DNA of 41,144 bases, taken from contig SCKP01000013.1 in the NCBI GenBank assembly GCA_004124405.1, positions 1 through 41,144 on the forward strand, read 5' to 3'. This document shows, in pieces, positions 1-41,144 of the stretch. Source of the stretch: Fidelibacterota bacterium (GTDB taxonomy: Bacteria > Fidelibacterota > Marinisomatia > SCGC-AAA003-L08 > D37C17). A model generated the notes under the pieces. The model was given only the letters and a program-made list of their open reading frames with translations, had not been told where the DNA came from and searched no databases. A program made the position numbers and the translations under genes. Position 1 is the first letter of the stretch, and each line of letters starts with the position of its first letter.

Positions 1-268
1 CAGAACCGACAGGTATTGTTGCGCCTGTAAGTGAAAAGCCTATTACAAGACTAGAAGATGTAGTTATGAAAAATCCATCCGGGGTAGATGCACCAGTTAT
101 AGTAATACCTAAGAGTTCAAACTGGAATCCACCAACTTCTTCATCATTAGTCATATAAATATCCAGGGTACCTGCATCGATATCCACATTCTGGATTTCA
201 AGACTGACTGCCGACCATGCTGTAACGGTCATAACTGATAAAAGTACTATTTGTTTAATCCATTTCAT
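1..268 (-). CDS. Secreted protein with cohesin-like fold (C-terminus outside window)
   Basis: Reading the minus strand from the ATG at 268 gives about 89 codons running off the window edge. Residues 1-20 form a Sec signal peptide: K-W-I-K start, hydrophobic core, then a small-residue site near W-S-A. The following segment has the features of cohesin-like extracellular domains: an N-D-E-E-V-G-G-F-Q-F-E-L strand, a T-I-T-G-A-S turn, then G-F-S-L-T-G-A-T-I-P-V-G-S. Cohesins bind dockerin modules, and the divergent neighbour at 701 carries a dockerin-like tail, so the two may interact outside the cell; that is inference. No Shine-Dalgarno is obvious upstream. The rest of the protein, and any anchor, cannot be seen. 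Confidence 0.75.
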   Translation of the reverse strand, partial: MKWIKQIVLLSVMTVTAWSAVSLEIQNVDIDAGTLDIYMTNDEEVGGFQFELLGITITGASTPDGFFITTSSSLVIGFSLTGATIPVGS

Positions 269-700
269 AAAATTTTATTTCTAATAATTTTTTAAATTAA
301 TTTTATACTTCCTACTAATCAATTCACAAATTTCCATGAAAATTAGGGATAACCCCCATTAGTTCTTTTTGCCCTTCGTCACATAATAGGTTTTTACCAC
401 ATAAATTCACCCTATTCTAAATAATTGAATAATGGCAACCCGTGACTCATTTTATATATTTCAGGAATCCTCCTCCAGAGAATTGCTGTTTGAATCAGCG
501 ATTTTGGGAATTAAATCTGTGTAAAATATAAGTAGAAATAGCCCATAATTCCAATTTTATAGGTGCTACAATATGTAACAGGTGATTCACGTCACATTAG
601 AGGGGGTATTTGGACTCCGCAATAATATTATAAATATCTGTTTACATTTTGTTAAGATTAATATTTTGGTTTTTTTTCAATATTGTTGTAAATTTTATCC
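269..700. other. Divergent intergenic region, 432 bp
   Basis: AT-rich spacer between two divergent secreted-protein genes. I see no credible ORF or RNA gene. It holds a CRP/FNR-like palindrome at 581-596 (separate entry) and a weak GCTG/CAGC hairpin near 483-500. No convincing -35/-10 pair could be assigned to either gene. Confidence 0.6.
581..596. promoter_or_regulatory. Candidate CRP/FNR-family operator
   Basis: The sequence GGTGA-TTCACG-TCACA matches the CRP-family layout TGTGA-N6-TCACA in 9 of 10 half-site positions and lies about 105 bp upstream of the ATG at 701. It also contains the perfect 9-bp palindrome GTGATTCAC. A single site can arise by chance and no regulator gene is in the window. 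Confidence 0.25.
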
Positions 701-1234
701 ATGAAAACTTTCATATTAACTTTTATCTCGGTAGTCTATTTCTCTGTGGCGGGAGGTACAAGCCTGCAGAGTATTTTTGATTCATCGGGTCCTGGCAATG
801 GATATGATAAACTTGTAACATTATCCCCTGATGTAATCTATACTGGTGGTTTGGGTATTTTTGAGGGCAATGTGTTAATTGATGGTCATGGAGCAATTAT
901 TGACCTTCAGGATGGGTCCGGTATTTGGGTATATGCAGATGAAAATTATCCCGCCAATTTGGATATTCAATATTGCACTATCATCAACGGTGCCTATTAC
1001 GGTGTGAGTTATGGTGGTACTTCCACCGGCTATCTAACCAATTGTAATTTTGTCCGAAATGATTTTGGGATAAAACTTTACGATTTCTCAGATGTGGAAA
1101 TTAAAAATTGTAACTTAATAGAAAATACTGTGTATGGAGTTGGCATCTATAGTGAATTACCAGTTTGTGAAATAAACTATACCAACGCCTGGGGCAATGG
1201 TGAAGCTGCCTGGATGGAAAACTGCCCTGGCTGA
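701..1234 (+). CDS. Right-handed beta-helix secreted protein, N-terminal part ended by in-frame TGA
   Basis: This 177-residue ORF begins with a signal peptide (M-K-T-F-I-L-T-F, cleavage near residue 17). It continues with repeats typical of right-handed parallel beta-helices of the pectate-lyase-like type: N-V-L-I-D-G-H-G, D-I-Q-Y-C-T-I-I-N-G, L-T-N-C-N-F-V-R-N and E-I-K-N-C-N-L-I-E-N. Reading stops at TGA (1232-1234) directly after C-P-G, but the same frame stays open for another 123 codons and completes the family's usual C-terminus (next entry). The likely original codon is TGG (Trp). Ligand or substrate is unknown. No Shine-Dalgarno is visible, and the start was chosen because it gives a complete signal peptide. 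Confidence 0.7.
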   Translation: MKTFILTFISVVYFSVAGGTSLQSIFDSSGPGNGYDKLVTLSPDVIYTGGLGIFEGNVLIDGHGAIIDLQDGSGIWVYADENYPANLDIQYCTIINGAYYGVSYGGTSTGYLTNCNFVRNDFGIKLYDFSDVEIKNCNLIENTVYGVGIYSELPVCEINYTNAWGNGEAAWMENCPG

Positions 1235-1606
1235 GGAAGTATATGGACTCCGTGGGAGCCCGAAGATGGTTTAGGAATTATTGAGACTGATCCCCTCTTT
1301 GTAAATATAGATCAATGGAATTTTGATTATCAGGATAATTCACCCTGCATTGATGCGGGTGATCCATCTGATGCAGACCCTGACGGCAGTATTCGGGATA
1401 TTGGTGCTCATTGGTTTAGCAGCGAAGAAACTTCAATAGGTGACTGCAATGGAGACGGAACTCAGAATGTTATTGATATTATTATTATGATAAATAATTG
1501 TATTTTAGGTGAGGATGATAACTGTGAATGTGGAGACATGAATCAAGATGGGATAGTGAATATTCTGGATATTGTTAGCCTGGTGAATATTATTTTATCT
1601 CCCTGA
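1235..1606 (+). pseudogene. C-terminal remainder of the beta-helix protein, with dockerin-like repeats
   Basis: In frame with the gene at 701 and separated from it only by the TGA at 1232. It encodes D-P-L-F-V-N and S-P-C-I-D-A-G-D-P, a segment that typically closes beta-helix domains of this sort, and then D-I-G-A-H-W-F. Two calcium-loop repeats follow, at codons 248-271 (D-C-N-G-D-G-T-Q-N-V-I-D) and 279-301 (D-M-N-Q-D-G-I-V-N-I-L-D). Both fit the dockerin F-hand pattern DxNxDGxxNxxD. The frame ends at TGA 1604-1606. There is no internal start with a good ribosome site, so separate translation is unlikely. Alternatives are a sequencing error, a recent nonsense mutation, or low-level readthrough. 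Confidence 0.65.
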
Positions 1607-1640
1607 TTTATATCAACGAAATACTACAATAAATAATTCT

Positions 1641-1671
1641 AAAAAAAGTGACAGTAATTGTCACTTTTTTT
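1641..1671. terminator. Bidirectional intrinsic terminator between convergent genes
   Basis: A 13-nt arm, A7-GTGACA (1641-1653), pairs with TGTCAC plus T7 (1659-1671) around the loop GTAAT. Because of the flanking A and T runs it should work on both strands, ending the beta-helix gene (plus) and hutI (minus). It overlaps the hutI stop codon at 1670-1672. Confidence 0.85.
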
Positions 1672-2869
1672 ATTCCAGGAGTTTACCTGCTTTCATCACA
1701 TTGAGAATTCTGTCTGAACCCATCCAATAGGGTATTTCTTCAATGGAACCCAATTCCCAAAATAACATATCCGCTTGAAATCCCTCAGCGATTGCACCTA
1801 ATTGTTTTTCACGCTTAATTGCTTTAGCGCCATTCCAGGTTGCACCCTTAAAAGCTTCTTCTATGGATAATCCGCAATATAAGTTTGCCAAGGAAATAAT
1901 GTGAGGCATGGATTGAATAGTACAAGACCCTGGGTTAAAATCTGTGGCAAGAGCAACATCACAGCCTGAGTCAATCATCTTTCGTCCCGGTGCATATTTT
2001 GTTTTTCCCAGAAATAATGTTGTGCCGGGAAGCAATGTGGCAATAACACCATTCTCAGCCATTTTCTGAATGCCTTCATCACTTACAGCCATTAAGTGAT
2101 CAGCAGAAATAGCACCCACTTCAGCAGACAAACCTGCTGCACCTGAATCAGCAAATTCATCTGCATGAAGCCGCGGTATTAAACCACATTCTTTTGCTGT
2201 TTCTAATATTTTCCGGGAATCATCTAAAGTAAAATATCCATTTTCACAAAATACATCACAAAATTCAGCAAGGTTTTCCTCTGCCACTGCTGGAATCATC
2301 TCTTCACAAATTAGCCGAACATATCCTTGATGGTCATTCTTGAATTCTGGTGGAAAATCATGTGCACCCATAAAAGTTGGGATAATATCCAGGGGACTTG
2401 CCTCATTTAATCGCTTAATAACTCTCAGCGATTTTAATTCATCCTCAACTGTAAGTCCATACCCTGATTTAGCTTCGATAGTAGTTGTACCATGAACCAG
2501 GAAAAAATTAACTCTTTCTAAACACTCTTCAAATAATTGATCTTCACTGGCATTGCGAACAGCATTTATGGAAGAAATAATACCACCACCCCTCTCCGCA
2601 ATTTCTTCATACGATTTTCCAGATACACGCATACCAAATTCATTTGCACGGTTACCAGAAAAAATGGGGTGAGTATGAGAATCTACAAAGCCCGGAGTAA
2701 TGAGGGCTCCATCTGCATCAATCTCCTCTTCTGCATCTCCAACAGTTTTTGAAATTTGAATAATAGTTGAATCTTCTACAAGGATTTCAACCTTGGGCAG
2801 AGTGAGCAGTTTATCCTCTTCTGGGGACCAAGTACAAACAGTAGAAATATTTATAATTTTTGTTTTCAT
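1670..2869 (-). CDS. hutI: Imidazolonepropionase
   Basis: Hydrolyses 4-imidazolone-5-propanoate to N-formimino-L-glutamate, the third step of histidine degradation, in the cytoplasm. The 399-residue length is normal for the family. The amidohydrolase metal motif H-T-H is at residues 65-67, just after G-F-V-D-S; later motifs include H-A-D-E-F and the metal-ligand segment A-L-A-T-D-F-N-P-G-S. It lies 35 bp downstream of hutU in the same direction, so the two are probably co-transcribed. hutH and the last-step enzyme are not in this window. The ATG start is well placed, although the Shine-Dalgarno is weak. Confidence 0.96.
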   Translation of the reverse strand: MKTKIINISTVCTWSPEEDKLLTLPKVEILVEDSTIIQISKTVGDAEEEIDADGALITPGFVDSHTHPIFSGNRANEFGMRVSGKSYEEIAERGGGIISSINAVRNASEDQLFEECLERVNFFLVHGTTTIEAKSGYGLTVEDELKSLRVIKRLNEASPLDIIPTFMGAHDFPPEFKNDHQGYVRLICEEMIPAVAEENLAEFCDVFCENGYFTLDDSRKILETAKECGLIPRLHADEFADSGAAGLSAEVGAISADHLMAVSDEGIQKMAENGVIATLLPGTTLFLGKTKYAPGRKMIDSGCDVALATDFNPGSCTIQSMPHIISLANLYCGLSIEEAFKGATWNGAKAIKREKQLGAIAEGFQADMLFWELGSIEEIPYWMGSDRILNVMKAGKLLE

Positions 2870-2904
2870 AAAATTGCCAATGATTTACATTTTTTATGAA
2901 TCTA

Positions 2905-4563
2905 TTAATTAACCATAGGAAGTTTTAGCTTACGCTCTTTTGCAATTTGAATTGCTTTTTCATAACCCGCATCTGCATGACGGGCTACTCCTAGTCCAGG
3001 GTCATTGGTTAGTACTCTATTCAATCTTTCTTTCATCTCAGGTGTGCCATCGGCAACAATTACAACACCGGCATGTATGGCTAATCCCATCCCCACACCA
3101 CCCCCATGATGTACGGAGGTCCAACTGGTTCCACCCGTTGTACTGAGCAGTGCATTTAAAATGGGCCAGTCTGCTACAGCATCAGACCCATCTTTCATTG
3201 CTTCGGTTTCACGATTTGGAGATGCCACGGAGCCTGCATCTAAATGGTCTCTGCCTATTACGATGGGCGCTTTCAGTTCACCTGAGGCAACCATATCGTT
3301 GATTGCTTCACCAAAAAGGTTTCGTTCTCGATAGCCTAACCAACAAATTCTTGCTGGTAATCCCTGGAACTGCACTTTTTCCTGCGCCATAGTTATCCAC
3401 CTTCTTAGGGCTTCATCCTCTGGAAATAATTCTAATACTTTAGCATCTGTTTTATAAATGTCTTCCGGATCGCCGGACAACGCAACCCAGCGAAAGGGTC
3501 CCTTGCCTTCACAAAATAACGGCCGGATAAATGCAGGGACAAATCCAGGGATGTCAAAAGCATTTTCAACTCCTCCATTTTCTTTGGCCTGGCCACGCAA
3601 ATTATTTCCATAATCAAAAGTTATTGAACCCATTTTCTGCAGGTCAATCATTGCCTGACAATGAATTGCCATGGAGCGGTAGCTCATTTCAATATATTTA
3701 TCTGGATCATTATCTCTTAATTTAAGTGCATCTTCAAAAGATATTCCATGGGGAACATAACCATTCAATTCATCATGGGCAGAAGTTTGATCGGTAACTA
3801 CCTCGGGTACAATCCCACGCTTAACAAATTCAGGGAAAATATCTGCACAGTTTCCTAATAATCCAATGGACAGGGGCTCTCCTTTTTCTTTGGATTCATC
3901 TGCTAATTGTAACGCCTGATCAAAATTGTTTACGGAGGTATCCAGATACCCAGTTTCTAAACGACGCTGAATTCGATGAGGATCAATTTCAACCGTAATG
4001 TTCACCCCTTCATTCATGGTTACTGCTAATGGTTGAGCACCACCCATTCCACCAAGTCCACCTGTAAGAGTAAGTGTTCCTTTTAAGGTACCACCAAATT
4101 TTTGCTTTCCCAGCTCCGCCAGGGTTTCGTAGGTACCTTGTAAAATTCCCTGGGTACCGATATAGATCCAACTCCCGGCAGTCATTTGGCCATACATCAT
4201 CAACCCTTTTTTGTCCAATTCCCGAAAGTGTTCCCAATTTGCCCAATTGGGGACTAACATAGAATTTGAAATGAGTACCCGTGGCGAATGAGTATGGGTT
4301 TTGAATACCGCAACAGGCTTCCCAGACTGGATGAGTAGTGTCTCATCATTTTCCAATTTTTTCAAACTTTCCAGTATTGCGTCAAACGCTTCCCAATTTC
4401 TGGCAGCTTTTCCTAATCCTCCATATACAATGAGTTCATCGGGGTTTTCAGCATTATCCGGATCTAAATTATTTTGAATCATGCGATAGGCAGCTTCCTG
4501 ATGCCAACCCTTACAACTCAAAGTTGTTCCTGTAGGAGCTTTAACTGGTCTGGATTTAGACAT
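2905..4563 (-). CDS. hutU: Urocanate hydratase (urocanase)
   Basis: Converts urocanate to 4-imidazolone-5-propanoate using tightly bound NAD+ as an electrophile, the second step of histidine degradation. The 552-residue length matches full-length bacterial urocanases. The glycine-rich segment [11 protein letters not shown] binds the cofactor, and the conserved active-site cysteine region P-A-R-I-C-W-L-G is present, as is [11 protein letters not shown] near the C-terminus. It lies 22 bp after the GHL10 gene and 35 bp before hutI, which suggests a short three-gene unit. Start is ATG. Confidence 0.97.
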
Positions 4564-4585
4564 AATTTAATTCACCATAATTTTA

Positions 4586-5755
4586 TTAATCAAATGTCGG
4601 GTGTCCCAAGGCTTCATTAATGGGCTGGAACCATTCCAAATTATTTTTATGAGAATCCCAAGAAAAGATACTCACTCCCTTAAACCCATTTAATCTTGCC
4701 AATAATATTTTATCCGCAGCAGATTGAGCATCTTGATTATAGGTGGATATACCGATAATTACCATTTCTAATTCATCCTGAGCTAAATTGGATTTCATAA
4801 TTTGAACTGAATTATTAAAATCCCGAATTTCTTTAAAGTAGTTCATAGGAACTACAAAGTCAATCATCCCTTCCTTAACCCACTTATCCCATTCCTGATA
4901 CCATCGATATTTTGCGTCGATAAGATTAGGTTTCACGGCAGCGCTTAATTTGATATTATTACCTTGTTTATGAATTTCCGTATAAATATTTCTCACTAAT
5001 TCTGTAACTGCATCTCTTCTAAATTTGTCCCAGGCAACATACATTGAATCTACAAATTCCTGACTCCAACCAAAACGTGGAGAAATAATCCCCCGGACAA
5101 TATCTCTTGGGTTTATATCATAAGTATTTTCAAAAACAGCCATACCACTTTTATTATATCCATAAACCTCATCTTGAAACCTAATGTAATCCAGGTGGAT
5201 GCCGTCGATATTATATGAATTTATGATTTCGGAATAAACAGACAACAGGTATGGATTAACCTCAGGATGAGTCGGCGATAGATATACTCCTTCCCATTGA
5301 GGTGATTGTGGTTGAGAAAGTTTAATTTGCGAATCCATTTTACCATGGATATTTGCTTCTGTCCAGCCTTTTTGAGTATGATATAAATGTTCGGGATTTT
5401 CAGGAGGTGTGTTTGCTGACCATAAAATATATGAATTCATCCAGGCATGAACCTCGATGCCCAATGCATGTCCCAGTGTCACCGCGTAATCCAAGGGATC
5501 AAATTCAACTGCTATTTTTGGATGTTTTGGAACAATATCTGAGTTATAAAATGCATACCCACGTCCGCGCACTTGAATAAAAACAATATTATATCCAGAC
5601 TGGTAGGCATAAACCAATGCTGAATTTATCATTTTTTCATTATACATGCTTTCTCTGACAATCCACAGACAACGTGTATCCAAATCTGATAATTGAGCAA
5701 AGGCAAATTGGAGGAGGAAAAAAAACAGGGCAGAATATTTAATTGCCCTGTTCAT
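4586..5755 (-). CDS. Secreted glycosyl-hydrolase-like protein (GHL10/DUF187 family)
   Basis: From the ATG at 5755 the product is 389 residues with a clear signal peptide (M-N-R-A-I-K start, F-F-F-L-L core, cleavage after A-F-A at residue 20). The mature part resembles the GHL10 (YngK-like) TIM-barrel family: an early strand F-I-Q-V-R-G-R-G-Y-A-F-Y, then G-I-E-V-H-A-W-M-N, then D-G-I-H-L-D-Y-I-R-F, where family members carry acidic catalytic candidates. Carbohydrate substrate is unknown. A TTG at 5776 would add seven residues in front of the signal peptide, so I prefer the ATG. Neither start has a good Shine-Dalgarno. The first codons overlap a strong intrinsic terminator (separate entry). The gene precedes hutU by 22 bp but has no evident link to histidine breakdown. 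Confidence 0.82.
   Translation of the reverse strand: MNRAIKYSALFFFLLQFAFAQLSDLDTRCLWIVRESMYNEKMINSALVYAYQSGYNIVFIQVRGRGYAFYNSDIVPKHPKIAVEFDPLDYAVTLGHALGIEVHAWMNSYILWSANTPPENPEHLYHTQKGWTEANIHGKMDSQIKLSQPQSPQWEGVYLSPTHPEVNPYLLSVYSEIINSYNIDGIHLDYIRFQDEVYGYNKSGMAVFENTYDINPRDIVRGIISPRFGWSQEFVDSMYVAWDKFRRDAVTELVRNIYTEIHKQGNNIKLSAAVKPNLIDAKYRWYQEWDKWVKEGMIDFVVPMNYFKEIRDFNNSVQIMKSNLAQDELEMVIIGISTYNQDAQSAADKILLARLNGFKGVSIFSWDSHKNNLEWFQPINEALGHPTFD
5718..5752 (-). terminator. Intrinsic terminator inside the GHL10 signal-peptide codons
   Basis: On the minus strand, AACAGGGCA (5752-5744) pairs perfectly over 9 bp with TGCCCTGTT (5732-5724) around an 11-nt loop, and a run of T residues follows down to 5718. 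This is a textbook rho-independent shape. It lies 53 bp past the rplQ stop, so it would end the ribosomal block. Its 5' arm starts immediately after the ATG at 5755, and its T run encodes the Phe residues of the signal peptide. Confidence 0.8.
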
Positions 5756-5804
5756 AGTTCGAGTTATTTGATTCAAAATAATTTATACTGCCTGACTTTT
5801 GATA

Positions 5805-6236
5805 TTATTCCTTAGTTTCTCCCTTTTTTTCCTCTACAACTTCATTATCAATCGTTTCCGTTACATCTGGAGCTATATCAATAAATTCAATGAGAGAAAC
5901 CGGTGCATTATCATTTTTTCGATTATTCAATTTAATTAGCCGAGTATATCCTCCCTGCCTGTCAGCATAGGCTGGAGCTATATCATGAATAAGGATATTT
6001 GCAATTTCTTTTCCTCTTTTGCCGGTAATTCTTTTTTGGATTAACCGCCGACCATGTACATCGCCCCTTTTAGCGTAAGTCACCAACCGCTCAATATAAC
6101 TCCTTAGTTCTTTTCCCTTTGCATCTGTAGTTCTTATTTTTTTATGGATGACCAAAGATGCCGCAAGGTTACTAAACAATGCTTTCCGGTGGCTAGCTGT
6201 CCGGTTAAGTTTTCTTCCTTTTTTCTGATGCCTCAT
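5805..6236 (-). CDS. rplQ: Ribosomal protein bL17
   Basis: Large-subunit protein L17, the last gene of the alpha cluster. The N-terminus M-R-H-Q-K-K-G-R-K-L-N-R and the segment H-R-K-A-L-F-S-N-L-A are diagnostic. The product has 143 residues; the conserved core is followed by an acidic tail (T-E-T-I-D-N-E-V-V-E-E) that makes it longer than minimal L17 proteins. It starts 9 bp after rpoA. The terminator at 5718-5752 lies just beyond it, which fits its position as the final gene of the block. Confidence 0.97.
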   Translation of the reverse strand: MRHQKKGRKLNRTASHRKALFSNLAASLVIHKKIRTTDAKGKELRSYIERLVTYAKRGDVHGRRLIQKRITGKRGKEIANILIHDIAPAYADRQGGYTRLIKLNNRKNDNAPVSLIEFIDIAPDVTETIDNEVVEEKKGETKE

Positions 6237-6245
6237 TGTATTGAA

Positions 6246-7217
6246 TTATTCCGTTTCTAAATATTGTTTTACATCCATACCAAAATGAAGTTCCAACTCA
6301 CCTAACTTTTCCTGAAGTTCAGTTAATGATTTACGGCCGAAATTTTTAAACTTCAACATTTCACCTTCTTCTTTATCAACAAGTTCACTAATGGTTCTTA
6401 TTCCAGCGGCTTGTAAACAATTATGACTTCTTACAGAGAGTTCCATTTCATCAATTGATTTTGTTAAAATGCCTTTTATTTCAAGCGCTTCGTTTATTTC
6501 TTCTTCATTAACAGCTTTTAGTGCGGAAGAATCATTAAACATAAAGTAAGCTAATTGTTGTCTTGTAATATTGGCAGCATGGTTAATAGCATCTTTTGGT
6601 GTTGTAGATCCATCTGACCTAATTTCCATTGTCAATCTTTCATGACCTTCAGTGGAGGTTGGAATGGGTTGAACATCCCACGAAACACTGGTAATAGGAT
6701 TAAAAATAGAATCAATTGGAATTGTTCCAATTGTATCATCTTGCCGCTTATTTTTCACTGCAGAAGAATACCCTTTTCCTCGGCAAATACGAATCTCAAA
6801 AATGATAGTTTTTTCCTCAGTAATTGTTGCAATATGATGTTTCGGATTTAATACATCAAACATCTTTGTTAAATTACCAATATCTGCACCAGTAAATTTG
6901 CAGGGGCCATGCAATTCAACTAAAATAAGTTCTGGTCCTTCATCAACCATTTTAAACCTAACTTCTTTTAAGTTTAAAATTATGTCTGCAATATCTTCTA
7001 GAACCCCTTTAATGGAAGTGAATTCATGTGATACCCCATCAATTTTAATGGATGTTATTGCAGCGCCGGGAATAGATGTAAGAAGTGTACGTCTTAATGT
7101 ATTACCTATGGTAACACCATATCCTCTGTCAAAGGGTTCTGCTATTACTTTTGCATAATTTTCTGATTCATCAATAACTTCTATTTCTAGCTCTTGAAAA
7201 TATTTATTACTTGCCAT
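6246..7217 (-). CDS. rpoA: RNA polymerase alpha subunit
   Basis: The alpha dimer scaffolds RNA polymerase assembly, and its C-terminal domain contacts UP elements and activators. The 323 residues cover both domains. The N-terminal assembly domain includes G-Y-G-V-T-I-G-N-T-L-R-R-T-L-L near residues 33-47. The C-terminal helix-hairpin-helix domain, from roughly residue 250, includes V-R-S-H-N-C-L and F-G-R-K-S-L-T-E-L. It sits between rpsD (14 bp gap) and rplQ (9 bp gap), the standard alpha-operon order. ATG start. Confidence 0.98.
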   Translation of the reverse strand: MASNKYFQELEIEVIDESENYAKVIAEPFDRGYGVTIGNTLRRTLLTSIPGAAITSIKIDGVSHEFTSIKGVLEDIADIILNLKEVRFKMVDEGPELILVELHGPCKFTGADIGNLTKMFDVLNPKHHIATITEEKTIIFEIRICRGKGYSSAVKNKRQDDTIGTIPIDSIFNPITSVSWDVQPIPTSTEGHERLTMEIRSDGSTTPKDAINHAANITRQQLAYFMFNDSSALKAVNEEEINEALEIKGILTKSIDEMELSVRSHNCLQAAGIRTISELVDKEEGEMLKFKNFGRKSLTELQEKLGELELHFGMDVKQYLETE

Positions 7218-7231
7218 TTTTTTACCTTTTT

Positions 7232-7843
7232 TTATTTGGAGTAAAGTTCTACTACTAATTGTTCTTCTACTGGTTCTTCAATTTCATCCCGTTCTGGTAC
7301 ATTATCAAATATCCCCATCAATTTTGCCTTATCAAGAGTTAGCCATGGTCTTGGATTATCACCTTGTACTGACCGCATAGATTCCTGAAAAAGTTCCATT
7401 TTTTTACTTTTATCCCTTACCTGAATAATATCTCCAGGCGATAATTGATATGATGGAATATTTACTTTATGATTATTTATCAAAAAATGTCCATGATTTA
7501 CTAACTGTCTGGCACTTGAACGGGTTGGCGCAAGTGCTAACCGATATACGGTATTATCTAATCTTGATTCTAACATAATCAAAAGATTATGACCGGTTGG
7601 TCCTTTCTTTGACACTGCTTTTTTGAAATAATTTCGAAATTGTTTTTCTAAAACTCCATATAGATATTTAATGCGTTGTTTTTCCCTTAATTGGATACCA
7701 TAGTTGGAAAGTTTTCTACGCCTACCTTGTCCCTGTTGTCCAGGGGGATAATTTTTTCTGATATTCCCAAATTTAGGTGATTCAAATACGGGGAATTCCA
7801 ATCTTCTACATAATCGTGCTCTTGGTCCTGTATATCTTGCCAT
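7232..7843 (-). CDS. rpsD: Ribosomal protein uS4
   Basis: Primary 16S rRNA-binding protein that nucleates 30S assembly. The 203 residues begin M-A-R-Y-T-G-P. An S4-type RNA-binding domain is centred on R-L-D-N-T-V-Y-R-L-A and A-R-Q-L-V-N-H-G-H. Only one cysteine is near the N-terminus, so this is the zinc-free form. In E. coli S4 represses the alpha operon; whether it does so here cannot be seen. It lies 14 bp from both rpsK and rpoA. Confidence 0.97.
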   Translation of the reverse strand: MARYTGPRARLCRRLEFPVFESPKFGNIRKNYPPGQQGQGRRRKLSNYGIQLREKQRIKYLYGVLEKQFRNYFKKAVSKKGPTGHNLLIMLESRLDNTVYRLALAPTRSSARQLVNHGHFLINNHKVNIPSYQLSPGDIIQVRDKSKKMELFQESMRSVQGDNPRPWLTLDKAKLMGIFDNVPERDEIEEPVEEQLVVELYSK

Positions 7844-7857
7844 GCGATTCCTTTAGG

Positions 7858-8241
7858 TTAAACTCTTCTCTTTTTAGATGGTCTGCATCCATTATGAGGA
7901 ATTGGAGTAACATCCATAATAGCAGTTATATTTAATCCTGCAGCTCTCAATGCTCGGACAGCCGCTTCTCTTCCTCCTCCGGGTCCTTTTACACGTACTT
8001 CAATCGTGGATAATCCCAGAGCCATTGCATCTTCCGCTGCTTTTTTAGCTGCTTCAGTAGCAGCAAATGGCGTACTTTTCCGAGACCCTTTAAACCCAAG
8101 AGCACCAGAACTGCACCATGAAATTGCATTTCCAAATTTATCTGTGAGAGTTACAATAGTATTATTAAAGGATGCTTTAACAAATCCTATACCCTCTGGA
8201 TCAACTTTTATTTTTTTCTTTTTCTTTTTTGGTCCAGCCAA
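7858..8241 (-). CDS. rpsK: Ribosomal protein uS11
   Basis: 30S platform protein near the E site. The 127 residues contain [12 protein letters not shown] and [11 protein letters not shown], both diagnostic of S11, and end in a basic K-K-R-R-V. The N-terminus carries a run of lysines. The start is TTG at 8241, preceded by GGGGAG eight bases upstream; no in-frame ATG occurs before the conserved core, so TTG is the only sensible start. Confidence 0.97.
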
Positions 8242-8254
8242 TTAACTATCTCCC

Positions 8255-8632
8255 CTAAACTGCGGCTTTTTTCTTGCCAGCGATTGTTTTCTTTTTACCT
8301 TTTCGAGTACGGGCATTATTCTTAGTATTCTGCCCACGAGTTGGCAATCCTTTGCGATGTCGTAATCCACGATATGATCCAATATCCATTAACCGTTTAA
8401 TATTTCTAGAATTTTGCCCTCTAAGTTCACCCTCAACAGACAGCATATCACCAATGGCGTTTCTGATTGCCAACAGCTGTTCTTCTGTTAATTCGTGTAC
8501 CCGAATATCCGCGCTAATACCACTTGTATCTAAAATCTTTTTTGACTGAGTATGCCCTATCCCATAAATATATGGTAAAGCAAACTCAACTTTTTTATTT
8601 CTTGGTAGATCTATTCCTGCAATACGAGCCAA
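8255..8632 (-). CDS. rpsM: Ribosomal protein uS13
   Basis: 30S head protein at the subunit bridge and P-site tRNA. The 125 residues start A-R-I-A-G-I-D-L-P after the initiator. They contain Y-I-Y-G-I-G and [14 protein letters not shown], followed by a lysine-rich tail that reaches the tRNA. The start codon is TTG (8632) with AGGAG upstream; the conserved N-terminus leaves no alternative. It lies 11 bp after rpmJ and 13 bp before rpsK. Confidence 0.97.
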
Positions 8633-8643
8633 CTATATTTCTC

Positions 8644-8757
8644 CTAACCTTGTCTCTGTTTATGTTTTGGATTTTCACAAATTACTCGAATCACGCCATG
8701 ACGCCTTATGATCTGGCAATTTTTACAAATTTTCTTTACTGATGCGCGTACTTTCAT
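8644..8757 (-). CDS. rpmJ: Ribosomal protein bL36 (zinc-binding form)
   Basis: A 37-residue ORF found by translating the gap between infA and rpsM. It starts [11 protein letters not shown] and ends K-H-K-Q-R-Q-G. Cys11, Cys14, Cys27 and His32 form the zinc site of the C+ type of L36, a small 23S-bound protein. Position between infA (19 bp) and rpsM (11 bp) is the conserved one. ATG start, TAG stop at 8644-8646. Confidence 0.96.
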
Positions 8758-8776
8758 AATTTATTTTTAATCCCGA

Positions 8777-8995
8777 CTATTTATATCTAAATGTTATTCT
8801 GCCTCTACTTAAATCATAGGGAGACAATTCCAATTTTACCGTATCACCTGGTAATATTTTAATATAATGCATCCTCATTTTCCCAGAAACATGGGCTAAA
8901 ACTTCATGTCCATTTTCCAGCTTAACCCGAAACATTGCATTAGGCAGTGTTTTAGTAATTTCTCCATCAACTTCTATGGCTGCTTCTTTGGCCAT
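8777..8995 (-). CDS. infA: Translation initiation factor IF-1
   Basis: OB-fold protein of 72 residues that occupies the 30S A site during initiation. It begins [11 protein letters not shown] and contains [12 protein letters not shown] and the C-terminal G-R-I-T-F-R-Y. The full length equals the family norm. Its ATG overlaps the map stop codon by one base (TAATG), which implies translational coupling. Confidence 0.98.
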
Positions 8996-9738
8996 TATAT
9001 TGTAAGTATTTTCGCTCCCTCTTCAGTTATTGTAATAGTATGCTCAAAATGAGCCGATGGCATTCCATCATTTGTACAGACTGTCCAGCCATCTTTTTTA
9101 GTAAATACACCAGGCGTTCCCATATTAATCATTGGTTCAATGGCAAAACACATACCTACTTCAATTTTGGGTCCGGTTCCTGGTTTACCATAATTTGGTA
9201 TTTGCGGTTCCTCATGCAATTTTGTACCAATGCCATGACCAACTAATTCAGTTACTACACCAAAACCATTTGATTCAGCTTTTTTTTGTACTGCATGACC
9301 AATATCTCCGATTCTATTTCCAGGCAAAGCATGATCAATTCCATCCAATAAGCATTCGCGTGTTACTGACATTAGTTTTTCCTTTTTGGAATCAACTGTA
9401 CCAACTGCAAATGATTTGGCATGATCTCCATAGTACCCATCTATCAAACTACCCACATCAATTGAAACGATCTCGCCATCTTGCAATTTTCGATTATTCG
9501 GTATTCCATGAACAACCTCATCATCTATAGAAATACACAATGTTGCTGGGTAACCATACAAACCCTTAAATCCAGGCTTAGCTCCTTTGGCTCTAATAAA
9601 TTTTTCAGCTTCATTATCCAACTCCATTGTAGTTATACCCGGAGCAATTAATTCTTGAATAAATTCTAGTGTTTCTTTTACAATTTGACATGCTTTTGTA
9701 ATCTTCTCAATTTCGCCAGCACTACGGATATGAATCAC
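8995..9738 (-). CDS. map: Type I methionine aminopeptidase
   Basis: Removes the initiator methionine from nascent proteins; dinuclear metal enzyme of 247 residues. Metal ligands are visible in order: Asp in S-I-D-V-G-S, Asp in Y-Y-G-D-H-A, His in G-H-G-I-G, Glu in A-I-E-P-M, and Glu in F-E-H-T. There is no N-terminal zinc-finger extension. The start is GTG at 9738 (V-I-H-I-R as written). It lies 28 bp after secY with no adk between, unlike the common secY-adk-map order. Confidence 0.97.
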
Positions 9739-9766
9739 CTTAGTTTATTAAAAAGCAAGAAAGAAT

Positions 9767-11098
9767 TTATCTTCTTCTATCTCGCCCCTTTATTTTGCCT
9801 GTTTTCAAAAAGCCGTCATAATGACGCATTAATAAATGTGACTCTATTTGCTGAAGAGTATCCAATGCGACACCGACAATAATAAGTAAACTTGTACCAC
9901 CATAAAAACTAGCCAATGAGAAATCAACATTAAAAAAACCAGTTAGAAAAGTAGGGAAAATAGCAATCAATGCTAAAAATACCGATGCCGGCAATGTGAC
10001 TCTGGTTAGAATATGATCAATATAATCTGAGGTTGATTTTCCTGGCCTGACACCGGGAATAAATCCACCCTGCTTTTTCATATTATCTGCTACGTCTACC
10101 GGATTAAATGCGATTGCAGTATAAAAATAGGTGAAGATAATTATTAAAAATGCAAAAAACATTGAATACACAATATGAGTCGGTGCGAATACTATTTGTA
10201 GCCAATCTCCAAAACCATTTCCCTGTGAGAAAAATGATGCTATTGTACTTGGTATAAACATAAGCGCTTGTGCAAAGATAATCGGCATTACTCCTGCAGT
10301 TAATATTCTCAATGGAATATGTGTTGTCTGTCCTCCGTACACTTTACGGCCAACTACCCTCTTGGCATATTGAACAGGTATTTTTCTCACACCGGTAGTG
10401 ACTGCCACTACCACCATTGTGATTCCAAACATTAATACCAATAACAATATATTTTCAAATGGATTTGATAATCCGTTTTGAATCTGAATAAACTGACTCC
10501 TAAAAACACTTGGGGCACGTGCAATTATACCTACCATAATAATAAGTGAAATTCCATTTCCAATACCATGGTCAGAAATCTGTTCACCCAACCACATTAC
10601 AAATATTACTCCGGTGACCATGGTCAGCACTGTAACAAAATAAAATATCGGACTTGCATTGGGTACAACTGGTCCAATACTGGTAGTCTGACTGGAAAGA
10701 AATACTGACATCCCAACTGCCTGAAGAGATGCAATCATAACCGTTCCATAACGTGTAATCTGAATGATTTTCTTCCTTCCTTCCTCACCCTCTTTTTGAA
10801 GCCTTTGGAAATAAGGAATAACAGCACCTAGCAACTGAATTATTATTGAAGCTGAAATATAGGGCATAATTCCCAAAGCAAAAATAGATGCCTGAGAGAA
10901 GAAACCGCCTGCAAACATATCGTATAAACCAAGCAATGAATTTTTATATTGATCCATCATTGAAGCTAAAGCAGATTTATCAATTCCAGGAATAGGAACT
11001 TTTCCACCCAACCGATATACTAATAGTAACAGCCCCGTAAAAATCAGCTTTTTACGCAAATCAGGTATTTTAAAAATATTTAGGAATTTCTCCATCAT
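9767..11098 (-). CDS. secY: Protein translocase subunit SecY
   Basis: Channel subunit of the SecYEG translocon in the inner membrane, 443 residues with about ten hydrophobic spans. Family motifs include G-K-V-P-I-P-G-I near residue 35 (the periplasmic/plug segment), F-A-L-G-I-M-P-Y-I-S-A-S-I-I and G-F-I-P-G-V-R-P-G near residue 350. The ATG overlaps the rplO stop by four bases (ATGA), a sign of coupling. secE lies at the other end of the block, at 35011. Confidence 0.98.
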   Translation of the reverse strand: MMEKFLNIFKIPDLRKKLIFTGLLLLVYRLGGKVPIPGIDKSALASMMDQYKNSLLGLYDMFAGGFFSQASIFALGIMPYISASIIIQLLGAVIPYFQRLQKEGEEGRKKIIQITRYGTVMIASLQAVGMSVFLSSQTTSIGPVVPNASPIFYFVTVLTMVTGVIFVMWLGEQISDHGIGNGISLIIMVGIIARAPSVFRSQFIQIQNGLSNPFENILLLVLMFGITMVVVAVTTGVRKIPVQYAKRVVGRKVYGGQTTHIPLRILTAGVMPIIFAQALMFIPSTIASFFSQGNGFGDWLQIVFAPTHIVYSMFFAFLIIIFTYFYTAIAFNPVDVADNMKKQGGFIPGVRPGKSTSDYIDHILTRVTLPASVFLALIAIFPTFLTGFFNVDFSLASFYGGTSLLIIVGVALDTLQQIESHLLMRHYDGFLKTGKIKGRDRRR

Positions 11099-11535
11099 TT
11101 ATATATGGCTTTTCCCCCGGCCTTTTCAAGTTTTTCAATTGCTGATTTACTAAACATATCTGCAGTAATTTCTATTGGATTTTTCAATTCTCCATTACCT
11201 AAAATTTTAACAGGAATATCGGTTTTTTTAATCACACCTCTTTCGTGTAAAATAGTAACATCCACCGTATCAAGTCCTAAAGATGCAATTCGTTCAAGAT
11301 TTACAATTTGAACTTCTTTTCTAAATCCATAATTTGAGAATCCTCTTTTAGGAAGACGTCTCATGAGAGGAGTTTGACCACCTTCAAAGTGAAATCTAAT
11401 TTTCGTACCTGAACGAGATTGATATCCGTTATGACCTTTACCGGCAGTACGACCTTGTCCCGTTGCATTTCCTCTTCCAATACGTTTGGAATTTCTTACA
11501 GATCCTTCGGATGGCTTTAGAGTTCCTAAATCCAT
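11095..11535 (-). CDS. rplO: Ribosomal protein uL15
   Basis: Late-assembly 50S protein of 146 residues. N-terminal region R-I-G-R-G-N-A-T-G-Q-G-R-T-A-G-K-G-H and R-R-L-P-K-R-G-F are the L15 signature. The gene starts with ATG overlapping the rpmD stop by one base. It ends in TGA, which confirms that TGA is read as stop in this genome and matters for interpreting the TGA at 1232. Confidence 0.97.
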   Translation of the reverse strand: MDLGTLKPSEGSVRNSKRIGRGNATGQGRTAGKGHNGYQSRSGTKIRFHFEGGQTPLMRRLPKRGFSNYGFRKEVQIVNLERIASLGLDTVDVTILHERGVIKKTDIPVKILGNGELKNPIEITADMFSKSAIEKLEKAGGKAIYK

Positions 11536-11720
11536 TACACTTCCTCCACTTTCACAAGATGATTAACCGCAGTAACCATACCTTGAATAGCTAAATTATT
11601 AATTTTAATCACAGAACTATTCATTTTTTTAATACCCAATGCTATTAGTGTATCTTTGGTGCGTTGGCGGTACCCAATTGCACTTTTAATTTGTGTTATT
11701 TTTATCTTTTTATCTGCCAT
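11535..11720 (-). CDS. rpmD: Ribosomal protein uL30
   Basis: Small 50S protein of 61 residues, the typical bacterial length. Sequence I-K-I-T-Q-I-K-S-A-I-G-Y and the segment T-L-I-A-L-G-I-K-K-M-N fit L30. It lies between rpsE (4 bp gap) and rplO (1 bp overlap), its standard place in the spc cluster. ATG start. Confidence 0.95.
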   Translation of the reverse strand: MADKKIKITQIKSAIGYRQRTKDTLIALGIKKMNSSVIKINNLAIQGMVTAVNHLVKVEEV

Positions 11721-11724
11721 ATTT

Positions 11725-12231
11725 TTAACTAAACAATTCCTTTAAGGATATCCCTCTCTGCCTGGAAACTTTCAAAGGGTCACGTAATTCTTTCAGCCCC
11801 TGTTCAACTGCTTTTACAACATTAATTACATTGGTTGAGCCGGAATTTTTAGAAAGAATATTGGCAATTCCAATTTGCTCCATTACTGCACGAACAGGAC
11901 CGCCGGCAATAATCCCGGTGCCGGGAGAAGCAGGTTTTAACATTAAACGAACTGCTCCATATTTTATATTAATTTTATGTGGAATTGTACCATTAATTAA
12001 TGGAGCCTTAAAAATACGCTTTTTGGCATTTTCTTTTGCTTTATTTACAGCAGATGCAACCTCATTAGCCTTCCCAAAACCGACCCCAACATGTCCCTTG
12101 CCATCACCAACAACAACCAGAGAATTAAATCGCATACTTCTTCCGCCAGTTGTAGCTTTTGAAACCCTGTTAATACATACAACCGTTTCTTCTTTTAAGT
12201 CCAATTCTGTTGGATTTATGAAAGTACTCAA
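11725..12231 (-). CDS. rpsE: Ribosomal protein uS5
   Basis: 30S protein involved in decoding fidelity and mRNA helicase activity at the entry channel. The 168 residues contain the double-stranded RNA-binding-like half (V-C-I-N-R-V-S-K-A-T-T-G-G-R) and G-D-G-K-G-H-V-G-V-G-F-G-K-A, then A-S-P-G-T-G-I-I-A-G-G. The start is TTG at 12231 with GGAG a few bases upstream; no earlier ATG is available in frame before a stop. Confidence 0.97.
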   Translation of the reverse strand: MSTFINPTELDLKEETVVCINRVSKATTGGRSMRFNSLVVVGDGKGHVGVGFGKANEVASAVNKAKENAKKRIFKAPLINGTIPHKINIKYGAVRLMLKPASPGTGIIAGGPVRAVMEQIGIANILSKNSGSTNVINVVKAVEQGLKELRDPLKVSRQRGISLKELFS

Positions 12232-12242
12232 GAATATCTCCG

Positions 12243-12617
12243 TTAAATAGTTATTTTTGCTGAACGGATTGCCTCGGAAAGCGCTTTCACCCGTCCATGA
12301 TATTTGTATCCATTTCGATCAAAAATAATTCTGTCTATTTTTGCTTCTTTGATCTTTTCAGCAAGAGATTCACCTACAATCTTGCTTTTTTCAATTTTGT
12401 TCGCAGCTTTATCAATCAAGCTTTTTATATTTTTATCAATACTGGATGCAGATAACACTGTAATTCTTTTTTCATCATCCACTAATTGAGCATATATATT
12501 TGTATTTGAACGATAAACAACTAGACGAGGATGATTACCGACGTTTTTCTGCATAATCCGGTATTTTATTCGTGAACGCTTTTTTTGCCAGATTTGATAT
12601 TTACTTTTTTTTGCCAT
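12243..12617 (-). CDS. rplR: Ribosomal protein uL18
   Basis: 5S rRNA-binding protein of the central protuberance, 124 residues. It has a basic N-terminus and the L18 hallmarks P-R-L-V-V-Y-R-S-N and I-Y-A-Q-L-V-D-D, with F-D-R-N-G-Y-K-Y-H-G-R-V near the C-terminus. It works with L5 and possibly L25 on 5S rRNA. Gap to rplF is 2 bp. ATG start. Confidence 0.97.
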   Translation of the reverse strand: MAKKSKYQIWQKKRSRIKYRIMQKNVGNHPRLVVYRSNTNIYAQLVDDEKRITVLSASSIDKNIKSLIDKAANKIEKSKIVGESLAEKIKEAKIDRIIFDRNGYKYHGRVKALSEAIRSAKITI

Positions 12618-12619
12618 AA

Positions 12620-13171
12620 TTATGCTCCAACAACTCCAATGGATTTACCTGCTTTCTTTCTAATATATTCATTTGAATATTTAATACCCTTACCCTTATA
12701 CGGTTCAGGCTTTCTCAATTCCCTGATGTTTGCAGCGACTTGTCCTACTTCCTGCTTATTAATTCCTTTAATAATTACTGTATTCGCATTGGGGGTTTCA
12801 ATTGTTATCCCCTCAGGTTTTTCAAAGTAAATTGGATGAGAATAACCTACATTTAAAAGAAGAAAGTTGCCTTTACTTGCATCTGCTGTATAACCCACAC
12901 CAACTAAATTCAATTCTTTTTGAAATCCTTGAGATACACCCTCCACCATATTTGCAATTAACACACGAGTTAAACCATGGAGCTCCCGCTGAATTTTTTC
13001 ATCTGAATTCCGAGCAACTACTACTTCATTATCATTAATAGAAATCTGAATATCAGACTTAAATTCCTGATTTAATTCACCAAGCTTCCCCTTAACGAAA
13101 ATGTTATCATCTTTTCGACTCACTTCAACTCCTTCTGGAATTGAAATGGGTTGTTTTCCTATATTCGACAT
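12620..13171 (-). CDS. rplF: Ribosomal protein uL6
   Basis: 50S protein near the factor-binding site, built from two similar domains. The 183 residues contain I-G-K-Q-P-I-S-I-P-E-G-V at the start and the C-terminal R-K-P-E-P-Y-K-G-K-G-I-K-Y signature. Length is normal. It sits between rpsH (18 bp) and rplR (2 bp). ATG start. Confidence 0.98.
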   Translation of the reverse strand: MSNIGKQPISIPEGVEVSRKDDNIFVKGKLGELNQEFKSDIQISINDNEVVVARNSDEKIQRELHGLTRVLIANMVEGVSQGFQKELNLVGVGYTADASKGNFLLLNVGYSHPIYFEKPEGITIETPNANTVIIKGINKQEVGQVAANIRELRKPEPYKGKGIKYSNEYIRKKAGKSIGVVGA

Positions 13172-13189
13172 TTTACATTAATCCTTTAA

Positions 13190-13588
13190 TTACCAAACCT
13201 GACATAAAATTTCACCACCCACATTGAGCAATTTAGCTTTTTTATCAGATACGACACCTTTTGATGTGGATAAAATTGAAATCCCCATCCCATTTAATAC
13301 GCGGGGAAGACTATCAGAAGCAACGTATCTTCTGCAGCCGGGTTTACTATACCTCTGAATCCCATGAATCACAGGATTTTTATCAAAATCATAATTTAAA
13401 AACACTCTAAGCATATCTTGTTTATCATCTTTAATTAATATAAAATCACGGATGAATTTTTCTTCTTTTAATACAAATGAAATTCGCTTTTTTATATTAG
13501 ATGCTGGAATATCTACCCAATTCTTTTGTGCACTTTGCGCATTTCGAATACGAGTCAAATAATCAGCTATTGGATCAGTCATTGACAT
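13190..13588 (-). CDS. rpsH: Ribosomal protein uS8
   Basis: Primary 16S rRNA binder, 132 residues. Opening M-T-D-P-I-A-D-Y-L-T-R-I-R-N-A and C-terminal S-T-S-K-G-V are diagnostic. S8 represses the spc operon in E. coli by binding near rplE; no equivalent site could be judged here by eye. Two methionines occur at the start (M-S-M-T-D); the first is used here and the third codon is an alternative. Confidence 0.97.
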   Translation of the reverse strand: MSMTDPIADYLTRIRNAQSAQKNWVDIPASNIKKRISFVLKEEKFIRDFILIKDDKQDMLRVFLNYDFDKNPVIHGIQRYSKPGCRRYVASDSLPRVLNGMGISILSTSKGVVSDKKAKLLNVGGEILCQVW

Positions 13589-13597
13589 TTTTTTCTC

Positions 13598-13783
13598 CTA
13601 CCAACTCGCCTTTTTAACACCAGGAATAAATCCTTTTAGAGCCATTTCTCTAAAACAAATTCTACAAAGACCAAATTTTCTGTAAACAGAATGAGGTCTT
13701 CCACAATTATTACAACGTGAATATTTTCGAGTTGAAAATTTTGGTTTTCTTTGAGCTTTTACTACTAACGCTTTTCTTGCCAT
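13598..13783 (-). CDS. rpsN: Ribosomal protein uS14, zinc-binding short form
   Basis: A 61-residue S14 of the type-Z (C+) form, much shorter than the roughly 100-residue E. coli form. Cys24, Cys27, Cys40 and Cys43 form two CxxC pairs that bind zinc. The C-terminus [11 protein letters not shown] is the family signature. Its ATG overlaps the rplE stop by one base. Confidence 0.98.
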
Positions 13784-14379
13784 TATGCCTCAGCACCTTC
13801 TTCTATTTTCTTTTTTTTCTGGCGAATTGGAAGCCCTAATGCAACAAGTAGTTCATATGCTTCTTCATCCGTTTCACCAGTCGTCACAATTGATACATTC
13901 AGACCCTTAATGTTTTTAATTTTATCGTAATCTATCTCAGGAAAAATGATTTGCTCGGTAATACCAAAATTATAATTCCCTCTCCCATCAAACCCTTTTG
14001 CAGAAAGTCCTCGAAAATCTCTTATTCTTGGGGAGGCAACAGAGATAAATCTATCTAAAAATTCATACATTTTATTTCCCCGCAAAGTTACACGAATACC
14101 AACCGGATCCCCTTCTCTGATTTTAAAATTTGAGATTGCTTTCTTGCAATTAGTTACCACTGCTTTCTGCCCTGCAATTGTAGTCAATTCTTCCACCCCG
14201 GATGTGAGCCATATTTTATGTTCTTTGGCATCTCCAAGTCCCATATTTAAAACAACTTTTTTAAGTTTAGGAATGCGCATTGCATTTTGAATACCCAAAC
14301 GTTCTGATAAATATTTATGTACAACATCAATATACTTTATTAGCAATCTGGGTTTGTAATTATTATTTTCTTTAGCCAT
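13783..14379 (-). CDS. rplE: Ribosomal protein uL5
   Basis: 5S rRNA-binding protein of the central protuberance contacting P-site tRNA. The 198 residues include [21 protein letters not shown] and [12 protein letters not shown]. The C-terminus carries an extra lysine-rich then acidic tail ([12 protein letters not shown]), making it somewhat longer than the typical 180 residues. ATG start. Confidence 0.97.
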
Positions 14380-14382
14380 AAT

Positions 14383-14688
14383 TTAATTAATCACCTCACC
14401 GGTTGTTTTTGCAAATTTAACTTTTTTACCATTTTCCAGTGATTTAAATCCAACACGCGTGGGTTTACCACCAACAACCAACATAATATTTGAAATGTGA
14501 ATAGATGCTTCCTTCTCCATAATTCCGCCTTGAGGGTTATCCTGAGTAGGACGAGCATGTTTTTTCACAATGTTTACACCTTCCACAACAACTCGATCTT
14601 TATCCAGATAGACTTTTATAACTCGCCCGGTTTTACCGGTATCATTACCCGTAGTAACTTGTACAGTATCACCTTTTTTTATTTTCAT
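14383..14688 (-). CDS. rplX: Ribosomal protein uL24
   Basis: 50S assembly initiator with an N-terminal KOW motif: I-K-K-G-D-T-V-Q-V-T-T-G-N-D-T-G-K-T-G. The 101-residue length is normal, and N-I-V-K-K-H-A-R-P follows the KOW as in other L24 proteins. It starts 1 bp after the rplN stop, so coupling is likely. ATG start. Confidence 0.97.
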   Translation of the reverse strand: MKIKKGDTVQVTTGNDTGKTGRVIKVYLDKDRVVVEGVNIVKKHARPTQDNPQGGIMEKEASIHISNIMLVVGGKPTRVGFKSLENGKKVKFAKTTGEVIN

Positions 14689-14689
14689 T

Positions 14690-15058
14690 CTATATTACCT
14701 CTGGGGCTAAGGATAAAATTTTCATAAATTGTTTTTCTCTTAATTCTCTGGCAACTGGACCAAAAATACGAGTGCCTTTGGGCTCTTTCTGCCCATCAAT
14801 CAATACTGCTGCATTTTCATCAAACCGAATATAGGAACCATCACCCCGTCTTCTCTCTTTTTTTGTCCTCACAACAACAGCGTGAGAAATTTCTCCCTTT
14901 TTAACGACGCCACCAGGAATCGCTTTCTTAACTGAGACAATTATAGTATCACCAACATGAGCGTACCGACGACCAGTTCCACCAACCACACGGATGCATT
15001 GGATCACTTTTGCGCCTGTATTATCTGCTACTTTTAATTTAGTTTCCTGTTGTATCAT
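14690..15058 (-). CDS. rplN: Ribosomal protein uL14
   Basis: Large-subunit protein at the bridge to 16S rRNA, 122 residues as expected. Diagnostic segments are [23 protein letters not shown] and [10 protein letters not shown]. It is the first gene of the spc cluster, here 14 bp after rpsQ with no space for a separate spc promoter. ATG start. Confidence 0.98.
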
Positions 15059-15072
15059 TATTTAGTAATTTC

Positions 15073-15333
15073 TTAGTTATCTGTTGCTTTTTCTTCAACT
15101 TGATTCAAACGCCAGCGTTTCAATTTGCTTTTAGGTTGACATTCAATAATGCTCACCTTATCCCCCGGCTGACATTCATTTTCAGGGTCATGAACATAAT
15201 ACTTTTTAGATTGTGTAACATATTTTTTATAAACGGGGTGAGGACCTCGTGTATCAATTTGAACGACAGCTGTTTTCTGCATTTTTGATTCTAAAACATT
15301 CCCAATAAGCTGTTTTCTATTATTTTCTGCCAA
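15073..15333 (-). CDS. rpsQ: Ribosomal protein uS17
   Basis: OB-fold 30S assembly protein of 86 residues. Motifs: G-N-V-L-E-S-K-M-Q-K-T-A-V-V-Q and Y-Y-V-H-D-P-E-N-E-C-Q-P-G-D. The start is TTG at 15333 with AGAGGA upstream; the first downstream methionine is inside the conserved fold, so TTG is required. It ends the S10 cluster. Confidence 0.96.
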   Translation of the reverse strand: MAENNRKQLIGNVLESKMQKTAVVQIDTRGPHPVYKKYVTQSKKYYVHDPENECQPGDKVSIIECQPKSKLKRWRLNQVEEKATDN

Positions 15334-15336
15334 AAT

Positions 15337-15540
15337 TTAGTTTCCTCTTTTGCCTAATTCAAATTCTCTAATTGCAGTTTTAATTTGAGCTATTTCTCTG
15401 CGAACAAATCTGATTTTCTGAGGATGCTCAAGTTGCTGCAATGCTTTTTGAAATCTCAAATTTACTAAAGATTCCTGACCATCTTTCAATTTAGTCACAA
15501 GTTCTTCCTGACCCAATTTATTTAATTCACTTTTTCTCAA
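15337..15540 (-). CDS. rpmC: Ribosomal protein uL29
   Basis: Small helical 50S protein at the polypeptide exit, part of the docking area for trigger factor and SRP. It has 67 residues with the pattern [20 protein letters not shown] and [10 protein letters not shown]. The start is TTG at 15540 behind AGGAG; the ORF contains no other methionine, so TTG is the only start. Confidence 0.95.
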
Positions 15541-15542
15541 AA

Positions 15543-15962
15543 TTACACTCCTACTTCACGCCTTCCAACTGTTTTAGTTTTGATGGGGAGCTTATGGGAG
15601 CAAAGCCTGAATGCTCGCTCAGCATCTTTTTCATCAAGACCTTCAATTTCAAATAATATCCTTCCAGGCTTAACAACAGCAACCCAATATTCTGGTGCAC
15701 CTTTACCTTTTCCCATACGAGTTTCAGCAGGCTTTTTGGTTATTGATTTATCTGGAAAAATACGAATCCACATCCTGCCGACTTTTCTTACTTTTCTGGA
15801 AATTGTAATTCGAGCCGCTTCAATTTGTCGGCTTGTAATCCATCCTGCTTCCATTGCCTTCAAGCCGTAAGATCCAAAAGATACATAATCGCCTGTATTT
15901 GCCATACCTCTCATACGGCCTTTTTGGGTTTTTCTAAATTTTACTTTTCTGGGTGCTAACAA
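15543..15962 (-). CDS. rplP: Ribosomal protein uL16
   Basis: 50S protein near the A-site tRNA elbow, 139 residues. It contains [24 protein letters not shown] and [15 protein letters not shown]. The start is TTG at 15962 and gives the expected L-A-P-R-K opening; an in-frame stop lies just upstream. The ribosome site (AGGT) is weaker than in the other TTG genes. Confidence 0.97.
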
Positions 15963-15974
15963 TGCGTTTACCTA

Positions 15975-16601
15975 TTAATTTCTTTTTTCACCTGTATAAA
16001 TCCAAACCTTTACGCCAATAATTCCATAGGAAGTATGGGATTCTGCAATGGTATAATCAATTTGTGCCCTTAATGTATGAAGAGGAACTCTTCCCTCTCT
16101 ATATGTCTCACTCCTTGCAATTTCGTTACCATTTAACCGACCAGAAACACAAACTCGAATTCCTTCAGCACCCATACTCATAGTTGACTGTATAGCTTTT
16201 TTGACGGCTCTTCTATAATTCACCTTCTTTTCAAGTTGTTGTGCAATATTTTGTCCAACCAATACGGCTCTGAGTCCAGGCCTTTTAATCTCAGACACAT
16301 TAATATTAACATCATATCCCATAAACTTTTTCAATTCTTTTTTAAGGGCTTCTACTTCAGAACCACCACGACCAATTACAATCCCCGGTCTCGCAGTATG
16401 GATGGTCACAGAGACTCTTTTAGGGGTACGGAAAATCTCAATGCGAGAAATACTTGCATGTGCCAATTTATTATTAATATAATTTCTGAGAATTATATCT
16501 TCATGCAATTTTGATGCATAATTCTTCTCATCAAACCAAACGGAGTCCCAATCCCGGTTGATTCCTAATCTTAGTCCTATTGGATTGGCTTTCTGTCCCA
16601 A
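15975..16601 (-). CDS. rpsC: Ribosomal protein uS3
   Basis: 30S head protein with a KH domain, lining the mRNA entry. The 208 residues begin [12 protein letters not shown] after the initiator. The KH motif [12 protein letters not shown] is near residues 74-85. The start is TTG (16601) preceded by GAGG; no alternative fits the conserved N-terminus. Gap to rplV is 11 bp. Confidence 0.98.
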
Positions 16602-16612
16602 ATCATCCTCTT

Positions 16613-16951
16613 TTATTTTTTATCATCCGAAATGACAATTGTTAAATGGCTAGTTCTTTTTAAAATACGCATTGCTCTTCCCATGGCAGCGGGCCTGAAT
16701 CGCTTCATTGTCGGCCCCTGATCAACATAGGCATTTTTAATATATAATTTATCCACATCAAAGGCTTCTTCTCCCTGCATTAGGTTTGCCAAAGCAGAAG
16801 AAATTGTTTTGTGAATAATTTGTGCAGCCTTTTTATTAGTAAAACTTAATTTAGTTAAGGCATCATTTACCTTAGCATTCTTTACTAAGTCCAAAACATG
16901 CCGGACTTTTTTTGCCGATTGACGGATATCCATTTTAGAAATTGCTTCCAT
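16613..16951 (-). CDS. rplV: Ribosomal protein uL22
   Basis: 50S protein whose hairpin lines the exit tunnel. It has 112 residues: [11 protein letters not shown], then the family motif [15 protein letters not shown]. The tunnel hairpin looks intact, with none of the deletions known from macrolide-resistant L22. Gap to rpsS is 2 bp. ATG start. Confidence 0.97.
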
Positions 16952-16953
16952 AG

Positions 16954-17223
16954 CTATGCCTTTCTATCTCCAGAATGCTGCCTGAAAACACGGGTGGGAG
17001 CAAATTCACCAAGCTTATGACCAACCATATTTTCAGAAACAAAAACCGGAATAAATTTATTACCATTGTGAACAGCAAATGTATGCCCTACAAAAAGAGG
17101 TGAAATTGTAGATCTGCGAGACCAAGTTTTAATGACTTTTTTCTTGGTGGCTTTGCCCATATCTTTTATTTTTTTCTCAAGCTTAGCATCAATAAAGGGT
17201 CCTTTTTTTAAAGATCTTGGCAC
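16954..17223 (-). CDS. rpsS: Ribosomal protein uS19
   Basis: 30S head protein that pairs with S13. The 89 residues begin [11 protein letters not shown] and contain [10 protein letters not shown] and [11 protein letters not shown]. The start is GTG at 17223, giving the conserved opening, 3 bp after the rplB stop. Length is normal. Confidence 0.97.
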
Positions 17224-17226
17224 AGT

Positions 17227-18057
17227 CTATTTTCTCCTCTTAATAATATATCTATTAGATGCTTTATTTTTTTTGCGAGTACGATACCCTTTTGCAGGAG
17301 TACCCCAGGGTGAAACTGGATGACGCCCACCAGAGGTTTTACCTTCACCACCACCATGCGGATGATCAACCGGATTCATTGCCACACCCCTGACTTTAGG
17401 TCTGCGTCCCATCCAACGGGCTCGACCAGCTTTACCAATGGATATATTTTCATGACTTTTATTGCCAACTGTACCGATTGTAGCTAAACAATTCTCTGAA
17501 ATCATTCTTAATTCTCCGGAGGGCAGTTTCAGTGTAACCATGCCACCTTCAGATGCCATGATGCGAGCATAGGAGCCTGCACTTCGTGCCATTTGAGCAC
17601 CCTTACCAGGTTTAAATTCAATATTATGAACCAACAATCCGTCAGGAATTTTTCCCAATGGCATTGCATTCCCTGTTTTGAATGGAATTTGATTTTCCAT
17701 TGATGAAATTATATTATCACCAACTTTAATTCCATCAGGAGCAATAATATACCGCTTTTCACCATCGTCATAATTAACCAAGGCAATACGTGGCGATCGA
17801 TTTGGATCATATTCAATAGATTCAATTATTCCTGAAAAATCAAATTTATTTCGTTTAAAATCAATAATACGGTATCGTCTTTTATGTCCACCACCACGTC
17901 TTCGGGAAGTTATACGGCCATGATTATTTCTACCCCCAGTTTTTCTCAGAGCAGTGGTCAACTTACGTTCAGGTTTACTCTTAGTAATTTCTTCAAAGGT
18001 GGAAACCGACATAAATCTACGGCCAGGAGTATCTGGCTTTAACTTTCTAGTGGGCAT
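17227..18057 (-). CDS. rplB: Ribosomal protein uL2
   Basis: Large 50S protein essential for subunit joining and peptidyl-transferase centre structure. 276 residues, full length. It has [18 protein letters not shown] near residues 43-60 and the conserved [14 protein letters not shown] with the functionally important histidine. It lies 3 bp after rplW. ATG start. Confidence 0.98.
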
Positions 18058-18060
18058 CTT

Positions 18061-18378
18061 TTAGGTTTCCCCGCCTAACAAATCAATAGAGAATCCTTCT
18101 TGTAAGGTTACAATCGCCTTTTTCCAACTCGACCTATTTCCCCTTGTCCGCAAAACATGTCCATTACTTTTTATGGTCATATTTTTATTTTTCCCTTTAA
18201 AATTCATGGTTGCAACTTTTTTAATTTTAACCTTAAACTTTTCTTCAATGGCATCTTTTATTTCAAGCTTATTAGATTGCTTCTCTACTTGAAATACATA
18301 CTTGTTCAGCGCTTTGCTAAGCATTGTTCCTTTTTCGCTTAAAATTGGTCTTAGAATAATTGAGCTTTTAATTGACAT
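18061..18378 (-). CDS. rplW: Ribosomal protein uL23
   Basis: Exit-site 50S protein, docking point for trigger factor and SRP. It has 105 residues with I-I-L-R-P-I-L-S-E-K-G-T at the start and Y-V-F-Q-V-E-K-Q-S-N-K-L-E-I-K-D-A-I-E, the family pattern. The gap to rplD is 1 bp, implying coupling. ATG start. Confidence 0.96.
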   Translation of the reverse strand: MSIKSSIILRPILSEKGTMLSKALNKYVFQVEKQSNKLEIKDAIEEKFKVKIKKVATMNFKGKNKNMTIKSNGHVLRTRGNRSSWKKAIVTLQEGFSIDLLGGET

Positions 18379-18379
18379 C

Positions 18380-19006
18380 TTAAGATAATTGTTTATTTAA
18401 TATTTCAACACTTGCTTCATTTGCAAGAATCATTTGACAATCCAATAAATCATAAGTTGATGCTGATTGTACAGGAACTACGCAAATATTTTTGATATTT
18501 CTTGATCCTAAATACAAATTTTCTTCCATTGTATCAGTCAAAACTGTAACTTTTTTTCCCGTTAAGTTAAAATTTTTCAACAACCCGAATAATTCACTTG
18601 TTTTCGGTGTTTCCGGTAAAATATTATCTATTACAATAAAATTGTTTTCTGAAACTTTCTGAGAGAGAACACTTCTTCTTGCTAATTGCCTGACTTTTTT
18701 ATTCACCTTTTTATCATATTTATGAGGCTTTGGTCCAAATGCTTTTGACCCATGAACTCGAGAAGGGTTTCGGATTGAACCAACTCGGGCTCGTCCAGTA
18801 CCTTTTTGACGCCATGGCTTGACACCACTTCCAGCTACTTCGGCTCTAGTTTTGCTCGAATGAGTCCCCTGCCTAATTGAAGCCATCTCAGAATTCACCG
18901 CCAAATACACGCAATGTTTATTCGGCGTAATACCAAAAACTTCTTCGTTAAGAGTCACTTTTTTTGCGGATTTTTTTCCTGATTTCTGATATATATCTAA
19001 TTTCAT
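18380..19006 (-). CDS. rplD: Ribosomal protein uL4
   Basis: 50S assembly protein with an extended loop in the exit tunnel; 208 residues. The loop segment W-R-Q-K-G-T-G-R-A-R-V-G-S-I-R is intact. In E. coli L4 autoregulates the S10 operon through a leader before rpsJ. Here rpsJ is only 14 bp after tuf1, so that leader is absent and control must differ. ATG start. Confidence 0.97.
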   Translation of the reverse strand: MKLDIYQKSGKKSAKKVTLNEEVFGITPNKHCVYLAVNSEMASIRQGTHSSKTRAEVAGSGVKPWRQKGTGRARVGSIRNPSRVHGSKAFGPKPHKYDKKVNKKVRQLARRSVLSQKVSENNFIVIDNILPETPKTSELFGLLKNFNLTGKKVTVLTDTMEENLYLGSRNIKNICVVPVQSASTYDLLDCQMILANEASVEILNKQLS

Positions 19007-19015
19007 TTAATTATA

Positions 19016-19642
19016 TTAAATTTTGGATATAAAGACAATGCCATTATTCGCCCCTGGAACTGCACCCTTTATAAATACTAAATTTTTATCTTTTTCTACA
19101 TGGGTAACTTCTAAATTCTTCACTGTAACATTTTCATTACCCATTCTGCCTGCCATTTTTGTACCAGGCCAAACTCGCGATGGATCTGATCCTGCACCTA
19201 TAGACCCAGCTTTTCTCATTACACTATTTTTCCCGTGAGACCTTCTTCCACCACTGAAACCATGACGCTTCATATGTCCGGCAAATCCTTTACCCTTTGA
19301 CACGCCTGAAACTGCTACAAAATCTCCTATCTCAAATATATCCGCAGATATTTTCTGTCCGAGTTTAACATTCTCTAAATCTTGAAATGCAAATTCTTTT
19401 AATATCTTCTTAGCCGAAACATTTGCTTTATCAAAATGCCCCTTTTCAGATTTATTAGTATGACGAGAAGCCTTTTCCAAATATCCAATTTGAATTGAAG
19501 AATAACCATCCTTTTCAACAGATTTAATTTGAGTGACTTCACAGGGACCTGCCTCAACAATTGTAATAGGATAATCTGACCCTAGATCATCAAATATTCT
19601 TGTCATCCCAACTTTTCGTCCTATTATAAAATCAATTGCCAC
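19016..19642 (-). CDS. rplC: Ribosomal protein uL3
   Basis: Early-binding 50S protein close to the peptidyl-transferase centre. The 208 residues include G-R-K-V-G-M-T-R-I-F-D, G-V-S-K-G-K-G-F-A-G and G-A-G-S-D-P-S-R-V-W-P-G-T-K-M-A-G. The start is GTG at 19642 (A-I-D-F-I-I-G follows), 2 bp after rpsJ, so translation is probably coupled rather than led by its own ribosome site. Confidence 0.97.
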   Translation of the reverse strand: MAIDFIIGRKVGMTRIFDDLGSDYPITIVEAGPCEVTQIKSVEKDGYSSIQIGYLEKASRHTNKSEKGHFDKANVSAKKILKEFAFQDLENVKLGQKISADIFEIGDFVAVSGVSKGKGFAGHMKRHGFSGGRRSHGKNSVMRKAGSIGAGSDPSRVWPGTKMAGRMGNENVTVKNLEVTHVEKDKNLVFIKGAVPGANNGIVFISKI

Positions 19643-19644
19643 AA

Positions 19645-19947
19645 TTAAGTCTTTATTTCAATATCTACACCAGCCGGCATGTCAAGCTGCATGAGCGCAT
19701 CTACAGTTTTAGAAGTTGAATTCAATAAATCCACAATTCGTTTATGTACTTTTATTTGAAATTGCTCTCTAGATTTTTTATCAACATGAGGGGAGCGATT
19801 CACCGTATAAATGCTTCGTTTTGTTGGTAATGGAATAGGACCCATTATTAATGCCCCAGTATTTTTAGCCGTTTTAACAATCTTTTCCATGGATTTATCC
19901 AAAAGGATATGATCGTAGGCCTTCAATCTGATTCGTATTCTGTTCAT
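19645..19947 (-). CDS. rpsJ: Ribosomal protein uS10
   Basis: 30S protein that doubles as the NusE antitermination factor when bound to NusB and NusG. 100 residues with [10 protein letters not shown] and [17 protein letters not shown]. It heads the S10 cluster, but the gap to tuf1 is only 14 bp, so it is co-transcribed with the str cluster. ATG start. Confidence 0.98.
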
Positions 19948-19952
19948 CTCGC

Positions 19953-21170
19953 TTTCTCTACCTATTCAATAATTTCAGTTACAACGCCAGCACCAACCGT
20001 ATGACCACCTTCACGGATTGCAAATCGAAGCTCCTGCTCCATGGCAATTGGCGTAATAAGTTCTACATTTAAATTGACATTATCTCCAGGCATCACCATC
20101 TCTGTACCTTCCGGAAGAATAATAGATCCAGTCACATCCGTTGTCCTAAAATAAAACTGAGGACGGTAACCCTTGAAAAACGGTGTATGACGTCCACCTT
20201 CTTCTTTCTTAAGAACATAGATCTCTGCCTTAAACTTTTTATGGGGTGTAATACTGCCAGGTTTGGCCAACACCATCCCACGGTCAATCTCATCTTTCTC
20301 AACACCACGAAGAAGAAGTCCTGCATTATCACCAGCCTGTCCTTCATCTAATATCTTTCTAAACATTTCAACACCTGTACATACCGTCTTAACTTTAGAT
20401 CCCATACCTACAAGTTCCAAGCTCTCACCCACCTTTATAATACCACTTTCAATTCTTCCTGTTGCAACGGTTCCTCTTCCCGTTATTGAAAATACATCTT
20501 CAACAGGCATGAGAAATGGTTTGTCAACTGCGCGCTCCGGAGTTGGAATAAAATTATCTACCTGATCCATAAGTTCGAAGATAGGCTTTGCAGCATCACC
20601 AGTACCATCTGAATTTAATGCATTTAAAGCGCTACCCTGAATAATAGGGGTATCATCACCTGGAAATCCATATTCTGATAGTAATTCTCTCAGCTCCATT
20701 TCAACCAGCTCTAACAGTTCCGGATCATCTACCTGATCACATTTGTTCATAAAAATTACAATAGAAGGAACATTTACCTGCTTGGCTAAAAGTAAGTGCT
20801 CCCTAGTCTGCTGCATAGGTCCATCAGTTGCAGCTACAACCAAAATAGCTCCATCCATTTGCGCTGCACCTGTAATCATGTTTTTAATATAGTCCGCGTG
20901 ACCAGGGCAATCTACATGCGCATAATGACGCGCCTCTGTCTCATATTCAACATGGGCAGTATTAATTGTAATACCACGCTCACGCTCTTCCGGCGCATTA
21001 TCTATCTGGTCAAAGGCGGTAACCTCGGCAAGCCCTTTGGTTGCCAAACACTTGGTTATAGCAGCTGTCAAGGTAGTCTTACCATGGTCAACGTGACCAA
21101 TTGTGCCCACATTTACGTGAGGCTTCGTTCTTTCAAATTTCGCTTTTGCCATAATTTAAGTATCTCCTTA
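19953..21170. repeat. Direct repeat copy 1 (tuf1 and flanks)
   Basis: 1218-bp segment nearly identical to 35531-36748 in the same orientation and without indels. By eye I count nine base differences, all inside tuf. Identity extends 9 bp beyond the stop and 18 bp beyond the start, including the Shine-Dalgarno. This pattern is expected for gene conversion between tuf copies. Confidence 0.95.
19962..21152 (-). CDS. tuf: Elongation factor Tu, copy 1
   Basis: GTPase that delivers aminoacyl-tRNA to the ribosome. 396 residues. GTP-binding motifs: G-H-V-D-H-G-K-T (P-loop), the effector region [14 protein letters not shown] and N-K-C-D. Domain 2 carries the normal G-R-G-T-V-A-T-G-R (Gly227). A good ribosome site, AAGGAGAT, lies 11-12 bases before the ATG. 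It sits 38 bp after fusA and 14 bp before rpsJ, the usual str-operon place. It differs from copy 2 at residues 208 (Ala), 218 (Glu) and 227 (Gly). Confidence 0.98.
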
Positions 21171-21190
21171 TTGTAATCTTACCACTGGAA

Positions 21191-23278
21191 TCAGGCCATT
21201 ACTTTGCCTTGAAATTTTTCCACCATCTGCTCAACAATATATTTTGGCGCTTGAGAATAGTGTGAAAACTGCATTGTGAAAACTGCCCTTCCCTGTGTCA
21301 TTGATCTCAATTCTGTTGCGTATCCAAACATCTCAGACAAAGGAACATCTGCATTCAAAACCTGTACACCATTCCGCGGATTCATTCCCTTTACATTTCC
21401 CCGTCGAGAAGTAACATCGCCCATAACTGACCCTAGATAATTCTCCGGAACAACAACCTCTAATGCCATAAGCGGTTCTAGTAGAGTGGGAGCTGCTTTT
21501 TTAGCAGCATCTCGAAGTGCCATTGATCCGGCTATTTTAAATGCAATTTCACTAGAATCAACATCATGATAAGATCCATCAATAAGAGTAACCTTAATAT
21601 CTTCCAACGGATATCCAGATACAACACCATTGCCCATTGCATCTTTAACTCCCGCTTCAACAGCAGGGATATATTCTTTAGGAATCGCACCGCCAACAAT
21701 TTTATTATCAAATTCAAATCCTTTTCCAGACTCATTCGGTTCAATTATTATAACAACGTGACCATATTGACCCCTGCCGCCCGACTGCTTGATAAATTTG
21801 GCTTCGTGCTCCACTTTCTTGGTAATACATTCTTTGTATGCCACCTGCGGGGAGCCAACATGAACAATTACATTGAATTCCCTTTTAAGCCTATCAACAA
21901 TAATTTCTAAATGAAGCTCACCCATTCCTGAAATAATAGTTTGCCCGGTATCTTCGTCACTTCTAACTATAAATGTCGGATCTTCTTCTGCCAGCTTTAC
22001 CAAGCCATTTGTAAGCGCATCCTGACCTTCTTTTGTTGCAGGCTCTACAGCAATTGATATTACCGGCTCTGGAAAATCCATAGACTCAAGCAATATAGGA
22101 TGATCAACTGAACAAAGCGTGTGACCCGTTTTCGTATTTTTCAAACCAACCATTGCAGCTATCTCTCCGGTTGTTACGGTTTTTCTCTCTTCTCGTTTAT
22201 TGGAATGCATCAACATCAATCTTCCAACACGCTCCTTCTTCCCAGTATTGGGGTTAAGAATATGATCGCCTGTTGACACAGATCCTGAATATACTCTGAA
22301 AAATGTTAACCTGCCTACATAAGGATCGGTCATAATTTTAAAAGCGAGTGCACTAAAATGCTCGTTATCATCAGGGCTTCTTTCTACCTCTACAGAATCA
22401 TCGTTAATATCAAACCCTTTTACATTACCAACATCCAGAGGAGAAGGTAGATAATCAATAACTGCATCCAATGTCCTTTGAACACCTTTGTTTCTAAAGG
22501 CAGATCCACAGAGAGTTGGAATCATGGTTCCATCCAAAGTAGCTTTTCTAATTGCTAACTTTATTTCTTCCGGTAAAAGCGTTTCACCATCTATATATTT
22601 TTCTAGCAAATGCTCATCATAGGATGCAACTTCTTCTAATAATTGCAAACGCCATTTATCAGCAATCTCCTTCATGTCCGAAGGAATTTCACCATATTCA
22701 AAACTTGAGCCATCTTCAGAAGTATAAAGAATAGCCTCCATTTTAATCAAATCAATTAAGCCAGTAAAAATATCACCAGAGCCAATTGGTAATACGATGG
22801 GAACAGGGTTCGCATTTAAACGCTCTTTAATCATTTCGATAACCTTAAAGAAATCTGCGCCGGTACGATCCATTTTATTTACAAAAGCAATTCTCGGAAC
22901 ACCATACTTATCAGCCTGTCTCCACACTGTCTCTGATTGAGGCTCCACACCACCTACGGCACAAAATAATGCAATTGCTCCATCTAAAACACGGAGAGAT
23001 CGTTCGACTTCAATGGTAAAATCCACATGCCCGGGAGTATCAATAATATTAATCCGATTACCATCCCAAAAAGCGGTAGTAGAAGCAGAAGTAATTGTTA
23101 TACCACGCTCTTTCTCCTGATCCATCCAATCCATGGTTGCAGCACCATCATGAACTTCACCCAGCCTGTGGGTACGTCCTGTATAATACAAAATCCGCTC
23201 TGTAGTCGTGGTTTTGCCGGCATCGATGTGCGCCATAATGCCAATGTTTCGTACATGTTTTAATGGAATATTTTTCAT
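21191..23278 (-). CDS. fusA: Elongation factor G
   Basis: Ribosomal translocase GTPase, 695 residues, full length. P-loop [12 protein letters not shown] near residues 16-27, switch [10 protein letters not shown], and N-K-M-D are all present. Domain IV shows G-G-R-G-Q-Y-G-H-V, and the C-terminal domain has F-G-Y-A-T-E-L-R-S. It follows rpsG by 5 bp. ATG start. Confidence 0.98.
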
Positions 23279-23283
23279 GTTTT

Positions 23284-23751
23284 TTATCTAAAATGGGCGA
23301 AAGCTTTATTTGCTTCTGCCATTCTATGTGTATCTTCTTTTTTCTTTACAGCAGCCCCATCATTATTAGCAGCGGCTAATAATTCAGCCGCCAAGCGATC
23401 TGCCATCGTTTGCCCTTTTCTTGATTTTGAAAAGCCAATTATCCAACGCATCGCCAAAGCCATTCGACGTGCATCTGAAATCTCAATTGGAACCTGATAA
23501 GTAGCACCACCAATTCTTTTAGATTTTACCTCAAGAACAGGAGCAACATTTTCTAAAGCTTTTTTAAATAATTCAATACCATCAGCAACTTTACCCTGCT
23601 TTTTTATTTTTTCAATACTTTGATAAAATATTTTTTCTGCAAGACTTTTCTTCCCCTGCTTCATGAGATTATTGATAAACTTGGCAACAATCAAATCTCC
23701 ATATACAGGGTCCGGCAATATCTCTCTTTTTTCTGGTCTTCTTCTACGCAT
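23284..23751 (-). CDS. rpsG: Ribosomal protein uS7
   Basis: Primary 16S 3'-domain binder of the 30S head. 155 residues: [10 protein letters not shown] near the start, [11 protein letters not shown] and [10 protein letters not shown]. The C-terminal helix ([10 protein letters not shown]) is complete. It sits between rpsL (16 bp) and fusA (5 bp). ATG start. Confidence 0.98.
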
Positions 23752-23767
23752 AAATTAATAAATGAAT

Positions 23768-24142
23768 TTAATTTTTTGGTTTTTTTGTACCGTATCGTGA
23801 GCGACTGGTTCGACGACCCTCAACACCCGCAGGATCAAGTACGCCTCTGATAACATGGTATCTCACTCCAGGCAAATCTTTTACCCTGCCTCCCTCAATC
23901 AATACAATTGAGTGCTCCTGAAGATTATGGCCCTCTCCAGGAATATAGGCTGTAACTTCATATCCATTAGACAAACGAACACGAGCCACCTTTCTTAATG
24001 CAGAATTAGGCTTCTTGGGTGTGGTTGTATATACACGGGTACATACACCTCTTTTTTGAGGACAGGCCTCTAAAGCAGGCACTTTGTTTTTCTTTAGCTG
24101 CTTTTTCCTACCTTTCCTGACAAGTTGGTTTACTGTTGGCAT
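23768..24142 (-). CDS. rpsL: Ribosomal protein uS12
   Basis: Decoding-centre protein, 124 residues. The streptomycin-related loops [10 protein letters not shown] and [11 protein letters not shown] are unaltered, so a streptomycin-sensitive form is expected. The conserved aspartate that is beta-methylthiolated in E. coli is Asp89 here. The 115-bp gap before it, after rpoC, is the largest inside the block and may hold a promoter. ATG start. Confidence 0.98.
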
Positions 24143-24166
24143 TTGATTCCTAGCATAGCTTGGTAA

Positions 24167-24194
24167 TTTATAAAGTATATAAAATTCAACCCAA
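24167..24194 (-). promoter_or_regulatory. Candidate sigma-70-type promoter for the str cluster
   Basis: In the 115-bp rpoC-rpsL gap the minus strand has TTGGGT (24194-24189), a 16-bp spacer and TATAAA (24172-24167), ending 24 bp before the rpsL ATG. The -10 matches five of six consensus positions and the -35 only partly. No terminator hairpin is visible after rpoC, so readthrough from rpoBC is also likely. Confidence 0.35.
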
Positions 24195-24257
24195 ACATTA
24201 ATTATACATTTTTATTATTATTTACTCTCAGTGAATTTAGCTTCAGAAATATAATCA

Positions 24258-27200
24258 TTATACTAATTGTTCTGAAAGCTCTTCGTGCTGACTTTCATCA
24301 ACCAGCAATTCGACTTCTGAGATTGCCTCTTTTTCTTTTTCAACTGTATTTGTAACTATGAGCCCCCTATTCTGCAGAGCACCTGTTCCAGCAGGGATTA
24401 GCCGTCCAATAATTACATTTTCTTTCAAGCCCTTTAGATAATCGGTTTTTCCCTCTACAGCAGCATCAGTAAGCACACGTGTTGTTTCCTGAAATGAAGC
24501 CGCAGAAATAAAACTTTCCGTGTTAAGAGATGCACGGGTAATTCCCAGTAAAAGCGGACTAAATGTCACTGGTTTTGGTTTTGAAGTTTTGATTAGTTTT
24601 TTTCCAGCCTCTTTCAAGTCTTTATTAACATCTTTAATGTTAGATGTATAAACCACATCGCCCTCTTCATAGTCTGAGTCGCCAGCATTTGTCACGACCG
24701 CTTTCTTTTTCATTTCCTCATTGGCGCTTTGGATTTCAATCTGATTAATACGATCTCCATGGAGATACAAAGTGTCACCTGCATCTTCAACTGTCACCTT
24801 TTTCATCATTTGACGAACAATTACTTCAATATGCTTATCATTAATTGCAACGCCTTGGAGACGATATACTTCCTGAATAGCATTTACAAGAAATTCCTGC
24901 ACTTTAGACGCGCCACCAATTCTTAATATATCTTTTGGAGAAACTGAACCTTCGCACAATTTATCTCCAGCAAACACATTGTCTCCCTCATGCACCAGGA
25001 TATGTTTACCATAAGGTATTTTATAAATGCTTTCCTTTTCCTTTCCAATTACATGAATTTCACGGATACCACGCTTTACTTTTCCATATTTAATGGTTCC
25101 ATCAACTTCTGTAACAACAGCAGGATTTGCAGGGTTTCGAGCTTCAAATAATTCTGCAATCCGAGGCAAACCTCCAGTAATATCTCTTGTTTTACCCGCA
25201 TCCCTTGGTATTTTAACCAATATTTGGCCAGCCTTAACTTTATCTCCATCACGTACGATAACGGTAGCTTGAACAGGTAAAATACTTGCCCCGCCTGCTG
25301 TATCGTTTTTGCCTCCACCTTCAATATGAATATGTGGACTTAAATCACGGTTTTTAGATTCCGTAATTACAATCATTTTCTTACCACTTTCCACTGCTTC
25401 TTCAATATAGGTTTCACCTTCAATCATATCTCGGAAATGAATGATACCGGCAGTTCTGGCAAGAATCACATCTGTATAGGGATCCCAGGCAAACAGGGTT
25501 TGTCCAACTTTTACTTTTTCTCCACTTTCAACAAACACCTTTGATCCATATGGCACTTGCCAGTTTGAAATAGAATTTCCCTTTTCATCCAATAATTCCA
25601 TTTTTCCATTTCTTACTGACGCCACCATTACATCATTTCCATCCTCATCCTTAACACCAATAAGGTTTAAGTTTTCAGATAGTTTAATAGTACCATCCTT
25701 ACGAGCACTACGGTGAGATTGCTCAATAATTCTGGAAGCTGTACCCCCAATATGAAAAGTTCGAAGTGTCAATTGTGTGCCCGGTTCACCAATGGATTGC
25801 GCTGCCATTATTCCAACTGCGTCACCAATCCGCGGTTCTTTATTTGAGGCCAAGTTCAACCCATAGCAACACATACAAACACCATGGGGAGCTTCACAAG
25901 TAAGTACGGACCGGACTTTCACCTGATACACATTACTCTCAGCAATTGATTCAACAACTGTTTCTTCAAGGATATTACCCTTTTTGGCAAATTTTGTGTT
26001 GTCAATTGGATCCACAATATCTTCCAAAATATATCTACCAATAATTCGCTCATCAAGGGCTTCGATTATTTCTTCACCTTCTTTCAGGTCTTCAAGCATA
26101 ATCCCCTGAACAGTTTTGCAATCCTCAATTGTGATTGTTACATCCTGAGCAACATCAACCAATCTACGGGTTAAATACCCTGCATCTGCAGTTTTAAGAG
26201 CAGTATCTGCCAACCCTTTTCTGGCACCATGTGTTGATATAAAATACTCAAAAGCTGACAATCCTTCTTTAAAGTTTGACTTGATGGGATTCTCAATGAT
26301 CTCGCCTGAAGCGCCAACCATTGATTTCTTGGGTTTTGCCATCAATCCACGCATACCCGCAAGCTGTTTAATTTGATCCTGGCTACCTCTAGCGCCTGAA
26401 TCCGCCATCATGAATAATGGATTAAACCCCTGATCATCATTTTCCAATTCTTTGAACATTGCATTTGCAACATCACTAGTTGCATGTGTCCAAATATCAA
26501 TAACTTTATTATAACGCTCACCCTCAGTTAATATATGTCGATCAAATTTTTCTTGAATTTCTTCAACTTTTAATTGAGCAGCTTCTAATATTTCTCCTTT
26601 TTTATCCGGGATGTGAATATCATTAATTGCAATTGAGATTCCGCTTTTAGTTGCAAACTCAAAACCCAGATCTTTTAAATCATCCAAAAATAAAGTGGTT
26701 TTGTAATTGCCAGATTTTTTATAACACTGCCCAATTAAATCTGTGATCAATTTTTTATTCATTGTAGAATTTATAAAAGTGATTTCCTTGGGTAATTTTT
26801 CATTGAAAATTATCCTTCCAAGCGTAGTTTTTTCAATCCACCCACCTTCTAAACGAATACTCACAAAGGCGTGCAGGGATACTTCTTCATTCACATAGGC
26901 TAAAACCGCCTCGTGAAAGGAACCAAATTTTGTACCCTCACCCAAAGCACCAGACCTTGGACGGGTTAAAAAATAGCACCCTAAAACCATATCTTGTGAT
27001 GGAATTGCGATAGGTTTTCCAGTGGCAGGATGAAGGATATTATGACTGGACAGCATAAGCAGCCAACATTCCATTTTTGCTTCGGCAGATAGTGGAACGT
27101 GGACAGCCATTTGATCCCCATCAAAATCTGCATTAAAAGCAGCACAAACTAAGGGATGCAATTGAATTGCCTTTCCTTCAATCAACACCGGCTGGAAAGC

Positions 27201-28550
27201 CTGCACACCCAGTCTATGAAGTGTTGGAGCCCGATTTAATAACACCGGATGGTCTTTAACTGCATTTTCAAGCACTTTATATACTTCAGGAGCCTTCTGT
27301 TCAACTAACATTTTTGCACTTCGGGGCGTTCTGGTGTATCCTGCTTTTATCAAATGATAAATAACAATAGGTTTAAATAACTCCATTGCCATTTCTTTTG
27401 GAATTCCACACTCATGTAATTTCAACTCGGGTCCTACGACAATAACTGATCTACCTGAATAGTCAACACGTTTTCCTAACAGGTTTTGACGAAATCGCCC
27501 AGACTTTCCCTTAAGAGAGTCACTTAAAGACTTCAGAGGTCTTCGCGTCCCACTTCTTACAGCAGATTTCATTCTGCTATTATCAATTAGTGCGTCAACA
27601 GATTCTTGCAGCATCCGTTTCTCATTTCTGAGTATCACATCCGGCGCTTTAATTTCCATGAGCTGTTTCAGTCGATTGTTTCGAATAATCACCCGTCTGT
27701 ACAAATCGTTTAAATCAGAAGCAGCAAATCGCCCGCCATCCAGGGGAACAAGCGGTCGTAATTCAGGCGGTATAACCGGCAGAACGCTTAGTATCATCCA
27801 TTCAGGTTTATTGTAAAGCTTTTTTTCTATTCGCGGATCAAACTTTTTAAGAATTCTAAGCCGTTTAAGTGCAACCTCAGTTTTTTGAACTGATGACTTA
27901 CTTTTAACAATGTCCAAAAGTTCATTTATTTTCCCCACAATATCCAAATCTCTTAATAAACAGAGTACAGCCTTACCACCCATTTCTGCGTGAAAATATT
28001 TATCTTCATCGCGATCGTCATCAGAAATTGCATCTATTCCAAATTCCCCTTCAAGCTTCAAGAATTCTTCTTCTTCTAAAAGTTCACCATACTCTCTTCC
28101 CGATGCGCCTGGGTTTAGAATTACAAATTTCTCAAAATATACAATCTGCTCTAACTGTTTAGTCGTATATCCTAATAGATAACTGATTTTACTGGGGATT
28201 GATCTAAGATACCAAATATGAATAACAGGAACAGCTAATGTGATATGACCAATTCTATCCCTTCGAACAGATTTTCTCGTCACTTCAACACCACAGCGAT
28301 CACAAACTATGCCACGATATCTAATTCTTTTATATTTACCACAATGGCATTCCCAATCTTTTGTAGGACCAAAAATCTTCTCACAAAACAGGCCATCTTT
28401 TTCAGGCTTATATGATCTGTAATTAATTGTTTCAGGCTTAAGAATTTCGCCGAACGATCTATCTAAAATTTCCTCCGGAGAAAGCAATCCTATAGTAATG
28501 GTACTAAATGATTGTGATAACCTTGAGGCTGGTTTATTTGAAAATAGCAA
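24258..28550 (-). CDS. rpoC: RNA polymerase beta' subunit
   Basis: Catalytic subunit of RNA polymerase, 1430 residues. The N-terminal zinc ribbon uses Cys68, Cys70, Cys83 and Cys86. The catalytic magnesium loop N-A-D-F-D-G-D-Q-M is at residues 473-481. The second zinc site has Cys885, Cys892 and Cys895, with the fourth ligand in the earlier I-E-D-C-K-T segment. The start is TTG at 28550 with GGAG six bases upstream, 15 bp after the rpoB stop. There is no frameshift or split. Confidence 0.98.
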
Positions 28551-28565
28551 TTTTATCTCCTTCGG

Positions 28566-31500
28566 TTAGTCCAATAATACGTTAAGCCCTAATCCTTCAA
28601 GTTCTTTTATTAGAACGTTAAAAGATTCAGGAATACTTGATTCAGGTGTATTTTTCCCGCGAACCAGTGCATTATATAGTTTTGTCCGCCCATCCACATC
28701 ATCTGACTTTGTGGTTAATATTTCTTGCAGCGTATGAGCCGCACCATAAGCTTCTAATGCCCACACCTCCATTTCTCCAAACCGCTGACCACCCGCTTGG
28801 GCTTTACCACCCAGAGGCTGTTGAGTTATTAGCGAATATGGTCCGGTAGCACGGGCATGCATTTTATCATCTACCAAATGTGATAATTTTAGCATATAAA
28901 TAACGCCCACCGTGACAGGTGAAGCGATTTTCTCACCAGTTCTGCCATCCCATATATCAACTTTGCCAGTTTCAGGTAATCCAGCTTTTTTCAATTCACT
29001 AATAACATCTTCGTGATTGGCGCCATTAAAGACAGGTGTTTTATACCTTTTCCCAAGCTTTTCACCTGCCCATCCTAACATTGTTTCATACAGCTGACCT
29101 AAATTCATCCGAGAGGGTACACCAAGAGGATTTAGAACAATATCAACTGGTGTTCCATCTGCTGTGAAGGGCATATCTTCTTCAGGCACTATAATAGATA
29201 CAATTCCCTTATTACCATGACGTCCTGACACCTTATCTCCAATAGAAATTTTTCTCTTTTGAGCAATATATACCTTAGCAAGCTTCATTACACCTTGCTG
29301 CAATTCATCACCCACCCTCAATTTGAAAATTTCTTTTTCCAAACGCTCTTCAAGCTGTCTCAAATTTCTGCGATAATTCTGCCAAATTTTTAGAATTTTA
29401 TTCCAAATTATTGGATTTTCCACCCACGGAGATTTTAATGAAAGGGTCTCAAAATCGAGTTTTTTAATCCTAGAAGGCGTGAGTAAAGTCTTCGCTTTAA
29501 TAAGAGTACGGTTCGTGGTGACATCTCTCATTCCACCAGAGATTTGTTCAGATAATTGAGAATTTAACAACTCATCTCTTTTTTCCATTAGCTGAACCCT
29601 GTCTTTTCGCGCATTTCTCTGTAATGATCGAATCTGCTGCTTTTCTTCATCCCTGATTGCAATACTTTTTCTCTCAAAGAGCTGTGTATCAACAACAACA
29701 CCATGCACGCCAGAATCACAGCGCCTTGAGGCATCTTTAACATCACCAGCTTTCTCACCAAAAATTGCACGAAGTAATTTTTCTTCAGGCGTTGGGTCTG
29801 TTTCACCTTTTGGCGTTACTTTTCCAACCAAGATATCTCCTGGATGAACTTCTGCGCCAATGCGGACAATTCCCCGAGCGTCTAAATTTCGCGTTGCCTC
29901 TTCACTTACATTCGGAATTTCATTGGTAAGCTCTTCTTCGCCTCTCTTTGTATCCCTAATTTCAACTTCAAATTCCTTCATGTGAGTTGAAGTGAGCACA
30001 TCATGCTTTACCAAATTTTCATTAATAATGATGGCATCCTCGAAATTATATCCACGCCAAGGCATAAAAGCGACTTTCAGATTTCTTCCCAAAGCCAATT
30101 CACCATTCTTAGTTGAATGACCATCTGCAATAATCTGACCTTTTTTAACTTTCTGTCCCAAGCTCACAATTGGCCGCTGATTAATACAGGTATTCTGATT
30201 TGTCCGTAGAAGTTTTTTCAACTTAAATGTTTTCAAATTCTCATCAGGAACTAATTCCAACTCAGCAGGCTGTCCGGTAGAACGAATAGTTATTTCATTT
30301 GCATCAACGCTTGCAATGGTCCCATCGCAGGAGGCAACCATTGTCGCCCTGGAGTCCAACGCAACTCTACCTTCCATACCAGTTCCAACAATTGGAGGAT
30401 CTGGATTAAGCAGCGGAACAGACTGCCTCATCATATTTGACCCCATTAATGCACGGTTAGCATCGTCATTTTCTAAAAAAGGTATAAGTGAGGCAGAAAC
30501 ACTCACAATTTGATTTGGAGAAATATCTTTAAAGTCAACATTATCGGATGAAATAAGTGGGAAATCCTCACCATTTCTCACCCTGATAATATCCTTTACA
30601 AATTTACCCTTTTCTATCGGCTCTGTAGCTTGAGCTATATAGGCACGCATTTCTTCATCTGGTGATAAAAATACAATTTCATCAGAAAAAGAATATTTAC
30701 CAGGTCCTTTATGATCAATTTTTTGATAAGGAGACTCAATGAAGCCCAACTTATTAACAATAGCATGGGTTGCTAAAGAATTTATCAATCCAATATTTGG
30801 ACCTTCAGGCGTCTCAATTGGACACAGACGACCGTAATGTGTATAATGCACATCCCTAACTTCAAAACCAGCACGTTCTCTTGATAATCCGCCTGGTCCA
30901 AGCGAAGATATTCTACGCTTATGAGTGATTTCAGCCAATGGATTTGTTTGATCCATAAATTGTGATAACTGACTTGTACCAAAGAAAGTATTTAAAACGG
31001 TTGTTACAATACGCGAATTAACCAAATCTTGAGGCGTAAGACTTTCAGCCTCTCTCTGATTCATTTTTTCCTTAATGTTTCTATGCATTCGACTTAATGC
31101 AATATTAAATTGATTTGCGAGCTGCTCACCTACAGTTCTTACACGACGATTTCCCAAATGATCAATATCATCTGGCCCCTTTTCACCCTTTCTCATAAGG
31201 ATTAAATATTTAAACACTTCAATAAAATCATCTCGTGTTAAAATAGGTTCTTCGATGGGTGCATTAAGGTTAAACTTTTTATTTATTCGATATCGCCCTA
31301 CTGCACCAAGATCGTATTTCTTTGTAGAGAAAAACATTTTTTCTATGAATTTCCGTGCAATACCTACAGAAGGAGCTTCACCAGTACGCAAATGCTGGTA
31401 TAAAAGTTTAAGAGCATCTTCTGATGATTTTGTGGGATCTTTTTCCATCGTATTCTTCAACATTTGGACTTCTAAAGATTCTTCCTTCTTGGCAACAGTC

Positions 31501-32339
31501 AATTCTGAGATGCCTATTTTTTTAAATTCATCGAGCCGCTTTTCGGTTATAACAACTCCCGATTCAGCAACCACCTCACCGGTATTTTTATCGACAATAT
31601 CCTCTAGTAAAGTTTTATTTACTAAATTTTTCTTGCTACTCAACTTAAATGTTTTAGCTAATTTAAACGCTTCTAAAATATCTCTATTTGATGAATATCC
31701 AATTGCACGTAACAACAGTGTGGCAGGGAATTTTCGACGGCGATCTATAATAGCATAAATACAATCATAAATGTCTGTTGTAAAATCTACCCAAGAGCCT
31801 CTAAACGGAATAATACGAGCTTGAAACAATTTTGTGCCGTTGGGGTGAAAATTTTGATCGAAAAATACACCTGGGCTACGCTGAAGCTGACTTACAATTA
31901 CACGCTCAGCACCATTTATGATAAAGGTGCCACTTTCAGTCATGTAAGGAATATTTCCGAAGAATACATCTTGCTCGATGCTTTGAACATATTTACTTCG
32001 GTCGTTTTCATCCGTAATATTTAAAATAAATCGGACTTTTAGAGGAACAGATAAGGAAATCCTTCGCTCTAAACATTCTTTTTCGGTGTATTTAGGCAGA
32101 CCTAAATAATAATGCTTGTATTCTAAAACATAATCGTTTCGGGTATCTTCGACGGGGAACATGTTTTTAAATACTGCCTCCAAACCCTTATTTTCCCGCT
32201 TTTCCGGTAAAATATCTTCCTGAAGAAAACTTTCCCAGGATGCTAATTGAATCGCCAGAAGATCAGGTATGGGAATTTTAGGTTGAAATTTTGAAAAATC
32301 ATGGCGTGCACCGTTTTTCATTGCCGTGTCAACACTCAA
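28566..32339 (-). CDS. rpoB: RNA polymerase beta subunit
   Basis: Catalytic subunit of RNA polymerase, 1257 residues. The rifampicin region reads S-Q-L-S-Q-F-M-D-Q-T-N-P-L-A-E and H-K-R-R-I-S-S-L-G-P-G-G-L, which looks like the sensitive type. G-R-H-G-N-K-G and the C-terminal G-G-Q-R-F-G-E-M-E-V-W-A-L are intact. The start is TTG at 32339: GGAGGT lies eight bases upstream, the strongest ribosome site in the window. The next methionine (codon 7) would be badly spaced from it. Confidence 0.98.
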   Translation of the reverse strand: MSVDTAMKNGARHDFSKFQPKIPIPDLLAIQLASWESFLQEDILPEKRENKGLEAVFKNMFPVEDTRNDYVLEYKHYYLGLPKYTEKECLERRISLSVPLKVRFILNITDENDRSKYVQSIEQDVFFGNIPYMTESGTFIINGAERVIVSQLQRSPGVFFDQNFHPNGTKLFQARIIPFRGSWVDFTTDIYDCIYAIIDRRRKFPATLLLRAIGYSSNRDILEAFKLAKTFKLSSKKNLVNKTLLEDIVDKNTGEVVAESGVVITEKRLDEFKKIGISELTVAKKEESLEVQMLKNTMEKDPTKSSEDALKLLYQHLRTGEAPSVGIARKFIEKMFFSTKKYDLGAVGRYRINKKFNLNAPIEEPILTRDDFIEVFKYLILMRKGEKGPDDIDHLGNRRVRTVGEQLANQFNIALSRMHRNIKEKMNQREAESLTPQDLVNSRIVTTVLNTFFGTSQLSQFMDQTNPLAEITHKRRISSLGPGGLSRERAGFEVRDVHYTHYGRLCPIETPEGPNIGLINSLATHAIVNKLGFIESPYQKIDHKGPGKYSFSDEIVFLSPDEEMRAYIAQATEPIEKGKFVKDIIRVRNGEDFPLISSDNVDFKDISPNQIVSVSASLIPFLENDDANRALMGSNMMRQSVPLLNPDPPIVGTGMEGRVALDSRATMVASCDGTIASVDANEITIRSTGQPAELELVPDENLKTFKLKKLLRTNQNTCINQRPIVSLGQKVKKGQIIADGHSTKNGELALGRNLKVAFMPWRGYNFEDAIIINENLVKHDVLTSTHMKEFEVEIRDTKRGEEELTNEIPNVSEEATRNLDARGIVRIGAEVHPGDILVGKVTPKGETDPTPEEKLLRAIFGEKAGDVKDASRRCDSGVHGVVVDTQLFERKSIAIRDEEKQQIRSLQRNARKDRVQLMEKRDELLNSQLSEQISGGMRDVTTNRTLIKAKTLLTPSRIKKLDFETLSLKSPWVENPIIWNKILKIWQNYRRNLRQLEERLEKEIFKLRVGDELQQGVMKLAKVYIAQKRKISIGDKVSGRHGNKGIVSIIVPEEDMPFTADGTPVDIVLNPLGVPSRMNLGQLYETMLGWAGEKLGKRYKTPVFNGANHEDVISELKKAGLPETGKVDIWDGRTGEKIASPVTVGVIYMLKLSHLVDDKMHARATGPYSLITQQPLGGKAQAGGQRFGEMEVWALEAYGAAHTLQEILTTKSDDVDGRTKLYNALVRGKNTPESSIPESFNVLIKELEGLGLNVLLD

Positions 32340-32384
32340 AGTAGATTACCTCCGTTTAGAATAGAAATGAATAATAAAGCTGAA

Positions 32385-32407
32385 TTAAAGTAGAAAACCT
32401 ACTTTAA
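32385..32407 (-). promoter_or_regulatory. Hairpin at the rplL-rpoB junction
   Basis: A perfect 9-bp inverted repeat, TTAAAGTAG / CTACTTTAA with a 5-nt loop, overlaps the rplL stop codon and opens the 59-bp rplL-rpoB gap. It is AT-rich and lacks a T tract directly after it, so it is not a strong terminator. In E. coli the same junction holds an attenuator and an RNase III site; a similar role here is inference. Confidence 0.4.
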
Positions 32408-32785
32408 AGTAACTGTTGCACCAGCTTCTTCTAATTGTTTTTTTACTTCCCCCGCTTCATCTTTGGATACGGCTTCTTTAACTATAGATGGCGCATTATC
32501 TGCTAATTCTTTTGCCTCTTTTAAGCCAAGGGTGGTGATAGTACGAATAACCTTAATCACATTGATTTTCTTTTCACCAACTCCGGTTAATTCGATATCG
32601 AATTCTGTTTTTTCCTCAGCTGCGCTTGTATCACCAGCAGCCGGAGCTGCACCACCTGCAATTGCTACAGGGGCTACTGCTGTAACTCCAAACTTATTTT
32701 CGATTTCTTTTATTAGTTCGGATATTTCTAACATATTTGCATTTTCTAAATACACCATTACATCTTCTCTTTTAATGTCTGCCAT
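32399..32785 (-). CDS. rplL: Ribosomal protein bL12 (L7/L12)
   Basis: Stalk protein that recruits translation GTPases; present as multiple dimers on L10. 128 residues: an N-terminal dimerisation helix, an Ala/Pro/Gly hinge near residues 37-55 ([11 protein letters not shown]) and a C-terminal domain with [16 protein letters not shown]. It lies 25 bp after rplJ. ATG start, TAG stop inside a hairpin. Confidence 0.98.
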
Positions 32786-32810
32786 TTTCTTTTATCTCCT
32801 GATTTCGATA

Positions 32811-33335
32811 TTAAGATTTATTTTCTTTTAAACTTGTTAATACTCCCGAAAGTTTTGACATTGCACCACTCAATGTACCAACCAATTTGCTCATGGGCTG
32901 ATTTAACGTTCCAACAAACATTGACAGCAATGCATCACGGGATGGAAGTTCTGCCAACTCTTTGTATTTTTCTGGGCCAAATATTTCGCCCTCAAATACC
33001 ATTCCAACAACTTCCAAGGTTGCATTCTTATTTTCTTTTTCAAAATTACGGATTACACGAGCAGGCGCCGTAGGATCACCAGACACATAAGCTATCCCGA
33101 TTTGGCCTGAAAGCAATTCATCCAATTTGTCTTCAAATCCTGCATTATTTGCCGCAATTTTTGTAAGGGTATTCTTTGAAACAAAATAGCACACTTCACT
33201 TTCCCTGAACTGTTTACGCAACTCAGTTGCTTGAGCAACATTCATTCCAGAATATCTGGTGAAATAAATGCCAGTTGAATTCTGAAACTTTTGTGTTAAA
33301 TCATTTATGATTTCGGTTTTTTGTTGAGTTGGCAT
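32811..33335 (-). CDS. rplJ: Ribosomal protein uL10
   Basis: Base of the ribosomal stalk, binding 23S rRNA and L12 dimers. 174 residues with Y-F-T-R-Y-S-G-M-N-V-A-Q and E-L-R-K-Q-F-R-E, and a C-terminal L12-binding helix. The gap to rplA is only 10 bp, so there is no space for the long L10 leader used for autoregulation in many bacteria. ATG start. Confidence 0.97.
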   Translation of the reverse strand: MPTQQKTEIINDLTQKFQNSTGIYFTRYSGMNVAQATELRKQFRESEVCYFVSKNTLTKIAANNAGFEDKLDELLSGQIGIAYVSGDPTAPARVIRNFEKENKNATLEVVGMVFEGEIFGPEKYKELAELPSRDALLSMFVGTLNQPMSKLVGTLSGAMSKLSGVLTSLKENKS

Positions 33336-33345
33336 TCGTAATTCC

Positions 33346-34038
33346 CTATCCTGAAATACTCGATTTATCTAATTTAATACCTGGACCCATAGCAGAAGTC
33401 ATGGTTACTTTTTTCATATAGAGGCCCTTTGCTGCCTGAGGCTTTGCTTTTAAAATTGCATTAATAAATACCTTGGCATTTTCTACAATTTTTTCATTAG
33501 GAAAAGAAATCTTTCCAATACTGTTATGAATTATGCCATTTTTTTCTACTCTGAATTCTATCTTGCCCGCCTTTACTTCAGTGACAGCCTTGGCGATATC
33601 TTTGGTTACTGTTCCAATTTTCGGATTGGGCATCAATCCTCTTGGACCAAGAATTTTTCCCAGTTTACCAACTTCAGCCATCATATCAGGCGCTGCAACT
33701 ACGACATCAATATCAGTCCAGCCGCCTTTAACCTTTTCCACCATATCGTTTGCACCGACAAAGTCAGCTCCAGCATTTTTAGCTTCTTCAGCTAAATCAT
33801 CTCTTGCAAAAACCAATACCTTTATATCTTTTCCTATACCATTTGGCAGTGCAACTGTTCCACGCACAATCTGGTCTGCATGCTTTGGATCTACACCCAG
33901 ATTAATTGCAAGCTCAACCGATTCATCAAATTTTGGATGACTAAAGCTTGATAACAATTCAACAGCTTCTTCCAAGCTGTATTCTTTGTCTCTGTTAATT
34001 TTCTCAAAATTACTATTATATCTTTTTGAATGTGCCAA
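33346..34038 (-). CDS. rplA: Ribosomal protein uL1
   Basis: L1-stalk protein that helps E-site tRNA release. 230 residues: F-D-E-S-V-E-L-A-I-N-L-G-V-D-P and G-P-R-G-L-M-P-N-P-K, the family hallmarks, are both present. The start is TTG at 34038 with GGGAT upstream; A-H-S-K-R-Y follows. Gap to rplK is 3 bp. Confidence 0.97.
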   Translation of the reverse strand: MAHSKRYNSNFEKINRDKEYSLEEAVELLSSFSHPKFDESVELAINLGVDPKHADQIVRGTVALPNGIGKDIKVLVFARDDLAEEAKNAGADFVGANDMVEKVKGGWTDIDVVVAAPDMMAEVGKLGKILGPRGLMPNPKIGTVTKDIAKAVTEVKAGKIEFRVEKNGIIHNSIGKISFPNEKIVENAKVFINAILKAKPQAAKGLYMKKVTMTSAMGPGIKLDKSSISG

Positions 34039-34041
34039 AAT

Positions 34042-34467
34042 TTATCCCTTTACTATGATGCCCATACTTCTTGCAGTGCCCGCAATCATTCGCATGGCAG
34101 ATTCTACATCCGATGCGTTCAAGTCCGGCATTTTAATTTCTGCAATTTCTTTTAATTGAGCCTTGGTTACAGTTCCAATTTTTTCCCTATTAGGCTCACC
34201 AGACCCTTTTGGAATACCAACCGCTTCAAGAAGCAAAGATGCAGCCGGCGGGGTTTTTGTGATAAATGTAAATGATCTGTCCGCAAAAACTGTGATTTCA
34301 ACCGGTATCAACTTACCCATTTGCTCTTGTGTCTTTGCATTAAATGCTTTACAAAATTCCATAATATTAACACCATGCTGCCCCAATGCAGGACCAACCG
34401 GTGGTGCAGGATTAGCCTTTCCTGCAGGAATTTGAAGTTTAATAAATCCAATAACCTTTTTTGCCAT
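34042..34467 (-). CDS. rplK: Ribosomal protein uL11
   Basis: GTPase-centre protein binding 23S helices 43-44; needed for RelA activation in bacteria that use it. 141 residues: [16 protein letters not shown] and [12 protein letters not shown]. The N-terminal proline-rich switch is intact, so no thiostrepton-resistance change is evident. ATG start, 6 bp after nusG. Confidence 0.98.
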
Positions 34468-34473
34468 AATTTT

Positions 34474-35004
34474 TTACTTTTCTATTTCTACTTGGAAAAA
34501 ATCTAACTCAATAGGTGTAGGTCTGCCAAATATTGAAACCGTCACCTTAACCTTCTGCTTATCTTCATTAAGACTTTCTACGAATCCAGTAAAGTCAATG
34601 AATGGACCAGCGACCACTTTAATAGCATCACCTTTTTTAAATGGAATATCAACTAATTCAATTCCTTCCTTACGCTCCACCTCACCGAAAATTCTTTTTA
34701 TCTCATCCTCCCTTAATGGAACAGGTTTTTTCCCTTTTGGTCCTACGAAACTAAGCACTCCGGGCGAATTTTCAACAACATACTTTGTATTTGCATTCAT
34801 ATTCATTTTAATTAAAACATATCCAGGGAAGAACATTTTTTCCCTAATCCTTTTTTTATTGTTTCGCATTTCAACCACTTTTTCATACGGTACAAATACT
34901 TCTTCTATCTCATTAGAAATATCATTATCACCAGCAGCCCTGAAAATTTGTTCCTCAGCGCTCTTTTCCTTTCCCGATATAACTCTTAGGGAATACCAAA
35001 ACAT
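34474..35004 (-). CDS. nusG: Transcription elongation/antitermination factor NusG
   Basis: 176 residues with an NGN domain (W-Y-S-L-R-V-I-S-G-K-E start, F-F-P-G-Y-V-L-I-K-M) and a C-terminal KOW domain (F-K-K-G-D-A-I-K-V-V-A-G-P-F). It links RNA polymerase to S10 or Rho. It lies 6 bp after secE and 6 bp before rplK, the conserved secE-nusG-rplK order. ATG start. Confidence 0.98.
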   Translation of the reverse strand: MFWYSLRVISGKEKSAEEQIFRAAGDNDISNEIEEVFVPYEKVVEMRNNKKRIREKMFFPGYVLIKMNMNANTKYVVENSPGVLSFVGPKGKKPVPLREDEIKRIFGEVERKEGIELVDIPFKKGDAIKVVAGPFIDFTGFVESLNEDKQKVKVTVSIFGRPTPIELDFFQVEIEK

Positions 35005-35010
35005 TACTGT

Positions 35011-35202
35011 CTATTTACCGCCTATTATTCTTGAAACAAATTCTGACAACCCAAAATCTACAAAAAATAAGAATAAAGCAATCATTACAGTAAATACACC
35101 CACAATAAGCGTAGAGCCCAACATCTCTTCTTTAGAAAGCCAAGTCACTTTTTTCATTTCAACCTGAACACCATTAAAATACTGCGAAATTTTTTGAATC
35201 AT
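35011..35202 (-). CDS. secE: Protein translocase subunit SecE
   Basis: Short single-span SecE of 63 residues. An amphipathic segment containing K-K-V-T-W-L-S-K-E-E is followed by one membrane span (L-I-V-G-V-F-T-V-M-I-A-L-F-L-F-F). This is the minimal form, unlike the three-span E. coli protein. It stabilises SecY. ATG start, 68 bp after tRNA-Trp. Confidence 0.96.
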   Translation of the reverse strand: MIQKISQYFNGVQVEMKKVTWLSKEEMLGSTLIVGVFTVMIALFLFFVDFGLSEFVSRIIGGK

Positions 35203-35270
35203 TTTATTTTTCCGACTTTAATTAATTACTTTAACTAACACTCCAACGAATCCATTTTAAACCGGGCTTG

Positions 35271-35343
35271 CAGGTGAGGAAGGACTCGAACCCTCAACTC
35301 CCGGCTTTGGAGGCCGGTGCTCTACCAATTGAACTACTCACCT
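35271..35343 (-). tRNA. tRNA-Trp (CCA anticodon)
   Basis: 73-nt cloverleaf with acceptor AGGTGAG/CTCACCT, anticodon stem CCGGC/GCCGG and loop CTCCAAA giving anticodon CCA. Discriminator is G. The 3' CCA tail is not encoded (CAA follows), so it needs the CCA-adding enzyme. It sits between rpmG and secE, the common place for this tRNA. Confidence 0.96.
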
Positions 35344-35366
35344 AAACCTATCTCTTTATATAATTG

Positions 35367-35531
35367 TTATTTTGTTTCTTTAAAAATAACATGCTTCTTC
35401 ACAACAGGATCATATTTTTTATATTCAACACGATCAGGATGAAGACGCTTATTTTTAGTTACAGAATACCGATAACCTGTTCCGGCCGTACTCTCAATCT
35501 GAATAATATCTCGTTTACTATTGCCTGCCAT
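35367..35531 (-). CDS. rpmG: Ribosomal protein bL33 (zinc-free form)
   Basis: 54-residue ORF read directly from the gap between tRNA-Trp and tuf2. It starts [10 protein letters not shown] and ends V-I-F-K-E-T-K. Diagnostic features are [10 protein letters not shown] and D-P-V-V-K-K-H. There is no cysteine at all, so this is the C- form of L33. Its ATG lies 8 bp after the tuf2 stop. TAA stop at 35367-35369. Confidence 0.95.
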
Positions 35532-36748
35532 TTCTCTACCTATTCAATAATTTCAGTTACAACGCCAGCACCAACCGTATGGCCACCTTCACGGATTGCA
35601 AATCGAAGCTCCTGCTCCATGGCAATTGGCGTAATAAGTTCTACATTTAAATTGACATTATCTCCAGGCATCACCATCTCTGTACCTTCCGGAAGAATAA
35701 TAGATCCAGTCACATCCGTTGTCCTAAAATAAAACTGAGGACGGTAACCCTTGAAAAACGGTGTATGACGTCCACCTTCTTCTTTCTTAAGAACATAGAT
35801 CTCTGCCTTAAACTTTTTATGGGGTGTAATACTGCCAGGTTTGGCCAACACCATCCCACGGTCAATCTCATCTTTCTCAACACCACGAAGAAGAAGTCCT
35901 GCATTATCACCAGCCTGTCCTTCATCTAATATCTTTCTAAACATTTCAACACCTGTACATACCGTCTTAACTTTAGATCCCATACCTACAAGTTCCAAGC
36001 TCTCACCCACCTTTATAATACCACTTTCAATTCTTCCTGTTGCAACGGTTACTCTTCCCGTTATTGAAAATACATCGTCAACAGGCATGAGAAATGGTTT
36101 GTCAACTGAGCGCTCCGGAGTTGGAATAAAATTATCTACCTGATCCATAAGTTCGAAGATAGGCTTTGCAGCATCACCAGTACCATCTGAATTTAATGCA
36201 TTTAAAGCGCTACCCTGAATAATAGGGGTATCATCACCTGGAAATCCATATTCTGATAATAATTCTCTCAGCTCCATTTCAACCAACTCTAACAGTTCCG
36301 GATCATCTACCTGATCACATTTGTTCATAAAAATTACAATAGAAGGAACATTTACCTGCTTGGCTAAAAGTAAGTGCTCCCTGGTCTGCTGCATAGGTCC
36401 ATCAGTTGCAGCTACAACCAAAATAGCACCATCCATTTGCGCTGCACCTGTAATCATGTTTTTAATATAGTCCGCGTGACCAGGGCAATCTACATGCGCA
36501 TAATGACGCGCCTCTGTCTCATATTCAACATGGGCAGTATTAATTGTAATACCACGCTCACGCTCTTCCGGCGCATTATCTATCTGGTCAAAGGCGGTAA
36601 CCTCGGCAAGCCCTTTGGTTGCCAAACACTTGGTTATAGCAGCTGTCAAGGTAGTCTTACCATGGTCAACGTGACCGATTGTGCCCACATTTACGTGAGG
36701 CTTCGTTCTTTCAAATTTCGCTTTTGCCATAATTTAAGTATCTCCTTA
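35531..36748. repeat. Direct repeat copy 2 (tuf2 and flanks)
   Basis: Partner of 19953-21170, 1218 bp and indel-free. The shared segment begins at the first base of the rpmG start codon and ends 18 bp upstream of the tuf2 ATG. Six of nine differences are synonymous and scattered. Three are non-synonymous and lie within 60 bp. Confidence 0.95.
35540..36730 (-). CDS. tuf: Elongation factor Tu, copy 2
   Basis: Second EF-Tu gene, 396 residues, with the same GTPase motifs and ribosome site as copy 1. It differs by Ala208Ser, Glu218Asp and Gly227Val. The last change turns the domain-2 motif G-R-G-T-V into G-R-V-T-V. That glycine is strongly conserved across EF-Tu proteins, so the product may be impaired or the base may be miscalled. 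It is transcribed after four tRNAs and before rpmG, tRNA-Trp and secE, a layout like E. coli tufB. Confidence 0.97.
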
Positions 36749-36795
36749 ATTTACTCTTACAATTAAAAACCATATTCACACTTACTTTTTTTTAG

Positions 36796-36868
<73 letters not shown>

Positions 36869-36875
36869 AGTTTTG

Positions 36876-36948
36876 AGCGGGAGACAAGACTCGAACCTGC
36901 GACCCTCAGCTTGGAAGGCTGATGCTCTACCAACTGAGCTACTCCCGC
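36876..36948 (-). tRNA. tRNA-Gly (TCC anticodon)
   Basis: 73-nt cloverleaf: acceptor GCGGGAG/CTCCCGC, anticodon stem TCAGC/GCTGA, loop CTTCCAA with anticodon TCC, discriminator T. No CCA is encoded. It lies 7 bp from the following tRNA-Thr. Confidence 0.96.
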
Positions 36949-36956
36949 CTTAAATG

Positions 36957-37040
36957 TGGGCCGGGATGGACTTGAACCACCGTAGGCATTACGCCGGCAG
37001 ATTTACAGTCTGCTGCCATTGACCACTCGGCCACCGACCC
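36957..37040 (-). tRNA. tRNA-Tyr (GTA anticodon)
   Basis: 84-nt class II tRNA with a long variable arm. Acceptor GGGTCGG/CCGGCCC has one T-G pair. Anticodon stem GCAGA/TCTGC, loop CTGTAAA, anticodon GTA, discriminator A. No CCA is encoded. Confidence 0.96.
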
Positions 37041-37047
37041 AAAAAAA

Positions 37048-37124
37048 TGGAGCCATTGGAGGGATTCGAACCCCCGACCCGCTGATTACAAATCAGCCGC
37101 TCTGACCAACTGAGCTACAATGGC
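37048..37124 (-). tRNA. tRNA-Thr (TGT anticodon), CCA encoded
   Basis: 74-nt body (37051-37124) with acceptor GCCATTG/CAATGGC, anticodon stem GCTGA/TCAGC and loop TTTGTAA, anticodon TGT. The genome continues with CCA at 37050-37048, so this is the only tRNA of the five whose tail is encoded. First tRNA of the tuf2 transcript. Confidence 0.95.
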
Positions 37125-37147
37125 AGAGTTAGTTAAAAAACACTCTA

Positions 37148-37153
37148 ATTATA
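37148..37153 (-). promoter_or_regulatory. Candidate -10 element for the tRNA-tuf2 transcript
   Basis: A perfect TATAAT on the minus strand ends 24 bp upstream of the first tRNA. No matching -35 exists at normal spacing; a GC-rich hairpin occupies that region. An alternative pair further upstream is TTGTTT (37209-37204) and TTAAAT (37186-37181) with a 17-bp spacer, which would place the GC-rich segment as a discriminator. Confidence 0.3.
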
Positions 37154-37175
37154 AAAAATGGCCCCGGTCAGAGCC
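37153..37175 (-). terminator. Candidate intrinsic terminator between cysS and the tRNAs
   Basis: On the minus strand GGCTCT pairs with GGGGCC (two G-T pairs) around the loop GACC, then one A, then six T residues. It would end the ddl-cysS transcript, about 120 bp after the cysS stop. The same GC-rich block might instead be the discriminator of a stable-RNA promoter. Confidence 0.4.
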
Positions 37176-37295
37176 GTGCAATTTAAATGGTTTGAAAAAC
37201 TTAAAACAATAGATTTTAGTAAAAAATAAAACTTTTTTTATCTTTATTTAAGCTTATGACCATTTATTCAAGAATTAAATCAAATTTATTTTGAC

Positions 37296-38684
37296 CTATT
37301 TTCTTTTCCATACCGTTCCTTCGGGGGTATCATCTAAAATAATACCCAACTCATCCAACTGCCCTCGCACTTCATCAGCTTTTGCCCAATTTTTATCCGA
37401 ACGGGCCAGCTCCCTCTCTTTGATTAATTCCTGAATATTTTCATCTACATCAAATGTAGCACAATCTACAACACCCAAGACAGTATCAATTTTTTCAAGG
37501 GCTAAAAGAGCTCCATTTGCAGAACAGCAATCCAATTTTGTATTATCTAATTCAGCAAATAAATAATTGACCCAAATAAACAACTCTCCCAATGCGCCTG
37601 AAATGTTTAAATCGTCTCCCAGTTTAGCTGAAAATTTAGATAGCATGGTTTCGGTTTCAGAATTTAAAATTTCATCCCCATCGTTTTCAATCTTTTTCAA
37701 CCGCCGTTTTAATTCTCTCAGCTTATTGATACATTTCTGTGCTGCTTTTACTTTTTCAAATGTAAAATTTAATTTGGAGCGATAATGAGTGGAAATCAAG
37801 GTATATCTAAGCGCTTCTGGACTACACCCCTTTTCAAGCAAATCTCTGAGTGTGTAAAAATTTCCCATTGACTTACTCATCTTTTGCCCATCTACTAGCA
37901 GGTGTTCATTATGAAGCCAATAATTTACAAATGCCTCTCCGGATGCCGCACAACTTTGGGCAATTTCATTTTCATGATGAGGGAATATATTATCCACCCC
38001 TCCACAATGAATGTCAAAATGATTGCTTAAATAATGCGTCGACATAACTGAACATTCAATATGCCAACCCGGGCGCCCCTTACCCCAGGGAGAATCCCAG
38101 TTTATATCACCATCTTGCGGCTTAAACCCTTTCCAAAGGGCAAAATCCCTACCCTCCTCTTTACCATATTCATCATCTTCGACCCTGTCTCCGCTCTTTA
38201 GTTGATCGGGATTCAAATTCGCTAATTTTCCATAATCAGAAAATTGAGAAATTTTAAAGAAAACAGAACCATCTTCGGTAGTATAAGTAAATCCTTTATC
38301 TTCCAATTGTTGAATTGTCTTAATCATGTGAGGTATAAATTCTGTAGCTCTGGGATAATGGTGTGCTGGTAAAATTTGGAGGGTTTCCACATCCTCAAAA
38401 AAGGATGAAGTATACTTATGGGTGAAATTTTCAAGGGACATCTTTTCTTCTATTGACCTGCGGATGGTTTTATCATCAATATCCGTAATATTCATTACCT
38501 GCAAAACATCATACCCTGAAAATTCCAAATATCGTCTTAATAAATCTTCAAAAATATATGCTCTAAAATTACCTATATGGGCATAATCATAGACTGTAGG
38601 ACCACAGGTATAGAGTGTTACTTTCCCTTTTTCAAGTGGTTGGAAATCTTCCTTTTTTCTATGAAGTGTATTGTAAAATTTCAT
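37296..38684 (-). CDS. cysS: Cysteinyl-tRNA synthetase
   Basis: Class I synthetase that charges tRNA-Cys. 462 residues. Zinc ligand Cys27 lies in T-C-G-P-T-V-Y, the nucleotide motif H-I-G-N is at residues 36-39, and the second signature is K-M-S-K-S. The segment H-I-E-C-S-V-M and H-C-G-G-V-D-N-I-F-P-H-H-E-N-E complete the zinc and active site. Its ATG overlaps the upstream ligase stop by one base (TAATG). It is followed by 171 bp without genes before the tRNAs. Confidence 0.98.
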   Translation of the reverse strand: MKFYNTLHRKKEDFQPLEKGKVTLYTCGPTVYDYAHIGNFRAYIFEDLLRRYLEFSGYDVLQVMNITDIDDKTIRRSIEEKMSLENFTHKYTSSFFEDVETLQILPAHHYPRATEFIPHMIKTIQQLEDKGFTYTTEDGSVFFKISQFSDYGKLANLNPDQLKSGDRVEDDEYGKEEGRDFALWKGFKPQDGDINWDSPWGKGRPGWHIECSVMSTHYLSNHFDIHCGGVDNIFPHHENEIAQSCAASGEAFVNYWLHNEHLLVDGQKMSKSMGNFYTLRDLLEKGCSPEALRYTLISTHYRSKLNFTFEKVKAAQKCINKLRELKRRLKKIENDGDEILNSETETMLSKFSAKLGDDLNISGALGELFIWVNYLFAELDNTKLDCCSANGALLALEKIDTVLGVVDCATFDVDENIQELIKERELARSDKNWAKADEVRGQLDELGIILDDTPEGTVWKRK

Positions 38685-39601
38685 TATTTATTTATACTCG
38701 CTATTTTAATAATTGTATCAATTAAGTCCGGAAATTCAAGTCCGGCAGCTATTGCGGCTTTAGGTAACAGACTTGTGGATGTCATTCCCGGCAGTGTATT
38801 TATTTCTAAAAGGTAATGCTGCCCCTCATCATTAAGGCGAAAATCAACTCTTGCATAATGGCGGCAGCCTATGGTTTTATAAATTTTTAAAGCATCTTCA
38901 GATAGAGAACGTTCAATTGAATCTGATAATTCGGCAGGTACAATATAATCACTCATACCTTCAGTGTATTTACAATCATAGTCATACAAATTATGACTGG
39001 GTTTTATTTCAATGATAGGTAGCGGTTTATTATCTAAAATTCCCACTGTTATTTCTTTTCCGGGAATAAATTCTTCTATTAATATTTCATCGCCAAATTC
39101 AGCTGCTAAACTAATTGCATCTTCTAATTCAGATTCTTCCCTTACAATTGTGAGTCCAAAGGTTGACCCTTCATCAGCAGGTTTTACAACATAGGGGTAG
39201 GAGAATTTGAGAGAATTATTATCTTGTAATTGCATTCCATTATTCACGTTTCGTTTCAATGACACCCAATTCGGAGTGGGAATACCTACCGATTTCGCAA
39301 TTAGTTTTGTTATATTTTTATCCATGGCTATTTTACAGGCTTTGGCTCCGGAGCCTGTATATTGAATATGATGTAGATCCATAAAGGATTGAATACTGCC
39401 ATTTTCTCCATCTCCACCATGAAGTGCATTGAAGACTAAATCCGTATCCAATAATAAATGTGGGGAATGATAAATTTCGCTGTCCAAATTTATCATGTCC
39501 AAATTATATCTACCATTAATTGCTTCAGCAATTGCCAAGCCAGTTTGGATGGAAATTTTATGCTCGGTGGAAGTCCCACCATATAAGATTGTTATGTTCA
39601 A
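38684..39601 (-). CDS. ddl: D-alanine-D-alanine ligase
   Basis: ATP-grasp enzyme that makes the D-Ala-D-Ala dipeptide for peptidoglycan. 305 residues, typical for the DdlB type. Motifs: L-Y-G-G-T-S-T-E-H at the start, F-N-A-L-H-G-G-D-G-E-N-G-S-I-Q, Y-T-G-S-G-A, and the C-terminal L-L-E-I-N-T-L-P-G-M-T. The start is TTG at 39601, because a stop lies five codons upstream and no ATG is available before the nucleotide fold. The glycine-rich loop and metal ligands look intact. Coupled with cysS by a one-base overlap. Confidence 0.95.
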   Translation of the reverse strand: MNITILYGGTSTEHKISIQTGLAIAEAINGRYNLDMINLDSEIYHSPHLLLDTDLVFNALHGGDGENGSIQSFMDLHHIQYTGSGAKACKIAMDKNITKLIAKSVGIPTPNWVSLKRNVNNGMQLQDNNSLKFSYPYVVKPADEGSTFGLTIVREESELEDAISLAAEFGDEILIEEFIPGKEITVGILDNKPLPIIEIKPSHNLYDYDCKYTEGMSDYIVPAELSDSIERSLSEDALKIYKTIGCRHYARVDFRLNDEGQHYLLEINTLPGMTSTSLLPKAAIAAGLEFPDLIDTIIKIASINK

Positions 39602-39951
39602 TATTGGGTTTTGTTAAAAAATTATTTTTAATTAGATGTTAAATTTAGGACTTATTTATTTCGTTCATCAATAATTGAAATGTAAAAATATTAAAGTTTT
39701 CTGATCTCTTGGTTAATGAGTTTCGACATCACAGATTTAAGGTTCATTTTTTACCTAATTAATTCTTTACCAACTACTGTTCAATTGTACTGCTTAAAAT
39801 AACCGTCCATCTGTGAACTAAAGGTAAATTGCGCATCTACATATTTGACAAGAATTTGCTTTAACCATAAACATTAAACATCTTGTTTATAAGAGGATAT
39901 AGTCCTTAATCTATTATGTAATTTAATAAATTTAAAATGGAAAATAAGTAG
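39602..39951. other. Divergent intergenic region, 350 bp
   Basis: Very AT-rich spacer between ddl (minus) and the envelope gene at 39952 (plus). I see no ORF with a credible start and no RNA gene. A consensus TTGACA lies near 39845 (separate entry). No clear promoter for ddl was identified. Confidence 0.55.
39845..39873 (+). promoter_or_regulatory. Candidate promoter for the envelope-protein gene
   Basis: A perfect TTGACA (39845-39850) is followed after 17 bp by TAAACA (39868-39873), a weak -10. It would give a leader of about 70 nt before the GTG at 39952. Confidence 0.3.
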
Positions 39952-40929
39952 GTGAATTTTAAAAAAATAAATTTGTTAAGGGTTATCGTACTCCTATCAT
40001 TATTAATGACAGATATTTCCTTTGGAGGTAGAGGATATGACCTTGATGAATTTGATGATCTTGAATTAGAATCATTAGATAGCTTAAAGAAAATTCCAGC
40101 CAAAAAGATTGATAAAGGGCAAGGACTCATTCTCTTTGGTGATACTCTGTATTTACTAGATGATGATTTTGATTTTGGTGAAGACGAGTTGGAATTACAA
40201 AAATTAGAACTTGACCCTAATGGAATGGAGACTGCAAAGGAATATGAAGATTTTTTAAATGTATTTTTTGAAGATTCTACACAGGTTGGAACCAGTTCTT
40301 ACAGTAAATTAGATAAATCTATCCAAAAACAACCCAAAAAAAGTAGAAAAAAAAAATCCAATTCTTCAACTTCAAGAAAAGTGGAAAGTCAAACTAAAAG
40401 GAGTACCCCACCTACTACCACTTTTCGCCCAACCAGAGGAGCAATGGGATTTGGAGTATCAACAATAATAGGTGCAACAATACCAATTAAAATGAAGGGT
40501 TTTTCTACAGGGTACAATTTGGGAATACGTATTGATACACCTATTTCATTTAACTTGGCAGGAATGGAAGCTAACCTTGGAACAGATTTATATTTCTTTT
40601 CTATGTCTGCTAGTGAAGGTGGTGATAATTTAAAACTCACTAATATTATAGGGAATGTTTCCCTCTTTCCAATCTCATCGATAGAAATTAGAACTGGGTT
40701 AGGGTTTACACCTACATCTATTGGAGATTATAGCGTTGTTTCAGCTTTATCTATACCAGTTGATGTCAATTATTATTTACCTATGAATTTTTCTGGATTT
40801 AAATTTGCATTGAATCTGCATGCTCAAAGGACATTGGGGTATCCTTCTAAAGAAGGGGTTGAATTAGGCGATGCAACAGATTTTCTATATTTAGGCTTTC
40901 TTATTCAATTACATCAACAACCATTTTAG
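39952..40929 (+). CDS. Unrecognised cell-envelope protein, probable outer-membrane beta-barrel
   Basis: 325 residues starting at GTG with a signal peptide (N-F-K-K-I-N-L-L-R, hydrophobic to about residue 24). I do not recognise the family. Three zones are visible. Residues 28-110 are strongly acidic (for example D-L-D-E-F-D-D-L-E-L-E and D-D-D-F-D-F-G-E-D-E-L-E-L). Residues 120-160 are a low-complexity basic Lys/Ser/Thr/Pro linker. Residues 165-325 show alternating hydrophobic strands with Gly/aromatic turns and end in Phe, as outer-membrane barrels do. The end of the gene overlaps the antisense small ORF by 29 bp. The ribosome site is poor, and the GTG start is favoured because it directly precedes the signal peptide. 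Confidence 0.65.
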   Translation: MNFKKINLLRVIVLLSLLMTDISFGGRGYDLDEFDDLELESLDSLKKIPAKKIDKGQGLILFGDTLYLLDDDFDFGEDELELQKLELDPNGMETAKEYEDFLNVFFEDSTQVGTSSYSKLDKSIQKQPKKSRKKKSNSSTSRKVESQTKRSTPPTTTFRPTRGAMGFGVSTIIGATIPIKMKGFSTGYNLGIRIDTPISFNLAGMEANLGTDLYFFSMSASEGGDNLKLTNIIGNVSLFPISSIEIRTGLGFTPTSIGDYSVVSALSIPVDVNYYLPMNFSGFKFALNLHAQRTLGYPSKEGVELGDATDFLYLGFLIQLHQQPF

Positions 40930-41097
40930 CTTCATGTTCCCAAACATTCACATACATGCGAATAATACCATCCTCCCCAGAGAAACATAACGCTCCGGCA
41001 TTGGATCGAATATTTACCTTATCTGGTAAAAAGGCTGAGAGAAGCTAAAGCCTAAAATAACAGGTACTAAAATAATTAATATTGATTGTTTCTTCAT
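40901..41097 (-). pseudogene. Small secreted protein, apparently frameshifted
   Basis: ATG at 41097 behind AAGGAG opens a signal peptide of about 20 residues (M-K-K-Q-S-I-L-I-I-L, ending F-S-F-S-Q), but the frame stops after 27 codons at 41014-41016. Adding one T to the T5 run at 41032-41028 would join it to L-P-D-K-V-N-I-R-S-N-A-G-A-L and on to a TAA at 40901-40903, giving a 65-residue secreted protein. The joined part has ordinary codon use. The function is unknown. The overlap with the convergent gene (29 bp) weakens the case. Confidence 0.4.
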
Positions 41098-41115
41098 CGG
41101 AAAGTACACTCCTTA

Positions 41116-41135
41116 ATGTAGATATATAACTACAT
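41116..41135. promoter_or_regulatory. Inverted repeat upstream of the small secreted ORF
   Basis: ATGTAG (41116-41121) and CTACAT (41130-41135) are perfect 6-bp arms around the spacer ATATATAA, just upstream of the ribosome site of the ORF starting at 41097. It could be an operator or a leader hairpin. The window ends 9 bp further on, so the promoter cannot be assessed. Confidence 0.25.
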
Positions 41136-41144
41136 CTCATTTTT

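Follow-up and report, generated by a model that had tools for sequence, protein, structure and literature searches.

An ordinary intrinsic terminator has a G+C-rich stem of 8–12 bp followed by a U tract and lies tens of nucleotides past the last stop codon of its operon. It can also limit transcription into the next gene: in Escherichia coli the frd operon terminator acts as the ampC attenuator, and it is not known to form part of the ampC coding region. Intrinsic terminators that share sequence with a translated frame, or can come to do so, are known from the pyrBI attenuator of E. coli and the pil1 leader of Streptococcus gallolyticus (PMC3894217), in which the frames are short regulatory leader peptides and control by the ribosome was shown experimentally. 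Terminators within reading frames exist, can work and give non-stop mRNA, as reported in two studies, one mapping ORF-internal 3' ends in E. coli (PMC7815308) and the other placing terminators in coding regions by design (PMC4824070). Both are single-species or synthetic, and neither is known to describe deep conservation or the recruitment of a terminator as a targeting peptide.

Here, we describe a putative terminator that shares the build and position of ordinary ones and would, like that of frd, limit transcription into the following gene. In contrast to these, it lies inside the coding sequence of that gene throughout a phylum and shapes its amino acids. It differs from the pyrBI and pil1 cases in that the frame is a structural gene whose codons make its signal peptide, and in being known from sequence alone. 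A literature search of open-access papers found no report of a terminator-in-signal-peptide arrangement.

The window, that is, the whole stretch of DNA analysed, comprises 41,144 nucleotides of a Fidelibacterota genome. Its minus strand carries the order nusG, L11, L1, L10, L7/L12, rpoB, rpoC, S12, S7, fusA, tuf, S10 and onward to L17 (names read from the sequences). Because the genes from tuf (36.7 kb) to rplQ lie on one strand and are tightly packed, a ribosomal transcript of roughly 30 kb is plausible. Two tuf (EF-Tu) genes of equal length and identical listed N-terminus (minus strand, 35540–36730 and 19962–21152) form an apparently duplicate pair, one by a tRNA cluster and the other in the S12-S7-fusA-tuf run; both copies contain an identical hairpin-like stretch. 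Behind rplQ follows a gene for a glycosyl hydrolase-like 10 (GHL10) protein (Table 1). Its product is probably secreted and peptidoglycan-active, and a cell-wall role is likely from its sequence resemblance to Cwp19. The hairpin just past hutI likely ends the GHL10-hutU-hutI unit and may serve both strands. In many relatives (families f1–f3 and f7) hutU also stands behind GHL10, with hutI following in the window, so that histidine-degradation genes come after the ribosomal operon; the fetched f4 loci showed no hutU behind GHL10.

Table 1. Coordinates of the rplQ-GHL10 junction and its neighbours in the window.
Feature	Position	Strand	Evidence or remark
rplQ (ribosomal protein L17), last of the ribosomal-protein run	5805–6236	-	Pfam Ribosomal_L17 1.9e-30; TIGR00059 above cut-off
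GHL10 gene, glycosyl hydrolase-like 10	4586–5776	-	PF02638 1.5e-24, 87.2 bits (cut-off 27.9); Cwp19 (5oq2) 4.6e-10
TTG, likeliest GHL10 start	5774–5776	-	23 nt ahead of stem; kept in same-genus relatives
ATG, start taken in the first-pass annotation	5753–5755	-	present in 4 of 5 same-genus genomes examined
Putative signal-peptide codons with terminator inside, MNQITRTMNRAIKYSALFFFLLQFAFA then Q	5696–5776	-	frame open and hydrophobic, unlike other two frames
5' stem arm AACAGGGCA	5744–5752	-	codons ..Asn-Arg-Ala..; covariation
Loop ATTAAATATTC, 11 nt	5733–5743	-	
3' stem arm TGCCCTGTT	5724–5732	-	codons ..Ala-Leu-Phe..; covariation
U tract, 8 T (two paired in stem)	5718–5725	-	codons Phe-Phe-Phe
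hutU (urocanate hydratase)	2905–4563	-	22-nt gap after GHL10; Pfam Urocanase domains; adjacency in many relatives
hutI-like amidohydrolase, last gene of the run	1670–2869	-	Pfam Amidohydro_1
Ordinary hairpin and T run just past hutI	1640–1672	-	terminator scans

The first-pass annotation had noted a 9-bp stem and T run in the first GHL10 codons, and this was borne out. Read 5' to 3' on the minus strand from 5752, the two arms and their loop are followed by T6 and then CCTCC, and the stem consists of 9 perfect bp plus one outer G.U. The local fold of 57 nt reaches -15.5 kcal/mol (z -5.2, equalled by 0 of 200 shuffles); that of a 131-nt stretch is not unusual (z -1.3). The stem begins 51–52 nt past the rplQ stop (5805), and its sequence occurs once in the 1.66-Mb genome. 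In our own scan it was the top terminator-like site of the window (dG -14.1; the next, -10.9). A generic terminator scan of the window missed it because the 11-nt loop exceeds the 8-nt limit of that scan, which showed no excess of terminators over shuffles, and no Rfam family matched at the hairpin site. The site has a stable G+C-rich stem-loop, a U tract directly after the stem and compensatory changes in relatives, all marks of an intrinsic terminator, and the 3' end of rplQ-operon transcripts is predicted at about 5718.

The named relatives of the source genome belong to Candidatus Neomarinimicrobiota (Marinimicrobia), a marine bacterial phylum; a search of 245 of its genomes detected GHL10 in 200. 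Contig ends aside, rplQ lay directly ahead of GHL10 in every fetched junction. Among 157 such junctions, drawn from 27 families, the scanner located a strong hairpin with its U tract within the open GHL10 frame in 147; two more came to light on inspection. L183 and L193 were considered as hairpin losses and rejected, since the hairpin is kept in both, masked in one by an N in the loop and carrying in the other a broken U tract. On a quick tree, the hairpin was present in 148 of the 156 usable junctions, with three parsimony changes. The eight junctions without it (L015, L018, L023, L024, L025, L030, L221 and L014) all fall in a single clade of small, A+T-rich genomes within the window's own family. 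These absences are losses, because the hairpin is older than the clade. All eight genomes still keep the rplQ-GHL10 order and a hydrophobic N-terminus, so the hairpin is dispensable there, and GHL10 may be fully co-transcribed with the ribosomal genes. Relatives that keep the signal peptide and not the stem had been named beforehand as the pattern that would speak against the overlap; it is absent from nearly all genomes and confined to this one clade. In family f6 (L241–L253, genomes of roughly 1 Mb) GHL10 was not found; there rplQ and its neighbour are convergent, and the search past rplQ found no terminator hairpin.

Is the hairpin conserved in its own right or through the peptide? In a synonymous null, peptides were kept fixed and codons redrawn from local usage, itself estimated from short loci. 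The mean best dG was -14.8 kcal/mol as observed over 147 junctions vs -3.8 kcal/mol after recoding, and 278 of 29,400 recodings reached the observed value. None of 200 versions of the window peptide with resampled synonymous codons matched its hairpin.

Covariation pointed the same way. A codon alignment built from the proteins alone, with structure ignored, put the stem in identical columns in 139 of 140 sequences, and the ten core pairs were 94.5% complementary vs 34–64% with slid partners. The 57 distinct stems were 93.2% paired (shuffles, 77.8 ± 1.0), had 114 cells changed on both sides (shuffles, 35.3 ± 7.6) and gave a covariation score of 0.566 (shuffles, 0.259 ± 0.016). Double compensatory changes occurred at 8 of the 10 stem pairs, many of them non-synonymous, and RNAalifold found the identical stem unaided. 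Tree-separated comparisons counted about 28 co-changes toward pairing and 0.3 against, a result informative only as a sum, as the per-pair phylogenetic sign tests were mostly under-powered and one-codon-slid partners were mixed.

The stem arms run antiparallel, so that first codon positions pair with second ones and third with third. Across the stem, Arg (AGG) accompanies Leu (CTN) and Lys (AAG) accompanies Phe (TTN); in 140 sequences this Arg..Leu/Lys..Phe pair was G-C in 81, A-U in 50, G-U in 9 and never A-C. Inner codon partners were Gly GGG with Pro CCT, Thr ACN with Val GTT, and Val GTN with Thr ACT or Ala GCT; further ones were GCA-GCC, ACA-GTC and GTA-ACC. The compensating changes that the first-pass annotation had looked to in relatives were thus found, and go further than foreseen in that amino acids change in matched pairs. 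In one family (f25; L207, L211, L216 and L218) the codon phase across the stem differs, giving ..KGNLKRLPFLL... The recoding null, the paired amino-acid changes and this phase together argue that the RNA is conserved first and the peptide must fit it; by independent tests, selection clearly acts on the hairpin RNA. The f25 reading frame has shifted around an unchanged hairpin, unlike that of all other families.

The origin of the overlap is suggested by loci in which the hairpin is not translated. The order rplQ-terminator-GHL10 is common, too, in the outgroup phylum, to which Calditrichaeota genome G247 belongs. There, the terminator is a non-coding spacer in most loci and GHL10 starts past it; four loci (L262, L268, L277 and L278) are ambiguous, as the open frame can begin ahead of the first start codon. 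Within family f12, in which GHL10 behind rplQ was lost, two genomes carry a like hairpin as a spacer 19–21 nt past rplQ. GHL10 genes that do not lie behind rplQ, in the outgroup and as ten Neomarinimicrobiota paralogues, had no in-gene hairpin. Because both the outgroup phylum and f12 hold the terminator as non-coding spacer, the rplQ-operon terminator has apparently been turned into the GHL10 signal peptide, and we infer, as the simplest history, that evolution ran from spacer terminator to coding sequence.

It is thus very probable, in our judgement, that the hairpin is the intrinsic terminator of the ribosomal operon ending in rplQ, overrun by the GHL10 start and kept under dual selection as a leaky attenuator. 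In the ancestor of Neomarinimicrobiota, the GHL10 start would have come to lie upstream of the terminator, so that hairpin and U tract would now be translated as the n- and h-region of a Sec signal peptide. Codon choice and paired amino-acid changes would keep the stem and U tract, and the peptide would be kept charged, then hydrophobic. Transcription past rplQ would mostly end at the U tract, with a small share of polymerases continuing into GHL10 and its downstream genes. The site would act as a fixed attenuator that sets very high ribosomal expression apart from low expression of a secreted enzyme. The earlier proposal that the same bases end a ribosomal transcript and encode a secretion signal is, in comparative terms, strongly supported by conservation, the recoding null, covariation and the open frame; termination itself, the level of the leak and signal-peptide function we infer. 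Against this model, GHL10 may have an unseen promoter inside rplQ or rpoA.

A constitutive leaky terminator is favored because of its distance from the rplQ stop and the range in which E. coli terminators are efficient. In one E. coli study, a ribosome at the stop codon ceases to block termination beyond about 27 nt, and terminators that lie more than about 27 nt from the upstream stop and no more than 100 bp into a coding region are efficient (PMC4824070). Of 146 junctions, 138 have 27 nt or more between the rplQ stop and the stem.

The main alternative is that translation controls the attenuator: a ribosome starting at the GHL10 TTG or ATG close behind the polymerase would melt the hairpin, and the initiation rate would set readthrough into GHL10-hutU-hutI. 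The terminator does lie inside a presumably translated frame, 20–30 nt past the start, and this distance is tightly kept (phylum median 26 nt; a canonical start at 15–35 nt in 131 of 143 junctions). Ribosome-melted in-frame terminators have precedents in the pil1 leader and, as cited in PMC4824070, in the pyrBI leader. The first-pass annotation had made the ATG at 5755 the start, so that an initiating ribosome would cover the hairpin; the comparison favors neither claim. The window gene probably starts at TTG 5776, and G001, which lacks the ATG, has a TTG at nearly equal distance from the stem. With the conserved TTG about 26 nt ahead of the stem, a ribosome initiating there would leave the stem uncovered. 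In addition, the start codon is often a bare TTG (the sole start type available in 50 junctions), no competing hairpin stood out in the 57-nt and 131-nt folds, and in E. coli there is hardly any repression of terminators placed less than 100 bp into a coding region (PMC4824070). On this geometry, and with no stall codons, pause motif or alternative hairpin seen that could serve as a sensor, we rank translation control second and regard it as unlikely. The idea that the weak TTG is an adaptation against non-stop mRNA was dropped as not distinctive: TTG seems to be the start of several of the window's ribosomal genes as well.

A hairpin just past a start codon can slow initiation, and protective stems often end highly expressed mRNAs. 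The structure could accordingly be kept for 3' processing and stability, or as a brake on GHL10 translation, and not for stopping transcription. Neither role needs the U tract, however, which is kept at synonymous third positions. Across the phylum, T occupies 79–86% of third codon positions inside the tract and 34–38% just after it, being kept over about four codons before it decays. Both roles are also at odds with f12, which keeps stem and U tract without GHL10, and with the ordinary terminators found in the same interval at outgroup loci. We regard this explanation as improbable.

Many GHL10 starts are TTG codons with no obvious Shine-Dalgarno site, which could mean that the gene starts past the hairpin, leaving the hairpin as a 5' leader within an accidentally open frame. 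The frame statistics rule against this, and we give it very little credence. Between 24 nt ahead of the stem and the domain, the GHL10 frame stays open in 143 of 146 junctions, vs 6 and 36 for the other two frames, and in at least one of the three exceptions, G042, the start codon falls inside the 24-nt margin. Mean peak hydropathy is 2.93 in the GHL10 frame vs 1.66 and 1.27 in the others. No in-frame start lies between hairpin and domain in 81 of 146 junctions, and the gap of about 18 codons from stem to domain is too short for a second signal peptide to fit. In the window, MNQITRTMNRAIKYSALFFFLLQFAFA/Q has the charged start, hydrophobic core and small-x-small cleavage site expected of a Sec signal peptide (judged by eye, frame and hydropathy), and the GHL10 N-terminus would function as one.

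Finally, the chance that conserved signal-peptide residues merely happen to give complementary codons, as the fairly constant motif Arg/Lys-Ala ... Ala-Leu/Phe-Phe might suggest, is negligible in view of the synonymous null, the slid-partner and shuffle controls, the paired non-synonymous changes, the f25 phase and the absence of the hairpin from GHL10 genes not behind rplQ.

Taking the hairpin as a leaky rplQ-operon terminator, the arrangement has consequences for annotation. Start codons of this kind may be placed further downstream by gene callers, and a terminator finder that skips coding sequence will overlook sites like this one. About 150 natural variants are available for the study of how termination works within a gene. 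Normally, terminators stay out of coding sequence, since within a gene a terminator truncates the mRNA of that gene and produces transcripts with no stop codon. In Neomarinimicrobiota the two appear to have stayed overlapped while the whole phylum diverged, and signal-peptide residues have changed in pairs that preserve the stem. This would be a clean natural case of dual coding and would show how a targeting peptide could plausibly emerge from non-coding DNA.

The overlap would also carry a cost. Terminated mRNAs would carry the GHL10 start without a stop codon, and initiation on them would give non-stop complexes that burden ribosome rescue; tmRNA is present in the window's genome. We tentatively propose, as a possibility in which we have limited confidence, that the signal peptide of an entire phylum arose from a working terminator and still consists of one, that its two readings co-evolve, and that, since each terminated ribosomal mRNA would end in the open GHL10 frame, export of a cell-wall enzyme is also coupled to ribosome initiation and to non-stop rescue where the ribosomal operon ends.
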